A stretch of 64,000 nucleotides of DNA from positions 3,482,501-3,546,500 of the forward strand of contig NZ_CP103057.1 in assembly GCF_025231525.1 (NCBI RefSeq), given 5' to 3'. Below, piece by piece: positions 1 through 64,000 of this stretch. Every line of letters begins with the position of its first letter. The stretch's first letter is position 1. The translations under genes were made by a program, and so were the position numbers. Under the pieces are notes generated by a model. It searched no databases, was not told the origin of the DNA, and was given only the letters and a program-made list of their open reading frames with translations. The stretch comes from Sphingomonas endolithica. GTDB taxonomy: Bacteria; Pseudomonadota; Alphaproteobacteria; Sphingomonadales; Sphingomonadaceae.

Positions 1-299
1 GCGACATCGGCATAGCCATAGCCCTTCTTGACCAGGATCTGCCCGTCCTTGACCACCACGATCTGCGCGCCGGCGATCTTGCCTGCCTTCAGCGCACCAG
101 GGAAATAGCCGTCGAGCCAGGCACCGAGATCGGCCGCGGTCAGTGCCGGCGTGGTCGATCCGGAGACCGGTGCTTCCGTCCCCGGCGCGGGGGTGGCGGG
201 CGTGGCGGCGGCAGGCGCGGCCGGCGGCTGCACCTGCGAGGCGGCGGGGATCGCCAACAGCGCGCAGGCGAGCGCCGCCAGACCGAACTTCCTGATCAT
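1..299 (-). CDS. Serine hydrolase, class C beta-lactamase-like (N-terminal part)
   Basis: This is the N-terminal ~99 residues of a protein that continues past the left edge of the window. It begins with a Sec signal peptide (basic MIRK start, hydrophobic core, cut near ASQ) followed by a Pro/Ala-rich linker. It then enters the fold of beta-lactamase-related serine hydrolases (segments resembling ADLGAWLDGYFPGAL and IVVVKDGQILVKKGYGYADV). The catalytic SxxK would lie beyond the edge. It closely resembles the N-terminus of the serine hydrolase at 8708-10708, so the two are paralogues. It sits 76 bp after another serine hydrolase gene on the same strand and probably belongs to the same operon. 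It is likely periplasmic and acts on peptides or D-amino-acid amides; the substrate is unknown. Confidence 0.85.
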   Translation of the reverse strand, partial: MIRKFGLAALACALLAIPAASQVQPPAAPAAATPATPAPGTEAPVSGSTTPALTAADLGAWLDGYFPGALKAGKIAGAQIVVVKDGQILVKKGYGYADV

Positions 300-375
300 G
301 AACCCGGCTCCTGTGTACGAATTTGGTCCGCCGCCTTGTGCGGTGCGTGCGTGAAGGTGTGTGGGCAATGCATCG

Positions 376-1947
376 TCATGGCCGTTCCGGTTCGAACGCG
401 AGATCGCCATAGTCGAAGCTGAAGTCGGCGAGCGGCGACACGGCCTGGGCGGTAATCCGCGAGACCTTGCCGTCCGCATCCAGCGCGAACGTCATATAGG
501 CGGGCTCGATCGCCGGATCGTCGAACCGCGCGATGAACGTGTCATATTGATAATGCTCGAGGCGCCCGCCCATGTTGGGCGTCGGCTGGAAGTTCACCCG
601 CAATCCGTCCGCGCCCGCCGCGACCGTGATCGGCCCGTACCAGCGATCGACATAGCGGCCGGCATAGCGGGCGAGGGGGAGGGAGGGACCGATCTTGGCC
701 GGTGTGCTCACTTTCTGCGAAACGGCCGCCTCTGCCGCGGCGATGCGCTGCGTGCGATATGCCTTGAACCGTGCCGGCCAATCCTGGTTCGGTAGCCCCA
801 GATAATGATCGAGCAGTTCGTACATGAGGCCATGGCGCGGCTCGGTCTCCTCGCTGGCGATCGTGATCGAGAAACCGACCTTCTTCTCGGGGATCAGCAC
901 CACGACCGTGGTCGCGCCGTATAGGCCGCCGGCATGCCACACGATCTTGGCGCCGTGATAGTCGCGGACTTCCCAGCCCAAGGCATAGGATTGGAACGTC
1001 GGCTGCGTGCCCGCGATCGGGCCGGGCAGGTCGGTGATCGGGATCGGCGTGACCGGCGTATGCATCTCGCGCGCCTGCGCCGCGCTGTAGACGCGCCCGC
1101 CGCCTGGCACGGCGCCGTCGGCGAGCTGTACCTGCAGCCAACGGGCCATGTCGTTGGCGCTGGCCGCGATCAGCCCGGCCGGGGCCGATGCCTGCGGCAG
1201 GTGATCGCGCTCGTCGATCAGCCGCATCTCGTTCGTCCCGCGCACCGAACCACCGAAGCGGGCATGCGGATGCGCGCGATTGGGATTGGCGAAGATCGCG
1301 GTGAAATCGTCCGCCGCATGAGTCATGCCGGCCGGCTTGAACACATGGTCGCGGACATAGCTTTCCCAGCTCTGCCCGCTCACCGCCTCGATCAACTGGC
1401 CGGCGACGATGTACAGCACATTGTCATAGGCATAGCCGCTGCGGAAACTGGTCGCCGGCTTGATGTAGCGCAGCCGGCGGACGATCTCCGCGCGCGAATA
1501 GCTGCCACGCGGAATGTACAGCAGGTCGCCCGCACCGAGCCCCAACCCGCTGCGATGTACCAGCAGGTCGCGCACCGTCATCTCGCGCGTCACCCAGGCA
1601 TCGTTCATCTGGAAACCGGGCAGGCGATCGATCACCTTGTCGTCCCAACCGAGCTTGCCGGCATCGACCAACGTCGCCAGCGCCGCGGTGGTCATCGCCT
1701 TGGCGGTCGATCCGATCATGAAGATCGTGTCGGCATCCACCTTCTCCGGTGCGCCGAGCTTGCGCACGCCATACCCCTTGGCGAGCACGACCTTGCCGTT
1801 CTCGACGATCGCCACCGCCATGCCGGGGGTGCCCGATGCGGTCCGCAGCGCCTCGATCCGGGCGTCGATCCCGACCGGCGGATCGGCGCGCGCGGGAAGG
1901 GCAATGGCGAGCAGCGGCAAAGCGGCAAGAACTGCCAGATTTTTCAT
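376..1947 (-). CDS. Secreted serine hydrolase, class C beta-lactamase family
   Basis: This 523-aa protein has an N-terminal signal peptide (about residues 1-22, ending ARA). It belongs to the class C beta-lactamase/penicillin-binding-protein-like family. The nucleophile motif STAK is at about 80-83, a Tyr-Asp-Asn motif is near 174-176, and a His-Ala-Gly-Gly motif lies near residue 345 where the third active-site element is expected. A C-terminal domain of about 130 residues follows the hydrolase core. The start at 1947 was chosen because its ATG overlaps the upstream permease stop (ATGA) and gives a clean signal peptide; the reading frame stays open much further upstream only because of GC bias. 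Family members include D-aminopeptidases, esterases and carboxypeptidases. Given the D-amino-acid enzymes in the operon, a periplasmic peptidase role is inferred, not shown. Confidence 0.9.
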   Translation of the reverse strand: MKNLAVLAALPLLAIALPARADPPVGIDARIEALRTASGTPGMAVAIVENGKVVLAKGYGVRKLGAPEKVDADTIFMIGSTAKAMTTAALATLVDAGKLGWDDKVIDRLPGFQMNDAWVTREMTVRDLLVHRSGLGLGAGDLLYIPRGSYSRAEIVRRLRYIKPATSFRSGYAYDNVLYIVAGQLIEAVSGQSWESYVRDHVFKPAGMTHAADDFTAIFANPNRAHPHARFGGSVRGTNEMRLIDERDHLPQASAPAGLIAASANDMARWLQVQLADGAVPGGGRVYSAAQAREMHTPVTPIPITDLPGPIAGTQPTFQSYALGWEVRDYHGAKIVWHAGGLYGATTVVVLIPEKKVGFSITIASEETEPRHGLMYELLDHYLGLPNQDWPARFKAYRTQRIAAAEAAVSQKVSTPAKIGPSLPLARYAGRYVDRWYGPITVAAGADGLRVNFQPTPNMGGRLEHYQYDTFIARFDDPAIEPAYMTFALDADGKVSRITAQAVSPLADFSFDYGDLAFEPERP

Positions 1948-3044
1948 AAGCTCTCCGGCTGAAGCCGCGCCGGGCGCAGGCGGCGGAACGCCACGATGGC
2001 CAGGAGCGGGAGGACGTAGATGAGGATCAGCGCCCAGGCGAGCGCGCGGTAGCCCGAGGCGATCAGCGTCACCAGCCCGACGCGTTCCGCAATCAACATG
2101 CACGGCACGAGCAGCGCAAGCGCCGCGCCGGCGCGCATGACGGGGGTCAGCGTCATGCCGCGGGTCCGCGCGACGCGCTCGTTGATCGCGTGCACCGCGC
2201 CGGTGCCGCTTTCCAGCAAGGCGGCGAAGATCATCACCTGGAACAGCACGTGGAAGGCGGGATGGCCGAGCCGTACCAGGATATAGTCGGACGGCAGCAC
2301 CGCGCCCGCGATCTCCGGCAGGAAGGCGGTCATGCTGACGAAGAACAGCAGCGCCGGGAGCATCGCCAGCGGCCCGGCGATCAGACCGGCGATCACGGCG
2401 TCGCTCCCTTTGCGGAAGTGTCGCGTCACCGGCAGCACGATCACCGCACCGATCACATTGTACCCGGCATAGGTGATGCCACCCATCGCCCAATCGGCCG
2501 AGGGCAGGGTGGCGAATGCCGTGGCAATCCGGTCGCCGACCCCGGCGAGCGCGAGCACGAAGAACAAGGCATAGGTCGCGTAGAGCAAGGCCGAGACCCA
2601 CACGAAGACGCGCTCGACGCTGGCATTGCCGAACGCGACGCACGCGATGATGCCGACCATCAACGCGAGCGTACCGACGATCGGCGGCAGCCCGAAGGTA
2701 GCGGCGGCGATCGCGCCCGCCGCGGCGCCGAACACGGCCAGGATCAACACGATGAACACGGCATAAGCCAGCTCGAACGCGACCCAGAAGCGGCCGAGCA
2801 GTGCCTGGAAGAAGTGGCGATAATCGCGCGCGCCGATCTTGTACGCGAAATGGAAGGTCACGGCCGCGACAACCGCCCAGATCAGGGTCGCGAGCAGCAT
2901 GGCGGCCAGCCCGCCCCACGGGCCCGCCGGCAGGAAGAATTCCGCGATCTCGCGTCCGGTAGCATAACCACCGCCGATGATGACGGCCTTGAACGCAAGG
3001 CCGGGGAGCAGGAAGCGCCTGAAGCGGTCGCGCGCGCTGCTCAT
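1944..3044 (-). CDS. YkvI-like integral membrane permease
   Basis: This 366-aa protein has about ten hydrophobic segments spread along its length and short polar loops, so it is an inner-membrane protein. The N-terminal stretch with GGGYATGREIAEFF and the helix with ESGTGAVHAINERVA resemble the YkvI family, which is distantly related to amino-acid/polyamine/organocation-type LeuT-fold transporters. The start at 3044 overlaps the stop of the DUF1611 gene by ATGA, and the stop overlaps the next hydrolase start, so translation is coupled on both sides. The substrate is unknown. From the operon I infer an amino acid or small peptide, perhaps the product of the neighbouring N-acetyl-D-glutamate enzymes. 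Confidence 0.8.
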   Translation of the reverse strand: MSSARDRFRRFLLPGLAFKAVIIGGGYATGREIAEFFLPAGPWGGLAAMLLATLIWAVVAAVTFHFAYKIGARDYRHFFQALLGRFWVAFELAYAVFIVLILAVFGAAAGAIAAATFGLPPIVGTLALMVGIIACVAFGNASVERVFVWVSALLYATYALFFVLALAGVGDRIATAFATLPSADWAMGGITYAGYNVIGAVIVLPVTRHFRKGSDAVIAGLIAGPLAMLPALLFFVSMTAFLPEIAGAVLPSDYILVRLGHPAFHVLFQVMIFAALLESGTGAVHAINERVARTRGMTLTPVMRAGAALALLVPCMLIAERVGLVTLIASGYRALAWALILIYVLPLLAIVAFRRLRPARLQPESL

Positions 3045-4090
3045 GCCTGGCACGCGTCGAGCAGGCGTTCGAACGCATCGCCGCCGCGGATCGGGTCGGC
3101 GGCGGGCAGGCCGAGCTGCGCGGCCGTCTCCTCGATCACCCGCCCGGCTGCTTCGGCTGTCATGTCGCCGGTGTTGAGACTGATGCCGGCACAGCGGATG
3201 GCGGGGTTGGTCAGGCGGCCGAGCATCACGGTCTGCTCGATCACCGCCTCGATCGTCGGCAGGCGAAAGCCGGGATGGCCTAGGATCGTCTCGCGCCCGG
3301 GCTGGTGGCACACGACGAACAGATCGGGTTGGCTGCCGTGCAGCAGCGCCAGGGAAACCGGTGCATAGGAGGGATGGAACAAAGATCCCTGGCCCTCGAC
3401 CACGTCGAGATGATCCGGCGCAGCAGCAGGGCTGAGCAATTCAACCGCCCCGGCGGCGAAATCGGCGATCACCGCATCGATGGCAATGCCTTGTCCGGCA
3501 AGCATGATCCCGGTCTGCCCGCTTGCGCGGAAGGTGGCGTCGACACCCCGCGCGGCCAGGCCGCGGGCGATGGCGAGCGCGGTATATTTCTTGCCGAGCG
3601 CGCAATCGGTGCCTACCGTCAGCAGGCGACGGCCGGAGCGTTTGAGCCCGCTTGCGACTGCCAGATCGGCCGGTGGCACGCGCAGATCGATCAGCTGCCG
3701 CCCCTGGCTGGCCGCAGCCTCGGCGAGTGGCGTGATGCTCGACAGCCGCGCATGCATGCCCGCGACGATATCCAGCCCGGCATCGATCGCGGCGAGCAGT
3801 TCGGGCATCCAGCTATCCGGGATGATCCCACCCGGATTGGCCACCCCGATGACCATGGCGCGCGCGCCCTTTGCCGCCGCTTCCGCGGGGCTGAGGCGAG
3901 GTAATCCGGTCGTGACCCTGGCGCTGGGCAAACTCCATTCGCCGAGGCAACGATCCGGCGCCCAATCGCGCAAGCCCAATGCCGTCTTGGCGAATCCCAT
4001 CTCCACCGTGTCGCCGAGAAACAGCAGATAAGGTGACGGCAATGCGTGGATCGCGCCCGTCGGTCGGTCGAGGGCAGTTACAACTGACAT
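3041..4090 (-). CDS. dgcN: DUF1611 protein, DgcN-like D-glutamate N-acetyltransferase
   Basis: This ~349-aa protein carries the DUF1611 signature: an N-terminal YLLFLGDT segment, and a central P-loop-like motif GTDCALGKKYTA typical of the C-terminal nucleotide-binding domain. DUF1611 proteins were characterised as DgcN, which acetylates D-glutamate so that the partner racemase DgcA can convert it to N-acetyl-L-glutamate. The same operon encodes an enolase-superfamily racemase at 7695-8708, which is the expected partner and raises confidence in the assignment. I chose the ATG at 4090, four bases after the TonB receptor stop; an upstream in-frame start at 4111 would overlap the receptor. The protein is cytoplasmic. 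Acetyl-donor use cannot be read from the sequence. Confidence 0.8.
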   Translation of the reverse strand: MSVVTALDRPTGAIHALPSPYLLFLGDTVEMGFAKTALGLRDWAPDRCLGEWSLPSARVTTGLPRLSPAEAAAKGARAMVIGVANPGGIIPDSWMPELLAAIDAGLDIVAGMHARLSSITPLAEAAASQGRQLIDLRVPPADLAVASGLKRSGRRLLTVGTDCALGKKYTALAIARGLAARGVDATFRASGQTGIMLAGQGIAIDAVIADFAAGAVELLSPAAAPDHLDVVEGQGSLFHPSYAPVSLALLHGSQPDLFVVCHQPGRETILGHPGFRLPTIEAVIEQTVMLGRLTNPAIRCAGISLNTGDMTAEAAGRVIEETAAQLGLPAADPIRGGDAFERLLDACQA

Positions 4091-4094
4091 CCGA

Positions 4095-6353
4095 TTAGAA
4101 GCCAGCACCAAGCGTCAGGCCGATCGTGCGTGGCCGGATGATGCCGGCCGCCGAGGCGCCGAACGGGATCGTGGGCACCGCAGGCAAGTCGAGCGAGGTC
4201 TTCCCCTCGCTATTGCCAAGGTTCCTGGCATAGACTTCGATCGAGAACTTGCCGAACAGCAGGCCGGCCCGCGCATCGGCCACCTGATAGCCGGCGATCG
4301 CCGGCTGCCGGCCGGTTGCCGCCACCAGCCCGGCGTCGAATGCTGCCGCCTGACGCGAGAGGAGCCGCAAGGAGGCGCCGACGTACGCCCTCGTCTCGCC
4401 TGCCAGCGCCCATTCGTACTGCGTATCGGCGCTGATGCTGTATTTTGGAACATAGGGTAGCCGGTCGCCATCGAAGCCGCCTGAGTTCGCCGGGGTGTCG
4501 TCCTTCAGGCGCGCGATGGTGTAGGCACCGTTGATCGATGTCGTGAACCCTGGGGTCGGCCGCAGCGTAGTGGTGAACTCGAAGCCTTCGCTCTTCGCCT
4601 TGCCGCCGTTGAAATTGCCACCATAGGGAATGTCGTTCGCCAGCGTCTGGCCGAACACCTGGATGTCCTTCCAGTCGACATGGAAGGCGGCGACATCGAT
4701 CGAGAAGCTGCGGTCGCTGGTCTGCGCCTTCACCCCGATTTCGTAGCTGAGCACGGTATCCGAATCGAACGACCGAAACTCAACCGGCGCGCCGGGGGCG
4801 AGGACGTTCGGGCCGCCCGGACGGAAGCCCTTGGCGACACGCGCGTAGAGCGAGGCATTGTCACCGAACTTGACCTTGGGCGCCACCGAATAGGTGAACA
4901 CGCCCTCGCTCGACCGCGCGGTCGGGAGCGCGAGCGGGCCACCCGCAAGCAGGCCGTCACCGGACTGGCTCGCGCGCTGCTTGTTGTGGCTGTAGCGGCC
5001 GCCGAAATCCACGTCGAAGCGTGGGCCGAGATGGACCGTGGCGTTGGCGAAGCCGGCGATCTCGCGGTAGCGCGAGGGCACCTGGGCGATGCCGAGCACC
5101 GGCAGCCCGGCGATCGGTGTCGTCGTGCCCGGCGTGACGGCGGTAAAGACCTGATCGATCAGGCCTCTCTCTCGCGTGTAGAAGCCACCGACCACCCACT
5201 CGAAGCGGTCGTTCGACGGGGATTGCAGCCGTACCTCCTGCGTGAACCGCTTCACCTGCGTCGTTTGCCCCTGGAAGAACTCGTTGGGGCCGATCACGTC
5301 GACCAGTTGCGGGCTGAAGAAATAGGTCAGATCGGAGCGGAAATCCTGCTTGAGCGTGCTGTAGCTGCTCGCCGAGACAAGGCTGGCAAATCCGAAATCG
5401 TAATTGATGACGCCGCTATACACGCGGTAGCGCACCTTGCTCGCGTTGGGCACGAACTGCGATTGGGTTGGGCGCCCATACAGCGTGCGTCCGGTCAACG
5501 GCTCCGCATCCACGGTATCCGGGGCGTCTACATCCAGGTTCTGGACATAGGCGGAAAGCTGGACCGAAAAGTCGGTCGTCGGCTGAAACAGCAGTGACCC
5601 GCGCCCGCCATAGCTTTTCGAGCTGTTGATGTTCCGCTCGACGTCCGCGCCGTCGGTGCCGATGGAATCGATGAAGCCGCCGATGTCGCGGTAGAAACCA
5701 GATGCGCGCACAGCGAGCGTGTCGCCCAGCGGCAGATTGACCACCGCGCTGCCCAAGTAGGATTCATTGCCACCCTTTGTCGTCTCGACGCTGGCCCGGC
5801 CGCGTACCTCGATCTTGCTGGTGTCGGGCTTGTTGGTGACGAATTTCAGGATGCCGCCCAGTGCATTGGCGCCGTAGAAAGTGCCCTGCGGCCCGCGCAG
5901 GACTTCGATCCGTGCCACATCGAACGTGTCGAAATCACCGGCCAGGATGCCGCCATTGACGAGGCCGGTCGAGGATCCGAAGATCGTCTCGTCCTGATAG
6001 ACCGCGACGGTTGAGGCGACGCCGCCGGTGTTGACACCGCGCAGCACCAGTCTCCCGAACCCCGGAGATGTCTGGTTGAGCTGCAGGCCGGGAACTAGCT
6101 TCAGGTAATCCTTGAAGTTGGTCGCCTGCTGGCGCTCCAGCGACTCGCCGCTGATGACAGAGACGGACTGCGGTACGTCGATCAGCAATTGTTCGCGCTT
6201 TTGCGCGGTGACGATGATGTCGCTCTGATGGTTCGGTTCGGTGGTAGCTTGCTCCACCTCGTCTTGCGATACGGTCTGGGCGGTTGCCGCATTGGCCATC
6301 ATCACCGCTACGATCGCGCTGGATATTGCTAGCGCCTGCCGAATTGCCGTCAT
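4095..6353 (-). CDS. TonB-dependent outer-membrane receptor
   Basis: This 752-aa protein has a signal peptide (MTAIRQ start, cut near ATAQT). Next comes a plug domain beginning with SDIIVTAQKREQLLIDVPQSVSV and including the ARIEVLRGPQGTFYGANALGG stretch typical of TonB plugs. A beta-barrel follows, ending in the hydrophobic/aromatic pattern LTLGAGF. Length and layout match sphingomonad receptors often annotated as siderophore-type, but the operon partners suggest uptake of peptides or amino-acid derivatives. The start at 6353 gives the signal peptide; the frame runs open 126 bp further upstream without a better start. It lies 55 bp after the POT transporter gene, so outer- and inner-membrane uptake are encoded together. 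Confidence 0.92.
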   Translation of the reverse strand: MTAIRQALAISSAIVAVMMANAATAQTVSQDEVEQATTEPNHQSDIIVTAQKREQLLIDVPQSVSVISGESLERQQATNFKDYLKLVPGLQLNQTSPGFGRLVLRGVNTGGVASTVAVYQDETIFGSSTGLVNGGILAGDFDTFDVARIEVLRGPQGTFYGANALGGILKFVTNKPDTSKIEVRGRASVETTKGGNESYLGSAVVNLPLGDTLAVRASGFYRDIGGFIDSIGTDGADVERNINSSKSYGGRGSLLFQPTTDFSVQLSAYVQNLDVDAPDTVDAEPLTGRTLYGRPTQSQFVPNASKVRYRVYSGVINYDFGFASLVSASSYSTLKQDFRSDLTYFFSPQLVDVIGPNEFFQGQTTQVKRFTQEVRLQSPSNDRFEWVVGGFYTRERGLIDQVFTAVTPGTTTPIAGLPVLGIAQVPSRYREIAGFANATVHLGPRFDVDFGGRYSHNKQRASQSGDGLLAGGPLALPTARSSEGVFTYSVAPKVKFGDNASLYARVAKGFRPGGPNVLAPGAPVEFRSFDSDTVLSYEIGVKAQTSDRSFSIDVAAFHVDWKDIQVFGQTLANDIPYGGNFNGGKAKSEGFEFTTTLRPTPGFTTSINGAYTIARLKDDTPANSGGFDGDRLPYVPKYSISADTQYEWALAGETRAYVGASLRLLSRQAAAFDAGLVAATGRQPAIAGYQVADARAGLLFGKFSIEVYARNLGNSEGKTSLDLPAVPTIPFGASAAGIIRPRTIGLTLGAGF

Positions 6354-6408
6354 CGAAGCTCTCCCCGCTTTGCCGATCTGCCAGACTATTGTCCTGATCA
6401 GAGAAGTG

Positions 6409-7698
6409 TCAACCTGTTTCGGATAGCTTTTCAGTAGCTGAGCTAGTGTGTTCGATGAGCAACAGCATGGCCGCGGCAAGACCAGCGATCAGTGCCAGCA
6501 GCACGAAGAAGCCACTATGTGTCGTTCGGCTCCACAGGGTCCCGACAAGGCCCGCCGCGATGCTGCCCGCGAAGCTCGCCAGGAACCAGGCCGCGACCGT
6601 GGTGGCGCCCAACCCCTTGGGTGCCAGCCGTGCGAACAGCCCGAGGCCGGTCGGCAGGATGTGCAACTCTCCCAGCGTCAGGATGACGAAGAACAGCACC
6701 AGCCACAGCCAGTGCGCGGGCCCGCCGATCGACTCCACCCCCGCCAGCATCAGATAGGCCGCGGCGACGATCGCCGCGCCCAGCGCCATGCGGCGTGCGG
6801 GGCGTTCCACCGCGCCTGCTGCCGTGCGTCGCTGCCACCAGGCAAGCAGGGGCGGCGTCATCGCCATCACCAGCAACGGGTTGAGCGACTGGAACCAGGT
6901 CATCGGAATGATCGCGCTGCCGACGTGACGGTCGACCCCGACATCCGCCCACAACGCCAGCGTGTTGCCGACCTGTTCGTAGGCGCCGCGGAAGACGGTG
7001 ACCGACAGCGCGATCGCGAGCAATGTCAGCGCGGTCTTGCGCGGGAAGCGCAGTCGCGGTGCAGCGCTGCGCGCGATCGGCTGGCGCGGGAACTGTTTCG
7101 GGGACTGGCTCGGCAGATAGCGCTGGCCCCAGATGTAAAAGGCAAGGCCGCCGAGCATGCCGATCCCGGCCGCGCCGAAGCCCCAATGCCAGCCGTACAA
7201 TTCGCCAAGCGTCCCACAGATCAACGGCGCCAGGAACCCGCCGATGTTCACCCCGACATAATAGACGTTGTAGGCCGATCCGGCGCGGGCGTCGCCGGGC
7301 GCATAGAGGTCACCGATCTGGCTAGGCAGGCTGGGCAGGAACAGGCCGTTGCCGAGCGCGATCGTCACCAGCGCGGGATAGAATAACGGCTCGAACGCCA
7401 TCATGAAGTGCCCGGCCGCCATCACCGATCCGCCGATCAGGATTGCATTGCGCTTGCCGAGGAAACGGTCGGCGATGACGCCGCCGACGATCGGGGTGAA
7501 ATAGGCGCAGGCGGTATAGGCGCCGTAGACGAGCGACGCAGATTCCTGCGGCATCATCAACTGCTTGGTCATGTAATAGACCAGCAGCGCGCGCATGCCG
7601 TAATAAGAGAATTGCTCCCACATATTGGTGAGGAACAGGACGGTCAGGCCGCGCGGGTGGCCGAACCAGGTCGGCTCGGCCGTAATGCCCGGGGTCAT
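6409..7698 (-). CDS. POT/PTR-family peptide MFS transporter
   Basis: This 429-aa inner-membrane protein has about 12 hydrophobic segments. The N-terminus contains MWEQFSYYGMRALLVYYM, matching the POT signature ExxERFxYYG with Gln in place of Arg, and GGVIADRFLGKRNAILIGG matches the loop after helix 2. POT transporters couple di- and tripeptide uptake to proton import. The start at 7698 overlaps the DgcA-like stop (ATGA). It is probably the inner-membrane step for peptides brought in by the TonB receptor encoded 55 bp downstream. It is slightly shorter than the ~480-500 aa usual for bacterial POTs. Substrate selectivity cannot be told from sequence. Confidence 0.9.
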   Translation of the reverse strand: MTPGITAEPTWFGHPRGLTVLFLTNMWEQFSYYGMRALLVYYMTKQLMMPQESASLVYGAYTACAYFTPIVGGVIADRFLGKRNAILIGGSVMAAGHFMMAFEPLFYPALVTIALGNGLFLPSLPSQIGDLYAPGDARAGSAYNVYYVGVNIGGFLAPLICGTLGELYGWHWGFGAAGIGMLGGLAFYIWGQRYLPSQSPKQFPRQPIARSAAPRLRFPRKTALTLLAIALSVTVFRGAYEQVGNTLALWADVGVDRHVGSAIIPMTWFQSLNPLLVMAMTPPLLAWWQRRTAAGAVERPARRMALGAAIVAAAYLMLAGVESIGGPAHWLWLVLFFVILTLGELHILPTGLGLFARLAPKGLGATTVAAWFLASFAGSIAAGLVGTLWSRTTHSGFFVLLALIAGLAAAMLLLIEHTSSATEKLSETG

Positions 7699-8708
7699 GC
7701 CGCGGTCGCCATGCCCGATCCCCAGACCTCCGGCCCGGCGTAAAGCGTGCCATCGGCATAGACGACGCTGGGCGTGTGATCTTGGGCGAGGAAGGTCGGC
7801 CCATCGAGATCGACGAGGTCGGCGATCTGCCCGAGCACGAAACCGGGCGCGGTGGCGAGACTCGTGCCGATCATCGTGCCGACCATCACGCCCAGCCCCA
7901 GCCGTCGTGCTTCGGCCGCCATCAGCAGCCCTTCGGTCAGGCCGCCGCATTTATCGAGCTTGATGTTGACCACATCGAACCGGCCCTTGGCATCAGCCAG
8001 GTCGGCGAGCGACAACAGGCTTTCGTCGCCCGCGATCGGGATGGCCGAACGGTAACCGTCGAGCTCCGCCTCGCGGCCGCGGGCGAGCGGTTGTTCGAGC
8101 AGTGACACGTTATGCGTGACGAGCCCGGCAACGAGCGCGTCGAGATCGGCGCGGGCAAAGCCCTGGTTGCCGTCCACGCCCAGCCAGACGTCGGGCCGCA
8201 CCTGGCGGATCGCGGCGACTCGCGCCAGGTCCAGCTCCAGCTCGCCCGTCAGTTTCACCTTGAGCGACTTTGCACCGACATAGCCGCGGGCCATTGCCGC
8301 CATCGCCTCGGGCGTATCGGCGCTGACCGTGAAGGTGGTGACGATCGGCGGGGGCGGGGATGCCAAGCCGGCCAGCGCCCAGACCGGCTGACCCGCCCGC
8401 GCCGCCTCGAACTCCCACAGGGCCGCGTCGACGGCATTGCGCGCGCCGCCGGGGGGCAGGATGGCACGCAACTCCTCGCGCGTCGGCCCGGCTTCGATGG
8501 CGTCGCGAGTGCGGTCGATCTCACTGCGCATATGCGCCAGATCGTCGCCGAGATAATAAGCGCCGGCGCCTTCCCCGCGCCCGCGATGCACCCCGTCGTC
8601 GAGCGTGACGACCAGCACATCGGCGGATTCGAACACATAGCCCGAGATGCGGAACGGCTGGGCGAGGCGGAGCGACTGCGTCGTGACGCTGAGCTGCAGG
8701 CGCGACAT
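7695..8708 (-). CDS. dgcA: Enolase-superfamily racemase, DgcA or dipeptide epimerase type
   Basis: This 337-aa protein belongs to the muconate-lactonising/dipeptide-epimerase branch of the enolase superfamily. The catalytic KxK pair is at about Lys150/Lys152, metal ligands at Asp179 (VDGNQ), Glu205 (LLEQP) and Asp228/Glu229 (GDES), and the second catalytic Lys at about 253 in the NIKLDKCGG motif. All key residues are present. Two activities fit this subgroup: L-Ala-D/L-Glu epimerase, or N-acetyl-D-glutamate racemase (DgcA). The DUF1611/DgcN-like gene in the same operon favours DgcA, but the sequence cannot decide. The start at 8708 overlaps the upstream serine hydrolase stop as TGATG. The enzyme is cytoplasmic. 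Confidence 0.82.
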   Translation of the reverse strand: MSRLQLSVTTQSLRLAQPFRISGYVFESADVLVVTLDDGVHRGRGEGAGAYYLGDDLAHMRSEIDRTRDAIEAGPTREELRAILPPGGARNAVDAALWEFEAARAGQPVWALAGLASPPPPIVTTFTVSADTPEAMAAMARGYVGAKSLKVKLTGELELDLARVAAIRQVRPDVWLGVDGNQGFARADLDALVAGLVTHNVSLLEQPLARGREAELDGYRSAIPIAGDESLLSLADLADAKGRFDVVNIKLDKCGGLTEGLLMAAEARRLGLGVMVGTMIGTSLATAPGFVLGQIADLVDLDGPTFLAQDHTPSVVYADGTLYAGPEVWGSGMATAA

Positions 8709-10708
8709 CAGTAGTTCACCGTCATCGTGAGCAGGCTGTAGGTCGAGGCGACGTACAGCACGATCACCGTCGCCAGCAGCACGAGCACGCTCCACACCTT
8801 GCGTGTCCAGCGGCGACCGTCGCGCCAGGTCAGCCACGCGTTCCACGCCGCGATGCCGACGGCCCCGACGAACACGATCGCACCCAGGATCTGGATCGAC
8901 CACAGCCACAGGTCGGCACTGGCCGTCATCGTGCTGATATCGCCGAACAGGACGGTGATCAGCGTCGCCCAGCCGGCGAGCACCGCCAGCACCAGGCCGG
9001 CCATGATGCGCGTCGCGCGGTAGGCCTTCAGCGAAGGACCCGAAGCGGCGATCGGCGCACGGTAACGGCGGCGGACGTACCAGCTGGCCGGCCAGTACAG
9101 CAATGTCAGCAACAGTACCGCTAGGCTAGCGTACAGCGCCGGCAGCAGCCACCCGGCCGATCGCGCCGCGGGCACGCGGTCATAGACCATGAAGGGCGAT
9201 ATCGTGTCGAAGCTCCAGCGCACCGGCTTGCCGTCCACCACCTTGGCGGCGAGGCGATCATGCCCGTTGCGGTCGCGCCACACGAACGGGGCGATCTCGT
9301 CCCATTGCTGCGCGGCACCGTTCGCGCCTCGCAGCGAAGGGACGACCAGATTGCCCTTGTCGTCGACGCTGACCTCGACCTGCCCTACCAGATTGAGGAT
9401 GTTGATGAAGTTGGACACCGACCGCCGGCTGACTTCCCAATGACCGACCATCAGCCGGGCATGCTCGGCGGCGGTCTTGGCATCGACGCGTCCGTCGCGG
9501 ACGGTGGATGGGAAGTAGCGGTCGGCGAAATCCTGAAACAATTGCCCACGCACGACATGTGCCGCGCCCTCGCGCCCCGCGCTGTTGAACGAGACGTAGA
9601 AGCCGACATGTTCGTTCATGAACAGGTGCAGCGAGGTATGGAATTCGTTTGTGTCGCCGAGATGCGCGATGACCTTGCGGCCGTTAATGTTGGTCTCGAA
9701 GAAACCGAGCTCCATGCGGTTGAGCGGCGGGATCAGCGACATCGGGTTGACGCGGTCGAGCGGGCTATCGTGCATCATTGCCGCCGTCTCGGGCTTCAGG
9801 ATGCCGCGACCTTGTTCGAGATGCGCGATCATGAAGCGCGCCATGTCCAGCCCTGAGGAGGACAGGCCGCCCGCCGGACCCGGCCCGACGAACTCGAACC
9901 CCTTGGCCGGCAGCGAGGCACGCTCGTACCCGGTCGCCGAATCGCCGCGCAGCTGTTTGGGCAACGGCTGGCGGAAACTCGAATTGCGCATGTTCAGCGG
10001 CGCGAAGATGCGCTGTTCGACATAATCGTCGAACGGCATGCCCGAGACCCGCTGCACGATATAGGCGGCCAGCGCGGTGGCCCAGTTGGAGTAATCGGGC
10101 GTGGTGCCGGCATCGAAGATCCGCGTCGGCGTCCACGTCTTGAGATAGGCCTCCAGTGGCATGTTGATCTTGGGATCGTAGAAGATGATGTTCTTCAACA
10201 CCTCCTCGAAGCCGCCGGTATGGGTCATGATCTGGCGCAGCGTAACGGGCTTGCCGTTCCGCGCCGGTATCTTGAAGTCGATATAGGTGTTCACATCGCG
10301 ATCGAGATCGAGCTTGCCCGCTTCGACCTGCTGCATCACCGCGGTCCAGGTGACGAGCTTGGACGTCGAGCCCGGGCGGAACAGGGTGCGCGCCGGATCG
10401 ACCGGCTGGCGCTTGGCGACATTGGCATAGCCGTAACCGCGCGCAGCAATGACCTGCCCATCCTTGACCACGGTGACGACCGCGCCGGCGATATCGCCGT
10501 TATGCAGCGCATAAGGCATGAAGCCATCAAGCCAGGCGTTCACGTCGGCGGCGGTGAGCGCACGGGTGCCCGCAGGAGCGGGCGTGGGCGGCGTCGGTGC
10601 GGTAATGGTCGTGGACGGCGTCAGCGGCAGCCGTGGCTGCGGCCCCTGCGCCACCGCCATGCTGCCGAACAACGCCATCGCTGTCGCGATCAGTTTTCCT
10701 ACCCGCAT
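8708..10708 (-). CDS. Serine hydrolase with C-terminal membrane segments
   Basis: This 666-aa protein starts at 10708, preceded by a good ribosome-binding site (AGGGGAAG) and followed by a signal peptide ending in AVAQ. After a Pro/Thr-rich linker comes a class C beta-lactamase-like domain: STSK at about 114-117, a Tyr-Ser-Asn motif in PDYSNWATA, and a His-Leu-Gly motif near HLGDTNEFH. A DUF3471-like beta domain may follow. The last ~170 residues contain four hydrophobic helices, so the catalytic domain is probably held at the periplasmic face of the membrane. It is the first gene of the minus-strand operon and is divergent from the XRE-cupin regulator. It resembles the partial hydrolase at 1-299. 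A D-amino-acid-specific peptidase or amidase role is inferred. Confidence 0.88.
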   Translation of the reverse strand: MRVGKLIATAMALFGSMAVAQGPQPRLPLTPSTTITAPTPPTPAPAGTRALTAADVNAWLDGFMPYALHNGDIAGAVVTVVKDGQVIAARGYGYANVAKRQPVDPARTLFRPGSTSKLVTWTAVMQQVEAGKLDLDRDVNTYIDFKIPARNGKPVTLRQIMTHTGGFEEVLKNIIFYDPKINMPLEAYLKTWTPTRIFDAGTTPDYSNWATALAAYIVQRVSGMPFDDYVEQRIFAPLNMRNSSFRQPLPKQLRGDSATGYERASLPAKGFEFVGPGPAGGLSSSGLDMARFMIAHLEQGRGILKPETAAMMHDSPLDRVNPMSLIPPLNRMELGFFETNINGRKVIAHLGDTNEFHTSLHLFMNEHVGFYVSFNSAGREGAAHVVRGQLFQDFADRYFPSTVRDGRVDAKTAAEHARLMVGHWEVSRRSVSNFINILNLVGQVEVSVDDKGNLVVPSLRGANGAAQQWDEIAPFVWRDRNGHDRLAAKVVDGKPVRWSFDTISPFMVYDRVPAARSAGWLLPALYASLAVLLLTLLYWPASWYVRRRYRAPIAASGPSLKAYRATRIMAGLVLAVLAGWATLITVLFGDISTMTASADLWLWSIQILGAIVFVGAVGIAAWNAWLTWRDGRRWTRKVWSVLVLLATVIVLYVASTYSLLTMTVNY

Positions 10709-10779
10709 CGATCTTCCCCTCTCAGCCATTGCCAGCCGTCAGATCTTCTATAAAATGGTTCAGCTGATCTGATCGGGAC

Positions 10780-11523
10780 ATGATTATCCGGATTGGAGAA
10801 TTGGTCAATGCAGTTGGAAGGATAATCGTCTTGTCATCGCCGCCTACCCTAGGCGCCCTGCTACGCGGCCTGCGATCGCGTGAGGGTTGGACCCTGAAGG
10901 AGATGAGCGCCAAGAGCGGCATCCCGGTCTCGACCTTGTCCAAGATCGAGCATGATCGGCTCACGCTGACCTATGACAAATTGCAGACGCTCGCGGTGCG
11001 GCTGGGCCTGCGCCTGGCCGATCTTTTCGCGGAAACCAAGGATGAGGCGGTCCAGCCGATCACCGCGCGGCGGAGCCTGGGTGATGTCGCGCGATCGGTC
11101 CGGGTCGAGACGCCCAATTACGATTATTATTATCTCTGCACGGAGTTGCGTCGCAAGCGCATGATTCCGGTCGTCACCAAGATCCGCGCACGCTCGGCCG
11201 AGCAGTTCGGCGAACTGGTGCGGCATAGCGGCGAGGAATTCATCTATGTGCTGAGCGGCAAGGTGGTGGTGCAGACCGAATTCTACGATCCCGTCACATT
11301 GGGGCCGGGCGAGGTGCTCTATATCGATTCCAACATGGGCCACGCCTATCTCGCCGCGGAGGATTGCGAGGAAGCCGAAGTGCTCGCCGTGATGTCGAGT
11401 GCGGAAGAAGAATTGATGGAATCCCTGCTGACGATCCATGAGGAGCAACGCCAAGTGGCCAAAGCCGTGAATGAGAATGCCCCACCCGTGCTCCCCCGCC
11501 GCCGCGCGGTGCGTGGTCAATGA
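10780..11523 (+). CDS. XRE-family regulator with C-terminal cupin domain
   Basis: This protein of up to 247 aa has an N-terminal helix-turn-helix (TLGALLRGLRSREGW through IPVSTLSKIEHDRLTLTYDKL) and a C-terminal cupin barrel (HSGEEFIYVLSGKVVV, LGPGEVLYIDSNMGHAYL). Such regulators sense small molecules, often amino acids or amines, through the cupin. It is divergent from the hydrolase-racemase-transporter operon and overlaps the dipeptidase start, so it probably controls both. The ATG at 10780 is the longest start, but a TTG at 10831 has a better ribosome site (GAAGGA nine bases upstream) and begins just before the conserved HTH, so it may be the true start. A GATTATCC/GGATAATC inverted repeat lies in this segment. 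Confidence 0.88.
   Translation: MIIRIGELVNAVGRIIVLSSPPTLGALLRGLRSREGWTLKEMSAKSGIPVSTLSKIEHDRLTLTYDKLQTLAVRLGLRLADLFAETKDEAVQPITARRSLGDVARSVRVETPNYDYYYLCTELRRKRMIPVVTKIRARSAEQFGELVRHSGEEFIYVLSGKVVVQTEFYDPVTLGPGEVLYIDSNMGHAYLAAEDCEEAEVLAVMSSAEEELMESLLTIHEEQRQVAKAVNENAPPVLPRRRAVRGQ
10782..10827. promoter_or_regulatory. Inverted repeat in the divergent regulator/operon region
   Basis: GATTATCC at 10782-10789 is mirrored by GGATAATC at 10820-10827. The pair lies between the divergent serine hydrolase operon and the likely TTG start of the XRE-cupin gene, so it is a candidate autoregulatory operator. Assignment to the regulator is inference from position. Confidence 0.4.
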
Positions 11524-12767
11524 GGCGGCTCCTGGTCCTGCTGGCGACATCGGCGCTGGTCGTTGCCCCGGCCGCGTCGGCAAAGAGCGATGACTATGCC
11601 GCCCGCGTGGCGCGCGTGCTGCGTGCCACGCCGCTGATCGACGGGCATAACGACTGGCCCGAGGCACTGCGCGAACGAGAGGGCGAGGCGCGCTGGACGA
11701 CGAACCTCAACGACCTGTCCGGCCGCCCGGAGCGCTACAACACCGATATCGCGCGGTTGCGCAAAGGCATGGTCGGCGGGCAATTCTGGTCGGTCTGGGT
11801 GTCGGCGGATCTGCCGGGCAAGGAGCAGGTCGAACAGACGCTGGAACAGATCGATCTCGTGAAATCGATCGTCGCGCGCTATCCGCAGGTCTTCGCGCTG
11901 GCGCGGACCGCGGACGATGTCGTCCGGGCGCATGCCTCGGGCCGGATCGCATCGATGATCGGGGTCGAGGGTGGCGGGCAGATCGATGGCAATCTCTCGG
12001 TCCTGCGCTCCTATGCCGCGCTCGGCGCCGGTTATCTGACGCTCACCCATTCCCGCACGATCGAATGGGCGGATTCCGCCACCGACGATCCCAAGCATAA
12101 GGGCATGACCGATTTCGGCCGCAAGGTGGTGCTGGAACTCAACCGGCTCGGCGTATTGGTCGATCTCAGCCATGTCAGCGAAACGACGATGCGCGACGCG
12201 CTGGCGGTGACCAAGGCCCCGGTGATCTTTTCGCATTCCAGTGCACGGGCGCTCGACGATCATCCGCGCAACGTCTCCGATGCCGTGCTGAAACTGGTGC
12301 GGGACAATGGCGGCGTGGTGATGGTCAATTACGCGCCACCCTACGTCTCGGACGCGTATCGTCACTGGTCGGCGGATTCGGCGGCGGAGAAGACGCGGCT
12401 CAATGCGCCGCCGTTCGGCGGGCTGGATATCGGGCAGCCCGACAAGGCGGCGGCCGATTATGCTGCCTGGCTCAAGGCAAATCCGGCGCCGCGCGTGACG
12501 CTGGCGCAAGTGGCCGATCATATCGAGCATATCGCCAAGGTGGCGGGGGTCGATCATGTCGGTCTCGGTTCCGACTTCGACGGGGTAGGGGACACGCTGC
12601 CCGATGGCCTGCAGGATGTCGCGACCTATCCCGACCTGCTCGCCGAACTGATGCGGCGCGGCTGGAGCGACGGCGATGTCGCGAAACTGGCCGGCGGCAA
12701 CGTGCTGCGCGTGATGCGCGCGGCGGAACAGGTGAAGGCACGGATGGCCGCGGTCGGCACGAAGTAG
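11520..12767 (+). CDS. Secreted M19 membrane-dipeptidase family protein
   Basis: This 415-aa protein starts with a signal peptide (MRRLLVLLATSALVV, cut near ASA). The metal-site motifs of renal-dipeptidase-type (M19) enzymes follow: DGHND at 41-45, the bridging Glu in VEGGG near 150, and His residues in LSHVSE and SHSSARAL, with GSDFDG near the C-terminus. These enzymes hydrolyse dipeptides, including ones with a D-residue at the C-terminal position. The length is normal. Its ATG overlaps the regulator stop (ATGA), so it is co-translated with the XRE-cupin gene. In the context of this locus it probably releases free D- or L-amino acids from dipeptides in the periplasm. Confidence 0.92.
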   Translation: MRRLLVLLATSALVVAPAASAKSDDYAARVARVLRATPLIDGHNDWPEALREREGEARWTTNLNDLSGRPERYNTDIARLRKGMVGGQFWSVWVSADLPGKEQVEQTLEQIDLVKSIVARYPQVFALARTADDVVRAHASGRIASMIGVEGGGQIDGNLSVLRSYAALGAGYLTLTHSRTIEWADSATDDPKHKGMTDFGRKVVLELNRLGVLVDLSHVSETTMRDALAVTKAPVIFSHSSARALDDHPRNVSDAVLKLVRDNGGVVMVNYAPPYVSDAYRHWSADSAAEKTRLNAPPFGGLDIGQPDKAAADYAAWLKANPAPRVTLAQVADHIEHIAKVAGVDHVGLGSDFDGVGDTLPDGLQDVATYPDLLAELMRRGWSDGDVAKLAGGNVLRVMRAAEQVKARMAAVGTK

Positions 12768-12812
12768 GAGGGGAAGATATCTAGGTCGTGCCGCTCGTCT
12801 GCAGCACCGAGG

Positions 12813-12920
12813 CGTCACCCCGGATTTGTTCCGGGGTCCACCCAGCGGCTTGCGACGACGATAGTGCTTTGAAGGCCGAGCGTGCGGCACGGTGGACCTC
12901 GGAACACGTCCGGGGTGACG
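12813..12920. repeat. Intergenic inverted repeat between convergent genes
   Basis: Two 29-bp arms, 12813-12841 and 12892-12920, are inverted copies with only a few mismatches. Each arm also contains its own short CCCCGG/CCGGGG hairpin. It lies between the convergent dipeptidase and Lrp genes and could act as a bidirectional terminator. The motif resembles the dispersed intergenic repeats seen in sphingomonad genomes. Confidence 0.6.
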
Positions 12921-12947
12921 TTTATAGCGAGACGGCGATCCGCCAGA

Positions 12948-13409
12948 TCAGATCGGCAGCTCGTGGGTCGATTTGATCTCTGACAGCGCAACCGTCGAAG
13001 TGATTTCCTGAATACCGGCGAGCTTGCTCAATTTGTCGAAGAAGAAGCGTTCATACGCATCGATGTCGCGCGCCACGATGCGCAGCATGAAATCGGTCTG
13101 GCCCATCAGCACATAGGCATCCAGCACCTCGGGAAAGGCGCGGATCGCGTTGCTGAACTCGTCGAGATTGGCGCGGCCATGCGCGTTGAGGCGGACTTGC
13201 GCAAAGATATGGGCATTGAGCCCGACCTTGCGGCGATCGACCATCGCCACCCGACCGCGAATGATCCCGTCGCGTTCCAGCCGATCGACACGGCGCCAGC
13301 ACGGCGACGGCGATAGCCCGACTTTGGCCGCGAGCTCGGCCATGGTTTGATTCCCGTCGCGCTGCAATTCGCGAAGGATCTTCTGCTCGAAAGGATCAAG
13401 ATCGGTCAT
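12948..13409 (-). CDS. Lrp/AsnC-family transcriptional regulator
   Basis: This 153-aa protein has the standard two-part layout. An N-terminal winged HTH (DPFEQKILRELQRDGNQTMAELAAKVGLSPSPCWRRVDRLE) is followed by an alpha/beta ligand-binding RAM domain (VLDAYVLMGQTDFMLRIVARD). Length is typical. These proteins respond to amino acids and often control a divergent catabolic gene. Here the divergent gene is an amino-acid dehydrogenase, so the pair is probably a regulator and its target. A GGGTCA/TGACCC palindrome lies between them. Confidence 0.93.
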   Translation of the reverse strand: MTDLDPFEQKILRELQRDGNQTMAELAAKVGLSPSPCWRRVDRLERDGIIRGRVAMVDRRKVGLNAHIFAQVRLNAHGRANLDEFSNAIRAFPEVLDAYVLMGQTDFMLRIVARDIDAYERFFFDKLSKLAGIQEITSTVALSEIKSTHELPI

Positions 13410-13433
13410 TCTAACCTACTTCTTGCCAAGAAT

Positions 13434-13449
13434 GGGTCAAATGTGACCC
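13434..13449. promoter_or_regulatory. Palindrome between Lrp regulator and dehydrogenase
   Basis: GGGTCA-AATG-TGACCC is a perfect 6-4-6 palindrome in the 127-bp divergent region. Its position fits an operator for the Lrp-type regulator. Binding is inferred only. Confidence 0.4.
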
Positions 13450-13536
13450 GGAAATAGCACGGATCGGGGGAAAGAGGCGAGATTTCTCCCGGCACCCAAC
13501 CGATAACGCAGGCACATTCAATGTGGAGCAGCGACC

Positions 13537-14598
13537 ATGGTCTTAAGCACGATATCGGCACCACCGCCCGAGCAGGTGCTTGTCTTCGACGAGGCCAGAG
13601 ACGGCTTTGACGGCGTCATCGTCCTGCATTCCACTGCTCTCGGGCCGGCCGCCGGCGGGTGTCGCTTGTGGCATTATGGCGACCGGACGGCGATGACCGC
13701 CGATGCCTGTCGCCTGGCGCAAGGCATGACCTACAAGAATGCGCTGGCCGGGCTGCCGATGGGCGGCGGCAAGGCCGTGCTGCAACGACCGTCGGATCCG
13801 GCGCTGCGCCAGGCGGGGTTCAGCGCGTTCGGGCGCGCCGTGCGCGCGCTCGACGGCGCGTACGTCACCGCGGAAGATGTCGGCACCAGCGTGGCGGACA
13901 TGAACGTCGTCGCCCGCGAAACGCACTATGTCGCCGGCCTGCCGCCACGGGCGGGCAGGGTCGGCGGCGATCCGTCGCCCGCTACCGCACGCGGCGTCTT
14001 CCTGGCCATGCAGCTCGCGGTCCGTCGCCGGCTGGAGCGTGAGCTTGGCGATTGCACCGTGGCGATCCAGGGTGTCGGCCATGTCGGTGCCGCGCTTGCC
14101 GCCATGCTCCACGCCGCCGGCGCGAAGCTGATCATTGCCGACCTGGACTCGTCGGCGGCGGCGCGTGTCGCGGTGGCGCTGGGTGCGGAGATCGCGTCGG
14201 CGGACGCGATCCTGCGGTGCAAGGCCGACGTGCTGGCGCCCTGCGCGTTGGGCGGGGTGCTGAATGCACACACGATCGGCAGGCTGTCGGCGAAGGTCGT
14301 GTGTGGCGCAGCCAACAATCAACTGGCCGATCCGGCCGCGGCGGGGATGCTCGCGGACCGCGGCATCCTCTATGCGCCGGATTTCGCGGTGAATGCCGGC
14401 GGCATCATCAATGTCGCGGCGGAATATTTCGGCTGGTCTCCTGCCGCTGCGGCGGAACGCGTCGAGCAGACGCCGATGCGGCTCAACCGCGTGTTCGCTC
14501 TGGCCGAGCAGCAAGGCCTGTCGACCCACGACGCGGCGGAAGCGCTGGCGCAGCAATTGATCGTCGCCGGCAGCGCGGAAAGTCGATCGGCCGCGTGA
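13537..14598 (+). CDS. Leu/Phe/Val/Glu-type amino-acid dehydrogenase
   Basis: This 353-aa protein belongs to the Glu/Leu/Phe/Val dehydrogenase family, which oxidatively deaminates amino acids with NAD. The N-terminal domain shows the glycine-rich LGPAAGGCR segment, Lys67 (MTYKNA) and the catalytic Lys79 in GLPMGGGKA; the spacing matches leucine dehydrogenase. The C-terminal Rossmann domain has GVGHVGAALA and the NAGGIINVAAEY segment. Length (~350) matches leucine and phenylalanine dehydrogenases rather than the longer glutamate enzymes. The gene overlaps a small ACT-like gene by GTGA, and the two are probably translated together. Branched-chain or aromatic substrate preference cannot be decided here. 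Confidence 0.9.
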   Translation: MVLSTISAPPPEQVLVFDEARDGFDGVIVLHSTALGPAAGGCRLWHYGDRTAMTADACRLAQGMTYKNALAGLPMGGGKAVLQRPSDPALRQAGFSAFGRAVRALDGAYVTAEDVGTSVADMNVVARETHYVAGLPPRAGRVGGDPSPATARGVFLAMQLAVRRRLERELGDCTVAIQGVGHVGAALAAMLHAAGAKLIIADLDSSAAARVAVALGAEIASADAILRCKADVLAPCALGGVLNAHTIGRLSAKVVCGAANNQLADPAAAGMLADRGILYAPDFAVNAGGIINVAAEYFGWSPAAAAERVEQTPMRLNRVFALAEQQGLSTHDAAEALAQQLIVAGSAESRSAA

Positions 14599-14831
14599 CC
14601 CACCGCTTCCTGGTTAGGGGACAGGCCTCGCCCGATCTTCCGCTGCGGCTGCTCAACATGTTTGCCCAGCAGGATCTTTGCTTCGACCGGGTGACGATCG
14701 ATCGCCGGGCCGAAGGCTATGACGTGCAGGTCGATCAGGAAGGATTGTCGGCGGACAAAGCGAGCATCATCCTGGAAAAGATGCGCATGATGGTGTTGGT
14801 GGAAAGCGCGGTGATGCACGCCATCGCTTGA
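14595..14831 (+). CDS. Small ACT-like domain protein
   Basis: This 78-aa protein starts at a GTG overlapping the dehydrogenase stop (GTGA), which is why I accept it despite its size. The sequence (FLVRGQASPDLPLRLLNMFAQQDLCFDRVTIDR, then VQVDQEGLSADKASIILEKMRMM) fits one beta-alpha-beta-beta-alpha-beta unit. It looks like the single ACT domains of acetolactate synthase small subunits, which bind amino acids. It may sense the dehydrogenase substrate or associate with the enzyme. That is inference from coupling and fold resemblance. Confidence 0.6.
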   Translation: MTHRFLVRGQASPDLPLRLLNMFAQQDLCFDRVTIDRRAEGYDVQVDQEGLSADKASIILEKMRMMVLVESAVMHAIA

Positions 14832-14903
14832 GCGACACCCGAGCGTCGTCCGATCATCTGGTCGGACACGCCCGAGCGCCGCCGCTATGCCGCTATGCGT
14901 GGA

Positions 14904-15485
14904 TCAGGCCGGCCAGGTGCTCAGCGCCTGCTGCGCCACCGCGGCCAGCCGTTCTTTGGCAATGCCTGCCTTGGCCTGAACTGCCATGCCATGGGCAACG
15001 GTCAAGACATACGCCGCCAGCGTCGCGCAATCGGCCTCCGCCGGCAGATCGCCTTCCTCCTTCGCTCGTTCGAAACGTTCGCGCAGCACGGTCTCGCTCT
15101 CCGCGCGCCACGCGATCAGCGCCTGGCGGCTGGGTTCCGAATCGTCCGATCCGGCAAGCGCGCCGTTGATGCCGAAACATCCGAGACGATCCGAAAAGCG
15201 GGTGTTGAGGTCGACCGCCCCGGTCAGGACGGCCTCGGCCACCTCTTTCGCGGTGTCGAGGTTCAACGCTTCCCAGACATAATTGCCGTAGTGCGTGCCG
15301 TACCGCTCGAGCGCCTGCAGGAAGAGCCCCTCCTTGTTGCCGAAGGCGGAATAGAGTGCCGGCCGCTCGACCCCCGTCGCGGCGACAAGATCGGCGTAGG
15401 ACGTGCCTTCATAGCCCTTGCGCCAGAAAACGCCGAGCGCCGCTTCCAGCGCTTCCTCCACGGAGAAGGTTCTAGGCCGTCCCAT
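14904..15485 (-). CDS. TetR/AcrR-family transcriptional regulator
   Basis: This 193-aa protein has a TetR N-terminal HTH (MGRPRTFSVEEALEAALGVF, GYEGTSYADLVAATGVERPALYSAFGNKEGLF) and a helical C-terminal ligand domain of the AefR/TetR_C type. It is divergent from the oxidoreductase at 15603, and the region between them contains two related GAACGTTA-bearing boxes. The likely arrangement is repression of itself and of the oxidoreductase, relieved by an electrophilic or xenobiotic ligand. The ligand is unknown. Confidence 0.92.
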   Translation of the reverse strand: MGRPRTFSVEEALEAALGVFWRKGYEGTSYADLVAATGVERPALYSAFGNKEGLFLQALERYGTHYGNYVWEALNLDTAKEVAEAVLTGAVDLNTRFSDRLGCFGINGALAGSDDSEPSRQALIAWRAESETVLRERFERAKEEGDLPAEADCATLAAYVLTVAHGMAVQAKAGIAKERLAAVAQQALSTWPA

Positions 15486-15506
15486 CGCTGCATCCAGTAT
15501 ATTTCA

Positions 15507-15578
15507 TAACGTTCGTTCGTAAACCCGTTGACAGCCAGCGTCCAGCTACATAACGGGCGTTACGTAACGAACGTTACA
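15507..15578. promoter_or_regulatory. TetR operator boxes and promoter for the oxidoreductase gene
   Basis: The box at 15507-15521 (on the minus strand ACGAACGTTAT) and the box at 15562-15578 (ACGAACGTTAC) share the core ACGAACGTTA in opposite orientation. A TTGACA -35 element lies at 15528-15533, and TAACGG at 15551-15556 is a weak -10 at 17-bp spacing. The boxes bracket the promoter, as expected for repression by the divergent TetR protein. Confidence 0.5.
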
Positions 15579-15602
15579 CGAAATAAATTACGAGGAACCA
15601 AG

Positions 15603-16625
15603 ATGCCAGAGATGCTCAATCGCCAATTCATCCTCGCTGCCCGCCCGCAGGGCCCGGCCAGACTGAGTGACTTCAAGCAGGTCGAAACGCCGGTTCCCGC
15701 ACCCACCGATGGCCAGGTGCTTGTCCGGAACACGCATTTCTCGATCGATCCCTACCAGCGCAATCTGATGGGCAATGGATCGTCCGAATGGCCGGCGATC
15801 GACATTGGCGATCCGATGGGTGGCCCGACGATCGGCGTGGTCGAGGATAGCCGGAATGCGGACTTCGCCGTTGGCGACAATGTCCAGACATGGTCAGGCT
15901 GGCAGGACTTCGCGACCTCAGACGGCACTGACCTGCGCAAGCTCGACGCGGATGAAGCACCGCTGTCGACGGCGCTCGGGCCGCTCGGTCTTCCGGGCTT
16001 CACCGCCTGGTACGGCATGACCAAGGTTCATGCCTTCAAACCCGGCGGAACGCTGGTGGTGACTGGGGCTGCAGGGGGCGTCGGCTCAATTGCCGCGCAA
16101 CTGGGCAAGTTGCGCGGGCTCCGGGTCGTCGGTGTCGCCGGTGGGGCTGCCAAGACCGCGTATCTTCGGGATCATCTCGGGCTGGCCGAAGCGATCGATT
16201 ACAAGGCGGCCGATTTCAAGGAACAGGTCGAACGCGCGCTGCCGGACGGTATCGATGCCTTCTTCGAGAATGTCGGCGGACCGATTTTCCCGGTGCTGAT
16301 GGAATATTTCAACAAGGACGCCAAGATGGTCGTCTGCGGTACGATCGCGGATTACAGCAAGACCGAGCTGCCCGACGGACCAAACTATCTACCCAGGTTG
16401 ATCACCCTGATCCACTACAGGTTCGTCGACATCAAGGCATTTGCGACCCCCTACGTCATCGACACCTTTCCCGAGTTCCTGTCCGAGCTGACGCCGTTGG
16501 TGGCGAGCGGCAAGATCAGGTACCGCGAGGAATTCGTGGACGGTTTCGCCAGGCTCCCGGAAACGTTGCTGACCCTGTTTGACGGCAGTCACAGTGGCAA
16601 GAAGCTGATCGTCAGAGCCGACTAA
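15603..16625 (+). CDS. NADP-dependent MDR-superfamily oxidoreductase (CurA-like)
   Basis: This 340-aa zinc-free medium-chain dehydrogenase/reductase resembles curcumin reductase and leukotriene B4 12-hydroxydehydrogenase-type enoyl reductases. It shows an N-terminal GroES-like domain (SIDPYQRNLMG), the GFTAWYGM segment, the Rossmann motif VVTGAAGGVGSIAAQLGKLRG, and FFENVGGPIF near the C-terminal half. Such enzymes reduce the double bond of alpha,beta-unsaturated ketones using NADPH. The start at 15603 follows a GAGGAA ribosome site; an upstream in-frame ATG at 15528 would lie inside the promoter. It is divergent from a TetR regulator and probably induced by reactive carbonyl compounds. Confidence 0.92.
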   Translation: MPEMLNRQFILAARPQGPARLSDFKQVETPVPAPTDGQVLVRNTHFSIDPYQRNLMGNGSSEWPAIDIGDPMGGPTIGVVEDSRNADFAVGDNVQTWSGWQDFATSDGTDLRKLDADEAPLSTALGPLGLPGFTAWYGMTKVHAFKPGGTLVVTGAAGGVGSIAAQLGKLRGLRVVGVAGGAAKTAYLRDHLGLAEAIDYKAADFKEQVERALPDGIDAFFENVGGPIFPVLMEYFNKDAKMVVCGTIADYSKTELPDGPNYLPRLITLIHYRFVDIKAFATPYVIDTFPEFLSELTPLVASGKIRYREEFVDGFARLPETLLTLFDGSHSGKKLIVRAD

Positions 16626-16643
16626 TCCGCTCCGCCGCGTCGA

Positions 16644-16662
16644 CGACCAACCCGGTTGGTCG
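16644..16662 (+). terminator. Hairpin downstream of the oxidoreductase gene
   Basis: CGACCAAC and GTTGGTCG form a perfect 8-bp stem with a 3-nt loop, 18 bp after the oxidoreductase stop. There is no T tract, so an intrinsic terminator role is only possible. Confidence 0.4.
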
Positions 16663-16773
16663 CCGGCGCGGGAGCCGAGGTCTAACTTCGGGCTCGCTGC
16701 CGAGATCCCGGTTGACGACTTTGCCCGTGCGCGGAGGTTTTAGTCCTCACCGACGATACACTTACTTGAAGAC

Positions 16774-16789
16774 TTGGCGGAGCGGGTGG
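16774..16789. other. Left attachment site (direct repeat of tRNA-Ser 3' end)
   Basis: The 16 bases TTGGCGGAGCGGGTGG are identical to 61398-61413, where they include the CCA-encoding 3' end and acceptor stem of tRNA-Ser. Flanking bases differ on both sides, so 16 bp is the exact core. With an integrase next to the tRNA, this marks the far end of the integrated element. The ~390 bp from the oxidoreductase stop to 17018 hold no other gene I can support. Confidence 0.8.
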
Positions 16790-17018
16790 CCCCTAAACCA
16801 AGGTGCTACACCCCTGATAAATAAACACCTTTAGGCAAGAATCCGAGATCATACCACGGATTATACCACGGGTTCTAAATCCACTTAGTTTTGACGACAT
16901 GGATGTTCTGACATGCTCTATCCCGCCTGAAGGTCGGCGCGTCCGGCGCGGCGGGGTAGGGCAGGGCGCCCTTGTTAACTAGAAGCGCATATAGGCCACA
17001 GCCTAATGAAGCAGGATT

Positions 17019-17216
17019 GTGCCGGTGATCGACGAAGACAGCGACCTGTGGGCCGACGGTGTCGCCTATATGGAAGCCTACGGCGATCAATGGCCCGACC
17101 AGGCAATCGCCCACGCGAAGCGGCTAGTCGCTGAACGTCGTCAAGAGGCACTTCCTCGCTGGCTGGGCGTCGTCGAAGTCATGAAAGCGCTCCATCACCG
17201 CGGGACTGAGCACTAG
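17019..17216 (+). CDS. Small acidic hypothetical protein (DUF6961-like)
   Basis: This 65-aa protein starts at GTG 17019 (or GTG 17025). It is rich in Trp, Asp and Glu at the start and ends in a helical segment (QAIAHAKRLVAERRQEALPRWLGVVEVMKALH). The pattern resembles small sphingomonad proteins of the DUF6961 type, whose function is unknown. It lies just inside the left attachment site, with no operon partner on the same strand. Confidence 0.5.
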   Translation: MPVIDEDSDLWADGVAYMEAYGDQWPDQAIAHAKRLVAERRQEALPRWLGVVEVMKALHHRGTEH

Positions 17217-17227
17217 TGCTTCCGCCA

Positions 17228-17536
17228 CTATGGATGAGTCGATGCAGCCGCTTGCTGCTCCTTAGCCTGGACGATGAACGTGCTTTCACATCCCGCTACG
17301 TTCCCACCGTCCGGCTTGTCGCAATCGAGACCGCATACGAAGGTTGTGCCTGGCGCTGCAATTAGACGCTTTGCACCTGCGGCTCGGCATGCATGCTCAG
17401 TGGCGAAGCGCCCCGTGATCGGCGTATCGGTTGGTGCCGTGTTCTCCTTGAACTCGTAACCATGCCACCCCTTACCGCTCTCAGACGAGCATCCAGAAAG
17501 AACGAGGGCAGCTACCACTGTGATCATAATGCGCAT
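17228..17536 (-). CDS. Putative small lipoprotein
   Basis: This 102-aa protein begins MRIMITVVAALVLSGC: a short basic start, hydrophobic core and lipobox LSGC, so the Cys near position 16 would be lipidated. The mature part has four further Cys residues that could form disulfides (including CGLDCDK). The start at 17536 was chosen to place the lipobox correctly; the frame runs 48 bp further. No family recognised. Confidence 0.55.
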   Translation of the reverse strand: MRIMITVVAALVLSGCSSESGKGWHGYEFKENTAPTDTPITGRFATEHACRAAGAKRLIAAPGTTFVCGLDCDKPDGGNVAGCESTFIVQAKEQQAAASTHP

Positions 17537-17674
17537 ACGCCGCCCTCGCACGACAGGGGCTGCGCGGAAACCCCGCATGCCCACGCAGTCGGACCGAAGC
17601 TGATCGTCCTACCCCGTGGGCCGCAGCGCTGTTTGGCGGAGTGGCAGCACGGCGAACGTGTCCTGACGTCTAAT

Positions 17675-17686
17675 GCGGAGCGGGTG
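17675..17686. other. Possible second, partial attachment core
   Basis: GCGGAGCGGGTG repeats 12 of the 16 bases of the attachment core in the same orientation, in a 160-bp gene-free stretch about 900 bp inside the element. It may be a remnant of an older insertion at the same tRNA, or chance in GC-rich DNA. Confidence 0.3.
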
Positions 17687-17743
17687 ACCGCACAGGGTTA
17701 GCCGATACATCCCGGCGACTTTCGTCGAACGCAGCGTGCCTGA

Positions 17744-18016
17744 TCAGGCCCTCGCCACGATCTCCCGCACGCCCAACCGGATCTTCAGCACATCACAGAA
17801 ATGCACGGCAGATAGGAAGCGACCGGCCGCATCGTGGATCTCAATGCTCTCGCCAAGCTGAAGATCGCCGTCTTGTACGGCTTCACTCATTATGTCCCGT
17901 GCCGAAACGATGGCGTTGGCCTCTGCCGCGGCTAGGCTGGCAAACTCGTAACCATCCTCGTCGCCGATCAAGTCGGTAGTCGTTCTAAGATTCAAATAGA
18001 ATAGGGACACGAACAT
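17744..18016 (-). CDS. DUF6894 family small protein
   Basis: This 90-aa protein has the DUF6894 pattern: a beta-strand start (FVSLFYLNLR), an acidic DEDGYEFASLAAAEANAIVSARDIMSEAV stretch and a final IEIHDAAGRFLSAVHF segment. DUF6894 proteins are small cytoplasmic proteins of unknown function, frequent in sphingomonads and rhizobia, often several per genome. Two more lie within 2.1 kb here, on the other strand. Confidence 0.7.
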   Translation of the reverse strand: MFVSLFYLNLRTTTDLIGDEDGYEFASLAAAEANAIVSARDIMSEAVQDGDLQLGESIEIHDAAGRFLSAVHFCDVLKIRLGVREIVARA

Positions 18017-18373
18017 ACTCCGCTACCTGCGGGCGGGAGCACTTTGTCTCTCAGTCGCCGGCGCCCTAACCCTGCCTGACGATGATTTTGTTATAACGCG
18101 TAATTTCATGCCGTTGTTAACATCAGACATGTTCGGGCCACATTTCAAAGGCTTGCGAGAGGAGAATTATCTGCGCCGCTTCAGTGGTCGGCATCCACTT
18201 TCCGGTGCATGCCGCAGGCTGATCCTTCTAATTTTGAAAAGCGGGCAGCGTGCCGGCGCTTCCAAGTTATGGCTTAACCCTGATCTATGTTATTACGTCG
18301 GTTCCATGCGGTGGCACTCGCTGGCGTTGATGGCTCAAAAATTCTTTGAGGTCCCGATTGCGAGCCGAGAGGA

Positions 18374-19111
18374 ATGGTTTTGACTCGTTTATCTACCGGG
18401 AGCCTACAGCCACTCGTGGACCGACTCACCAACCGCTCGGTCCTTACGGAGGAAGAGCGGCACGCGATTCTTGCCATGCCCGCCGAAGAGTACAGTATAC
18501 CGTCGAAGCGTGACTATCTGCGCTGCAACCAAAGTACGACGTACGCCTGCCTTGTGGTGTCAGGAATGCTAGGGCGCTTTGGCCAGACCTCCGATGGGGT
18601 GCGCCAGATCACGGCCTTCCACATCCCGGGCGACATGGCCGACCTGCTTTCTGCCGTTCGGCCGGCCGGCATAGGCGGCCTGACTACTCTCTGTGATACG
18701 GTGCTTCTGCGTGTTCCACATTCTGCGATACGCGCTGTCGTCGCCCGCTACCCGGCGGTTGCTGAGGCACTTTGGCGGGATTGTATGTTCGATGCGGCAA
18801 TTATGATGGAATGGGTCGTAAACGTCGGTCGTCGCAACGCAGCAAGCCGGGTGGCTCATATCTTTTGCGAGATGGCCCTCCGATCCGGCAGCAATCGGGA
18901 ACCCTCAACGGAATACGCCTTTCCAGTTACACAGGAACAGCTTGGTGATGCCTGTTCACTGACCGGAGTACATGTAAATCGTACCTTGAAGGCACTTCGC
19001 GAAGTCGTCGCATTGAAGGATGGAGTCGTGCATATCCATGATTGGGCTAGGCTCACAAGCGTCGGTGACTTTGACGCTGCCTATCTCACTGTAGAGAGCG
19101 CTCCTAAGTAG
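18374..19111 (+). CDS. Crp/Fnr-family transcriptional regulator
   Basis: This 245-aa protein has an N-terminal cyclic-nucleotide-binding-like beta-barrel (GVRQITAFHIPGDMADL) and a C-terminal HTH (FPVTQEQLGDACSLTGVHVNRTLKALREVVALKDGVVHI). There is no N-terminal Cys cluster, so it is not an FNR-type oxygen sensor. It resembles the Crp-like regulators common in alphaproteobacteria that act without known ligand. It stands alone, flanked by DUF6894 genes. The ~350 bp before it hold no gene I trust; an open frame at 18108-18383 lacks support. Confidence 0.9.
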   Translation: MVLTRLSTGSLQPLVDRLTNRSVLTEEERHAILAMPAEEYSIPSKRDYLRCNQSTTYACLVVSGMLGRFGQTSDGVRQITAFHIPGDMADLLSAVRPAGIGGLTTLCDTVLLRVPHSAIRAVVARYPAVAEALWRDCMFDAAIMMEWVVNVGRRNAASRVAHIFCEMALRSGSNREPSTEYAFPVTQEQLGDACSLTGVHVNRTLKALREVVALKDGVVHIHDWARLTSVGDFDAAYLTVESAPK

Positions 19112-19356
19112 CAGCAAGTCGCTGCCCGAAGTAAGCGGGCGCGGTCGCTGCACGGGCAGAACTGGGAGGCCGCCGAGCCGGATACGACTATATGCGGTGG
19201 TGGCGGTCAGGCCTGGAACACCGCTTCCCCACTCCTCATCGTACTCGTTCTTCGGCTCCTGCCACAACGCAACCTGGATGCCAGTGGAAAACACCGCCGA
19301 AAGCGTTTAGACTTTGCACTCAGCCTGGCGTTAGCAGCCTCGTTGCGGAGCGCCAT

Positions 19357-19608
19357 ATGCCGATTTACCACATCAACGTCAGGACTGAGTCGCACATTGC
19401 TACCGCGGTGGAGGTCGAGCGGGACGATTTGACCTCACTTCGCATCGAAATGGCGCACTTTGTAGGCGAACTGCTGAGAGACCACGCTGAGTTGATTTGG
19501 ACTGACGAAGACTGGCGCGTTGACGTTAGCGATGATGCCGGCCTCATTCTCTACGTGATGAACATCACCGCCAGCGACACGGCCGCCACGATGAACCTCA
19601 AGCACTAG
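19357..19608 (+). CDS. DUF6894 family small protein
   Basis: This 83-aa protein starts at ATG 19357 (MPIYHINVRTESHI). It follows the DUF6894 pattern with a central acidic/helical stretch (SLRIEMAHFVGELLRDHAEL) and a closing WRVDVSDDAGLILYVMNI segment. Function unknown. The frame runs open upstream to 19192, but the DUF6894 alignment begins at this ATG. Confidence 0.65.
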   Translation: MPIYHINVRTESHIATAVEVERDDLTSLRIEMAHFVGELLRDHAELIWTDEDWRVDVSDDAGLILYVMNITASDTAATMNLKH

Positions 19609-19660
19609 CGGTATTTTTAAAGCCATAGATCACCACACGGCCAACGGATCGGGGAACAGG

Positions 19661-19780
19661 ATGCCAGGCACGAGCGACCCGGAAGCCGTGCGCGCCCACC
19701 TGCGCAAGCAGCAGGCAGACGGCGACGTGTTCCAGGCGGTCGATGATGCCGAGGCGGATTGGCAGAGCCTAACAGGTTGA
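19661..19780 (+). CDS. Very small hypothetical protein
   Basis: This 39-aa frame starts at an ATG preceded by GGGGAACAGG and encodes an acidic, helical peptide (MPGTSDPEAVRAHLRKQQ, ending ADWQSLTG). It lies between two DUF6894 genes on the same strand. Support is limited to the ribosome site and composition. Confidence 0.35.
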   Translation: MPGTSDPEAVRAHLRKQQADGDVFQAVDDAEADWQSLTG

Positions 19781-19843
19781 TTTAGGCGATTATGTAGTCT
19801 GCAAACATGCGGACCTTAAAGCGGCGTGACGGGTTGAGCGCTC

Positions 19844-20086
19844 ATGGCCAGATACTTCTTCCACATGCAAACCGACGTCCGCCAAACTGACAACGAAGGG
19901 ATTGAGATTGCGGAGCCTTCCGAGGCACGGCGTCAGGCAATACAGACTTGCGGCGAGATGATGAAGGAGGCGCCCGAAGTCTTTTGGGGTAGCCGTCCGT
20001 GGAACGTCACCGTCACCGACGCAACGGGCCGCATCCTATGGGAGATTTTCATGGACGGTGTGTCGACGCCCGAGGTGTCTAACTAG
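19844..20086 (+). CDS. DUF6894 family small protein
   Basis: This 80-aa protein starts MARYFFHMQTDVRQTDNEG, the most typical DUF6894 beginning of the three in this window, and ends WNVTVTDATGRILWEIFMDG. Function unknown. The three copies are not close to identical, so they are not a recent tandem duplication. Confidence 0.75.
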   Translation: MARYFFHMQTDVRQTDNEGIEIAEPSEARRQAIQTCGEMMKEAPEVFWGSRPWNVTVTDATGRILWEIFMDGVSTPEVSN

Positions 20087-20474
20087 CCGCTGCCCGGGTT
20101 TCCTACGCTCGCAGCAGGGCGAAGCTGCGCCCAGTTCGACACGATCAACTCTCCCGCGCGCGCGTCCCAGACCCGCCGCTTGCCGTGGCGATCGTATAGG
20201 TCGTCTCGACATCGATTGTGTGGAAACGCCCGAACACCTCGCGCGCGCCGGGTGTGGCGTTGATCAGCCTCTGATATGGCCGCAAATAAGAAACAACAGA
20301 AACGCCCTAAAGCGGGACACTTGAGCCCATTTTTTACCGTTGTACTGGCGAATCGTTCTAAAAAGAGACGGTGTCACAACTCAGCTTGTTGACCGCTAAT
20401 CGGGTCCTGCTTACCGGAAAGATTAACAGCAGGTTAATCGCCGGGTTGGCTCACGATAGTAACAGGATATTTCG
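20087..20474. other. Intergenic stretch with a palindrome and a possible gene remnant
   Basis: No intact gene is seen. On the minus strand, around 20100-20290, short stretches read like protein but only after a change of frame, so this may be a decayed gene. Near the right end, GATTAAC (20421-20427) and GTTAATC (20433-20439) form a 7-5-7 palindrome 36 bp before the PEP-CTERM gene, a candidate operator. Confidence 0.35.
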
Positions 20475-21152
20475 ATGAAGAAGATGTTTGCAACGGCAGT
20501 GGTCGGCGCTCTGATGCTTAGTGCAGCCCCAGCCTATGCGGGTACGTTTCTGGTCGAGGTGGGCACAAATTTAGGCAGCCCGAATGGCACAGGCAGCGGT
20601 GTGGATCAGCCCAAGTTCCGCGTGACCAACACCACTGCTGGATCTGACACGACGCCGTATCTCACCAGCCTTGCACTTACGCTCGATGGTGGCTCGATCT
20701 ACAACATCACGAACATCGACAACTTTGGTGGTGGCTCCATCAACGGCGGCACCGATAATTCACCAGGTGTCGGAACGCCTTCGGAGACGCTGCTTCCTTC
20801 CAAGGCGGCGACGCTGACCTACGGGGCGACTAACTTCGATCCAGGCGCCTACTCTGCATTCCGCGTGAACTTCGGCACCACTGCCAACCCAAGTGCCAGC
20901 GTCGATTTCCGCAACGTTCTGTTCAATGGCGCCAATACGCTGACGGGCACGTTCAGCGATGGATCGATCGGTCGCGTTAACTTCAGCGGCAGCACCACCG
21001 CTGACCCGGCCTCCTTCTCCTTCAACTCCGTCGCTGCTACCGGCGCTGTCCCTGAGCCAGCCACGTGGGCAATGATGATCCTCGGCATGGGCGCAGTCGG
21101 CTTTGCGATGCGTCGTCGTAGTGCGGTCAAGACGACCGTTAGCTACGCATAA
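20475..21152 (+). CDS. Secreted PEPxxWA-CTERM protein
   Basis: This 225-aa protein has a signal peptide (MKKMFATAVVGALMLSAAPAYAG) and a Gly/Ser/Thr/Asn-rich beta-type body without Cys. The C-terminus carries the sorting signal PEPATWAMMILGMGAVGFAMRRR: a PEP motif, one hydrophobic helix and a basic tail. Such proteins are cut by an exosortase and placed in or beyond the outer membrane, often with exopolysaccharide. No exosortase gene lies in this window. A strong intrinsic terminator follows. A second PEP-CTERM gene lies 370 bp downstream. Confidence 0.9.
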   Translation: MKKMFATAVVGALMLSAAPAYAGTFLVEVGTNLGSPNGTGSGVDQPKFRVTNTTAGSDTTPYLTSLALTLDGGSIYNITNIDNFGGGSINGGTDNSPGVGTPSETLLPSKAATLTYGATNFDPGAYSAFRVNFGTTANPSASVDFRNVLFNGANTLTGTFSDGSIGRVNFSGSTTADPASFSFNSVAATGAVPEPATWAMMILGMGAVGFAMRRRSAVKTTVSYA

Positions 21153-21177
21153 GCTTCGCTTCGTCACGCGAACGGAA

Positions 21178-21207
21178 AGCCGCTGGCCGAAAGGCTGGCG
21201 GCTTTTT
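21178..21207 (+). terminator. Intrinsic terminator after first PEP-CTERM gene
   Basis: An 11-bp stem (AGCCGCTGGCC with GGCTGGCGGCT, two G-T wobbles), a GAAA tetraloop and a T5 tract, 26 bp after the stop. The same hairpin design follows the next PEP-CTERM gene. Confidence 0.85.
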
Positions 21208-21522
21208 CGCGCTCGAACAAAGCGGGATCTTAAGACCAGGCCGGCGCGGCGAGATGCGCCTCAGGAAACACATGTACGCCAACTGGATCAGCGGCTCGTA
21301 GCAATATTTTCTGTTGAGCGAATGCCCCGATTTGGCACAAGCTAGTTCAGGATTTGTGTCAGTTTCTTATGGCCTGCAGATGGTTCGGACCACCTGAAGG
21401 ATCTGAGCGCCTCCAATGCTTTTTTGTCACAGAATTGTATTATTAATAAACCATTTACGAAGCAATTTTCATCGATTATCGGGCTAGCGACCGCGCAGAG
21501 GTGCGACGGGGGGAGACATGAG

Positions 21523-22140
21523 ATGAAGCGTATCCTTGCAGCGGCTTTAGCGGCCGCCGTATTGCCAACGTCTGCGCAAGCAGCAATTGTAATTAATATC
21601 AATCAGGTCGGAACGTCGATCGTGGCGACTGGATCGGGCTCATTCGATACCACTGGCCTGAAGACCTACTCGACAAATGCTCAAGGTGGCTCTTTTATTA
21701 ACGCCGCCTCTGGTATTGTAAGTGTGGGAGACTCCGCGCCAATTAGTATCTTTACGGGGCTCAGTGGTCCGGTTCTAGGTTACTTGCAGGGTCCAAAGTT
21801 TGCGGCGTTGACTGCTGGAGATACTTTTGGTCTCAGCCAATATTTGGGAGCTGTCTATCTTCCGACGAACTACCAGTCGAATGCATTGCTGAACGGCAGT
21901 TCGACATACTTCAACTCAACGCTAGCCTCGCTAGGCCTGACGGCGGGGCAGTACGTTTATCGTTCGAGCGCTGACACAGTGACATTGAACATCGGCGCTG
22001 TCGCTGCAGCCGTACCTGAGCCTGCAACCTGGGCAATGATGCTGCTCGGCTTCGGTGTTATTGGCTTTGCCATGCGTCGCCGTGTGAAGGCCTCCGAGGT
22101 GAACTTCACCAACAAGGTGCGCGCGATCGCCGGCGCGTAA
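21523..22140 (+). CDS. Secreted PEPxxWA-CTERM protein
   Basis: This 205-aa protein starts at 21523 after a GGGGGAGA ribosome site and has a signal peptide ending SAQA. The body is Ser/Thr/Gly-rich (e.g. GSGSFDTTGLKTY) and the C-terminus is PEPATWAMMLLGFGVIGFAMRRR. The body shares little with the first PEP-CTERM protein. The ~315 bp upstream are AT-richer than the surroundings and contain no gene I can support. Together the two genes suggest surface or matrix proteins that depend on a host exosortase elsewhere. Confidence 0.9.
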   Translation: MKRILAAALAAAVLPTSAQAAIVININQVGTSIVATGSGSFDTTGLKTYSTNAQGGSFINAASGIVSVGDSAPISIFTGLSGPVLGYLQGPKFAALTAGDTFGLSQYLGAVYLPTNYQSNALLNGSSTYFNSTLASLGLTAGQYVYRSSADTVTLNIGAVAAAVPEPATWAMMLLGFGVIGFAMRRRVKASEVNFTNKVRAIAGA

Positions 22141-22163
22141 GCGCTTTCTAAAGCACAAATGAG

Positions 22164-22193
22164 AGCCGCTGGTCGAAAGGCTGGCGGCTTTTT
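22164..22193 (+). terminator. Intrinsic terminator after second PEP-CTERM gene
   Basis: An 11-bp stem with GAAA loop and T4 tract, differing by one stem base (C to T) from the terminator at 21178-21207. The right arm GGCTGGCGGCT is identical. Confidence 0.85.
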
Positions 22194-22312
22194 GCTGTCC
22201 GCCACGAACCCGTCAGGGCTCTGGGGCGGAGCGGGGTTTGGCTGCTCCGAAATCAAGAGGAGACGTAAAAGCCAGTCGCGCCTAAGGTGCTATTTTGTTG
22301 AGGGAAAAATCG

Positions 22313-22513
22313 ATGGCCGATGTGAAAGACGTTTCGCGAGCAGTACAAGCCGCTCTCGAAGAGATCGGCGTTAATGGTAAGCTGAACGTCCAAATGGATG
22401 GCGACGAAGCGACGGCCTCTGTCGGGCACCCCACCGGCGATGATGTTGATGTAAGCGTCACAGTTTCCGAACTTGACGACGATCAGCCAGACAGCAATTC
22501 GATAGCCGAGTGA
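22313..22513 (+). CDS. Small acidic hypothetical protein
   Basis: This 66-aa protein starts at ATG 22313 after AGGGAAAA. It is acidic (MADVKDVSRAVQAALEEIG, then GDDVDVSVTVSELDDDQPD) and looks like a small alpha/beta domain. No family recognised. Its stop overlaps the next gene (GTGA), so the two are coupled. Confidence 0.55.
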   Translation: MADVKDVSRAVQAALEEIGVNGKLNVQMDGDEATASVGHPTGDDVDVSVTVSELDDDQPDSNSIAE

Positions 22514-22743
22514 GGCCCGCTCCGCCAAGCCGGGCGCCCACCGAGGTGCGCGCGACCCTGAAAGAGCTCGTGGAAACGCGAGGCGACAGCTTGGCCGCGC
22601 TCTCCCGCATGGTCAGAATGGGCGATGGCTATCTGCAGCAGTTCATCGCCTATGGCATCCCGAACCGTCTTCCCCCCGACGTTCGCCGGCTGCTGGCCGT
22701 CTACTTCGACGTTACAGAGCATGAGCTAGGGGCAGGGTTCTAG
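22510..22743 (+). CDS. Small HTH-like protein
   Basis: This 77-aa protein starts at a GTG overlapping the preceding stop. The helical region TLKELVETRGDSLAALSRMVRMGDGYLQQFIAYGIPNRLPPDVRRLLAVYF resembles the N-terminal helix-turn-helix of sphingomonad S24/LexA-like regulators, but the peptidase domain is absent. It may be a small DNA-binding regulator or a truncated one. It is convergent with the phage late operon. Confidence 0.6.
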   Translation: MRPAPPSRAPTEVRATLKELVETRGDSLAALSRMVRMGDGYLQQFIAYGIPNRLPPDVRRLLAVYFDVTEHELGAGF

Positions 22744-22798
22744 CAGCCCAGCGGTGACGGGCATTGTTACTCGAAAGCACGAACGCCAGTAACGCGCC

Positions 22799-23992
22799 TC
22801 ACCGCACCGGCGCACTCACCAGCCGAGGCGAGGCCTTAACCGGCAGCGCGCCACGCTTCAGCATCTTGCCATCGCCGAGCACGCCGTCGGAACAGTCGCG
22901 CATCTTACCGATGCACTCGCGCTCCCAGATCGCACGCGTGGGCGGGTCCCAAGCCTCCATGTAGTCGGCGTGGAAGGTCGATCCGCCCGCCATGTCCATG
23001 TCGTTCATACGATCCGAGGAGAACCACAGGTCACCATCGCCTTTCTCTATCGTGTAGACGATCCCCTGCGTCAGTTCAGGCAGGACATAGGGGTCGGTCT
23101 GGGCGCACTTCTCATAGCCCCAGTCGCCGTAGCTCGTATGCCCCACGTGTGATCGATGGTCGGCGCTGTCGAGTTGGCCGTTCCAGCAGGAGCCGAAGTT
23201 GATCGCAGCCATGACCTGACCGGAGCCGCCGCAATCGGCGACCGCCTCGGCAATGGTGCCACGGTGATCCGACGACTTGCCTGGCGATATGCACCGGAAG
23301 TGGAAGGTCGCGTTTTCCGGCTGAGCCTGCCCCATTCGCTTCATGTCATAACCTGAGACGACGCGCAGGCCAGTCGGCAGGCCAACGCAGCCCTTGGCTG
23401 CCATGCGGAGGCACTCCGGGTCGCTATCCGGGCGGCGCTTGTAATAGATCGACATGTAGTCTGGCACGACCGCCTTGCCGGCGCCGTTGAACAGCGCCGG
23501 GATCCAATAGGCCGAACGGTTGAGGATGTTGGAGCAGGTGCTGTCACCACCAGCGCGCAGGGTGGCGTAGGTCGACGCCCAATTGCCGCCTGTGTTGCCG
23601 TACCACTGGTGCGCGTGCGGCGAACCGCCCTTCACGCCAGGGTAGAGGATTGGATCGTCATAGTTCAGCTGCCCCGGCGAACAGATGAAGCGGAACGCAC
23701 CAACCACGTCCGGAGCCATGCTCTTCGGAATGCCGTACCCCGGCACGATCAGCGGCTTGGTGTCGAAGGTGCTGGCGATCGGCGTGACCGTCATGGGCTG
23801 CGTGGTCGGAAGCGACGGCGCGGCGGCGGGTTGCAGGCTGGCGATCTGCGTCCATAGTTCGGCGATCGTCTTGGCAGGCGCTTTGCCCGCGGCCTTGGCG
23901 ATCGGCTGCCGCAGGTTGGTGAGGGTCAAAGACTGCGACACGGCAGGGCCGGCGAGTAGCATCAGCGCGGCGGCGAGTAAGGCTCGTTTCAT
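22799..23992 (-). CDS. Secreted DUF1996 domain protein
   Basis: This 397-aa protein has a signal peptide (MKRALLAAALMLLAGPAVSQS). From about residue 85 it has the DUF1996 domain: DPILYPGVKGGSPHAHQWYGN, RSAYWIPAL, YKRR, SCWNGQLDSADHRSHVGH and FHADYMEAW. The conserved His, Trp and paired Cys positions are present. DUF1996 is known mostly from fungi and actinobacteria; its function is not established. The gene is the last of the leftward late operon, directly after the SGNH hydrolase. Its signal peptide makes it an odd tail component, so it may be a lysogenic-conversion gene or an export-dependent accessory of the tail. Confidence 0.85.
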   Translation of the reverse strand: MKRALLAAALMLLAGPAVSQSLTLTNLRQPIAKAAGKAPAKTIAELWTQIASLQPAAAPSLPTTQPMTVTPIASTFDTKPLIVPGYGIPKSMAPDVVGAFRFICSPGQLNYDDPILYPGVKGGSPHAHQWYGNTGGNWASTYATLRAGGDSTCSNILNRSAYWIPALFNGAGKAVVPDYMSIYYKRRPDSDPECLRMAAKGCVGLPTGLRVVSGYDMKRMGQAQPENATFHFRCISPGKSSDHRGTIAEAVADCGGSGQVMAAINFGSCWNGQLDSADHRSHVGHTSYGDWGYEKCAQTDPYVLPELTQGIVYTIEKGDGDLWFSSDRMNDMDMAGGSTFHADYMEAWDPPTRAIWERECIGKMRDCSDGVLGDGKMLKRGALPVKASPRLVSAPVR

Positions 23993-24014
23993 CGTGCTTC
24001 TCCTGTCTTTGGTC

Positions 24015-25403
24015 TTATGCTGCCATCATCTTGTTCGAGATCCGCGAGATATCGATCGTGCCGGTCGGCGGGCGATTGTTGAAGATCATGACCAGCTTGG
24101 GCTCCGGGTTGCCCTGGTTGACGGGGAACGTCTCCGGCACCGTCGAATACATGAACAGCGTCTCGGTCGTATTGTCGGGCCATGCGTCCGCAAGATCAGA
24201 GTTGCCCGTGCCGAAATACGGCGTGTTGGAGGCGCTCCCATTCGGCTGCAGGAACATCTCCGACAAGCCGCTGACGTTCGTCATTTCGAGCATGAGCTCA
24301 TAATCGTAAGCGCGCGTCAGGACGCCATTGTTCAGGTTGGTGATGCTGTTGCGAACGAACTTCAGCTCAACCACCCCACCGCTGGTGCCGCCAAACGTCA
24401 GCCGTTGCCGGTTGAAGCCATCAGTTCCGGTTATGATAGTGGGCGTGCAGGTCACAGTGCCGGTTTTTAGCCCAAGGCTGCCGTTCTGCTGATTGCCCGC
24501 AATATTGGTATTCCACGAGCTTTCGTTAAGCAGGCCGCCCGTGCCAGGCATGATGTTGCCGGCGTCGCCGGTGATGTCAGAACCGGGCGAGTCCACCTGA
24601 TCGAACGCCCCGCTGTTGAAGCCCCGGCGAGGCACGCGGCGGCGAGCGACGGCCCGCAGGTAGGGCTCAAATTCCTTGGCGATCATCCGGCGCGCATACC
24701 CCGACGCGTGAGTGCCGTCAGTCGTGTAGCCGAGATACGTGTTCGTCGTGCCTTTGTACCTGAAATTGCCCGCGGCTGCGGTCGGGTCCGCCATGACGCG
24801 GGTTAGGTCGCAGAACGTGATGCCCGGCGTGGCCGCAGCGAACACTCGCAAGCGCGTGTTGCAATTGTCCGTGTCGCTTGGGGTGCCGTTCGGGAACAGG
24901 CCGCAGATCACCACCAGCCGGGTACCTGCGTCGCGACAACGAGTGGCCGCGGCGATGATGTTGTTGGCTGCCGTTTCAGCCTTCGGAAACGTATTAACCT
25001 GATCGTTGTAGCCGGCCGCGATGAAGGCGAGATCGTAGATCTGTCCCGCTGCTGCTGCCGCCTCGAATTTCGGCACCTGCACGTTGATCAGATGGGTCGT
25101 GTTGGTGCCGCCGATTCCGAAGATGTCACCGCGGGTCGGATCGAATGCGGCTTGATCCTGTTGCGTGCGATAGTCGAAATAAACGTCAGCCGGAAAATAC
25201 CGCCACAGCGAGTACATGATAGCGCTGACGATGCCCTGCCTTGTGGAGTGGCTTTCGCCCAGCGTGGCGATGCGTGCCTTGCGTCCGCCCAGGAGGCTAT
25301 CGACCTTGGCGAATAGCTCCCGCGTCATGGCGTTGAGCTTGTCGCCGCCAGCCTTCAGCGTGTCGCCGGCGCCAGAGGTCGTATCGATGAGTGCGCGAGC
25401 CAT
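24015..25403 (-). CDS. Phage-associated SGNH/GDSL-type hydrolase
   Basis: This 462-aa protein starts at 25403, overlapping the upstream stop (TAATG). The first ~260 residues look like an SGNH hydrolase: ARIATLGESHSTRQG (block I, with the usual GDS changed to GES), a GYND block and the final DGTHASGYARR (Asp-x-x-His dyad). The rest is a beta-rich domain (e.g. GSLGLKTGTVTCTPTI) of the kind that closes tail-tip proteins. Such enzymes on tails often remove acetyl or other ester groups from host surface glycans. No signal peptide is present, which fits a virion protein. Confidence 0.75.
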   Translation of the reverse strand: MARALIDTTSGAGDTLKAGGDKLNAMTRELFAKVDSLLGGRKARIATLGESHSTRQGIVSAIMYSLWRYFPADVYFDYRTQQDQAAFDPTRGDIFGIGGTNTTHLINVQVPKFEAAAAAGQIYDLAFIAAGYNDQVNTFPKAETAANNIIAAATRCRDAGTRLVVICGLFPNGTPSDTDNCNTRLRVFAAATPGITFCDLTRVMADPTAAAGNFRYKGTTNTYLGYTTDGTHASGYARRMIAKEFEPYLRAVARRRVPRRGFNSGAFDQVDSPGSDITGDAGNIMPGTGGLLNESSWNTNIAGNQQNGSLGLKTGTVTCTPTIITGTDGFNRQRLTFGGTSGGVVELKFVRNSITNLNNGVLTRAYDYELMLEMTNVSGLSEMFLQPNGSASNTPYFGTGNSDLADAWPDNTTETLFMYSTVPETFPVNQGNPEPKLVMIFNNRPPTGTIDISRISNKMMAA

Positions 25404-25882
25404 TATGCTGCCTTTCCGAAGGTAAGCGAGGGGTCGCCCCATTGGGCGGATGTCGAGCCGAAGGTTGCGGGTGTAGGCGCAGGCGTAGCAGCCGCCACAG
25501 TCACCGCCGCAGACGTAGCAGGCGTGCTGCCGCCAGCGTCCGTAGCCGTCACACGGTAGCTATGGTCGCCAGCCTGCGTCGGGACGTAGGTCGCCCCCGT
25601 TGCCCCGCTGATCGCCGAGCCCGCCAGCAGCCATTGCCGCGTGGAGACGGTGCCGTTGGTGATTGTGCCATCGTTGCCGGTGAGGGTTTCGCCTACTTGT
25701 GGCGTGCCGTCGCTGGTGATCGAGGGCTGCGTGGTGAAGGTGGGGGCTGGGGTTGGGGTGGGTGTTGGTGTCGGTGTTGCGGTGCCGCCTTCCAGCGCAG
25801 CGATGCGCGTCAGCAAGCTGTTTATGGTGTCTCGGATGTCCTTGAAGGACGCTCCGTTCTGGATCGTGGTAAGCACGGTCAT
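25403..25882 (-). CDS. Tail-associated protein with Ig-like domain
   Basis: This 159-aa protein has an N-terminal helix (FKDIRDTINSLLTRIAALEGG) that could trimerise, and a TPTPTPTPTPAP linker. A single beta-sandwich-like repeat follows (VGETLTGNDGTITNGTVSTRQWLLAGSAISGATGATYVPTQAGDHSYRVTATD) of the Ig-like type found on phage surfaces. It is coupled to the SGNH hydrolase gene. A structural or carbohydrate-binding role is inferred. Confidence 0.7.
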   Translation of the reverse strand: MTVLTTIQNGASFKDIRDTINSLLTRIAALEGGTATPTPTPTPTPAPTFTTQPSITSDGTPQVGETLTGNDGTITNGTVSTRQWLLAGSAISGATGATYVPTQAGDHSYRVTATDAGGSTPATSAAVTVAAATPAPTPATFGSTSAQWGDPSLTFGKAA

Positions 25883-26004
25883 GGGCGTTCGCTCCAGTTG
25901 TCGATGTCACGCCAGGTGTCGGTGTCGAGCCATCGGCGTAGGATTCGTGAGGGCCGCGCGCCGCGGAGGGAGAGGCCGAGGATCGACAGGCCAAGGCCGA
26001 GCAT
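25879..26004 (-). CDS. Very small tail-region protein
   Basis: This 41-aa frame starts at 26004 (TGATG overlap with the upstream gene) and ends at 25879, overlapping the start of the Ig-like gene. It encodes a Leu-rich, Arg-rich peptide ending in DTWRDIDNWSERP. Coupling on both sides makes it likely to be translated. Function unknown. Confidence 0.55.
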   Translation of the reverse strand: MLGLGLSILGLSLRGARPSRILRRWLDTDTWRDIDNWSERP

Positions 26005-26318
26005 CAGGCGTCCTTGACGGCGATCTTTTCGCCGTCAGCGCTGATCCCGAAATCTCGCGTCTGACCCGCTAGGACGAGGTGGCCTTCGTTCGCGCCAGCA
26101 ACAGGCGCCGCACCGAACGCGACATAGACGTCGCCGTCCCTCGCGGTGACGGTCCAGAACAGGCCATAGTCGGGGGTGGATGCGACGGTTGATGCCGTCG
26201 AGGCGTCCGAGCTGGTGAGCGTCTGAGCCGCCTCCGGCACCGAGGTGATCACCGGCATCGTCCCGCCAGTGTCGGCGCGATCGTCGATCTTCGATAGCGT
26301 GACGTGGACTGTGGCCAT
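26004..26318 (-). CDS. Hypothetical tail-region protein
   Basis: This 104-aa protein is rich in Ser, Thr, Ala and Asp, with beta-strand-like stretches (YGLFWTVTARDGDVYVAFG, ISADGEKIAVKDA). No family recognised. Its place between the lysis genes and the tail accessory genes suggests a small virion decoration or tail-tip protein. Confidence 0.6.
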   Translation of the reverse strand: MATVHVTLSKIDDRADTGGTMPVITSVPEAAQTLTSSDASTASTVASTPDYGLFWTVTARDGDVYVAFGAAPVAGANEGHLVLAGQTRDFGISADGEKIAVKDA

Positions 26319-26342
26319 TGATGCTCTCCGAGCGCGAGGGAA

Positions 26343-26618
26343 TTAGGGCTTCGTGTTCGTCGGCCAGGCGTCGATCGCCAGCCGCCGTTTGTCGTCGCAG
26401 GCCTTCAGATCCGCCCGACCGTCGCGGATCGTGCCCTCGCTATCGGCGCTGTCGGCCGACCCGTCCGCCTGACGCCTGGTCGGCGTCGGGAGGCACGGCT
26501 CCATTGCCGCCGCGGGTGGCCGCGGGATGGTCGGTAAAGAGCTCACGGTCGAATGCGTCGATCCCAGACACGCGGTCAGGGGCAAGGCACAGCACGCGGC
26601 CAGCAGGTGTTTCAGCAT
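26343..26618 (-). CDS. Rz1-like spanin lipoprotein
   Basis: This 91-aa protein starts with MLKHLLAACCALPLTAC, giving a lipobox LTAC and a Pro-rich mature part (SSLPTIPRPPAAAMEPCLP). It begins inside the Rz-like gene in another frame and runs 97 bp past that gene's end, the overlapping layout usual for Rz/Rz1. It would be the outer-membrane half of the spanin that disrupts the outer membrane at lysis. Confidence 0.75.
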   Translation of the reverse strand: MLKHLLAACCALPLTACLGSTHSTVSSLPTIPRPPAAAMEPCLPTPTRRQADGSADSADSEGTIRDGRADLKACDDKRRLAIDAWPTNTKP

Positions 26619-26907
26619 AAGTCCTCACGGTGTCGGTTGATCGCAGGATGATCGGCTCGCGGGTGGCGAGGCGTTCGGCGTAAGAGGTGGCGGCATTGGC
26701 CAGCTGGCCCTTGAACCCGGCCTCGGCCTTGGCCACGTCGCGCTCGCCGATCGCCTTGTCCGTCGCGCGTTCGGCCCGTTCGAGTTTCAGGTCTGAGCGC
26801 GCATCGGCCAGCGTGCCGCGCGTGACGATCAGCCCCACGGTCAGCAGCGCGATAGGCGCCGACCACCAGAACCGCTTGAGCAGCGCGAGCGCCGCCGCCC
26901 AGGTCAC
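26440..26907 (-). CDS. Rz-like inner-membrane spanin
   Basis: This 155-aa protein starts at a GTG (26907) overlapping the endolysin stop. It has one N-terminal membrane segment (FWWSAPIALLTVGLIVTRG) and then a charged, coiled-coil-prone periplasmic domain (DARSDLKLERAERATDKAIGERDVAKAEAG). It partners the Rz1-like lipoprotein encoded in an overlapping frame. The longer open frame upstream of 26907 overlaps the endolysin and is not a credible start. Confidence 0.75.
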   Translation of the reverse strand: MTWAAALALLKRFWWSAPIALLTVGLIVTRGTLADARSDLKLERAERATDKAIGERDVAKAEAGFKGQLANAATSYAERLATREPIILRSTDTVRTYAETPAGRVLCLAPDRVSGIDAFDRELFTDHPAATRGGNGAVPPDADQASGGRVGRQRR

Positions 26908-27422
26908 GCTTCGTTGCTCGACACGGGCACGCCACCCGCGGTGAGCTTCACCGGCTTGCCGATCACCGGCACGCCTCTGGGCCAGCGCCGCGCGATGCAC
27001 CGCGACTTCTCCAGCCGCATGATGCTGACCTTATCGCCCTGGTTGCCGCCGAGCACATGATAGTACGAGCGATCTTCGCCGACGTAGAAGGCGACGTGCC
27101 CGCCGCCCTCGCGATCGAACACCAGGATGGCGCCCGGGGCCAGCACCAGCGGGCTGAGGTTACTGCCCCAAGTCGCCCATTCCTTGGCGCGCACCGCCAC
27201 CTTCATGCCCGAAAGATCGATCCCAGCCGCACGCAGGCAATTGGCCACGAACAGGCCGCACCACGGCACGCTGTCGGCATTATAGACCATGCCGAGCACC
27301 TTGGTGCCGAGCAGCTTTGCCCAGCCGAGGATCGTGGGACTATTTGCCGCGCCCGCTGCCTCGCGGGTGCCAAGAAGCGACCGGGCATGGCCAAGCCACG
27401 CCGGCTCTGATGCCGTCGTCAT
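26904..27422 (-). CDS. Endolysin, TIGR02594/NlpC-P60-like cysteine peptidase
   Basis: This 172-aa protein matches the TIGR02594-type layout: an N-terminal WLGHARSLLGTREAAG helix, the catalytic Cys in VPWCGLFVANCLRAAG near residue 54, and the His in GGGHVAFYVGED near residue 110. Such proteins cleave peptide bonds in peptidoglycan. No signal peptide is seen, so release would depend on a holin; two small membrane proteins upstream are candidates. The spanin genes follow directly. Confidence 0.85.
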   Translation of the reverse strand: MTTASEPAWLGHARSLLGTREAAGAANSPTILGWAKLLGTKVLGMVYNADSVPWCGLFVANCLRAAGIDLSGMKVAVRAKEWATWGSNLSPLVLAPGAILVFDREGGGHVAFYVGEDRSYYHVLGGNQGDKVSIMRLEKSRCIARRWPRGVPVIGKPVKLTAGGVPVSSNEA

Positions 27423-27576
27423 GTTGTTTCTCCAGGTTAAAGCGGTGTCGGTCCGCGAATGCTAAGGAGGCAAATCAGCCGGGCGCATCCACCCTGCCGC
27501 TGGCCAGCGGCCGGCTGACTACGGGGACGGCTCGTCCGGGTGTCGACTCTCCGGGCGGGCCGTCTGTAGGTCTCGG

Positions 27577-27951
27577 CTATTTACGCCGCGAGCAGCGTGC
27601 GAGTTCAGAGATGCGATTAAGCCGCACCCATGTCTCTGCGGAATATCGCTGCCGCGCGACGTTGTAGAGCATCGAGACCTTGTAGGTGAACGTCGCCAGC
27701 GCCAGCAGCACGCCCATGCCGGTCGCGCCGGGCGGGATCGTTGCCGCATCACCGCTGAGCCAGACGGCCAGGAAGCGCAGGCCGGCAAAGATCAGGACGG
27801 CGGCGAACATGAAGTAGACGTTGAGCAGCCAGCGCGGCGCCTGCGGATAATTCGGCACGTTCGGCTCTAGCAGGAAGTGCCTCACCAGCCCGCAAAGGCC
27901 GGCGATCAGGTAAAGGCCTCCGGCCCAAAGCGAGTTCGTCAAGGGGTTCAT
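27577..27951 (-). CDS. Small membrane protein, holin candidate
   Basis: This 124-aa protein has three hydrophobic segments (LWAGGLYLIAGLCGLVRHFL, LLNVYFMFAAVLIFAGLRFLAVWL, GMGVLLALATFTYKVSML). It overlaps the preceding membrane-protein gene by ATGA and lies upstream of the endolysin. Position and topology fit a class I-like holin or antiholin, without sequence proof. The 150 bp between it and the endolysin hold no gene. Confidence 0.65.
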   Translation of the reverse strand: MNPLTNSLWAGGLYLIAGLCGLVRHFLLEPNVPNYPQAPRWLLNVYFMFAAVLIFAGLRFLAVWLSGDAATIPPGATGMGVLLALATFTYKVSMLYNVARQRYSAETWVRLNRISELARCSRRK

Positions 27952-28274
27952 GGCTTCTTGCCTCCGAGTTGATAGGCGTCCGCCCACCCGGTCATCTTGC
28001 GGACGAAGATTGGCACCAGCGGGTTGGCGGCCAGCCCCATGGCCACAGCCAGCGGGTACGGCTCCGGACTGACCAAAAACGACCACTGGTGGCCAAGCAT
28101 CGGCACCAGCACGGGCGCGATTATCATCCCGACGAACACCGAGAAGATCAGCACGACCAGGGCGAAGCGGGTAGGCGGGTCCGTCTGGATCGCAGCGAGG
28201 AACACCGGGAAACCGTAGATCAGCGCTCCCGCGCCGCCGCAGAGGTAGAGTAGCGTATCGCCCATATACTTCAT
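27948..28274 (-). CDS. Small membrane protein, holin candidate
   Basis: This 108-aa protein has about three hydrophobic segments (TLLYLCGGAGALIYGFPVFLAAI, FALVVLIFSVFVGMIIAPVLVPML, YPLAVAMGLAANPLVPIFV) and a basic C-terminus. An ATG at 28274 or 28265 could start it. It is coupled to the next membrane protein, so the two may work as a holin/antiholin pair. No family recognised. Confidence 0.65.
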   Translation of the reverse strand: MKYMGDTLLYLCGGAGALIYGFPVFLAAIQTDPPTRFALVVLIFSVFVGMIIAPVLVPMLGHQWSFLVSPEPYPLAVAMGLAANPLVPIFVRKMTGWADAYQLGGKKP

Positions 28275-28317
28275 CCTAATTGGGGCAGCGCAGGCGTCGG
28301 ATCGGTCTTCACCAGAC

Positions 28318-28455
28318 CTACATCGGCTTCCCATCGCTGTACCGGCGATCGTGCTCGACGTAGTTCGCCGACGTGTCGCTTGGGGCAGGCTTCGGATCGC
28401 TCTTCTCACACGAGACAAGCAGCAGCGCTGCGATCATCAAGGCCGCGGTCTTCAT
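28318..28455 (-). CDS. Very small lipoprotein in the lysis region
   Basis: This 45-aa frame follows a GGAG ribosome site and starts MKTAALMIAALLLVSC, a clear signal with lipobox LVSC. The mature part is short and polar (EKSDPKPAPSDTSANYVEHD). It is another candidate o-spanin or a membrane-surface protein such as those used in immunity or superinfection exclusion. It was accepted on signal, ribosome site and position. Confidence 0.6.
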   Translation of the reverse strand: MKTAALMIAALLLVSCEKSDPKPAPSDTSANYVEHDRRYSDGKPM

Positions 28456-28474
28456 GGTCATTCTCCTTCTGTGG

Positions 28475-29053
28475 TTAAGTGGGCCAGGCTGCCGATGCAG
28501 CTGCTGCGCGCTTGGCCTCGGCGGTGTCAGCGGCTCGGATCAGAGCGCACGCCCGCGCCTCGATCGCGCCAACCTTTGCGGCGGCGGCCGTTATGCCGGC
28601 GCGGAAGCGCGTAATTGCGGCGGCCGGGTTGTCGCCAAATGCCGCTGCATCTGCGATGGCGTAGGCGAACCGGGTTTCACGTCGCACAGCACTGAGCCCG
28701 TTGAACGCGGTGAGGATGGCCGCTGCCGTCGTGCCGAGCATGTCCCAAGCCACCACCTCGGCACGCTTGGCCGCATACTCGGCCTGCTTGAACTCACCCG
28801 GGCTGGTGCTAAGCGCCCGCTGACGCTCAGCCTCGGCCTTCACCTCCGCGACGAGCAGCCCTTCGACCTTGGCTGCATCCTCTACCATCGCCTTCGCTTC
28901 GGTAGACCATGCGTGCGTAGCATCGTCGTATCCAGGGGGCAGAAGCGACCAGCCAGCGCCTGCGCCTTGAGTACCGTCGGGGCCGACGAACAAGAGGCCG
29001 CCCGTGTCGTCGTACACGGCGATCGTGGGGACGGAGAGCGGAAGATCGATCAC
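28475..29053 (-). CDS. Tail fibre assembly-like protein
   Basis: This 192-aa protein has a beta-rich start (PTIAVYDDTGGLLFVGPDG) and then a long Ala/Glu-rich helical region. It begins at a GTG overlapping the large tail-protein stop. Small proteins of this shape after a fibre gene are often fibre chaperones or fibre-tip proteins, but no specific family is recognised. Confidence 0.55.
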   Translation of the reverse strand: MIDLPLSVPTIAVYDDTGGLLFVGPDGTQGAGAGWSLLPPGYDDATHAWSTEAKAMVEDAAKVEGLLVAEVKAEAERQRALSTSPGEFKQAEYAAKRAEVVAWDMLGTTAAAILTAFNGLSAVRRETRFAYAIADAAAFGDNPAAAITRFRAGITAAAAKVGAIEARACALIRAADTAEAKRAAAASAAWPT

Positions 29054-32000
29054 CCTGTCACCTCCATCTTCAAGGTTCCCGACGCGGTGACATTGTACGA
29101 TCCGCCGAACTCGCTCGCGAGAACCGCGTCGTAGGAATAGATCTTGTCAGTTGCCGCTGAGGCGAAAGCGAAGCTCGCCGACACCGTGCCGCTCTGCGTT
29201 TCCATGTCCGGCTCCTGCGCAGTGCCCCTGTTACGCCGCAGGCTGGCGGACCCGACGACGGAGCCGAGCAGGGTACGCGGCCCGTTGTCGGTGATGTTCT
29301 GATAATAAAGGTACACCCGGCCGGTGAACGACGATGTCGTGTTGCCGCTGTTGGGGGCTGAGTAGTTCACGCTCGCGCTCAACAGCACAGTGGACCCGCC
29401 CGGTATCGGTGTTTGCCCTGCGCCGACGCCAGAACCGCCATTGAAGGTGTTCGCGCCCGCCAAAGCAACCGAGCCGCGAAAGGCCGCTGAGCCGTCGAAG
29501 ACCTTCTTGACCGCGACCGTGGTGCGGTAAGCAACGCCGCCATAGGTAGCGACAGCGACGAAGCTTCCCTTCTCTGCCGTAACGCCAGCGAAGCTGAACG
29601 TCTGGCCGCTGATCGCCATGCCCGCCATGTCGGTCGCGCTCTCGATCGTATAGGTGACGCCGCTGGTGATCTCGTTCGCACCCTTGCGAAGCCGGATCGC
29701 TCCGCTGCCCCCTGTCCAGCTGGGCTTGGCGGCTCCGGACGAGAAGACCGGAATGATGAACGGCGCGATAGCGTCCACGGTGAAGCCGTCGACGCCGTTT
29801 GCACCGTTGGTGCCGTCCGCCCCCTTAACCAAAGACCAGGTGTACGCGGCCGGGTTCGTACTGTCAGCGAGCGTCTGGTCGGTGTAAATTCCGACATAGG
29901 CCCGGCCGGTTGGGTCAGAGACGTGGAAGTCAACGCCTCCATTGGGTGAATTGGCATAGGCAAAATGGACGTAGGACGGCTGGCCATCCGCGCCGTCAGC
30001 ACCGCGAGTGCCGTCCGCGCCGTTCAAGCCGTTGTCACCGGTCAACTTTGACCATGTGTAATCGGCATAATTCTCGCTATCGGCGGCGGTGAAGTTCGTC
30101 AGGATGCCGATATACTTGCGCGTGCCGGGCGCGCCGGTCGTGAAGCTGGTCGCCCCATTAGTACTGTCCGCGTAGGCGACGTGAACATAGCTCGTCTGAC
30201 CGTTGCTCCCAGAGCCACCAGGCGCGCCGTTCGTGCCATTCAGCCCATCGGGACCATCAACGCCAGCCCGGCCAGCGCCAGAGAAATTGATGTCGCTGAT
30301 CCTGTTGCCGACAGGGCCGGCGATCGCTGCGTCGAAATACAACACCTTGTCCGCAGGCGCGCTGACCTGGCGGACCAAGCTGCCATTGATGTAGTACCGC
30401 ACCTGCGCATTGTCGTAGACGATCTGGAAGGTGCTGCTGAAATCGGTTGGTCCGATCAGCGTGCCGACCCCGCTTTCGAAGATAAAGGTCAAGCCGTCTA
30501 TCGAGGCGTGGAAGGCATAATCGATCGTCGTATAGCCATCATCCGCCGACGGGTCCGCGTTAAGCCCAGCGAACGTCTCAGTCGTTGACAGCTTAAACGA
30601 GGTCTGTGCGCCGCCACCCCAACCCTCGGTTGAGAAACCACCGCCGCCGCCCCAGGTCGATGTCGCGGTCTTCACCAGCGAGCTACTCGCGACGGCTACG
30701 TCGCCTCTCGCGGTCAATCCGAACGACGCAGGACCCTTATACGCAGTCCAGTCGTATGTCGCCGGGTTCGCACTGTCGGCCGCTGTGAAGTCGGAATAGG
30801 TTCCAATGAAGGCGCGCCCTGCTGGCGACCCGGTCGTGAAGTCGATCGAGCCGGTCGGGCTGTTGGCGTATGCGGTGTGGAAATAGCTGGTCTGCCCGTT
30901 GGCGCCCGGCGCGCCCGGTGCGCCGTTTGTGCCATTGAGCCCGTCCGCACCCTTCACCAGCGACCAGGTATACGCCGCGAGGTTGGTGCTGTCGGCAAGC
31001 GTCTGGTCGACGTAGAAGCCGACATAGGATCGATTCGCCGGGTTATCGACACTGAAATCGACCGAGCCGTTTGCAGCGTTGGAATATGCGATGTGCACGT
31101 AGGTTGGCTGGCCGTCGGCGCCATTCGCTCCTGGCGAACCGTTCGCGCCATTCAGGCCGTCCGCGCCCTTGATGAGCGACCATGTATAGGCGTTGGGGTT
31201 GGTGCTGTCGGCAGAGGCTTGATCGACTAGGGTGCCAAGATAGGTCCGGCTTCCGGGCGCGCCCGTCGTAAAGTCGACCTGACCATTGGCCGAATTGGCA
31301 TACGCGATGTGCAGGTAGGAGGACTGGCCGGGCGTTCCGTTCGAGCCATTAAGCCCGTCTCGGCCATCCACGCCATCGAGCCCAGCGCGTGCGAACACAC
31401 GCCAGTATTCGTTCTCTTCGGTCGGAAGCGCCGGCGGTGCGTTGCCGCTGCTTGCTGTTGTCGCAATATAAGTCCAGCTTGATCCCTGGTACTGGACGAC
31501 ATCGCCCTCGCCATAGATCGTTGCCGCGTCGTACGGGCCGCGAGGCACTAACACGACCGGCGCACGCGGGATTGGCGCCGCCTTGCTCAAGCCCTCGATC
31601 GACAGCGACAGCTTGCTGAGCGTCTCGCCGACCTCGATCGAGTAATCCTTGAAAAACCCGTAGATCGTCAGGATGTCGAGCCCGGCTTGCCCGATCCACA
31701 GCGAGGGCGTGGCCCGCACGGCAGCAATGCGCTGCGAAACGGCATCGATCGCGTCCGTGCGGATCAGCGACTTCGTCGTCATGCGCTTGGCCCAGGCGCG
31801 TTCGACGATCGTGACCGCGCCAAAGTCATCGGCTTCCTTGCGGCTGTAGTCCGTGATCCCCGCCGTCGGCGCGGCCTCGGTGACGCCCAGCGCTTTCAGG
31901 CTGCCGATCAGCAGCGTGCCGACCGACACCGTCCCGTCGCCGGCAGGAATGACGTCGCGCCAGCTGGGGGCGTCGCTCCAGATAGTGCCATCATCCCATG

Positions 32001-32892
32001 GACGCGCGACAGGTGTCGCGCCGGCCGGCGTGAGGGTGACAGTGACGCTCGTTCCTGCTGCTGCGACCAGGTCGAGGAAGAGCGCTGAGCCCGCCTCATC
32101 GAATGCCTGCGTTCGGTCATAGCCCGGTGCGCGGACGCGCACCGTTGCGGCGTTGGTGTCAAGGATCGCCAGCGACGTCACCGCCGAGCCCGCCTGCAGG
32201 GTCACCTCGATAGCCGTGCTCGATGTCGTCGCCGACCCAAGCGCTTGATCGAACATCGCCCATCGCTTGGTGGGGCCGACATCGATCCACTTGCCCGCGA
32301 CGCCTGCTGGATCATTGCCGAAGTTGCTACCCCCAGCGCTCTCGTAGATCCGGTGCGTTGCCGCCTTGATGACGCGCGCACCTACGGGATAGGCGGTGCT
32401 GGCAGACCATTCCGCATAATCGGCCTCAGCAACATTGCTTGCCACCAACATGGCGGGCGTGACAATCACCGGCTGGAGCAGCTGTAGCGTCGAGCGACTG
32501 TCGAGCGGGGCGGGATCGCCGGGCACTTCGGCGGTTGTTTCAGACGCCACCAGCCCTTCGATCGTCAGGGTGCAGGAACTGAGAGGCGAGGTCGCCAGAT
32601 CGACCTGAAAATCCTTATAGAAGCCGCGAACCTGTAGGCTATCGTACCGATCATCGGCTACCCACAGCGCCGATGTAGCGCGCAGGGCGGCAAGTCGCCG
32701 TTGAAGCTCGTCGACATCATCGAACGGCACGGCGAGGCGGACCGACATGCGCCGCGCAAAGCCACGCTCGACGACAGTGGTCACGCCGAAGTCGTCGGTT
32801 ACACGCCTGCTAAAATCGGTGATACCGATCGTCGGCGCGGTCTCGGTTGTGCCGAGCTCGATTACCTCACCGGCGTCGGTCTCAACCTTCAC
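29050..32892 (-). CDS. Large tail protein with duplicated N-terminal domain and collagen-like repeats
   Basis: This 1280-aa protein starts at a GTG overlapping the tape-measure stop. Two related ~100-aa domains appear near residues 17-115 and ~345-445 (both with PTxGITDxS and xxIEGL landmarks), which look like baseplate or tail-tip modules. From about 505 on, five units of ~50 aa (HIAYANSANGQVDF-type starts, AYTWSLxKG-type ends) are separated by collagen-like Gly-x-y spacers (GADGLNGANGSPG). Between units 3 and 4 is a ~150-aa lectin-like domain (STWGGGG, then RYYINGSLVRQV). A Gly/Ser-rich beta domain closes it. It is probably the central fibre or host-recognition protein. Its position right after the tape measure fits a tail-tip role. 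Confidence 0.8.
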   Translation of the reverse strand: MKVETDAGEVIELGTTETAPTIGITDFSRRVTDDFGVTTVVERGFARRMSVRLAVPFDDVDELQRRLAALRATSALWVADDRYDSLQVRGFYKDFQVDLATSPLSSCTLTIEGLVASETTAEVPGDPAPLDSRSTLQLLQPVIVTPAMLVASNVAEADYAEWSASTAYPVGARVIKAATHRIYESAGGSNFGNDPAGVAGKWIDVGPTKRWAMFDQALGSATTSSTAIEVTLQAGSAVTSLAILDTNAATVRVRAPGYDRTQAFDEAGSALFLDLVAAAGTSVTVTLTPAGATPVARPWDDGTIWSDAPSWRDVIPAGDGTVSVGTLLIGSLKALGVTEAAPTAGITDYSRKEADDFGAVTIVERAWAKRMTTKSLIRTDAIDAVSQRIAAVRATPSLWIGQAGLDILTIYGFFKDYSIEVGETLSKLSLSIEGLSKAAPIPRAPVVLVPRGPYDAATIYGEGDVVQYQGSSWTYIATTASSGNAPPALPTEENEYWRVFARAGLDGVDGRDGLNGSNGTPGQSSYLHIAYANSANGQVDFTTGAPGSRTYLGTLVDQASADSTNPNAYTWSLIKGADGLNGANGSPGANGADGQPTYVHIAYSNAANGSVDFSVDNPANRSYVGFYVDQTLADSTNLAAYTWSLVKGADGLNGTNGAPGAPGANGQTSYFHTAYANSPTGSIDFTTGSPAGRAFIGTYSDFTAADSANPATYDWTAYKGPASFGLTARGDVAVASSSLVKTATSTWGGGGGFSTEGWGGGAQTSFKLSTTETFAGLNADPSADDGYTTIDYAFHASIDGLTFIFESGVGTLIGPTDFSSTFQIVYDNAQVRYYINGSLVRQVSAPADKVLYFDAAIAGPVGNRISDINFSGAGRAGVDGPDGLNGTNGAPGGSGSNGQTSYVHVAYADSTNGATSFTTGAPGTRKYIGILTNFTAADSENYADYTWSKLTGDNGLNGADGTRGADGADGQPSYVHFAYANSPNGGVDFHVSDPTGRAYVGIYTDQTLADSTNPAAYTWSLVKGADGTNGANGVDGFTVDAIAPFIIPVFSSGAAKPSWTGGSGAIRLRKGANEITSGVTYTIESATDMAGMAISGQTFSFAGVTAEKGSFVAVATYGGVAYRTTVAVKKVFDGSAAFRGSVALAGANTFNGGSGVGAGQTPIPGGSTVLLSASVNYSAPNSGNTTSSFTGRVYLYYQNITDNGPRTLLGSVVGSASLRRNRGTAQEPDMETQSGTVSASFAFASAATDKIYSYDAVLASEFGGSYNVTASGTLKMEVTG

Positions 32893-35800
32893 GCGGCATT
32901 CGCCGTGCTGATCGCATCGCCGCCGCTCGCCGCCGTCACGTCATCAAGCTTGCGGGCCGTGCGCCCGGTGTTGCTGGCGATCGTGACCAGAGCGGCCGTC
33001 AGGTCGCGGCGCATGGTTTCGTTGTCCTCACGCAGCCCCCTGATCTCGTCGGCAAGGTCATCGTTGGCGGCCTTCGGAGCCGCTGTTGCCTGCGATGCCG
33101 TGGCTGCAGCGGAGAGCATTGCCGCGGTGCTCGCCGCCGTCGGGGCACCCGCGCCGGACAGCTTGGCGATGGCCGCGTTGGTCGCTTCCAGGCTGGCCGC
33201 CGTCTGCCCCTGAATACGGTCGAGCTCCTGCCGGCTGGTTGCCGCCTGGGCGGCGGCAGTCAGCAGCGCCTGCGATAGACCGGGCAGGTTCTTGGCTGCG
33301 TCCATGTCGCCCCCGCGGGCCGCAGTGTTGGCGGCATTGAACCGACCCAGCAGGGTTGCGAACCCGCCCCCCGTGTCCGTCCCGCTTAGCCCGCGGATGC
33401 GGTTGATTTCGGCTGTGATGCTGTCGCCGACCGACGACCATGCGCTTGCCAGATCGGCCGCTGCTTTTGCGGCGTCCTGCGCATCCTGCACCGCATAGAT
33501 CTGCTCCTGCAGCGCGCGGTTGCTCGCATCTAGCTTGGCAAGGTCGAGCGCCCGGATCGCTGCGGTGTCGCCCCGAAGCTCCAGCAGCCGGCGTTCCAGA
33601 TCCTGCCGTTCGCTGAGGATGTCGGCGGCACTCCGCGCTCCATCCATCGACGATTGCAGATCGGCAAAGGCCGGCGCGAGCTTCAGCAGCGTGGCGTAAA
33701 CCTCGCGGCCGGCTGCCGTGTTCAGATCCTGCGCGTCGACCAGCTGGCGGTACCCGGCGAGCGACGTGGGCATGGTCAGGTTGAGACTGCCGAACACCCG
33801 CGTCAGCTGGGCCGTCTTCGCCGCGGCCTGCTCCTGTTGCGTGTAGAAGGCCTCGAAATAGCCTTCCGTCGCACTGGTGAAGTCGCCGATGCTATCGAAC
33901 TGATCGGCCAGGCCAACCTTCGCCTCGATGCCAAGCGCGCGCGCGCCGCCGCCCAGAGCGTCGAGTGCATTGGTCACCGCTTCTACGGTCGACGCGACAC
34001 GCACCAGCGTCTCGAACGCGCCCTCGCCCACCTTCTGCAGGCGGTCGAGCCCTGGGAAGGCGGCATTTGCCATGCCATCCGCGGCCGCACCGAACACCGC
34101 GTTCAGCTTCTCCTCGATCTCGGCGCCGGTCAGCCCCTGCAGGTCGATCTTGCCGATGTTGACGACGAAGCTGTTGAGCCGGGACTGCACCTCGCCCGTG
34201 GCGACGCCTAGCGGCCCAGCCGCCGCGGCGATCGCGCTGTTGAACTCGCGCAGGATCAGCGTGAACTGGCTTTCCAGTCCTGCATCGGCCCCGGTGTAGT
34301 TCGTCGAATACTTGGTGCTGGTGGTCAGGCCAAGGAACTTCTTCTTCTTTTCCACGTCCGAATAGTAAGACGCGTCGAAGCCGTTGTTCACGATGCTGCC
34401 GACGGTCTGAGCGCCGCCGTACAGGCCGCTGCCGATCACCTTCGTCTTGCTGCCAAACAGCCCGCCGAGGATGCCGCCGATCAACGGGATCTTGCTGAGA
34501 ACCGAGCCGATCGCGTTGGGCTTGAAGCCTTCCTTCACGCCGGCCGAGGCGTCGACGTTGCCGGCGCGTACGACCAGTGCCGCAACGCCGCCGATCTGGC
34601 TGTCGATCGACCGGAGCGACGCTGCCATGTTGCGCGCATAGGTGTTCGTCAGGGTGTCGACGTCCGCTAAGGCGTCGATCGCGTTCTTGATCGACTCCGA
34701 CTTGGCGTCGCGATCGCCGAGCACGGTACCGGTGCCGTCGTTTGCCTTGGGTAGATTGTTCTTGCCGCCGCCAAATCCGCCAGTCAGCCCGACGCCCATA
34801 GCGACGATCGCCGCCGCGGTCGCCGCTCCGGCCGCAAGGTTCGCCGGGAAGGGCAGGCTGCGGATAGCGTTGATCACCGCCTCCACGGCCTTCACCGCCG
34901 TGGTAGCCAAGCTGTTGCTCTGCTCAACGCCCGCGCGCGCCGTGTCCGACGTCGCCATTAGGGCGTCGCCGGTGACCTTGGCAGCGACGTGCGTGCCGAT
35001 GAGGCCGATCTGAACCGCCACGCTCTTCAACGCCAACGCCAACTGCATGGCGGCAAGCGCCTTCTCGGCCGCAGCCATCGCCCTGTAGCCAGCCGAGTGC
35101 TCCTTAAAGAGGCCTTTCGCGGCGCCGGCAATGTTAGCGTACAACGCTACCTGTTGGCCTGACGTCCTGGCGGCGTAGAGGGCGTTCTCGCGATCAATTC
35201 TGCGCTGGCTGCCCTGAGCATTCCTAAGAGCTTCGTCGTGGATCGCTTGCAGACGGGCCTGATCGGCATAGTAGCCAGTCATGATCGTCAACGTGTCGCC
35301 AATTGCCGAGCCGACGCCGCCGAACGCATCTGCCATGCTTCGCGCAGCCGTCTGCGCCTGCTGATCGATCGCATCGAAGATATTGGCAGTATTGCTAAGC
35401 TGTTCGCTGAGCTCCCGATTGGCGTCGGCGACCTCCTTGGTAGCGATCTCAATCTGGATTAGCTTGCGGACAGTCTCGTCAAAGAACGGCGTACCGGCAG
35501 TGAATCCCATGGCAAGAGCTTGGTTTTGCGCACGGATGGTTGCCAGGCCGCGAACCCTTTCCATCTCGGTAGCGCCCACCAGCCGAAGCTCTTCGCGTAG
35601 CTCTGCCAAGCGACGATCGGCCGCAGCATCAGAAGCCGTGAATCGCTGCCCGATCGCAGCTGCATCAATCCGGGCCTGCGCGTCGCGCTGCCCCTCCAGC
35701 GCCTTCGTTGCAGCCTCGGCCTCGGCTTTCAGCCCGCGCTGCTGCGCCACCTCGATCGCCGCCAGCAATGGAAGTTCGGCAATCCGCTGCTGCACCAGCT

Positions 35801-37790
35801 CGGCGGCACGTTCCGAAGTGACGGTACCGGCCGCAACCATGCCATTGACCTCCGCCTGCACGGCAGCTTGGTCACGCATGGCGGCAGAGCCCTTCGACGC
35901 GTTTGATACGCGTTCGGCGATTGACAGCCTGATCTGACGATCGACCGCAGCTTCGATATCGGCGCGCTGCTTTATCGCCTGCGTTTCCGCTTTGACGCGC
36001 GCCTCGGCGATCAGTGCCGCGGCACCAGAGATGTCGTAGGCCTCGGCGAGCGCGTAGAGGTTCTTGATTTGGGCCTCCACGGCCTCCGCGTTTCGCGCCA
36101 GCATCTCTGCATGGCGATCGGGCTTGTCCTTCGTGTCTGGACGATCAAGCTTGATCTCCTTGGCCTGCTTTTGCAGTTCCTTGAGCTTGTTCGATCCGAT
36201 CTGCTTGCTGACGTCGGCACCGAACCGCTTCATGGCGCCGTTGGCTTCGTCGAATGCCCCTTTGTACGCGCCGCCTGCCGCCGCGAGCATCCCGTCGATG
36301 CCCTTGCCGGCGAAGCCAGCCTTCACGATAGCGCCCACTGCCCGGAACGTGCCCACAAACTCGGCATAAATGCCAGCCAGCGTCAGGCGGCCAAGCTTCG
36401 TCATGAAGTCCATAGCGTCGCCAAACCAGCCTTTGACGTTGCCCAGTTCGAACCCGACGCGTTTCGCCATCACTTGAAAAGTGGCCTTCACCACATCGCC
36501 GGTGTCGACGGTGGTATCCTTCAGACGCTTGATCTCGGCGCGGGTCAGCCCGAGGCCGGCAACCATCTCCTTGGTGTCGATGCCCTTGGAGACTGCGCGA
36601 TCGAATAGCGCGAAGCCTGCCACGGCCACTGCGGCGACCGCAATGAACGGCGCGAATGCTGCCGCGCCAGCGAGCAGTTGACGGGCAAACCCCTTCATCC
36701 CACCCTCAGCCATCTGTGCGACCTGAGCAAGCTGGCCGCCTTGCTGTATGGCGATGGTCATGGGCTTCTGCCCGGTGAGCAGGCCTTGAATGATATCGGG
36801 CAGCTGCAGCGCGAACTGTTGCATGGCAAAGCCGCTGCGACGCGACGATCCCGCCAGCGCATCGTGCTGCTTGCCAGCAGCGGCAAGGCGCCCGGTCAAC
36901 ACCTCCTGCTGGCGCGCATATTCAGCCGGCGCAGTCGCACCGGTGCGATACAGCCTGGTGCTCTCTGCGATCTCGTCATTGAGGCGCTTGGTCGCGGCAT
37001 ATAGCGGGTCGGTCGACATCCGCAGCCGCTCAGCGGCGGCGGCATCAGCCTCCATCGCCGCCTGCGAACCGCGCACCATTGCGACCAGTTCGGCGTGCTC
37101 TCGCGCCAAGCGCTGCGCACTTGCGGCGGCTGCGTTGTTGGCGCGCGTTTCGTCGTCCGCTGCTTTCGCGGCGAGCGCGCTGTAGGTAGCGCCCGCATCT
37201 GTCGCACGGGGGCGGTCCGTCCCGTTCGTGCGCGAGAGCGCTTCATCGAGCCGCGACCGTTCGCGCAGTTGGGAGATGAGAGCCACTTCGGCGCGCTCCC
37301 GCTCGCGCAGGGCTTCGGCGGCGGCCCTGGTTTCCGCGGCGAGCTTGTCTTGGGCAAGAGCATCCTGCGCCGCGCTCAGCTGGCGCGTGCTGGCGAGCAA
37401 GCGATCGGCAGCGTCGGTATTGCCCTGCCGAGCAGCCGCGATGGCTAGTTCTTCGGCCTTGGCGGCACGCTGCTCTTGCCGGGTACGGCCTACCGCTGCC
37501 GTTTCACGATCCATCTGCTTGATTAGCCCCTCAATCGACCGTTCGGTAAGCGCCTTTTCGCGGCGCACATCCTGTTCGGCGCGGGTCGCGGCGTTAGCGA
37601 AGGCTTGGATGCTGGCGACTGCAGGCGCTGTTTTTACCATGCCGCCCGAGGCGCGTTCGATATTGGCAAAATCTCGGACGAGCTTTGCCTCGGTCGAATC
37701 CGACATGCTTTGCAGGCGTAGGAGTTCGTCGAACGAACCCCCGCTGTCGATCGCGAAGCCGACTTCGAGCGTGGGAGAGCCTTCGTCCAT
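32889..37790 (-). CDS. Tail length tape measure protein
   Basis: This 1633-aa protein is the longest in the window. The N-terminal half is rich in charged coiled coil. Near residues 320-420 it has the tape-measure segment FALQLPDIIQGLLTGQKPMTIAIQQGG followed by hydrophobic helices (AAAFAPFIAVAAVAVAGFALF), typical of lambda gpH-like Prophage_tail_length proteins. It continues with further Ala-rich coiled coil and a hydrophobic stretch near 970-1000. The start at 37790 follows a GGAGG five bases upstream; an earlier ATG at 37820 has no such site. Length sets tail length, here a long siphovirus tail (roughly 240 nm at 0.15 nm per residue, an estimate). Confidence 0.92.
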   Translation of the reverse strand: MDEGSPTLEVGFAIDSGGSFDELLRLQSMSDSTEAKLVRDFANIERASGGMVKTAPAVASIQAFANAATRAEQDVRREKALTERSIEGLIKQMDRETAAVGRTRQEQRAAKAEELAIAAARQGNTDAADRLLASTRQLSAAQDALAQDKLAAETRAAAEALRERERAEVALISQLRERSRLDEALSRTNGTDRPRATDAGATYSALAAKAADDETRANNAAAASAQRLAREHAELVAMVRGSQAAMEADAAAAERLRMSTDPLYAATKRLNDEIAESTRLYRTGATAPAEYARQQEVLTGRLAAAGKQHDALAGSSRRSGFAMQQFALQLPDIIQGLLTGQKPMTIAIQQGGQLAQVAQMAEGGMKGFARQLLAGAAAFAPFIAVAAVAVAGFALFDRAVSKGIDTKEMVAGLGLTRAEIKRLKDTTVDTGDVVKATFQVMAKRVGFELGNVKGWFGDAMDFMTKLGRLTLAGIYAEFVGTFRAVGAIVKAGFAGKGIDGMLAAAGGAYKGAFDEANGAMKRFGADVSKQIGSNKLKELQKQAKEIKLDRPDTKDKPDRHAEMLARNAEAVEAQIKNLYALAEAYDISGAAALIAEARVKAETQAIKQRADIEAAVDRQIRLSIAERVSNASKGSAAMRDQAAVQAEVNGMVAAGTVTSERAAELVQQRIAELPLLAAIEVAQQRGLKAEAEAATKALEGQRDAQARIDAAAIGQRFTASDAAADRRLAELREELRLVGATEMERVRGLATIRAQNQALAMGFTAGTPFFDETVRKLIQIEIATKEVADANRELSEQLSNTANIFDAIDQQAQTAARSMADAFGGVGSAIGDTLTIMTGYYADQARLQAIHDEALRNAQGSQRRIDRENALYAARTSGQQVALYANIAGAAKGLFKEHSAGYRAMAAAEKALAAMQLALALKSVAVQIGLIGTHVAAKVTGDALMATSDTARAGVEQSNSLATTAVKAVEAVINAIRSLPFPANLAAGAATAAAIVAMGVGLTGGFGGGKNNLPKANDGTGTVLGDRDAKSESIKNAIDALADVDTLTNTYARNMAASLRSIDSQIGGVAALVVRAGNVDASAGVKEGFKPNAIGSVLSKIPLIGGILGGLFGSKTKVIGSGLYGGAQTVGSIVNNGFDASYYSDVEKKKKFLGLTTSTKYSTNYTGADAGLESQFTLILREFNSAIAAAAGPLGVATGEVQSRLNSFVVNIGKIDLQGLTGAEIEEKLNAVFGAAADGMANAAFPGLDRLQKVGEGAFETLVRVASTVEAVTNALDALGGGARALGIEAKVGLADQFDSIGDFTSATEGYFEAFYTQQEQAAAKTAQLTRVFGSLNLTMPTSLAGYRQLVDAQDLNTAAGREVYATLLKLAPAFADLQSSMDGARSAADILSERQDLERRLLELRGDTAAIRALDLAKLDASNRALQEQIYAVQDAQDAAKAAADLASAWSSVGDSITAEINRIRGLSGTDTGGGFATLLGRFNAANTAARGGDMDAAKNLPGLSQALLTAAAQAATSRQELDRIQGQTAASLEATNAAIAKLSGAGAPTAASTAAMLSAAATASQATAAPKAANDDLADEIRGLREDNETMRRDLTAALVTIASNTGRTARKLDDVTAASGGDAISTANAA

Positions 37791-37807
37791 GTGCGCCTCC
37801 CATGCAA

Positions 37808-37833
37808 AAGGGCGGCCCAAATGGACCGCCCTT
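37808..37833 (-). terminator. Intrinsic terminator ending the secreted-protein transcription unit
   Basis: On the minus strand an AAGGGCGG/CCGCCCTT stem with a short loop is followed by TTTT. It lies between the secreted-protein gene (stop at 37874) and the tape-measure start, so it can end a separate short transcript inside the tail operon. Confidence 0.65.
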
Positions 37834-37873
37834 CTTCGATGCTTAAAACAGTTCGCGCCTTACAGAACGGCCT

Positions 37874-38521
37874 TTAAGGCGCCGGAGAAACCGGGCTTAT
37901 TGAATAGCGCAGGCCAAGGCCGTCGATCCCAAATATCACCATCTCCAAACCCTTGAAGCGCACGCGCTGAGGATATGCAGACGTAAGAGGAATGGTGAGC
38001 TCTTCGGTGAAGGCTGATCGAGCAAGATCATTCTTAAACTCGCGGTACGACAAGTTCAGCGTCGAACCCGTCGTGCCCAGATATATGATACGGGATTCGA
38101 ACGAAGGATTGTCGCTGACTAGCCGCGGCCTCTTCGTGTACTTAGCCGGCTTCTTAAGTGCTGCAATTTTCCCATTTTCGTTGTAGGAAAATTGATCAAA
38201 TTGCCCGTCCTGATCGCTGTCGATTAGGCAGGCTCGCGTGTGCCACACCATCACATAGTTGGTATCGCGAGAACATGCTCGGGGACCTGTTTTGGTTTCG
38301 ATGTAATCAAGGATCGTTCCGGGTAGCACCTCTACAGTCCCAGCTGTCGAGAAGAAGCCGCCCCCCCTTGCGGCGTCGACGAGGACGAGTTCGTTCTGGA
38401 CAGTTGGCGCCGGGTCAGAGCTCCAGATAGGGTCGCCGGCAGATGCTACGCGAGGGGTGTTCGCTTCGACGGCCAAAGCCGGTGTGGCGAGCAACCCAAG
38501 AGCCAAAACTAGCGCGCGCAT
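37874..38521 (-). CDS. Secreted protein encoded by a moron inside the tail operon
   Basis: This 215-aa protein has a signal peptide (MRALVLALGLLATPALAVEA) and two Cys residues that may pair. A DSDQDGQFDQF segment matches an EF-hand-like calcium loop (DxDxDGxxD). No family recognised. It breaks the usual order of tail genes (chaperones, then tape measure), has its own promoter-like sequence with a palindrome upstream and a terminator downstream, and its product is exported. All this fits a moron: a gene expressed from the prophage that alters the host cell rather than building the virion. Confidence 0.7.
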   Translation of the reverse strand: MRALVLALGLLATPALAVEANTPRVASAGDPIWSSDPAPTVQNELVLVDAARGGGFFSTAGTVEVLPGTILDYIETKTGPRACSRDTNYVMVWHTRACLIDSDQDGQFDQFSYNENGKIAALKKPAKYTKRPRLVSDNPSFESRIIYLGTTGSTLNLSYREFKNDLARSAFTEELTIPLTSAYPQRVRFKGLEMVIFGIDGLGLRYSISPVSPAP

Positions 38522-38540
38522 ATCAATCCCCTTCGCGGGC

Positions 38541-38570
38541 ACGATACACGCGCAATTGGCAGTCTGCCAA
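38541..38570 (-). promoter_or_regulatory. Promoter and palindrome for the secreted-protein gene
   Basis: On the minus strand TTGGCA (38570-38565) and TATCGT (38546-38541) are spaced by 18 bp, giving a plausible sigma-70-type promoter. The -35 lies in a perfect palindrome TTGGCAG-T-CTGCCAA (38556-38570), a candidate operator. The start codon is 20 bp downstream. Confidence 0.5.
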
Positions 38571-38572
38571 GA

Positions 38573-39025
38573 TCAGCCCAACACCGTGTCCAGCTCGGCC
38601 TCGTCAGCGTCGATCTCACGCTGTGTCACCGCAGAATGCCAAGGCGCCGGGTGCGTCTCGCTCTCCGATTTAGCCTTCTCGGCAACGTACGCGACCGACA
38701 GCGCGCGGATCAATCGCGCCTCCCAAGGGCAGAGATCAATCAAGGTGCGATCGCACCAGGCATTGATCTCCTGCCAGCTGAGCGGCGACGACCCCATCCC
38801 GTTGGACTCGGTCAGCCCGATCTCGACCAGCCGCGCGATGATGTGCGGCATGGGGTTTGGCGGCATCGGCGGCGGAATCTTCTTCTTCTTATACCACTCG
38901 AGGCGACTGATCGCTGGCGGCTGATGCTCCGCCGCCGCGCGCTTCGATCGAGGGTCCGGCTTTGGTGTGGCATGAAGCCACGCCATCTGCCGGACCACCA
39001 GGGTTAGGCGGCTACCGACTTGGGC
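38573..39025 (-). CDS. Tail assembly chaperone T-domain (frameshift extension)
   Basis: This reading frame has no good start of its own (the first GTG is at 38998, without a ribosome site). It is open without a stop back to 39025, where it meets the slippery heptamer at the end of the G-like gene. It encodes ~150 aa including HIIARLVEIGLTESNG, SWQEINAWCDRTLIDLCPWEARLIRALSVAYV, a pattern seen in lambda gpT-like chaperone domains. It is therefore probably made only as the C-terminal part of a ~279-aa GT fusion through -1 frameshifting. The fusion would bind the tape measure during tail assembly. Confidence 0.7.
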   Translation of the reverse strand, partial: AQVGSRLTLVVRQMAWLHATPKPDPRSKRAAAEHQPPAISRLEWYKKKKIPPPMPPNPMPHIIARLVEIGLTESNGMGSSPLSWQEINAWCDRTLIDLCPWEARLIRALSVAYVAEKAKSESETHPAPWHSAVTQREIDADEAELDTVLG

Positions 39026-39411
39026 AAAAAATTGCCCCAGTCCTTGACCGACTTGGTCACCTGGGCGGTGATATAGCCGAGCTCGGCATCCTCGTAGACA
39101 GCCTGGAACAGTTCGTTGCCGGTCTTGTCGCCGTAGGTCAGGTGGTTGAAGCCGACGGTGATCTCGGCCAGATCCTGGGCGGTCTCGGCGCGGCGCTCTT
39201 CTGCCGTCGGCGCGGTCATCTTGCCTTCGTTGTCGTTGAGGCGCTTGAGGGCGCGCGCAGTCTGGCGCGCTTCGACAGTGGCATAGGGGCGGGTGCCCGG
39301 GCCGTGCAGCACGATCTGCACCGGGTTCTCGCCGTCATACAGCGGCTCGCCAGCGGCGTTCTTGACGTGGATGGTGGCCGTCGGTGCGGCTTTCAGTGAA
39401 GATGCGTCCAT
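39004..39411 (-). CDS. Tail assembly chaperone, G-like
   Basis: This 135-aa protein starts at 39411 after GAAGGA. It has a beta-rich start (ATIHVKNAAGEPLYDGENPVQIVLHGPGTRPYATVEARQTARALKRL) and a helical acidic middle, as in lambda gpG-type and related tail chaperones. Seven codons before the stop is the heptamer T TTT TTG at 39031-39025, a classic -1 slippery site, which would join it to the T frame. It lies between the tail tube and tape-measure genes, exactly where G/GT is found. Confidence 0.8.
   Translation of the reverse strand: MDASSLKAAPTATIHVKNAAGEPLYDGENPVQIVLHGPGTRPYATVEARQTARALKRLNDNEGKMTAPTAEERRAETAQDLAEITVGFNHLTYGDKTGNELFQAVYEDAELGYITAQVTKSVKDWGNFLPKSVAA
39025..39031 (-). promoter_or_regulatory. 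Programmed -1 frameshift site (T TTT TTG)
   Basis: Read on the minus strand in the G frame the codons are AAT TTT TTG. A slip of one base keeps near-perfect pairing (TTT TTT) and continues GCC CAA GTC without a stop into the T frame. The same heptamer type is known in other frameshifting genes. Confidence 0.65.
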
Positions 39412-39421
39412 GTTGATTATC

Positions 39422-39464
39422 CTTCGCGGGTGTTGGTGCACCGCCCGCCCAGACACCCGCGAAG
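39422..39464. repeat. Long hairpin between tail tube and chaperone genes
   Basis: CTTCGCGGGTGT (39422-39433) and ACACCCGCGAAG (39453-39464) form a perfect 12-bp stem with a 19-nt loop. There is no T tract. It lies between the highly expressed tail tube gene and the G-like gene and could lower downstream expression or protect the tube mRNA end. Confidence 0.55.
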
Positions 39465-39512
39465 AGCGGGGCGGGCGATGCAAGGGAACCGGCCTGCTCA
39501 GCCGGGAGAGGG

Positions 39513-39965
39513 TTAGACGGGCTTGGGGGCCTTGATGATCTTCGTGCAGATCTCGATCGAAGGATTGGCCGTGACGACTGTGTCGGCGCCGTCGATCGTC
39601 TCGGGCATGCCGAAGGTGCGGCCCTGGAAGTAGCGCAGCGTACCGTCCTGCCGGGTGACCTTGAACGAGTAGAGCTTCTGGGTCTCGTCGTCGGCCGACG
39701 TCTGAAGCAGGGTCTGTCCGGCGTCCGCGCTGTCCAGCGCAATCGAAGGCTGCAGCGCGCCATAGTCGGCCGAGCCCTTATACTTCTGCTTCGCGCCCTT
39801 GAGCGGCTGGAACTCGACCTTGGCGAAGCTGGCGCCAAAAGCACCGAGCTTCTCGATGCCGCCGATCTCGGTATGAGTGAGGGCGGCATGACCGGCGATG
39901 TCGTCAGTGGCCGGGGTGGCTGCGGAGATGGCGAGCGCAGAGCCCGCCGCTGTCATGGAAGTCAT
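39513..39965 (-). CDS. Major tail (tube) protein
   Basis: This 150-aa protein is beta-rich and Ala/Thr-rich (MTSMTAAGSALAISAATPATDD start, then FAKVEFQPLKGAKQKYKGSADYGALQPSIALDSADAGQTLL). Length and position, between the neck genes and the G/T chaperones, match siphovirus tail tube proteins. The segment GTLRYFQGRTFGMPETIDGAD is also typical of these proteins. No other role is likely. Confidence 0.8.
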   Translation of the reverse strand: MTSMTAAGSALAISAATPATDDIAGHAALTHTEIGGIEKLGAFGASFAKVEFQPLKGAKQKYKGSADYGALQPSIALDSADAGQTLLQTSADDETQKLYSFKVTRQDGTLRYFQGRTFGMPETIDGADTVVTANPSIEICTKIIKAPKPV

Positions 39966-40033
39966 GGTTTTTCCTTCTGGTGGCGAGCCGGCGACGCCGG
40001 CGGTTCAGCGCCCGTTGGTGCGGGCGAAGCGGA

Positions 40034-40303
40034 TTAAGCGGTCGGAACCTCAGGGGCCGGATCGACGGCCGGCGCGGGGGCGGCCGGCGTCTTCGGCGTA
40101 GGGCGCTTGGTGTTCTTCGGCGCGGCGCGGCGCGGCTTGGCCGCTGGCGTAGGGGTTGGGGCACCGACGAGGCCAGCCGCCTCGTAATTGGCAAAAACGC
40201 CGGCATCAAGCAGAGGCGTGTCACCTTCGGTGAAACGCTCCAGGGTGCCGGCATCGGTGAAGGTGCTGAGGATCAGCGCCCGCTTCTTTTTATCGTCGCT
40301 CAT
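40034..40303 (-). CDS. Small hypothetical neck/tail-region protein
   Basis: This 89-aa protein starts at ATG 40303, overlapping the preceding stop. It begins with a basic helix and a turn (DDKKKRALILSTFTDAGTLERFTEGD) and ends in a long Pro/Ala/Lys tail (AKPRRAAPKNTKRPTPKTPAAPAPA). The N-terminal part is conserved-looking, the tail is low complexity. Function unknown. Confidence 0.6.
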   Translation of the reverse strand: MSDDKKKRALILSTFTDAGTLERFTEGDTPLLDAGVFANYEAAGLVGAPTPTPAAKPRRAAPKNTKRPTPKTPAAPAPAVDPAPEVPTA

Positions 40304-40743
40304 CAATCGTCTCCTGGTTGCGCTTGCGCGTCGAAGGTGACGCGGAAGTCCTGGGTCTGTTCGTAGCTGTCGCCGGGGCCAGCCACGTCGGGGCCGGTGC
40401 CCGCGGTCAGGATCGACACGTTGGTGAAGCCGGCGACCGCGCCCACCTTGCCCGTGCAGGCGGGACGGGCGAGCAGGATGGCTTTGCGCTGGTCGCGATA
40501 GCTGGCCGCCCGAACGGCAACCGAGACGCGCTCAATCGTGTGAACCATGCCGGTGCGCTTCAGATACTGGCGTTCGATGACACTGACCGTGCGAACTAGG
40601 AGCGCCGGCAGGGCAACGCCGTCAGGCAGGCGGCCGGCCTTGATCTGATCAGCAGCGAGCAGCGGGTGGTCGCGCTCAAGCAAGAACGCGGCGATCGGCG
40701 CATTGGAGCGCAGCAGCTCGCCGATGATGGTCACGCCGCTCAT
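40303..40743 (-). CDS. Tail completion/terminator protein, DUF3168-like
   Basis: This 146-aa protein has the features of DUF3168-type neck proteins: ELLRSNAPIAAFL at the start, RTVSVIERQYL in the middle and a short beta strand after TQDFRVTFDA. These cap the tail tube and connect it to the head. It overlaps the HK97 gp10-like gene by ATGA. Confidence 0.7.
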   Translation of the reverse strand: MSGVTIIGELLRSNAPIAAFLLERDHPLLAADQIKAGRLPDGVALPALLVRTVSVIERQYLKRTGMVHTIERVSVAVRAASYRDQRKAILLARPACTGKVGAVAGFTNVSILTAGTGPDVAGPGDSYEQTQDFRVTFDAQAQPGDD

Positions 40744-41270
40744 GCCTCGTCACTTTCCGGCTCGTTCGACGGGAGAATGCCCGAGCGGCTCACACGCGAG
40801 TTGATGTAGCTGCGCGCGGCAGCCACGGCCTCGGCGCCCTTTACGTCCAACGAGACGCGCATGAATGGATGCGCCCGCGCGCCGGGGTGAAACACCGTCT
40901 CGCCTACGAACTTGCCGCCGATCACCATCGAGCCGGTCTTCGTCTGCTCATTGACGCGCTTGACGCTCATGCCTTGGCGCTCGCCGTCGGACACGCTGAT
41001 AAAGTGGGGGTCGGTGCCGTATTCCAACCAGGTGGCAACCGACCGCGCCCAGCCGGGCTTGATCGAGATCTTCACCACCACGCGGGTGTCGTCGCCCTTG
41101 GTCTTCGTGACGATCGCGTCATCGACATCCTGCGATATCGAACGGACCTTCATCTCGTCAGCGACGACCTTGGCACCGGCTCGACCGGCGCCGCGCAGCA
41201 CCTTCTTCATTTCGCCCGGAATGCCGGCGATGAAGCTGCGGACTTCCGATTTGCCGCGGACGGTCGGCAT
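40740..41270 (-). CDS. HK97 gp10-like neck protein
   Basis: This 176-aa protein belongs to the HK97 gp10/putative tail-component family: MKKVLRGAGRAGAKVVADEMK near the start, WLEYGTDPHF and the typical FHPGARAHPFMRVSLD motif. It follows the head-closure gene with the stop/start overlap usual here. Confidence 0.85.
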   Translation of the reverse strand: MPTVRGKSEVRSFIAGIPGEMKKVLRGAGRAGAKVVADEMKVRSISQDVDDAIVTKTKGDDTRVVVKISIKPGWARSVATWLEYGTDPHFISVSDGERQGMSVKRVNEQTKTGSMVIGGKFVGETVFHPGARAHPFMRVSLDVKGAEAVAAARSYINSRVSRSGILPSNEPESDEA

Positions 41271-41620
41271 CAGGCCGGGTTCCCGGGCGAGGTGTAATCC
41301 TCGACCATAAATTCCATGCCTTCGCGCCAGCCCAACTCAGCCGGACCCGCGACGATCTGCATGATCCGATCGCCGAGCACGAAACGCATCTCGGAAGTGA
41401 CATCGGGGCGAAAATACATCCGGACGCGCGCGGGGCGTGAATGAACGTTGATGCCGTCGGCGATGCGCTCGCCCTTACTGGGAAGCATATCTTGCACGCT
41501 GGCCCACGTCATACGCAGCAGCTGCCAGGAACCCGAACCAGCGCCGTCGAGGCTGTCGTCAGCGACCGGCTGCTCAATCCGCAAGCGCCGAGTGAGCGTG
41601 CCGGGGTCTATGATCGACAT
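41270..41620 (-). CDS. Phage head closure protein (head-tail adaptor)
   Basis: This 116-aa protein starts at 41620 overlapping the connector stop. It has the SPP1 gp16/HK97 gp7-like pattern: DPGTLTRRLRIEQP start, then WASVQDMLPSKGERIADG and VLGDRIMQIVAGPAELGWREGMEFMVEDY end. It closes the DNA exit channel and docks the tail. Confidence 0.82.
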   Translation of the reverse strand: MSIIDPGTLTRRLRIEQPVADDSLDGAGSGSWQLLRMTWASVQDMLPSKGERIADGINVHSRPARVRMYFRPDVTSEMRFVLGDRIMQIVAGPAELGWREGMEFMVEDYTSPGNPA

Positions 41621-42186
41621 CAGAACACCCGAAACGGGGAGAGAAGGTTCTCTACGGTCGTCGACATAGGAACCGGACTGGCAGTGAGGCCGGTCAGCAC
41701 GGTAGTGCGATTGCGGAACAGATCGCCGACCATCAGCAGGATGGCAGCGCGGATCGCCGCAGGAAGGGTCTCGTATCCAGCGCGGTACTTTACCGTCAGT
41801 GCCTCGCGGCCGATGTGCAGCCCGGACCATGCCGCCTCGCCGAGCGAGTAGATCGTGTCGCCAATAAGCTCGTAATCGAGCGGGTCACCGACGACCTTAG
41901 AACGGTTGCTGTCTCGCCACGTGATGCCCACAAGCTCGATGTGAGGCGGATACGGTAGCACTAAGCCGTGGCCCATCGTCTCGAAAGTGTCGAAATACGC
42001 TTCCAAGGTCTGGACGCCGATCGCGCGGCCGAGCCAGCCGTTGGGGCCGTCTATATGCTCGGTCGCGGCAGCTATCATGCCCTCGACGATCGTCTTCTCG
42101 CTGGTGTCGCCATCCAGCTTCAGGTGCGCGTCAGCGTCTTCCCATGTCACTAGCGGCTCGGGTGAGACGACGACGCTGACGCGCAT
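41620..42186 (-). CDS. Head-tail connector protein (gp6/gp8-like)
   Basis: This 188-aa protein has the connector pattern: PEPLVTWEDADAHLKLDGDTSEKTIVEGMIAAATEHI at the start, then LPYPPHIELVGITW and the final AIRAAILLMVGDLFRNR. Members form the ring beneath the portal. It matches the phiE125 gp8/HK97 gp6 group in length and layout. Confidence 0.85.
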   Translation of the reverse strand: MRVSVVVSPEPLVTWEDADAHLKLDGDTSEKTIVEGMIAAATEHIDGPNGWLGRAIGVQTLEAYFDTFETMGHGLVLPYPPHIELVGITWRDSNRSKVVGDPLDYELIGDTIYSLGEAAWSGLHIGREALTVKYRAGYETLPAAIRAAILLMVGDLFRNRTTVLTGLTASPVPMSTTVENLLSPFRVF

Positions 42187-42189
42187 CGA

Positions 42190-42507
42190 TCAGCCCTTCC
42201 GCTTCGTTTCGATCGCGGCGATCAGCTCGGCTTCGGTTGCCGCGTCGCCCTGCGGCACGTCCGCCTTCTCGTAGGCGGCGATCACCAGCAATTCGTCCTT
42301 GGACGCTTCGGTCAGCGGCTTTGCGCCGAGCTTGTCCGCCTTATAGTCGAGCACCTTCGTCGGCTTCACGCCCTTGGGCGGCTTGTCGCCAAGCACCTTG
42401 AGGTCGACGAGGTGCTTCACGTCATTTTCATCGGCTTCGCGCTTGTCGCCCGTTTGATAGAGCGTGGTTCCGTCAAGATGCGGCTCATGGGCATAGAAGG
42501 TCGTCAT
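42190..42507 (-). CDS. Small hypothetical head-region protein
   Basis: This 105-aa protein begins MTTFYAHEPHLDGTTLYQTGDKREAD and has Lys-rich segments and a C-terminal stretch (EASKDELLVIAAYEKADVPQGDAATEAELIAAIE) resembling a HeH/SAP-like helix-extended-loop-helix. It lies between capsid and connector genes, where small head decoration or completion proteins occur. The start at 42507 gives this length; an upstream ATG at 42543 lacks support. Confidence 0.6.
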   Translation of the reverse strand: MTTFYAHEPHLDGTTLYQTGDKREADENDVKHLVDLKVLGDKPPKGVKPTKVLDYKADKLGAKPLTEASKDELLVIAAYEKADVPQGDAATEAELIAAIETKRKG

Positions 42508-42559
42508 GGCTGTTCTCCACTGGAGGTTGTGGGGCGACGACATGCCGCCCCACGATGGA

Positions 42560-43873
42560 TCAGGTGTTCGCGAACGGCCCCTTGATCAGCGCCGCAGGGC
42601 GCTTCACGGCGAGCGCGAGGCGCTCTTCGCAGCGCATGGTCAGGAGGTTCTTCTCGAAGTCGTCGGCGTTCTCGCTGGAGATGAGCACCTCCGGCTTGAG
42701 CCGATCGTACAGGGTCACCGCGACCTTGAACGCGCCTACCAGGAACGTGCCCTGCGCCATCGACACGGTCGGCATCACGCGCTTGCCCCAGAGGATCGGG
42801 CCGACAACGCCGGTCGGGTTCGCGAAGATGTAACGACCGTTGCTGTCCTTGGTCAGTTCGATGTCCGTCCAGTCGGTTTCGTGCAGCACGATCGCATCGG
42901 CCGGGTACAAGCCGAGCGAGGCCTGCAGCATCGCCAGGCGCAGCTTGTCCATCTTGTTCGGGGCAGTGATGGAGATGCCAGCCGGCGCGACGTAAGCGGT
43001 TGCCTGCGGATACAGGCCGAGCAGGTTCTCGCCGGTGCCATCGCCAAGGATGATCTGCCCGTCTTCGGCGAGTGCCAGACCATAGCGCATTTCGCTATCG
43101 ACCTCTGCCTGGAGCCGCGGAGCGTCATCAAGCGCCTGCCGCGTCAGCTTGGCGAGATGCGCGATCGTACGCACCGGCGCGGTTGCACGCGTCCAGCCGT
43201 AGTTGCTGTAAGGCTTGGCCGTGCCTTCCGCGACGGGCGCCGCGTTGTTCGTGCGAACCGACTGCTTCGGATAATCGACCGAACCAGTATCGATCGGCAT
43301 CACCGTGAGCAGGTCGCGCATGATGATGTCGGGACGGCGCGGCATGCTGACAGCCTCGGTCTCGCGATGCGAAACGATGAAGCCGCCAGCCGAGTTGTTG
43401 GCGGTGGTGATCGCCTTCAGTTCGATGCGCGCCGACGGGCGCTCCTTGCTGGCGAGAGCCTTGATGCCGTCGTCTTCGGCAACCTGCTGGCCGAAGCTCT
43501 TGGTCTCTTCACCAAGGCCGGCGCCGCCCGGCCGCGTCATCCGCTGCTCCATGTCATCGACGCGGCCCTTCAGCTCGTCGAGGACGTTGAACTTCAGCAG
43601 TGCCTGGTCGGCCTTGCCCTTCGTCTCCTGCGTCAGGTCGCCGAAGCGCTTGACCTCGGTCTCGGCGCCGTCGGCGATCTTCTTCACCTCGTCGAGCGCG
43701 TCCTTGACGTACTTGCCGAGCTGCTCGGGCGTCATGGTTCCACCGCCGTTCGGGTGGCCGGTGCCGTCGCGCATGTAACGGCCCTTGCTGCGCTCGGCAG
43801 CGGACATTGCGCCGAGCGAAGACACGCCCAGGAGCGCCGCGGTTGCGGCGTTGATTTTGATCAGATCTCGCAT
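42560..43873 (-). CDS. HK97-family major capsid protein
   Basis: This 437-aa protein has an N-terminal delta/scaffold-like coiled-coil region (LDEVKKIADGAETEVKRFGDLTQETKGKADQALLKFNVLDELKGRVDDMEQRM) and an HK97-fold core beginning near residue 150 (ITTANNSAGGFIVSHRE, LLTVMPIDTGSVDYP). The core contains GDGTGENLLGLYPQAT and the C-terminal VLISSENADDFEKNLLTMRCEERLALAV. The scaffold part is likely removed by the protease encoded just upstream. Length is normal for uncut HK97-type capsids. Confidence 0.93.
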   Translation of the reverse strand: MRDLIKINAATAALLGVSSLGAMSAAERSKGRYMRDGTGHPNGGGTMTPEQLGKYVKDALDEVKKIADGAETEVKRFGDLTQETKGKADQALLKFNVLDELKGRVDDMEQRMTRPGGAGLGEETKSFGQQVAEDDGIKALASKERPSARIELKAITTANNSAGGFIVSHRETEAVSMPRRPDIIMRDLLTVMPIDTGSVDYPKQSVRTNNAAPVAEGTAKPYSNYGWTRATAPVRTIAHLAKLTRQALDDAPRLQAEVDSEMRYGLALAEDGQIILGDGTGENLLGLYPQATAYVAPAGISITAPNKMDKLRLAMLQASLGLYPADAIVLHETDWTDIELTKDSNGRYIFANPTGVVGPILWGKRVMPTVSMAQGTFLVGAFKVAVTLYDRLKPEVLISSENADDFEKNLLTMRCEERLALAVKRPAALIKGPFANT

Positions 43874-43902
43874 TGGGGTTCTCTCTATGGAGGGTTCTAA
43901 GG

Positions 43903-44535
43903 TCAGGACTTCAGCGCCGCGCCGAGCGCGGACCAGAAGTCGTCGGTGGTCGCTTTGACCTCGGGCTCCCCCCGAAGATGCGGCGTTGCCTTGCCTGCGA
44001 TTGCCGCCGCCAAGGACTTGGAGAAGCCGCCTGCATCCCGCAGGAACTCCTCGAACTCGCGGACGGACGGTATCCCGCCGTCCTCCACAAGAGACTTGAG
44101 CTGGGTGATGACCGCCCGGTCGTTCATACCGACCGGCACGAGCGAAACCTCGTGCAGCGCGAGCTCGTGCAGCTGGCGGGTCTTACCCTCGAACTTGTGC
44201 CGGAGCGTCTTGTAGCCGATCGACAGGCCGCTGAGCGCGCGCGCCTCGGCCAAGGCGTGTGCCTCCCGGCCGCCCTCAGACTTGATAGCGATCCTGCCCT
44301 CGACATGGAGGCCGGCTTCGGCCTCATCGAACTTCGACCACGACCCGACCGGCCGCTTGTGGTCATGGAACAGCAGCATCGGAACGCTGGCACGGCCTGC
44401 GATGGCCTTGGTCAGAGCGCCAGGCATGATGACATCACCACCGTGGTCGATGTTGCCATAACCGGCGGCGATGCCCGCGATGTATCCGGCCTCGTCGATC
44501 GTCTTGATCTCGAAGCCCCAACCAAGTTCACTCAT
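43903..44535 (-). CDS. HK97-family prohead protease
   Basis: This 210-aa protein has the motifs of U35-type prohead proteases: YGNIDHGGDVIMPGAL, the catalytic His57 in LFHDHKRPVG and the catalytic Ser105 in ALSGLSIGYKT. It processes capsid scaffold during head maturation. Its ATG overlaps the portal stop and it lies between portal and capsid, the standard order. Confidence 0.92.
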   Translation of the reverse strand: MSELGWGFEIKTIDEAGYIAGIAAGYGNIDHGGDVIMPGALTKAIAGRASVPMLLFHDHKRPVGSWSKFDEAEAGLHVEGRIAIKSEGGREAHALAEARALSGLSIGYKTLRHKFEGKTRQLHELALHEVSLVPVGMNDRAVITQLKSLVEDGGIPSVREFEEFLRDAGGFSKSLAAAIAGKATPHLRGEPEVKATTDDFWSALGAALKS

Positions 44536-45884
44536 TGTCCGCTCTCCAGTCGCGGGGCGCCATTGTGCCCCATCATCGCCGCCTTCACGCGCGCATCGAC
44601 CAGCGCCTCGATGTCGGCCTGGCTGGTTGGTCCTGTCGGGGTAGCGGTAGGCGGCACCTTGCCGAGCTGATCCAGCGGGATGAGGTTCGACTGCACCGTC
44701 AGCACGTCGCCGCCCTCGCCGGCATACGGCTCCATGTTCTCTTTCGCCCGCATGTAGTTGCGGCTGGCGACGCCGTTCTGGCCGAGCGCGCCGTACAGCG
44801 CGGCGCGCGATGCGCTGTCCGCGCGGAGCAAGCTCTCGGCGTTGTGCTGGACGTAAAGCCGGCCCTGCTCAGCCGGCTGTATCAGCTGCTTTTCAATCGC
44901 CTGCTCGATGCGCTCGAACTCGGTGCCCAGACCAAGGGTAAGCCACGCGAGCACGATCTGCTCGATACCCGAGCCCCACATTGTCTGGCCTTGAGCAGAG
45001 TGGCCGATCAGGATCGGGAACACGCCGAACCACCGGCAGATTTCTTCGACAGAAAAACGCCGCGTTTCGAGCAGCTGCGCATCTTCAGGGCTGAGGCCGA
45101 GCGCCTTGAACGAAAAGCCGGGTGGCAGCGGCATTATCTTGCCTGCCTGGGAAGATCCCGCGAACTTTTAAAACAGCGCTACCAGGCTCTCCCGCTGTTC
45201 GCTGGTCGTCTTTGCCCCAGGCTGATCTTCCACGAAGCCGGAAAGCTGGAGCCCGTTGGAGAAAGTCGAGCCGGCGACCTGCTCCGCGGCAAGGGCCGTG
45301 GCGATTGTCTGACGGCCGTAGGCGATCGGAGATAGCCCGAGGTCGCCACCGGCACCGAAGCCGCGCAAATGGAACACCTCATCGGCGCCGAGGTCATCCT
45401 TGCCCACGGTGTAGCGACGTTCCCCCGTGGGTGTGCGGTAGACGTTCACGATGTCGGGCGAGAGCGGCCACAATGCCACGACCTGCTTGTCACCGCGGCG
45501 ACCGATGCGGGCGTACGCGTTCCCGCGCAGGTTCAGTGCTGTGACTTGCCCCTCCCAGAACTCCATAGGCGTCTGGTCGGGGTTCGGGCTGATCGCCAGC
45601 ACCCGGTGGAGAGGGTGATCTTCCGCCGCCTCGCGCTGTAGTGCCGAGGTGCGCCGGTAAACCTTGCGGCCGCAGGAGGCGATCGTCCGGGCATTAAGAC
45701 GGACGGATGCCCATGCGGTCGACAGCGACAGCGTGGTGTCCGCCGTCACCCGCTTGTTGGCGTAGGTGCCGCCACCGCCGAATGCGATATTGTGCTGGAT
45801 GTCCGGGTGCGTGCCGTCCAGCTTAGCTGGAGCGGCACCCAACACGGACTGCATCCACCCGGTGATGACCGAAGTGACCGTCAC
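44532..45884 (-). pseudogene. Phage portal protein, interrupted by an in-frame TAA
   Basis: This is an HK97-type portal gene of 451 codons. It starts at GTG 45884 (overlapping the terminase stop) and shows WASVRLNARTIASCGRKVYRR, NLRGNAYARI, EVFHLRGF and SPIAYGRQTI in the first part, and MPLPPGFSFKALGLSPEDAQLLETRRFSVEEICRWFGVFP in the second. A TAA at 45170-45168 splits it in the same frame: the codons before read LVALF and those after read KFAGSSQAGKI. Homologues continue through this point, so one base change explains it. Two fragments result (238 aa, and up to 200 aa if restarted at 45134). Without readthrough no functional portal is made, so the prophage should not package DNA. Confidence 0.85.
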
Positions 45885-47464
45885 GCGTGCATCGTTCCGG
45901 CAGCGAGGAAGTCGTCCAGCGCTGCGCTGTTGTCGGTCTCGCTGTGCATAGCCGCCACTCCTCTCGCCATGACCAGCGCCACCATGCCGTCGATGCGGCC
46001 TGTCGATTTCGACTTGTCGAGCTTCCGGTTGCCGGCCGGGTCCTTCTTCACCACGGCATTCGCGGCGCACATCGTCAGGACCGGGTTGTTACCGTGGCGC
46101 ACATTGCCGTTGAGGAAGTCGATCTCGGCGACGTCCATGGCCGGAGCCATTGAGAGAAAGCCTTGCCCAAATGGCTCGAAAGGCAGCTCGACGCCGATCT
46201 TCTGCATCTGCGCTTCGAGTGTTTTGAATCTGTGCCGGTCATATCCGATGCGCTCGACATCATACGGCTTGCAGATCTCGGCCAGGTCGTGCGCGACATA
46301 CTCGTAATCGACCGCCACACCGGGCGGCGTCTTGATGAGCCCGGCTGTTGCCCAGTCATCATAGGGCACCTTGTCGCGCTTGCGGTGATCGACCAGCGTG
46401 TTTGCCGGCTTCCAGAACCACGCTCGGTAGTGCCAGACGTTCTGCCAGTCGGCGCCCAGCACGAAGGCGCAAAGGTCGGTCGTTTCCGCCAAATCGAGCC
46501 CGCCGTAGACACGGCCTTGCTCAAAGGCTTCCTCGCTCGTCTCGCCAGCGGTCGCCCCCCAAACGGAGGGCGAAATGAACGGCGAGAAGCGGTTGACCCT
46601 CTGGTTGAGGTAGAGGTTGCGGAAGCCGTTCTCTGCCGATGGCATGCGATCGGCCTTTTCGGCCGCCGCCTGCAGTTCGATTTGCGATCGGAAGCTGCCA
46701 AGCGCCGGGTTGGCCGCTCGATGTGCAACCGGGTCGAGTACCTCACAGCCTTTCGCGGCCTCGTAGACGTGAACGACAATCTTCTTATCGTTCGACCGCA
46801 CCGCGTCGTCGATCTTGATCGACAGCATGTCGGCGTCGGTCGGCGCCTGCGTGGAAATGACTAAGCGAAGGGCGTCATCGTAGGCGCCAGAAGCGGACTC
46901 GATTGCCTCTACGAAGTCGTCTTGCGGCCCGCGAACCTGCCCCAGCTCATCTAGGATTGCCAGAACAGGCGAAAGGCCGTGCGCGGTCTGTCCATCGGCC
47001 GCAAGCGCCCGAAATTCGACGTTCAGCGCGAGCCCAATCAGCGTTTTGCCTGACGGGATGATCCGCACCAGCTTGTCGAGCGCCGGACTGAGCTTGACCA
47101 TCTTGGAGGCAAGCTTGAACACGAGCGCGGCTTGGTCGCGGGACCGTGCGCCTGAAACTATTTGGCTATTGAGCCGCGCCTCCGGCCCGACCAGGTGGGC
47201 CAGCAGCACGCAAGCGATCAGCGCCGACTTGCCGTTCTTACGCGCGATCGAAAGGATGCCTTCGGACGTGCCTTCGGGGTTGTCGTAGACATCCAGGAGG
47301 AATTTGGTTTGAAACGCCTCCAGCCGGACCGGCTGGCGGACAAGTTTGCCCTCCGGCACGACGCAATAGCGCTCAATGAACGCGATAACGCGCTCGCCGC
47401 GGGTCTTTGGTCGACGATTAGGCCCGAACATCGGCGGCGCAATGCCGCCGGCCGGGGTGTTCAC
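45881..47464 (-). CDS. terL: Terminase large subunit
   Basis: This 527-aa protein has a variant Walker A (ARKNGKS, residues 74-80), Walker B (LAILDE, ~169-173) and an RNase H-like nuclease domain starting GGLDLAETTD near 330. It is the packaging motor and DNA-cutting enzyme, of the YmfN/HK97-like large terminase group. It overlaps the small subunit stop and the portal start. All expected motifs are present, so it looks intact. Confidence 0.93.
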   Translation of the reverse strand: MNTPAGGIAPPMFGPNRRPKTRGERVIAFIERYCVVPEGKLVRQPVRLEAFQTKFLLDVYDNPEGTSEGILSIARKNGKSALIACVLLAHLVGPEARLNSQIVSGARSRDQAALVFKLASKMVKLSPALDKLVRIIPSGKTLIGLALNVEFRALAADGQTAHGLSPVLAILDELGQVRGPQDDFVEAIESASGAYDDALRLVISTQAPTDADMLSIKIDDAVRSNDKKIVVHVYEAAKGCEVLDPVAHRAANPALGSFRSQIELQAAAEKADRMPSAENGFRNLYLNQRVNRFSPFISPSVWGATAGETSEEAFEQGRVYGGLDLAETTDLCAFVLGADWQNVWHYRAWFWKPANTLVDHRKRDKVPYDDWATAGLIKTPPGVAVDYEYVAHDLAEICKPYDVERIGYDRHRFKTLEAQMQKIGVELPFEPFGQGFLSMAPAMDVAEIDFLNGNVRHGNNPVLTMCAANAVVKKDPAGNRKLDKSKSTGRIDGMVALVMARGVAAMHSETDNSAALDDFLAAGTMHA

Positions 47465-47946
47465 TGCAGTGTAGACGGCCTCGCGAGGAGATCGTCCCCA
47501 TCGTCAGCGAGCGGATTGTGACCGGATTCGGTCTCTTTCGCTATCTCGCGGCGACGTTCTACGTCTCGTTGCTCGCCATTCTTGGCCCGGTTGTCGAGCC
47601 CTAGCGCCCGACGGAGCGTCACGATGCGCCTAGCGAGCTTGTCGACGGCTCCGATGCTCGCGATCACGAACTTCGGCTTGATCTTTCCCTTCACCGTGCC
47701 GCGCTGCCCGACCGACATGCCGGAGATCATCTCCGAGTCTGCCATTGCACGCGCCAGCCCAGCAGCAACCGCCATGTCGGCATCGGTCCACTCGCTCTTC
47801 GCTCGCTCGGCGATAACGGCATCCCAAAATGGCATGTCACCGGGGCGCAACTGGATGTGGGCGGGCGGCGACAGGTCGCGGGCCGCGGCAGCCATGACCG
47901 CTACCGCCCCTGCAGCGCTGTCGACGCGGGGGCGTCGAGCGGCCAT
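47461..47946 (-). CDS. terS: Terminase small subunit
   Basis: This 161-aa protein lies directly before and overlaps terL. It has a region DMPFWDAVIAERAKSEWTDADMAVAAGLARAMAD, then GKIKPKFVIASIGAVDKLARRIVTLRRALGL, matching P27/phage-type small terminases that bind the packaging site. The ATG at 47946 is used; a TTG one codon earlier is also possible. Confidence 0.82.
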   Translation of the reverse strand: MAARRPRVDSAAGAVAVMAAAARDLSPPAHIQLRPGDMPFWDAVIAERAKSEWTDADMAVAAGLARAMADSEMISGMSVGQRGTVKGKIKPKFVIASIGAVDKLARRIVTLRRALGLDNRAKNGEQRDVERRREIAKETESGHNPLADDGDDLLARPSTLQ

Positions 47947-48043
47947 CAAGCAAATCCTGTATTAGCAATCAAGTTGGGGACGGGGTCGGTACCGGTGGCG
48001 GCACCCCCCTGACTTTCGACCCGCCCCCTCCCTGGGGGCAGGG

Positions 48044-48273
48044 TCAGCCGGGGACGCGCCGGAGGTCGAGATCGCCAGTGATGTGCGTCGTACCGTCCAG
48101 CTTGATCTGGAACTCGACGTCGCATCCGATGACCTTGCAGCCAACCTGATCAGGCGGATACCAGCGCGCGTGCGCAGGGAGGCAAGCCGCATGCCGGTCA
48201 CCACTGCGCTGAGCGTGATGCCGCGCATGGCGCTCGACATGGGGATTTTGACCGTCGCGTCGGAAGCCATCAT
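48044..48273 (-). pseudogene. Small phage protein with a one-base frame change
   Basis: The gene starts at ATG 48273, overlapping the HNH stop. The first 45 or so codons read MASDATVKIPMSSAMRG onwards to RLAA. From 48136 on, protein-like sequence (KVIGCDVEFQIKLDG, ending LDLRRVPG) continues in the -1 frame, ending at 48044. The total, 230 bp, is one base short of 77 codons, as expected for a single-base deletion. The uninterrupted first frame turns into a Ser/Arg-rich stretch. A sequencing error is also possible. Function unknown. Confidence 0.5.
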
Positions 48274-48587
48274 GCTCTCCTATTCCAAGGGTGGGCCGGA
48301 TCGGTCGGCATGCCGTTCGCATCGCAACCCCGTGGGCGGGCAGTCTGCCCTTTGTCGGCGAGCGACTTCGCGTCGGAGCAGGGCTTGCACAGCAGCTGGT
48401 AGTTAGACCGCTCCGAGGTGCCGTTCTTGGCTAGCGGTATGATGTGGTCGGCGATCGTGCCGGCGGTGACGCGGCCGTGCCGGGTGCACTCCTCGCACAG
48501 GATCACGGTCGCAAGCAGGTGTGCCCGCATCTTGTCGTGCTCGGTGCCATAGCCGCGCTCGTGGCGGCTGGTAGTGGGCCACGCCAT
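48270..48587 (-). CDS. HNH endonuclease
   Basis: This 105-aa protein has an HNH/Zn fold: two Cys (CEECTR), then DHIIPLAKNGTSERSNYQLLCKPCSDAK, which gives the catalytic His, Asn and His-like positions with a second Cys pair. Small HNH proteins next to the terminase genes are needed for cohesive-end packaging in HK97-like phages. It overlaps its neighbours on both sides. Confidence 0.9.
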   Translation of the reverse strand: MAWPTTSRHERGYGTEHDKMRAHLLATVILCEECTRHGRVTAGTIADHIIPLAKNGTSERSNYQLLCKPCSDAKSLADKGQTARPRGCDANGMPTDPAHPWNRRA

Positions 48588-48766
48588 CAGTGCCCGCGAA
48601 ACTCAGCACGCACCGCAGCGGCGATGCGCTCCCCCTCGGCGGTCAGCCGATCCGATCGAGCGATGCAGCGCGATGGTTCGGCAACGTCGAAGGCCAGGTT
48701 GTGCAGGTCGCTGGCCAGCTGCTCGATGCGGCGAGCCTTGGTGATGTGAGGAGCGGGCAGCGCCAT
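48587..48766 (-). CDS. Small helical hypothetical protein
   Basis: This 59-aa frame (MALPAPHITKARRIEQLASD start, RAEFRGH end) overlaps the HNH start by TGATG and is predicted to be nearly all helix. It is the first gene of the leftward late block seen here. Function unknown; accepted on coupling and composition. Confidence 0.55.
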   Translation of the reverse strand: MALPAPHITKARRIEQLASDLHNLAFDVAEPSRCIARSDRLTAEGERIAAAVRAEFRGH

Positions 48767-48846
48767 CGCATGCCTTTCTGTGCCGATGGGTAATTATCAG
48801 ATCACGGCTAACGGACGCTTAACCATTTCAGATTTATTGCAAATTC

Positions 48847-49080
48847 ATGAACATAGACGACCTGGATACGGAAACCCTGCGATGCATCTTCCTCGCCGAA
48901 GAGATGCCGGACAGTGACGAGGCGGAGGCTTTGCGCGCTCGTGCAACAAGGCTCAACTGCCTTGCCAAGGTCATTTACCGGCCGGGCCCGATCATCATGG
49001 GATATCAGCCTGCAGCACCATATGCGGGAGTGTCGGAGAAGGAACATGGCGCGGCCAAAAACCGCACAGCACGAAAGTAG
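48847..49080 (+). CDS. Small hypothetical protein
   Basis: This 77-aa protein (MNIDDLDTETLRCIFLAEEMPDSDEAEALRARA) is acidic at the start and basic at the end. It is on the opposite strand to the late genes and stands alone, with no clear ribosome site. The segment just upstream is AT-rich. Function unknown. Confidence 0.4.
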   Translation: MNIDDLDTETLRCIFLAEEMPDSDEAEALRARATRLNCLAKVIYRPGPIIMGYQPAAPYAGVSEKEHGAAKNRTARK

Positions 49081-49306
49081 AGGCGTCGCTTTCGGGCAAC
49101 TCGGTAGGAGGTTCGGTTATTCAGCGGCTGTTCGGAAGATGCGGCGCAGGCGGAGGGATGATGGCAGACGGGCGCCATTTGCTGTCCGAGGTGGATTGGC
49201 GCCCGTCCGCTGCAAGTGTCCATGGGAAATCGGCACTGCGCGGCCGCGCTACAGCCAACGTGCTTACGAACGGTTAACGATTATCAACGCCGGCTGCCGA
49301 AACAAC

Positions 49307-49332
49307 AAAGCCCGCCGGTGAGAGCGGGCTTT
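49307..49332. terminator. Hairpin ending a short transcript
   Basis: AAAGCCCGC and GCGGGCTTT form a 9-bp stem with an 8-nt loop, followed by only a short T run. It works in either direction and separates the late block from the genes at 49385-50428. The ~300 bp from 49081 to 49384 contain nothing else I can support. Confidence 0.65.
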
Positions 49333-49384
49333 AGGCGGAGTTATAATGATTGCGACCGCAGGTAGCATGCGGGTTGCCGCATGG

Positions 49385-49750
49385 TCAAGCGTTTGCGTCC
49401 CGGCTCAACTTGAACGCGGGCGCGACATCAGGAACATTGAGGCCGATCGATCTCTGATAGGTGCGCAAGATCCAGAGCGTGGCCCAATAGGGCATCGTCA
49501 GGCCGTCGAATTCGAACGACTCTATCGAGGCTTTCCCGCGACGTGAAAACTCGATCGCCTCTTCGGGCCTGCAGGTCGCCTTCCACAATTCAACCTGCTG
49601 GAGAGTGTACGCCATTCCTTCAACGTCGCTCATCCCTGTAAGCTCTGGCACCTGAGCGGCGATCAAAGCTTGATCGCTGTTCCAAGCAAGAGATTGCCGG
49701 GTGAGCCGCGCCCGTTCTCGTTGATCTTTCCACCAGCCGCGCAAACTCAT
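49385..49750 (-). CDS. Hypothetical protein
   Basis: This 121-aa protein (MSLRGWWKDQRERARLTRQS start) is mostly helical, with a middle segment GMAYTLQQVELWKATCRPEEAIEFSRRGK and three Trp-rich spots. No family recognised. It lies at the end of the leftward replication operon, with about 100 bp between it and the next gene upstream. Confidence 0.55.
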   Translation of the reverse strand: MSLRGWWKDQRERARLTRQSLAWNSDQALIAAQVPELTGMSDVEGMAYTLQQVELWKATCRPEEAIEFSRRGKASIESFEFDGLTMPYWATLWILRTYQRSIGLNVPDVAPAFKLSRDANA

Positions 49751-49849
49751 CAGCGTTCCTCATGCTAAGCTGCCGCTTCTTTGGTCCACGTTGTGCCGAT
49801 ATAATTGTGTCCGCGTCAATCGGCGCCTGCTCGAGCCCACTGAAGCCGA

Positions 49850-50428
49850 TCAATAGCTCAGCCGCTCCTTCATCGTCACGATGTCCGCCACAAACTGCAC
49901 CGTCAGCCGAGCCGCATACTCCTTGCTGGCCTCGGGCGCCGCAAGCCTGGACCCAGCCAGACCGGCCGGCTCATCAAACCGCACGACGTTCTCAAACACG
50001 TCCCAGTACTTCGCGCCGACATGGTTCTTCATCCGGAGCAGGTCGGACCTCGCCTCAACCTCGCGCGGGTGACCGTCGCCTGGGGTGCCGAACACCGTCC
50101 GGTCCAGGTTCGCCACGAGCCCGCCAGACGAGCTGATGATGTCCCACAGCGCGATGCAGTGAGCGATCGCGGCATCCTGGCTGGTCGACAGGTGCCCGGC
50201 CGTGCGCCAGCGTGCGATCGGCGTGCCGCCACGGTTCACCACCTTGCGTAAGTTGCGGTCATAGTCACCGTGCTGGGTTGCGAATTCATTTACCAGCGGC
50301 GCGCGTGCCTGCTCGGCCCTCTCCCGCTGTAGCAGCGCTGCCAGTGGCCCCACCTTCTTCGCTGCCTTTGTCTTCCGTGCCATCGTCATCACCCACTGCA
50401 TGAAGTTCGTCGTTCCGTTGTTGCTCAC
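49850..50428 (-). CDS. Replication-module hypothetical protein
   Basis: This 192-aa protein starts at a GTG overlapping the primase-helicase stop (GTGA). It is basic at the start (MARKTKAAKKVGPLAALLQRE) and has a helical core (RNLRKVVNRGGTPIARWRTAGHLSTSQDAAIAHCIALWDI, then KYWDVFENVVRFDEPAG) followed by a Ser/Ala-rich tail. The core has an HTH-like feel, so a DNA-binding role is possible, but no family is recognised with confidence. Confidence 0.6.
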   Translation of the reverse strand: MSNNGTTNFMQWVMTMARKTKAAKKVGPLAALLQRERAEQARAPLVNEFATQHGDYDRNLRKVVNRGGTPIARWRTAGHLSTSQDAAIAHCIALWDIISSSGGLVANLDRTVFGTPGDGHPREVEARSDLLRMKNHVGAKYWDVFENVVRFDEPAGLAGSRLAAPEASKEYAARLTVQFVADIVTMKERLSY

Positions 50429-51903
50429 GCCGCCTCCGCGATCTCGCGAGACACGTACGTGCTGTTCGTCCACTGCCATTCCATCTTCACCGTCTGCTCT
50501 CTCCCGGGCAGGCCCATGCGGACCTTGCAGATGATCAACTGCGTCTCGTTGTTCTCCTTGTTCGGGCGGTAGATCACAGCGCCGTAATCGGCTTTGTTTG
50601 CCCAGTGCGACGAGCCGGAGATGTCGTAGAGCCCCGGCGCGTCGGGCTTCTGGCCCCACTGCATCGGCTTCTTCGGATGCGCGACGATCCACACCGCGAC
50701 CATGTACTGGCGGGCAAAGGCCTTGATCGCCCGGATGGCGCGGCCGGTGTAGTCCGTCTCGGTCTCGTCGGGTCGGCGCTTGTGCTCCAGCTCGTTCCAC
50801 GGATCGAAGATCAGCAGGCGGGCGCCGTCGCGCAGCACGGCGATGCGTGCGAGCTCCAGCATCTCTTCCAGCGTCATCTCGTGCTCTTCGTCGGTGAAGT
50901 CCTGGCAGATGATCGAGAAGCGCTGCTCCAGCAGCTCGTCGGCCTCTGCCACCCGCTCAGTCGAGACGTATTTCTCGTTGCCCACGTCGTTGTCCGAGCA
51001 CTGCATGATCGCCGCCCGGAGCTTGCGTTGCAGGATCGGCTTCACCGCCGTTTCGAAGCTGCCCATCGCCACGTTGATGCCGCGGCGGAGCAGGTCCGCG
51101 ATGATGAAAACCATCAGCGATGTCTTCCCCGAGCCGGCGAACCCCGTCCACACCATCAGCGTCCCGGGCAGCAGGTGAGGGCCGTCGACTGCGCCTGGCA
51201 GGTAGAGCGGGATCGAGGGTGTGTCGGCAGGATCGGGGAAATCCGAGAAGCGGTAGAGCCCCTTCACCGGGTAGGGCTTCGCATCGTTGAGCACGAGCGC
51301 GACACCACCCGATCCGTAGACGTCGAGCACCTCGTTCAGATCCTTGCAGCCGGCCGGGTAGGTGACGAAGCGGCATCGCTCCGGGCCCAAGCGTCGCGCG
51401 AGTTCTGACGCGAGAATGCGCCCGACCGGATCGCCGTCGACCGCAAGGATGAAGCTGCTCACGGCGTCAAGATGTGCCTTGGCACGCCACAGGAAACGGT
51501 ACCGCTCGGCGTCGCCTTCCTCGGTCAGCTCGCCGCGGCTGGGCTCATTCGGGCCGCCGTTTGGGACCGAGACTGTGTGCTGAAACCCGGATTGGATCGC
51601 TGCCAGCGCGTCCCACTCGCCCTCCGTGATCACCACTGGCACCTGTCCGCTGCGCACCGGCTCCGATAGCAGCGCGTCGTGGTTCCACAGGGTGAGGGGC
51701 GCCCCCGCGTCCATCCGGTGCCGCTTTTCCGCGGTCTGCCGGAGCTTGTGGTTCACCACCTGGCCGTTCTCGATGTACGGCACGGTCAGCCAGAACCCGT
51801 TGCCGCCTTGCTGCGTGGACGTCAGGCCGAATTTCTCCGCCAGAAGTGGATCCAGCGATCGGCCGGCCAGCCATTCTGCGTGCTTGGGGTGAAGATTGCT
51901 CAT
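50425..51903 (-). CDS. Phage primase-helicase (Toprim and RecA-like ATPase)
   Basis: This 492-aa protein combines a Toprim domain (ITEGEWDAL with Glu94; LAVDGDP with Asp156/Asp158) and a RecA/DnaB-like ATPase (Walker A GFAGSGKTS, residues 254-262; Walker B LLIFDP). This is the layout of T7 gp4-like replicative primase-helicases. A zinc-ribbon domain, normally at the N-terminus of such proteins, is encoded just upstream in another frame (51904-52099), so this gene may be the main part of a split protein. The ATG at 51903 begins the homologous region; an in-frame start at 52050 would give a Ser/Thr-rich leader that looks spurious. Confidence 0.85.
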   Translation of the reverse strand: MSNLHPKHAEWLAGRSLDPLLAEKFGLTSTQQGGNGFWLTVPYIENGQVVNHKLRQTAEKRHRMDAGAPLTLWNHDALLSEPVRSGQVPVVITEGEWDALAAIQSGFQHTVSVPNGGPNEPSRGELTEEGDAERYRFLWRAKAHLDAVSSFILAVDGDPVGRILASELARRLGPERCRFVTYPAGCKDLNEVLDVYGSGGVALVLNDAKPYPVKGLYRFSDFPDPADTPSIPLYLPGAVDGPHLLPGTLMVWTGFAGSGKTSLMVFIIADLLRRGINVAMGSFETAVKPILQRKLRAAIMQCSDNDVGNEKYVSTERVAEADELLEQRFSIICQDFTDEEHEMTLEEMLELARIAVLRDGARLLIFDPWNELEHKRRPDETETDYTGRAIRAIKAFARQYMVAVWIVAHPKKPMQWGQKPDAPGLYDISGSSHWANKADYGAVIYRPNKENNETQLIICKVRMGLPGREQTVKMEWQWTNSTYVSREIAEAA

Positions 51904-52099
51904 ATCGTTTTCCGCCTGCCCATGGGCAATTGTGACAGTTGAAGAGGACGCCATCGTCGTCGATCGTGACGGAGAGGCAGGGGTCGCGCTTGTGCTTCCG
52001 GGTGTGCGAGCATTCCGGGCAAAGCGTCTTGTGGTTGCCACGCCCGACATCCCGCAGGACGATGCGGAACTCGGCCAGGATATCGCGAGCGGTCAGCAC
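51904..52099 (-). pseudogene. Primase zinc-ribbon domain, out of frame with the helicase
   Basis: From GTG 52099 this frame reads LTARDILAEFRIVL, then CPEC and CHNC pairs about 28 residues apart (GRGNHKTLCPECSHTRK; FNCHNCPWAGG), the zinc-ribbon of phage primases. After GGK the frame stays open but turns into a shadow of the helicase. One base too many in the AAAA run at 51908-51911 (minus strand) would explain it; removing one A joins ...PWAGG to N-D-M-S-N-L, giving a ~557-aa primase-helicase. A homopolymer sequencing error, true mutation or frameshifting are all possible. Confidence 0.6.
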
Positions 52100-52986
52100 G
52101 GCGAGCTCATCCGGACGCCGCCGATCGTGTTCGCGCCGTGGTCGTCGGTGCCGGAGCGCCGCCTGAGGATCTTCTCGATGAACGGGATCGGGTCGACCAG
52201 GTCGGGCTCGCGCTGCGCCACGCCGAGCGCCTCGATGACGGGCGCTGTGCCGTACGTGCCCTTCCACTTGCCGATGACGCTGCCGGATTGCGCCTTGGGC
52301 ACGCCGCGGGATTGCAGGAAGCGCTTGCCGGCGGCCCACAGGTGGGATTCCGCTGCCTTCTCGACATCGAGTGGATCGGCACCCGGCACGCTCGCCGTGC
52401 CCGTAGCTTTAGCTACGGTACTATAATCTCCCTGTCCCTCTCCCTCTCTCTTGGATGCTGTTTCACGCGTGACATCATGGTCTGTCACGCGTGACACCGG
52501 CGTGACTAGGGAAGCCACGTCACAGGGACGTTCGAGCGACAGCCATGCTTCGAAGTCGGGGCTGTCACGCTTGTCATCAGGCTTGCGCTCGTTGTGCTTC
52601 CGCACCGTCGCGCAGAATGTACGATGGCGCTGCTTGAGCTTGCTCTGCCATCCGCTGATCACCTGCTCGGCAACAACGGGATGGTACAGGCGGCCATCAT
52701 CGCACTCGATCCAGCCGCGCAGGGCATCGGCGCGGTGTTTCCGGAACGTCTTGGTGTCGCGTCCCAGGCCGCAAAGCCGCGCAAGCACCGCATCGTTCGC
52801 CGGCAGCGATCCTGCAGGCAGCTGATGCCAGGCTGCGGACCACAGCAGTACGGCATACCAGCATGCCTCCGGGTGAGCCTCGGCTGCCAGGTCGCTGTCG
52901 CGGAGTCGGGCGACATGCAGCGGCATGAACGGGAAGTCCTGCAGATCGGCTTCAGGCGGTGTGAGGGGAGGGGATGCATCGGTCAT
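52093..52986 (-). CDS. DUF1376 family replication protein
   Basis: This 297-aa protein begins with the DUF1376 domain (FPFMPLHVARLRDSDLAAEAHPEACWYAVLLWSAAWHQLPAGSLPANDAVLARLCG), typical of YdaU/replication-initiation-like phage proteins. The C-terminal region (HLWAAGKRFLQSRGVPKAQSGSVIGKWKGTYG) is also common in these proteins. It precedes the primase-helicase and the gene pair is probably the phage replication module. Origin binding is inferred from family context. Confidence 0.85.
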   Translation of the reverse strand: MTDASPPLTPPEADLQDFPFMPLHVARLRDSDLAAEAHPEACWYAVLLWSAAWHQLPAGSLPANDAVLARLCGLGRDTKTFRKHRADALRGWIECDDGRLYHPVVAEQVISGWQSKLKQRHRTFCATVRKHNERKPDDKRDSPDFEAWLSLERPCDVASLVTPVSRVTDHDVTRETASKREGEGQGDYSTVAKATGTASVPGADPLDVEKAAESHLWAAGKRFLQSRGVPKAQSGSVIGKWKGTYGTAPVIEALGVAQREPDLVDPIPFIEKILRRRSGTDDHGANTIGGVRMSSPC

Positions 52987-53450
52987 CTGGCACCTCGCTC
53001 GGCCGCGATCATTTCGAGCCAGACCGCGGTCAGCGAGTGAACGCGGCGGATAAGCACTTCATGCGGCGCGAGTTCGTCCGCCTCCGTTATGCCGTCAGCC
53101 TCGATCGCCATGATCGCCGGCAGCAGCGTGGCGAGCGTCAGGGCAGCCTTGTCATCGCCGGTGCAGACGGCGCCCGCGTCAGCCCAGCGGCCGCCCACGA
53201 GAGCCAGCAGCGGATCGGCAAACCGTCCGCCCCACTCGTGACAGGCTGCCAGGAACGTCGGCAGGTCGATCGCCGCTGATGTGTTGGCGTACGCGGCGGC
53301 GCGATCGTCCGACTTGCCCAGCACTCGACCGATATCGATCCAGGTGGCGCCGTCCTCGTTCTTGTTCGACGTGAGGATGGCGTTCTGGGCATCGACCGCG
53401 CCTGACGCGGTAAGCGTACGTCTGCGCCCGTGGATGTGCGGTGCGGTCAT
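52983..53450 (-). CDS. Hypothetical protein of the replication operon
   Basis: This 155-aa protein overlaps the DUF1376 gene by ATGA. Segments such as NKNEDGATWIDIGRVLGKSDDRAAAYA and TFLAACHEWGGRFADPLLALVGGRW suggest a small helical protein often found before replication genes in alphaproteobacterial prophages. No function known. Confidence 0.65.
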   Translation of the reverse strand: MTAPHIHGRRRTLTASGAVDAQNAILTSNKNEDGATWIDIGRVLGKSDDRAAAYANTSAAIDLPTFLAACHEWGGRFADPLLALVGGRWADAGAVCTGDDKAALTLATLLPAIMAIEADGITEADELAPHEVLIRRVHSLTAVWLEMIAAERGAR

Positions 53451-53467
53451 GATGCAGAAGCCGTGTC

Positions 53468-53701
53468 ATGGCAAAAGACAAACATGCTCGAGAGCAGAAC
53501 CGGCTGACGGCCTGCGCATTGGCGAACCTGCTGGCGGCGATTGTGGACGCTATGGGCGACGCGGAACTGCCGCCGTCGGTGATCCACCGATTCCTGAGCC
53601 GGCTGGACGATCTCAACCAGATGCAGCTCTGGGGCGAGTCCCTGGAGTTCATGGAACTGGTAGTGAACGTGCTGCGACGCTCGGTCGCGTGCAATGATTG
53701 A
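53468..53701 (+). CDS. Small helical hypothetical protein
   Basis: This 77-aa protein (MAKDKHAREQNRLTACALANL, then SRLDDLNQMQLWGESLEFMELVVNVLRR) is helical and acidic. It is on the opposite strand to its neighbours, between the replication operon and the Cro-like gene. Its start is 17 bp from the divergent gene's start, leaving little room for a promoter. Confidence 0.55.
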   Translation: MAKDKHAREQNRLTACALANLLAAIVDAMGDAELPPSVIHRFLSRLDDLNQMQLWGESLEFMELVVNVLRRSVACND

Positions 53702-53712
53702 GGCAGGGCTGC

Positions 53713-53925
53713 TCACGGACGGAGCGCATCGAGAGGCAAGAAAGCCTCGAACGACAGGACATGGCCCTGCTTCTCAGCGGCGTCACGGATCGCGGACCAG
53801 TACTTGGTTGGGATATTGCCGCCGCGATTTCGCCATTGGCGGACTGTCACCCCGGGAACGCCGATCGCTCTTCCCAAGGCTTCGGCGGATGCAAACGCGG
53901 AGAATATGTCTGACTGGGTTGCCAT
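53713..53925 (-). CDS. Cro-like regulator
   Basis: This 70-aa protein has one HTH (FSAFASAEALGRAIGVPGVTVRQWRNRGGNIPTKYWSAIRDAAE), the size and shape of phage Cro proteins. It is divergent from the CI-like repressor and the region between holds two operator copies. I take ATG 53925; a GTG two codons earlier is possible. It probably opens the leftward early/replication transcript. Confidence 0.85.
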   Translation of the reverse strand: MATQSDIFSAFASAEALGRAIGVPGVTVRQWRNRGGNIPTKYWSAIRDAAEKQGHVLSFEAFLPLDALRP

Positions 53926-53933
53926 CCTCACCT

Positions 53934-53973
53934 GATACGTTGCGTATCGGAAATTCGCAATACCAATTGTATC
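53934..53973. promoter_or_regulatory. Two repressor operators between Cro-like and CI-like genes
   Basis: GATACG-TTG-CGTATC at 53934-53948 is a perfect palindrome. AATACCAATTGTATC at 53959-53973 keeps the ATAC and GTATC half-sites at the same spacing. Centre-to-centre distance is 25 bp. Two more copies of the same box lie just after the repressor gene. Confidence 0.75.
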
Positions 53974-53997
53974 GACGAGTTGATAAGGGGCTGTAAG

Positions 53998-54744
53998 ATG
54001 GAACAGGAAAACGATAGTACCGCAGCCGAGCGATTGCGCTCCGCACGTTCAAAAGCCGGATTTGCCTCTGCTGCAGCCGCCGCTCGTCATTTTAAATGGG
54101 GCGAAGCGGCCTATCGGCACCATGAGAACGGCACGCGTGCGTTCGGTGCAGAGCAAGCAATGCAATACGCCGCCGCATATCGCGTCTCTGCTAGTTGGCT
54201 TCTAGCTTTGGTCGGAAGGCGCGATAACAACCGGGTTCCTGTCGCCCGCTTTTACACTGAGGTGTATGCGCAAAGGTTGGGGGAAGGCAGCGAGCTATAC
54301 GAGCTGATAAACCAGATGTATTCTAAGCTCGGTCTCGTCATGTTTCCGGAGCTAAACGTTTATGTCGATGATTTTGAGTGGATCGTGGGCGGAGATGGGT
54401 TGCCGCCGATGCATTTTATCAATCCCTCAGAACTTTCCGTAATGACCGAAAACATTGCTGATGGCTTTATCTTTGCATACCGAGTTGGCCGCCGATTTCC
54501 TCATTCACGGCTAGAGATTGGGAATTTGCTCCTGATCGATAGCTCGGTTGACCAGGTTGGCCGTCAGCCTCACCTCTATCTCTTTCGTGATCAGGACAGT
54601 CCTTTCTTGCAAATTGCGCAGCGCACCACAGCTGGCGATACGCTTTTGATCCCCGACACGGAGGGAGGCATCGTCGAAAGCGCAAACGATCTGGCTCACC
54701 TCCAGGTAGTGGGCAAGGTCGTGTGGATAAGCCAAACTCTTTAG
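53998..54744 (+). CDS. CI-like prophage repressor
   Basis: This 248-aa protein has an N-terminal HTH (RLRSARSKAGFASAAAAARHFKWGEAAYRHHENGTRAF, of the XRE type) and a C-terminal domain resembling S24/LexA-like repressors (GLPPMHF; RFPHSRLEIGNLLLI; GDTLLIPD). The Ser of the usual catalytic region is not clear in the read sequence, so self-cleavage on DNA damage is uncertain. Start 53998 follows AAGGGG. Together with the operators on both sides it forms the lysogeny switch. Confidence 0.85.
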   Translation: MEQENDSTAAERLRSARSKAGFASAAAAARHFKWGEAAYRHHENGTRAFGAEQAMQYAAAYRVSASWLLALVGRRDNNRVPVARFYTEVYAQRLGEGSELYELINQMYSKLGLVMFPELNVYVDDFEWIVGGDGLPPMHFINPSELSVMTENIADGFIFAYRVGRRFPHSRLEIGNLLLIDSSVDQVGRQPHLYLFRDQDSPFLQIAQRTTAGDTLLIPDTEGGIVESANDLAHLQVVGKVVWISQTL

Positions 54745-54745
54745 C

Positions 54746-54787
54746 GATACAGATTGTATTGACGCGCTCCGATACACCCCGTATCAA
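54746..54787 (+). promoter_or_regulatory. Early promoter overlapped by two repressor operators
   Basis: GATACAGATTGTATT (54746-54760) and GATACACCCCGTATC (54771-54785) are copies of the operators upstream of the repressor, 25 bp apart. TTGACG (54759-54764) and TATCAA (54782-54787) with 17-bp spacing form a promoter, so each operator covers one promoter element. It drives the operon starting at 54902. Confidence 0.7.
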
Positions 54788-54901
54788 TCCGTGGGTCAGC
54801 TGATCGCCTCCGGGCCGAAGACGTTGTCCGCAGGTCCGTAAAGCGCGCTCGCATATAGCAGCCTCCGCCGCACTCCTGCGTCACCTCGTGGGAGATACGT
54901 C

Positions 54902-56236
54902 ATGGCTACTCAGTTCGCAGATATTACGCCTCGCTTGTTCCCGATTGCGCCGGCGCCCAAGCTTAACGTCAGGATTGCCTATATCGCGGGCCCCTCGGTC
55001 GCTGCAGTCGCCGCCGCCACCGCGCAGCTGCCGCAGGAAACGCAGGGCGCGACGCTGGACGATCTAGCGCAGGCGCCCGGCGGCGAACTGCTAGCGTGGG
55101 ACAAGGCATGCGAGGCGCTCGAAGACGCGATCCAGGCCCGTGACGAGTTCAACGAAAATGTCCTCACGCCTCTAGACGGCATGCTAAAGTCGGTAGCTGA
55201 CGCAGGGCACGATACTTCCGCGCTGAATGCTTATTATAGGCAGCAATACGCCAAGTTCGACGAGCTGGTAGGTGCCGTATCGGCAGCCACTGACGCTCTT
55301 GCTCTAACACCTGCATTCACGGCTATAGGGCTGGCGTACAAGATCCGCGCATTGGCTGCAGACGAATTCCACCTCAACACGGCCGACAACACGCCGTTGG
55401 TTGAGGCGATCGATGCCGACGCCAGGGCGCTGCTGGACACTGCCATCGAGCACAACCCTTGGATGCGCGGGCCGCTGATCCGGTGGCAGAAGGGCTATGC
55501 TCGGTATCAAGAGGCCCTTCGTAAGGCGCAGACGTATTACGCCGAAGTGCTGACGCCAGCTGACGCCGCCTTTAACCTCGTTCGAGACAAGTGGCCTACT
55601 AGATACGACTTCTCTCGCGATCCTGCCGCGAGGAAAGAGCTCGACGACGTCTCCTATGATGAGATCGAAGCGATCAGCGATGCCAACTGGCGCGAATGCT
55701 ACGATGCACGGCTAGAGCTTTATCGCTGCCCCGCGCCTAGCGCCACTGAGCTGGGCGTAAAGATGAAGCTCTTTGTAGAAAACGACGATCATGATCTCGG
55801 TCGCGCCGGCGAAGTCGCCCAGCACATGATGCACGATGCGCGCCGGTTCGGACGGTTGGGCTCGCATCCGATCGGTGACGAGGCGCTGAACAAGGCATTC
55901 GCTGGGTTGCGGCGCGAGATGATCGACTACCAGACGCGCCCGGCGGTCGAAGATCCGCGGATCGAGGATGACAAGGCTGATGCGCGTGTCGATGCTCTCG
56001 AGAAGGTCATCTATGACGCTCGATGCAAAACCATCGAAGGTGTTGTGGCGAAGCTGCGGATCGGCTTCCAGCATGCGGTGGAAAGCTCGTACGGTGATCT
56101 GGCGCTGCTCAATCCGTCCTCACCGGAGTTCGTGGAGGGCCTGCGCATGGGCGACATGTCTCATCAGATGCTCTGGGCTGCGATTGAAGACCTCGCACGC
56201 ATCGCCGGCCTGAACCTCGCAGAGCAGGGCGCCTGA
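54902..56236 (+). CDS. Unrecognised early protein
   Basis: This 444-aa protein is the first gene under the rightward repressor-controlled promoter. It is strongly helical and acidic, with repeated Ala/Asp/Glu-rich stretches (e.g. DKACEALEDAIQARDEFNENVLTPLDGMLKSVADAG) and no signal peptide, membrane segment or metal motif. It has a conserved-looking C-terminal part (DPRIEDDKADARVDALEKVIYDARCKTIEGV). I do not recognise a family. Position suggests a role just after induction, such as host take-over, recombination support or nucleoid effects; this is a guess from context. Confidence 0.85.
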   Translation: MATQFADITPRLFPIAPAPKLNVRIAYIAGPSVAAVAAATAQLPQETQGATLDDLAQAPGGELLAWDKACEALEDAIQARDEFNENVLTPLDGMLKSVADAGHDTSALNAYYRQQYAKFDELVGAVSAATDALALTPAFTAIGLAYKIRALAADEFHLNTADNTPLVEAIDADARALLDTAIEHNPWMRGPLIRWQKGYARYQEALRKAQTYYAEVLTPADAAFNLVRDKWPTRYDFSRDPAARKELDDVSYDEIEAISDANWRECYDARLELYRCPAPSATELGVKMKLFVENDDHDLGRAGEVAQHMMHDARRFGRLGSHPIGDEALNKAFAGLRREMIDYQTRPAVEDPRIEDDKADARVDALEKVIYDARCKTIEGVVAKLRIGFQHAVESSYGDLALLNPSSPEFVEGLRMGDMSHQMLWAAIEDLARIAGLNLAEQGA

Positions 56237-56523
56237 TGCCCGCCCCTGAAACCTGCGCGGATTGCCGGTTTTGGGATCGCTACACCGACGCTGGTCTGCT
56301 CGACAGCCAGCGTCGGGTTGGCGACTGCCGACGCCGCCCGCCGCTCATCATCGAGACCGTGCTCTCTCGCTCCATGATCGTGCCATCGTTCGGCATGCAG
56401 GTGGAGCTGGACGAAGCGATCGAGCCGCTGACCATCTACGCCGCCAGCGCCTTCCCGGTGACGCATGAGAAGTCCTGGTGCGGCGAGTTCAACCATTTAC
56501 GCGGGGAGCCGCCGATATGCTGA
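56236..56523 (+). CDS. Small Cys-containing early protein
   Basis: This 95-aa protein overlaps its neighbours (TGATG). It has an N-terminal Cys pair in TCADCRFWDRY, another in GDCRRRPP, and a WCGEFNH near the end. The spacing suggests a zinc or iron-sulfur binding fold. No family recognised. Confidence 0.65.
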   Translation: MPAPETCADCRFWDRYTDAGLLDSQRRVGDCRRRPPLIIETVLSRSMIVPSFGMQVELDEAIEPLTIYAASAFPVTHEKSWCGEFNHLRGEPPIC

Positions 56524-56885
56524 CCGGCTTGTATCCAACAGCGCCAGGGCGTGGCGCAGTGGGATCAGCGCTGCGCCCGGTGGTGGCTTGGGTGCACCGG
56601 GTTGGGCGGCACCTTATGTCCGGCGCGACCCGCCAAGGGCTGACAGCTCGCCGCATCAAGCCCCGCGTCCGCATTCGCGCCGACGGCTGGATCAGGCACG
56701 TACCGAGCCCGTTCCCCTTTTCTCCGAAGATGCTGGTGGAGGTGATGCTCGCCAGCGGCGAGGTGATCGGCGACCACCTGTCAGACTATGCCGGATCGTA
56801 CCCCGACGCGTGGTGGCGCAACCAGGCGCCGACCGGTGCGAACAACATCCGCTTGTACCGGATCGTTGGGGAGCCACCGCGATGA
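56517..56885 (+). CDS. Hypothetical early protein
   Basis: This 122-aa protein starts at an ATG overlapping the preceding stop (ATGCTGA) and has a basic N-terminal half. The middle has PFPFSPKMLVEVMLASGEVIGDHLSDYAGSYPDAWWRNQ, a pattern seen in small phage early proteins. Function unknown. Confidence 0.6.
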   Translation: MLTGLYPTAPGRGAVGSALRPVVAWVHRVGRHLMSGATRQGLTARRIKPRVRIRADGWIRHVPSPFPFSPKMLVEVMLASGEVIGDHLSDYAGSYPDAWWRNQAPTGANNIRLYRIVGEPPR

Positions 56886-57457
56886 CGGGGCAGGGGACAC
56901 CGGCCCGGGCAACGATCGAGCGGGCAGTAGAGGCGCTGATCGATCTGCTCGACGAGCTCGACGGCGATCCCGACGCTGAGCCAGAGCACGACATCAGCGC
57001 CGATGATCTTGGCGAGGCACCCGAGTGCGCGTTTGCGGACGTGTGGCAAGATGAACGGAGTGCAGTAGAGGTACGTCAGCGTTCGCCGAAGTCCGCAGCG
57101 GGGATGTCATCGCGAGAGAGCATCTCGCGCAACGCTGCGTCAGAGATGTCGGGCTCGTCATCTACGGCAATGGCAAACCGCCACCAATCGTCCTTCGAAG
57201 TTGCGAGCAGAACCCTCAGCACGTTGCCCAAGGTCGAAACTATGATGGGTTCCTGTCGCTGCTGGGGCAGCCCGCTCCCGGGCGGGCCGTCAAAACGAAA
57301 GAGGCGTGCGCTCTTGTCCCAGGATGCGTTGCTCATGACGATGGTCCCGCCAGATTTCCCGGGGCGATGGTGCGCTCTTCGCCCGAGGGTTGCAAGCTAT
57401 GAGCCGATTGGCTGGCTGCAACTTGCCCGGGCACTCCCCGTTGGAGATAGAATTTGA
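56882..57457 (+). CDS. Small acidic early protein with a doubtful C-terminal extension
   Basis: It starts at ATG 56882 (ATGA overlap). The first ~65 residues (RATIERAVEALIDLLDELDGDPDAEPEHD) look like a real small acidic phage protein. After that the open frame overlaps a plausible minus-strand gene (57076-57336) and turns into low-quality sequence ending at 57457. The functional protein may originally have been shorter, with its stop lost. Confidence 0.45.
   Translation: MTGQGTPARATIERAVEALIDLLDELDGDPDAEPEHDISADDLGEAPECAFADVWQDERSAVEVRQRSPKSAAGMSSRESISRNAASEMSGSSSTAMANRHQSSFEVASRTLSTLPKVETMMGSCRCWGSPLPGGPSKRKRRALLSQDALLMTMVPPDFPGRWCALRPRVASYEPIGWLQLARALPVGDRI
57076..57336 (-). CDS. Small hypothetical protein on the opposite strand
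   Basis: This 86-aa protein (MSNASWDKSARLFRFDG, then KDDWWRFAIAVDDEPDISDAALREM) has the composition of a real protein and a distinctive acidic C-terminal half. It is antisense to the open end of the preceding gene. No family recognised. Confidence 0.55.
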   Translation of the reverse strand: MSNASWDKSARLFRFDGPPGSGLPQQRQEPIIVSTLGNVLRVLLATSKDDWWRFAIAVDDEPDISDAALREMLSRDDIPAADFGER

Positions 57458-57831
57458 TGATCGCCGCCGCATTCCTCTGCCTCGTCACGCAAGTTCACGA
57501 CGGTGACGGTCCTCTCTGGTGCGCCAATGGGGTGAAGGTCCGCGTTGCCGGCATACAGGCGCCTGACTTCGAGAGCGCCGAGCCCTGCCGCCGCGGAAAG
57601 GCAGCCTATGTCTGTTCCGATGCGCAGGCCGAGCGTAGCCGCGCGATCGTCGAACGGCTTGTGCTTCGGAAGACGCTTAGCTGCCAGCCTGTCGGCAAGT
57701 CGTACGCCCGTGTGGTGGCGCGCTGCACGCTGCCGGATGGCCGGAGCCTGTCGTGCGCTGCGATCGCAGCCGGCGCAGCGACGAAGTGGGACAGCTACTG
57801 GCGTCGGTACAAGATGGGGGAGTGTCGATGA
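57457..57831 (+). CDS. Thermonuclease-like (SNase) protein
   Basis: This 124-aa protein has the SNase-like layout: VTQVHDGDGPLWCANGVKVRVAGIQAPD (including the Asp cluster and the first Arg of the active site), then RGKAAYVCSDAQAERSRAIVERLVL and ARVVARCTLPDGRSL. The start follows GGAG. Similar small nucleases are common in alphaproteobacterial prophages. A hydrophobic start may act as a signal. It is coupled to the AlpA-like gene (ATGA). Confidence 0.75.
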   Translation: MIAAAFLCLVTQVHDGDGPLWCANGVKVRVAGIQAPDFESAEPCRRGKAAYVCSDAQAERSRAIVERLVLRKTLSCQPVGKSYARVVARCTLPDGRSLSCAAIAAGAATKWDSYWRRYKMGECR

Positions 57832-58100
57832 CGGCCACCAGGAAGCGCCGCGTTGTGCCTGTTGGCCGCGCGGCTGATCGCATTGCCAAGCGCGAGGTCG
57901 ACTATGGTCTGGACGATCGCCTGCTGCCGATTGATGCCGTGATCCAGCTCGCGGGAATCGGAAAGACGATGATCTACCGGAAGGTGAGGGAGGGGACGTT
58001 CCCTGTGCCGTGCAAGCCGGGCGGCTGCTCGACTAGGTGGAGCGAGCGCGAGGTGAAGACGTGGCGAGATGACTTATTGGCGGCGCGCCCGGCGGCGTGA
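57828..58100 (+). CDS. AlpA-like regulator/excisionase
   Basis: This 90-aa protein contains an AlpA-type winged HTH (LLPIDAVIQLAGIGKTMIYRKVREGTFPVPCKPGGCSTRWSEREVKTW). In elements with P4-type integrases, AlpA proteins regulate the integrase and act as directionality factors. It is the last gene of the rightward early operon and lies near the integrase. Confidence 0.85.
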   Translation: MTATRKRRVVPVGRAADRIAKREVDYGLDDRLLPIDAVIQLAGIGKTMIYRKVREGTFPVPCKPGGCSTRWSEREVKTWRDDLLAARPAA

Positions 58101-58119
58101 GGAGCCGTGCGGTGGCTCG

Positions 58120-58614
58120 TCAGGGCTGATCCCAACCTGTGGTAAAGTCCAGCTCTCGTATTAGTTCGACCGGCGATCTCCACGGCACACCAAGGTCGTT
58201 GCAAATGTCTGGCACTTTTCGTTTTGCGCGCGTCTTGCTGGACCGAGAGACTTCGCCTGTGACAACGATCCGATCGGCATGGCCAAAGACGGCGGCTATA
58301 AGAAACGGGTCTTGTCCGATTGTGATCAGCTCGTCCTCAGTGAGGTTGTCACCGTACTTCGTCAGCACCGCCTGAACCTTGGCTGGGTCCGCCTCTTCGG
58401 TCAAACGAAGTAGCCTCTTGGTGTCGGCCTGCTTCATCCAGCCGGCCAAATCATCATTGCCAGTCTCAACTTCACCATAGGTCTCGGCGGGCATCATAAC
58501 CGTGCCCGCCTCCGCGTGATGGAGCAACCAGCGCCAAAATTCGGGAACCCGATTTAGCGCATACCAGCCATTGTGCGCGTTGATCAACGCGTTGGCGTCC
58601 AAGAGGTACAGCAT
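58120..58614 (-). CDS. PIN-domain protein, DUF4411 type (putative toxin)
   Basis: This 164-aa protein starts MLYLLDANALINAHN, giving the first PIN Asp (Asp6), and contains PAETYGEVETGNDDLAGWM and a later TGEVSRSSKTRAK stretch typical of DUF4411. Such proteins act as RNases in toxin-antitoxin pairs. The start overlaps the stop of the upstream XRE-ImmA/IrrE gene. It sits between the integrase and AlpA genes, a common cargo site. Confidence 0.85.
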   Translation of the reverse strand: MLYLLDANALINAHNGWYALNRVPEFWRWLLHHAEAGTVMMPAETYGEVETGNDDLAGWMKQADTKRLLRLTEEADPAKVQAVLTKYGDNLTEDELITIGQDPFLIAAVFGHADRIVVTGEVSRSSKTRAKRKVPDICNDLGVPWRSPVELIRELDFTTGWDQP

Positions 58615-59816
58615 CAGGCCGTCGCTCGCCGGGGCTCAGCCAGCAGGGGATATACAGCCATCGGCTTGACACCCAACATCCGCGCGGCACGTGTCGGCGT
58701 CAGCGAGCCGTCCGCCATACCCTGCCGGGCGATAGACAAGAGAGCGGCACCAAGACGATGACGGCGGACTACATACCAGTCAGGGCCGCCGGTACTACCG
58801 CGGTTCTTCTCCTTAGTCCGGGCCTTCAAGGCGAGCCATTCGGTGCGAAACTGGTCCCGTAGTTCTTCCCATCTTCCGCGGGTCAATCGTCCAGCGCGAA
58901 ATAGCTGGTACGCGATCATCGAACGACTAACTCGAGCGCGTTGCGCGAGCGCGTCGATCTGGATGACGTCCCGCGCTCCCCCGACAAGAGGCACAGAAGC
59001 AACTTCAGCCTGAGTGATCAGGGATGCGGCTGCTGTGTCGTTGCAGAGCTGCTCAACGTCACCTTGAGGCGGCCCCCCGCTCACTCCGCTTTCCCCAATC
59101 AACAGGTGGGCCAATTCATGCAACAAGGTGAAAGACCAAGCTGCTTTCGCGTCCTGATCGTTGACTACGATAAAGGGAGCCACCTCGTCCGCAATGGCAA
59201 AACCCCGGAAGATCCCAACATCGATTGCGGTCGACCAATGGCCGCAATCCCCCGCAAGCAGCACGAACACGCCCCTGGCCTCGGCCAGCGCGCGCAAATA
59301 GCCAAACGCTTCTTCCGCCGACGCTCTAGCTCGAAATTCAGCGCGGCTAAAGCCAATGGCCTCAACGAGCGCGTTGGACAGTCTAGCTGCATCGCGAACG
59401 CCGGCCTGAGACCCCACTAAAGCTACCTCAGAAACATCTTCGTCATCTTCTAGCGCGTCACGTACGAGGGACTGCCTTGCCTTCACGTCTCGAAGCAATG
59501 TCGCAAGCAGCACATTCGATGGATCGCCTTGGTCCGGCAGACTACGGAAATCCTGGCCGAGCTCTGCCGGAACAGGCACCTTCGTCATGTAGAATGTAAG
59601 CAGCGGTCGATGGTAGTTCTGGCTCATATTCCGCAATTGAGCCATTGTGGGCGTGCCATCTCCAGCCTCAAGCGCTGCTAGGCGGTCCGCACCACTCACC
59701 CCCCGGGCGGCATTGAGGCCGATTTTGCGGGCAGCCGTCTCCAAGTCGAGACCGGCAGTCTCTCGTGCCCAGGTCAGGATCTCTGGATTCAGGCCAGCCA
59801 CCATGTCGTAATGCAC
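58614..59816 (-). CDS. XRE-family protein with ImmA/IrrE metallopeptidase domain
   Basis: This 400-aa protein has an N-terminal XRE-like HTH (LTWARETAGLDLETAARKIGL, then MAQLRNMSQNYHRPLLTFYM) and a COG2856-type zinc peptidase with HELAH at 233-237 (FTLLHELAHLLIGESG). The C-terminal part has further helices (IDALAQRARVSRSMIAYQLFRAGRL). It is coupled to the DUF4411 PIN gene and probably acts as antitoxin or stress sensor. The peptidase may cleave a repressor, as ImmA does, but the partner is unknown. Confidence 0.88.
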   Translation of the reverse strand: MHYDMVAGLNPEILTWARETAGLDLETAARKIGLNAARGVSGADRLAALEAGDGTPTMAQLRNMSQNYHRPLLTFYMTKVPVPAELGQDFRSLPDQGDPSNVLLATLLRDVKARQSLVRDALEDDEDVSEVALVGSQAGVRDAARLSNALVEAIGFSRAEFRARASAEEAFGYLRALAEARGVFVLLAGDCGHWSTAIDVGIFRGFAIADEVAPFIVVNDQDAKAAWSFTLLHELAHLLIGESGVSGGPPQGDVEQLCNDTAAASLITQAEVASVPLVGGARDVIQIDALAQRARVSRSMIAYQLFRAGRLTRGRWEELRDQFRTEWLALKARTKEKNRGSTGGPDWYVVRRHRLGAALLSIARQGMADGSLTPTRAARMLGVKPMAVYPLLAEPRRATA

Positions 59817-59883
59817 CGCCTCCGGTTAACGCGCCAGTCGCGGTAGCAGCGTACCTTAAATAATATGCGCTACGGCGCGCCCG

Positions 59884-61251
59884 CTAGGCCGTCGTCTCGA
59901 TTTCGTTCCTCGGCCCCTTCGGTGACGTGTCCGCCCACCGGATCGGCTGCCCGATGTGCGTCACCGGATCCGGCAGATCGGCAGCAACGAGGTCACCCCA
60001 AGCCTGGGCGATCTCCCGGCGGCGCGGCATGTAGGCAGCGCGGTTGTAGGCTCCCTCCACCTTGTTGCCGGGAACGTGCGCCAACATTAGATCGATCACG
60101 GCCCGGTCACCTTCCTCCCGATCGGGATGCTGGTTCATGATCGTCGAGAAGGCAGCGCGAAAGCCGTGCGGCACGTGGCGCTGATAGTAGCCGGCGCGGA
60201 TCAACAACGCGCGTAGCGTGTTCTCGGAGATCGGGCGGTGCACATGCCGCTCGCTCGGGAACATCAGCTTGAAGCTACCCGTGAGCGGCCGCAGCGCCTG
60301 AATGACCTCCACGGCATGCGTGGAGAGCGGCACGACGTGATCACCGTCCTCCTCGGCCTTCTTGTCCTGATTGCCCTTCATACGGGTCGCAGGGATGCGC
60401 CAGACCGGCTCAGGCCCGTCCAGGCCTTCCAGCTCAACCCATGCTGCGTTCTGGATCTCGTTGGGACGCACAGCGGTAAGCGCCAGCAATCGGAGCGCGA
60501 ACTTGGTTGCGGCCCGGCAGCGCTCGGCCTCACAGTTCGCCAGCATGGTCTGCACGGCCTTTACCTGGTCGTCGTAGTCACGGATGCGGTCGATCACCGA
60601 CGGCTGCTTCTTCGCACGAGGCTTCTTGCGCAGCGCCTTGCCGAGACTGGCGGCCGGGTCGGTCTTCGCCACGCCGATCGAGATCGCATAGACGAAGATG
60701 TCGGAGATCCGCTGGCGAACACGGTGCGCGGTTTCGATCGCGCCGCGCTGCTCGATCGCATTCAGCAGCTCAAGCACCTTGGGAGACTCGATCTTGCCCA
60801 GCGGCAGATCACCGATCGAAGAGAAGACATCCGTCTCCAGGCTGCGCAGCACGTCCGCGGCGTGTACCGTCGACCAGGTTGGTGAGCGGAGCTCGAACCA
60901 CCGGCGCGCGATGATTTCGAACGTGTTGCCACCCTCGATCGCGCGCGTCTTTGCGGTGATCTTCTTCTCGACGGCGGGATCGCGGCCGTCGCGGATCATC
61001 GCCTTGGCCTCATCTCGCTTCGCCCGGGCGGCGAGCAGCGTCAGGGCGGGGTAGGGGCCGAACGTCAGCGTCTTCTGCGCAGGCTTGCCGGCCGCGTTCT
61101 TCCCGAAGGTGTAATTCATCCGCCAGTGGCGCCCGCCAGCGGGCGTGACGTGGAGGAACAGCTGGGCAGAATCGACCAGCTTGTATGCAGCCTCCCTGGG
61201 CTTGGCGGCCTTGCATTGCGCGTCGGTCAGCACGTCCGTCTCCGATACCAT
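59884..61251 (-). CDS. P4-type tyrosine integrase
   Basis: This ~455-aa protein has an N-terminal DUF4102-like arm domain (LTDAQCKAAKPREAAYKLVDS), a core-binding region, and the catalytic tyrosine-recombinase domain: Arg in AVRPNEIQNAAW, HGFR in VPHGFRAAFST, and the nucleophile Tyr in VEGAYNRAAYM. It lies directly beside tRNA-Ser, the element's integration site. I chose ATG 61251; ATG 61272 and a GTG at 61320 with a better ribosome site (GAGGG) are alternatives. Confidence 0.92.
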   Translation of the reverse strand: MVSETDVLTDAQCKAAKPREAAYKLVDSAQLFLHVTPAGGRHWRMNYTFGKNAAGKPAQKTLTFGPYPALTLLAARAKRDEAKAMIRDGRDPAVEKKITAKTRAIEGGNTFEIIARRWFELRSPTWSTVHAADVLRSLETDVFSSIGDLPLGKIESPKVLELLNAIEQRGAIETAHRVRQRISDIFVYAISIGVAKTDPAASLGKALRKKPRAKKQPSVIDRIRDYDDQVKAVQTMLANCEAERCRAATKFALRLLALTAVRPNEIQNAAWVELEGLDGPEPVWRIPATRMKGNQDKKAEEDGDHVVPLSTHAVEVIQALRPLTGSFKLMFPSERHVHRPISENTLRALLIRAGYYQRHVPHGFRAAFSTIMNQHPDREEGDRAVIDLMLAHVPGNKVEGAYNRAAYMPRRREIAQAWGDLVAADLPDPVTHIGQPIRWADTSPKGPRNEIETTA

Positions 61252-61397
61252 GTTTTTGCGATCGCATACCATGCGATGTACCATGTCGATCGGTGAACGC
61301 GTGAGAACAGATGTGAACACCGTCCCTCACATCAAAGGCCAAAAACGGCAGTTTTGCAAGGGTTGGTGCACGTGTGGGAACTGTGGCGCATGGTATA

Positions 61398-61413
61398 TTG
61401 GCGGAGCGGGTGG
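61398..61413. other. Right attachment site in tRNA-Ser 3' end
   Basis: These 16 bases are identical to 16774-16789 and include the tRNA's encoded CCA and 3' acceptor strand, so integration keeps the tRNA intact. The distance between the two copies gives an element of about 44.6 kb. Confidence 0.8.
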
Positions 61414-61489
61414 GATTCGAACCCACGATACGCTTTTGACGTATACTCACTTTCCAGGCGAGCGCCTTCGACCACTCGGCCACCGCTCC
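61399..61489 (-). tRNA. tRNA-Ser (anticodon GGA)
   Basis: The minus strand folds as a class II tRNA: acceptor GGAGCGG pairing with CCGCTCC, anticodon loop CTGGAAA (GGA), a long variable arm of the Ser type (GAGTATACGTCAAAAGCGTA region) and T-arm GGGTTCGAATCCC. Discriminator G and an encoded CCA are present. It is the integration target of the adjacent element. Confidence 0.95.
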
Positions 61490-61588
61490 GCATGTCCTGG
61501 ACGGAAGCGGCTGCCTAGAGGGTGTCGGGCCCTTGCGCAAGCGGGGAAGGATTTGCACGCCGCCGCGCGACTGTGGCACATCGCTGCC

Positions 61589-62452
61589 ATGATCGCTCTT
61601 CTCCTCGCCTTGCTCGCCATACAGGCAGCGCCGGCCGCGCAGCCTGCCGCACCTTTGCCCTCCGACGCCGTCGCCGGTGATTGGCGAGCGATCCCCGACG
61701 ACGAATTGTTGGTCATGACGCTGAGCGGCAATCGGGCGGTGGTGATCCGGCTGGCGGCCCGCTTTGCGCCGGCGCATGTGGCCAATATCCGCACGCTGGC
61801 CCGGGCGCATTGGTGGGATGCGGCGAGCGTGTACCGGGTGCAGGAGAATTGGGTGGCGCAATGGGGCGATGCCACCGAACGGAAGCCGCTGCCATCGGGT
61901 GTGGTCGACGTGCCGCCGGCCGAGTTCGAGATCGGTGGTTTCGCGCCGGCGCAGATGCTGCCGCGCCCGGACGGCTACGCGCTCCGCGCCGGCATCACCG
62001 CCGATGGCTGGCCGATCGCGGGAGACGGCAAGGCGGCGTGGCTGACGCATTGCTACGGCATGGTCGGCGTGGCGCGGGATGCCTTGCCGAGCACGGGCAG
62101 CGGCGCGGAACTGTTCACCCCGATCGGACAGTCGGCGCGGCGGCTCGACCGCAATTATACCGTGGTCGGGCGGATCATCGAGGGGATGCAGTATCTCTCC
62201 GCTATGCCGCGCAGCGACGCGCCGCTCGGCATGTACGCGACCGAAGCCGAGCGAACGGCGATCGTCTCGGCAAGGCTGGCGAGCGATATGCCCAGCGGCG
62301 AGCGTCCACGTTTCGAATATCGCGCGGCGGATACATCGCGTTTCGCCGCACTGATCGCTTCAAAGGCCAATCCGGCACCGCCGACCGTGCCTACCGGCTT
62401 GACGGTCTGTGACGTGCCCTTGGCCACCCGCCGGGTAGCCACGCGCCCTTAG
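61589..62452 (+). CDS. Cyclophilin-type peptidyl-prolyl isomerase
   Basis: This 287-aa protein has a signal-like N-terminus (MIALLLALLAIQAAPAAQPA). The cyclophilin features follow: VVIRLAARFAPAHVANIRTLARAHWWDAASVYRVQENWVAQWGD (with the Arg of the active site in YRVQ) and later GMVGVARD. It would assist folding of proteins in the periplasm. It is longer than the usual 160-190 aa because of an extra region between the strands and a C-terminal tail. The start is the ATG at 61589. Confidence 0.85.
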   Translation: MIALLLALLAIQAAPAAQPAAPLPSDAVAGDWRAIPDDELLVMTLSGNRAVVIRLAARFAPAHVANIRTLARAHWWDAASVYRVQENWVAQWGDATERKPLPSGVVDVPPAEFEIGGFAPAQMLPRPDGYALRAGITADGWPIAGDGKAAWLTHCYGMVGVARDALPSTGSGAELFTPIGQSARRLDRNYTVVGRIIEGMQYLSAMPRSDAPLGMYATEAERTAIVSARLASDMPSGERPRFEYRAADTSRFAALIASKANPAPPTVPTGLTVCDVPLATRRVATRP

Positions 62453-62485
62453 ACGGCAAAGACGGTGCAATTCACCCGATTTCAC

Positions 62486-62555
62486 CCGTTCGTGTCGAGC
62501 GAAGTCGAGACACCTTCCCTAGCGCAGGTGTCTCGACTTCGCACGACACGAACGG
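62486..62555. repeat. Large intergenic inverted repeat
   Basis: Two 29-bp arms, 62486-62514 and 62527-62555, are inverted copies with one mismatch and a 12-bp spacer. The core GTCGAGxGAAGTCGAGAC is typical of dispersed repeats in sphingomonads. A third partial copy (CGACACGAACGGCGGG) lies near 62625-62643. The 200-bp gap between the convergent isomerase and lipoprotein genes holds nothing else. Confidence 0.7.
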
Positions 62556-62660
62556 AAGGGGATGAGCCAATCCGAAGTCACCGCGCCGAGACATCTGACG
62601 ACGTTGGCATCATCCCACCATCCGCTCGACACGAACGGCGGGACGTAAGGTCAGCGCACT

Positions 62661-63254
62661 CTAGCGGCCCACCCAGTCCGCCACTTCGACCGCCACCTGG
62701 TTAGCCGCCTGGTTGATCGCGATGCCGGCGGCATTCGGCTCGATCGTCGCCAGCGGCACGCGCGCCTCGAAGCGGCGCTTTTCGACGATCGTGCCATTGA
62801 CGCGGATCAGCGAGCCCTCGAACGTGACGACCGCTTCGCTACGCGTCGCATCGACACCGAAATTGCGCAATTCACCACTCAGCCGTGCACCGGGATCTGA
62901 CAACGACTGCGCCGTGCTGAGCACGACCCGGCCGGTGCGCGCGGCGACCGTGTCGGACATCAGGCGAGCGAATAGGCGGGCGGGCTGCTCCACCCACTGC
63001 GCCTTGGCAATATAGGCGACGTCGGTGTCGCTCGATTGCACCGGCACGCGCGTCGTGGCGAGCGCTTGCGGTACGGCGGGCACGGCGATGGTGATCGTCG
63101 CGGTGCGGGCGGAGCTCTGCGTCTCACCCGCGGGCAGGGCCTGTGCGGCAGTCAGCGTCAGCAGCGAGGGCGGGGGTTCCGCGCCGAAGCTGATGCAGCC
63201 CGCAAGCGGCAGGAATGCGATCAGGGCGAATTTCTTCATCTGCGGGCGCCTCAT
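62661..63254 (-). CDS. ABC-type lipid transport auxiliary lipoprotein
   Basis: This 197-aa protein starts at an ATG overlapping the MlaD-like stop (ATGA); the internal ATG at 63239 is an alternative. Its lipobox is LPLAGC. The mature part (ATITIAVPAVPQALATTRVPVQ, then YIAKAQWVEQPARLFARLMSDTVAA) matches the YmbA/PqiC-type ABC_trans_aux domain. It works with the neighbouring MCE protein in phospholipid transport between the membranes. Confidence 0.88.
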   Translation of the reverse strand: MRRPQMKKFALIAFLPLAGCISFGAEPPPSLLTLTAAQALPAGETQSSARTATITIAVPAVPQALATTRVPVQSSDTDVAYIAKAQWVEQPARLFARLMSDTVAARTGRVVLSTAQSLSDPGARLSGELRNFGVDATRSEAVVTFEGSLIRVNGTIVEKRRFEARVPLATIEPNAAGIAINQAANQVAVEVADWVGR

Positions 63255-64000
63255 TTCTTGCCTTTATAGTCGGGAAGCTTCGGCGATCCGACCAACGCGC
63301 CCGCCCCACCCTGATCGATCTTCTCGGCGACCGAGGTGAGCGCCGCCGACATCACGCGGAGATCGTGCACCAACTGCCCAACCTCAGGCACCGTCTGCTT
63401 GCTGAACGCCTGCAGGCCTGGCCGCGCGTCACCGATGGCGCCATTGAACGCCTCCATGCTGCTTTGCGCCGCATCCACCGCGCGGGTGAGCTTGGCGGCG
63501 GCGGGGCGGATGTCCTCGGCGATCAGCAGGTTGGTCGTGCCAGCCAGCTGACCAATCTGTTCGGAGGCGATGCCCGCCTTCTGGATCGCGACCCGCGTTT
63601 CGGCGAGCGTCGCCGCGATCTCGGGGCCGCGGTCGGCCAGCGCATTGGTCAGCCGGTTGGTATTGGCGAGGATGCCGGCGATCGAATTCTGGTTACGATC
63701 CGACAGCAGGTCGCTCAGCCGTTCCGTCAGAGTCGAGATGCGCTCGAGCAATTGCGGCGCGGAACTGAGCAGGGCGCCCAGGCCGCCAGGCTTGGTCGGG
63801 ATCACGGGCACGCCGAACGGGCAGCGATTCTGTGCATTCTGGTCGGGGCAGACGATCGGTGCCGCGCCCTTTTGCGCGCCGTCCAACTGGACCGTGCTGG
63901 TACCGGTGAAGCTGCCCTGGACGGTTGCCGTGGTGCCTTCTAGCACCGGCGTCTCGTCCTTGACGGTGATGCGCACGCGGACGAACTGCGGATCCTTCTT
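63251..64000 (-). CDS. MlaD/MCE-family lipid transport protein (C-terminal part)
   Basis: This is the C-terminal ~249 residues of a gene that continues past the right edge. It begins inside the MCE domain (VRITVKDETPVLEGTTATVQGSFTGTSTVQLDG) and continues with a long helical region (LLERISTLTERLSDLLSDRNQNSIAGILANTNRLTNALADRG) that would form a tube or anchor. It is the substrate-binding part of an Mla/Pqi-type phospholipid transporter; the permease and ATPase genes are expected further upstream. Confidence 0.9.
   Translation of the reverse strand, partial: KKDPQFVRVRITVKDETPVLEGTTATVQGSFTGTSTVQLDGAQKGAAPIVCPDQNAQNRCPFGVPVIPTKPGGLGALLSSAPQLLERISTLTERLSDLLSDRNQNSIAGILANTNRLTNALADRGPEIAATLAETRVAIQKAGIASEQIGQLAGTTNLLIAEDIRPAAAKLTRAVDAAQSSMEAFNGAIGDARPGLQAFSKQTVPEVGQLVHDLRVMSAALTSVAEKIDQGGAGALVGSPKLPDYKGKK

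Follow-up and report, generated by a model that had tools for sequence, protein, structure and literature searches.

What does a sphingomonad do with an operon in which relatives of DgcN and DgcA stand among genes for uptake and peptide hydrolysis? The DgcN-DgcA pathway for D-glutamate was reportedly described by Yu et al. (ISME J, 2023). D-amino acids count as slow-turnover matter; to our knowledge, few routes are known for neutral D-amino acids bound in peptides. The locus lies in a 64,000-nucleotide stretch of Sphingomonas endolithica DNA (the window), whose features are:

1..299, minus strand (C1:3480820-3482799): third S12 (class C-like) serine hydrolase, N-terminal part, 659 aa, C-terminal TM helices; runs past the window's left edge
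376..1947, minus: S12 serine hydrolase with a DUF3471 domain, 523 aa, probably exported (PF00144 217.6 bits, PF11954 88.8 bits)
1944..3044, minus: permease with the APC/LeuT-type amino-acid transporter fold, 366 aa
3041..4090 (start maybe 4042 or 4111), minus: DgcN-like DUF1611 protein of the operon-type clade (PF07755 228 bits)
4095..6353, minus: TonB-dependent outer-membrane receptor (PF00593 119 bits, PF07715 73 bits)
6409..7698, minus: POT/PTR2 di- or tripeptide:H+ symporter (PF00854 156 bits; TIGR00924 259.7 bits, passing the cut-off of 130.2)
7695..8708, minus: DgcA-like enolase-superfamily racemase of the operon-type clade, 337 aa (NF042940 338.8 bits)
8708..10729 (start maybe 10708), minus: long S12 serine hydrolase, 673 aa, four predicted C-terminal TM helices (PF00144 195 bits)
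10771..10794, minus: imperfect palindromic putative operator, AATCCGGA-N8-TCCCGATC, which overlaps the -10 element of a promoter-like sequence whose TTGACC is at 10808
10780..11523, plus: XRE-family regulator with a C-terminal cupin domain (PF07883 and HTH models; start candidates 10780, 10801, 10831)
11520..12767, plus: M19 (renal-dipeptidase type) dipeptidase, probably exported (PF01244 366.7 bits, passing the cut-off of 26)
12948-13409, minus: Lrp-type regulator, a possible associate
13537-14598, plus: amino-acid dehydrogenase of the Leu/Phe/Val type, a possible associate (the top-scoring named model is that of Trp dehydrogenase ScyB, with 288 bits against a cut-off of 600)

The initial annotation had described one coupled operon here, and every gene that it named is present. 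The genes of 376-10729 are coupled as a single minus-strand operon, in the order S12 hydrolase, DgcA-like racemase, POT permease, TonB receptor, DgcN-like protein, amino-acid-type permease, S12 hydrolase, and the XRE-cupin regulator and M19 dipeptidase diverge from it. Stop and start codons overlap at four junctions: S12/DgcA (8708), DgcA/POT (7695-7698), DgcN/permease (3041-3044) and permease/S12 (1944-1947). The long open reading frames are over-extended, and the likely starts are 1947, 3044, 4090, 6353, 7698, 8708, and 10729 or 10708; in the frame 376-3078 the initial 377 codons are a false frame overlying the permease gene. The operon joins outer-membrane uptake, inner-membrane transport of peptides and of amino-acid type, D-peptide-type hydrolases and the DgcN/DgcA-like pair, although the genes of that pair are not neighbours, being separated by the POT and TonB genes. 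The annotation had known of no account of this exact combination, and none was found in the openly accessible literature, most subscription papers lying outside that search. No Pfam family was found for the 366-aa permease, even at E up to 10; we take it to be YkvI-like. The M19 protein has the zinc motif HxD as HND at 43, and its best PDB match and nearest solved relative by sequence is the dipeptidase 3id7 (E=5e-106), presumably Sco3058.

Is this gene order peculiar to one genome? Related operons occur in Sphingomonadaceae, kin of Xanthomonas, Duganella and others, and at least 13 loci (one a duplicate) share the window's core order; M19 often takes the POT slot, in at least 12 loci, both counts coming from the 14 commonest orders. 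Of 125 DgcN rows, 3 were duplicates and 28 had flanks that were too short; the 94 loci counted comprise 54 operons with a racemase, 17 tandem dgcN-dgcA pairs, and 12 and 11 others. The 54 operon loci include the long S12 gene in 52, the permease in 51, the XRE-cupin gene in 49, the second S12 in 46 and the TonB receptor in 44, against any S12 in 1, the permease in 1, the TonB receptor in 2 and the XRE-cupin gene in 0 of the 17 tandem loci. The association exceeds chance, but these loci were chosen by DgcN similarity and the counts are therefore not population frequencies. The dehydrogenase type of 13537-14598 is near 11 of 121 loci (the window counted in) and 0 of 24 tandem loci.

Do the two central enzymes handle D-glutamate? 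Scavenging of muropeptides or other D-Glu peptides, with DgcN and DgcA turning D-Glu into N-acetyl-L-Glu, would fit the scores of the named models, among which DgcN and DgcA lead by a wide margin for the two proteins. The same two families stand together with catalytic-type residues conserved, and the same EC pair, together with the ability to grow on peptidoglycan, is reported for a Rhodobacteraceae strain (PMC11747546). Both window proteins, however, score under the curated cut-offs: the DgcN-like protein reaches 435.4 bits with the equivalog NF041892 (cut-off 480; paralogs in the same genome 463 and 443, canonical control L048 539), and the racemase 338.8 with NF042940 (cut-off 400; control L048 471). 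They also belong to separate clades. Operon-type DgcN forms a well-supported clade apart from the tandem pairs in a tree with support values built on 72 of the 125 rows, 19 rows labelled 'other' being omitted. The operon-type racemases likewise form their own clade (support 100/99, 68 rows), apart from both tandem-pair DgcA and E. coli YcjG; the label 'dgcN-adjacent' in this tree takes in one row (L146) about 8 kb from its DgcN.

Individual residues tell the same way. The DgcN-like protein has both DUF1611 domains (PF17396, N-terminal; PF07755, C-terminal) and the P-loop GTDCxxGK at 160, and 80 positions are conserved across all three DgcN groups compared; at ORF positions 51 and 277 it has A and L, whereas canonical-type rows have R51 (11 of 12) and R277 (12 of 12). 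The racemase keeps the C-terminal DxD and KxK catalytic pair (DLDGP, LKVKL) and is without R24, K/R27 and R53 (YcjG numbering), of which R24 and R53 are kept in DgcA and YcjG. R24 is reported by Klenchin et al. (2004) to bind the Glu side chain; passages of one review, and a plant AEE paper, yielded nothing on its role. Since both enzymes are without the Glu-type arginines, the residue on which they act in nature is probably a neutral one (aliphatic, aromatic or amide), not D-Glu; put more generally, the two key enzymes differ from the known pair, and the food is therefore probably a different amino acid. Moreover, 10 of 26 genomes sampled with operon-type loci also have DgcN and DgcA genes side by side whose products both exceed the curated cut-offs, suggesting that the two types do different jobs. 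The D-Glu explanation thus seems to us rather unlikely. Of the complete pathway from external D-peptides to L-glutamate that had been proposed, the operon of uptake, peptidase and pair genes is supported; the D-Glu identity and the L-Glu product are not supported, and nothing was found that points specifically to muropeptides as the source.

Another possibility is that the racemase is an epimerase of imported L-X-D-Y dipeptides and that the DgcN-like protein has a separate role. Its gene overlaps that of the POT permease in the window, the protein shares the enolase superfamily, KxK and the DLDGP motif with YcjG (1jpd), and enolase-family dipeptide epimerases with aromatic specificities are known (PMC5808125). 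The motif is non-discriminating, however, because canonical DgcA keeps DLDGP too; nor is the C-terminal DxD of use for separating dipeptide from N-acyl substrates, as it occurs in every group among the rows listed. The racemase scores 216.2 bits with the L-Ala-D/L-Glu epimerase (YcjG) model NF011708, against a cut-off of 343, and falls in a different tree region. It also stays with DgcN in the 31 of 54 operon loci that lack POT, and of 12 genomes tried in which no racemase lies near DgcN on the same strand, 11 have one elsewhere. An epimerase role is accordingly the least probable of the explanations considered here.

What might the S12 hydrolases cut? Two PF00144 proteins lie within 376-12767 and the third spans the window's left edge (203.6 bits, scored on an over-extended frame); these genes pass the Pfam cut-off and have SxxK and YxN motifs. 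The 523-aa protein has SxxK, YDN and HAG and a hydrophobic stretch at its N-terminus, and the long one STSK at 121, YSN at 213 and HLG at 356. The C-terminal helices of the long protein recall ClbP-type D-asparagine prodrug peptidases, in which a membrane domain likewise follows the S12 peptidase at the C-terminus. S188 and E92 are given as signature residues of ClbP (PMC9889268). By motif placement rather than structural alignment, the long S12 has N, not S/T, in the third position of YxN and R (R118), not E, at the third position ahead of the catalytic Ser, with four predicted TM helices against three, and we rejected this assignment. The 50-60 matches listed per search do not name ClbP or related prodrug peptidases, which is no test of kinship.

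The predicted model of the long S12 resembles D-amino acid amidase and the Paenibacillus Lip3 DL-peptidase (9sn1), among other S12 enzymes. Lip3, reportedly described by Zhang et al. (2026), also joins an S12 domain to a C-terminal part, and it is the only one among 50 VIA matches listed whose range reaches the helices; identity is 17-19%, the source is Gram-positive, and we know of nothing that ties Lip3 to a racemisation pair. Since Lip3 is described as induced by lipopeptide and cutting DL bonds (PMC13188892), the match would suit a locus whose main role is to protect the cell from lipopeptides or peptide antibiotics with D-residues, the hydrolases destroying them and the cytosolic enzymes only clearing the freed D-amino acids. 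The TonB receptor, POT, permease and catabolic pair favour import and use instead, and the D-Asn prodrug-peptidase signature is missing from the long S12; we hold defence to be improbable, marginally less so than the epimerase role.

Microcystin degradation came into consideration since a sphingomonad with POT and S12 genes, and a link to D-Glu, brings MlrD and MlrB to mind. The mlr genes belong to sphingomonads and act on a D-Glu peptide, MlrB being an S12 protein and MlrD a POT protein. MlrC (PF07364) had no match in the genome, as it had none in the control genomes.

Does the operon act alone? The genome has two further DgcN/M19/S12/TonB clusters, both without a racemase, and the palindromic operator is common to the XRE promoter and the gaps before these clusters, one site being weak. 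The operator covers 10780, so the true XRE-cupin start is probably downstream. A site of this type scoring at least 16/24 is present in 36 of 42 XRE/S12 promoters and in 3 of 840 shuffles. A separate pattern search that allowed gaps of 7-10 missed the window site (gap 11). With a weight matrix trained on 26 sites, one sequence among them twice, the window site scores 33.0, itself being in the training set. The shuffled null (maximum 3.4-7.1) was too kind, and real control sequence was used (54 loci, 716 kb), in which each Mb has 49 sites at a threshold of 12 bits, 22 at 13.6 bits and 8 at 18.9 bits, with a best of 25.5. Among 17 loci scanned, five (L016, L028, L083, L125, L132) had no site that reached 12 bits, L127 had sites elsewhere and L078 extra sites elsewhere. 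The shared operator suggests one regulon of three clusters using one racemase.

We therefore favour, with a probability of about 0.5, the reading that a regulon for the use of D-amino-acid peptides, probably of neutral residues, has its core at this locus, with a divergent N-acetylation/racemisation pair. In the mechanism we infer, the TonB receptor would carry the peptide across the outer membrane and exported or membrane-anchored S12 hydrolases would cleave it at D-residues. Short products would be imported via the POT permease, or else the exported M19 dipeptidase would split them; entry of free amino acids would be via the APC-fold permease. Inside the cell, the DgcN-like protein would N-acetylate the D-amino acid and the racemase convert N-acetyl-D to N-acetyl-L forms for deacetylation and catabolism. 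The XRE-cupin protein would control the operon and both racemase-less clusters through contact with the same operator, and these clusters would use the window racemase in trans.

A wider version is tentative and, on balance, doubtful: a 'D-peptide utilisation' regulon, with a layout like that of polysaccharide utilisation loci, in which several TonB/S12/M19/DgcN clusters would each serve their own kind of D-residue peptide (nonribosomal lipopeptides of competitors being one example) under a common XRE-cupin sensor and racemase, neutral D-amino acids being inverted via N-acetylation by a DgcN/DgcA pair that has shifted from glutamate to other substrates. If the favoured reading is right, N-acetylation/racemisation would extend beyond glutamate, and these genes would be a widespread set of markers by which bacteria that feed on D-residue peptides could be traced. 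Environmental surveys would need caution in naming dgcN and dgcA, and hence in calling their hosts D-Glu users, and a link with the turnover of biocontrol lipopeptides could be put to the test.

The initial annotation read the operon as a DgcN-DgcA pair joined to uptake and peptidase genes, suggesting a pathway from external D-amino-acid peptides, maybe muropeptides, to L-glutamate. Pfam and NCBIfam scans recovered the genes that it named, except the permease, which is known from its open frame and fold only. The window spans positions 3482501-3546500 of a one-contig genome of 4.09 Mb; the minus-strand genes, with starts corrected from over-long ORFs, are:

8708-10729, minus strand, S12 serine hydrolase (PF00144)
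7695-8708, minus strand, DgcA-like racemase
6409-7698, minus strand, POT transporter
4095-6353, minus strand, TonB receptor
3041-4090, minus strand, DgcN-like protein
1944-3044, minus strand, permease (open frame and fold)
376-1947, minus strand, S12 serine hydrolase
start 299, minus strand, further S12 gene, running out of the window

Stops and starts overlap at four junctions of these genes. An XRE-cupin gene (putative regulator) and an M19 dipeptidase gene, which overlap each other by 4 bases, diverge from the operon. In ORF 376-3078, the initial 377 codons run across the permease in a false frame. Twenty-two members of the permease family (window 1944-3044) align well; no Pfam model was found for it.

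The operon is real, conserved and coupled. A search of 297 genomes supplied 39 usable DgcN neighbourhoods. A further 20 stretches surround racemases without DgcN nearby, and 79 named loci come from one scan of genome contigs in which the best 80 of 589 candidates were retained. Removal of three duplicates and 28 short-flank loci left, among others, 54 operon loci with a racemase and 17 tandem loci (adjacent dgcN-dgcA pairs). The former have the long S12 gene in 52 cases, the permease in 51, XRE-cupin in 49, the second S12 gene in 46, TonB in 44, M19 in 38 and POT in 23; the latter have any S12 gene in one case, the permease in one, TonB in two and XRE-cupin in none. POT occurs without a strong same-strand M19 gene in 18 operon loci, such an M19 gene without POT in 17, both in five and neither in 14. 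Among the 14 commonest orders, S12-DgcA-POT-TonB-DgcN-permease-S12 is found in 13 loci including the window (L013 duplicates L075), so it is not unique to the source genome, and M19 occupies the POT slot in 12. Hosts include Sphingomonas, Novosphingobium, Sphingobium, Sphingopyxis, Duganella, Luteimonas, Xanthomonas, Pseudoxanthomonas, Povalibacter and Rudaea. An amidohydrolase, probably exported (signal judged by eye), recurs beside the operon: of 41 named racemase loci, 20 carry it (e.g. L118, 1040-2737); four of the five tried among these 20 passed PF07969, which we take to mark the N-acyl-D-amino-acid deacylase superfamily. Another amidohydrolase recurs in L081, L091, L095 and L104; the one scanned of these four (L095) has as its nearest model NF051886, for Xaa-Pro dipeptidase, at 364 bits against a cut-off of 500. 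Two DgcN-containing sets adjoin in L078, L079 and L095, which suggests that parts of the cluster have been duplicated and exchanged locally.

Are these proteins DgcN and DgcA? Against the curated NCBIfam models the DgcN-like protein scores 435.4 bits (NF041892, cut-off 480) and the racemase 338.8 bits (NF042940, cut-off 400). Across 297 genomes of the order the DgcN model matches in 103 (58 above cut-off) and the DgcA model in 180 (114 above). Operon-type loci were taken from 26 genomes, and ten of these encode, in addition, an adjacent DgcN-DgcA pair in which each protein exceeds its curated cut-off. In a tree of 115 racemases, all 68 window-type sequences (phmmer >300 bits to the window racemase) fall on one side of a single branch (100/99; 100% of 200 bootstrap trees). 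Outside it are YcjG, 4gfi and all 20 lone racemases, together with 23 of the 25 dgcN-adjacent ones; the remaining two (L051 and L147) are sisters of the window-type set. The DgcN tree (72 of 125 rows) splits 47 operon-type from 25 tandem proteins at 99/97, L106_5347 having been reassigned to the tandem set; DgcN proteins with no racemase nearby are dispersed over the operon-type side. Sphingomonas sp. SRS2 comes nearest, at 82% over 336 columns for the racemase and 83% over 333 for DgcN. Judged by scores and trees, the window pair is not the curated DgcN-DgcA.

The residues point the same way. The reference was 12 canonical-type racemases: seven (L043-L049) from genomes above both cut-offs and five named, unscored ones that share their side of the DgcN tree. 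Relative to these (YcjG numbering), window-type racemases have G in place of R24 in 0.99 of 68 rows (R24 is reported to bind the Glu side chain). K/R27 is replaced by F, R53 by Y and E182 by Q, and C278 by N in 0.91 of rows (T in the window's own); KxK, KLDK and DLDGP are retained. In the DgcN-like protein, A replaces R51 and L replaces R277; the latter position lies four residues beyond the CHxPxR motif's invariant R273. All 63 operon pairs (two duplicates) lack R277, R24 and R53. Eleven of 24 tandem pairs have R277, all with R24 and R53; 12 without R277 carry Y53, with R24 in nine and G in three; and a single pair (L150) combines A277 with R24 and R53. By these pair-by-pair counts the signature tracks a single deep divergence, with intermediates, rather than many separate events. 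YcjG acts on Glu (PMC5808125), and so does canonical DgcA in the DgcN-DgcA pathway (PMC10845958, PMC12363236). We infer that the substrate of the window pair has probably shifted to a neutral residue. In agreement with such a shift, a Leu/Phe/Trp-type dehydrogenase with an adjoining Lrp gene is found close to 11 of 121 loci. The arrangement is not the same in all 11, and several of them come from closely related Sphingopyxis; none of 24 tandem loci has such a dehydrogenase nearby.

Seventeen of the 20 lone sphingomonad racemases (L052-L071) form one clade, with R24 kept, mostly Y at 53, and GEGTPIYY-like loops replacing PYxRYGE; the lone racemases come close to the DgcA cut-off or exceed it, although no DgcN lies nearby. 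A third signature, DgcN C51/E277 with racemase Y53 and N278 (R24 in five of six), marks tandem pairs of Betaproteobacteria and Gemmatimonadota (L131, L135-L137, L139, L141); the one DgcN scored (L139) reaches 442, below cut-off.

The source genome has three DgcN genes versus one strong DgcA (next match 22.7 bits). In its two other clusters (L004 and L005) M19 is immediately upstream of DgcN, S12 genes are downstream and a TonB gene is divergent; one additionally has S15 and M61 peptidases. Of 38 operon-type DgcN rows without a same-strand racemase within 8 kb, 12 genomes were sampled (in L083 the racemase is on the opposite strand); 11 have a window-type racemase of at least 383 bits, and in the exception, G265, the best reaches only 265 bits.

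A candidate operator similar to AATCAGGATCATTATGTCCTGATT occurs at 16/24 or better in 36 of 42 XRE/S12 promoters, versus 3 of 840 single-base shuffles, the consensus deriving from the same 42 rows, several of them near-copies; a TTGACA-like box usually precedes it. A weight matrix was built from 26 typed sites, one sequence being present two times, with the window site included and the other own clusters left out. Its best matches in L004 (18.9) and L005 (13.6) both lie inside the M19/TonB gap; control loci (716 kb) have densities of 49, 22 and 8 sites/Mb at 12, 13.6 and 18.9 bits, respectively. Among 17 scanned loci in which nearby racemases are few or absent, all 16 sites of at least 12 bits in L004, L005, L092, L102, L106, L111, L117 and L121 are a short distance upstream of the first M19, DgcN or TonB genes; some of these sites fall within ORFs that were apparently called too long. 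L078 (28.1) and L095 (37.1) have strong sites ahead of DgcN, L078 with others elsewhere; L090 has one site (13.2), the sites of at least 12 bits in L127 lie elsewhere, and five of the 17 have none at that threshold. A degenerate pattern, drawn up after the window and L004 sites were known, has exactly these two as its exact genome matches; the L005 site is among 12 matches with two mismatches, versus four for the reversed pattern. A box-plus-half-site pattern, whose gap range excludes the window site, yields just two genome matches, one per direction, and both fall in the L004 gap (reversed control, one). These sites suggest that the three DgcN clusters form one putative regulon, an addition to the initial annotation. 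An identical palindrome-like 24-mer occurs at C1:1963635 and C1:2486754 (L165, L166), each copy adjoining an FAD-enzyme-like reading frame apart from the DgcN clusters.

The DgcN-DgcA pair appears in D-amino-acid papers, and no description of the operon was found in the open literature searched, an absence that weighs little as subscription papers are mostly outside it. The theme of the initial annotation stands: the operon most likely serves D-peptide use. Its substrate, D-Glu, is doubtful, given sub-cut-off scores, separate branches and lost arginines.
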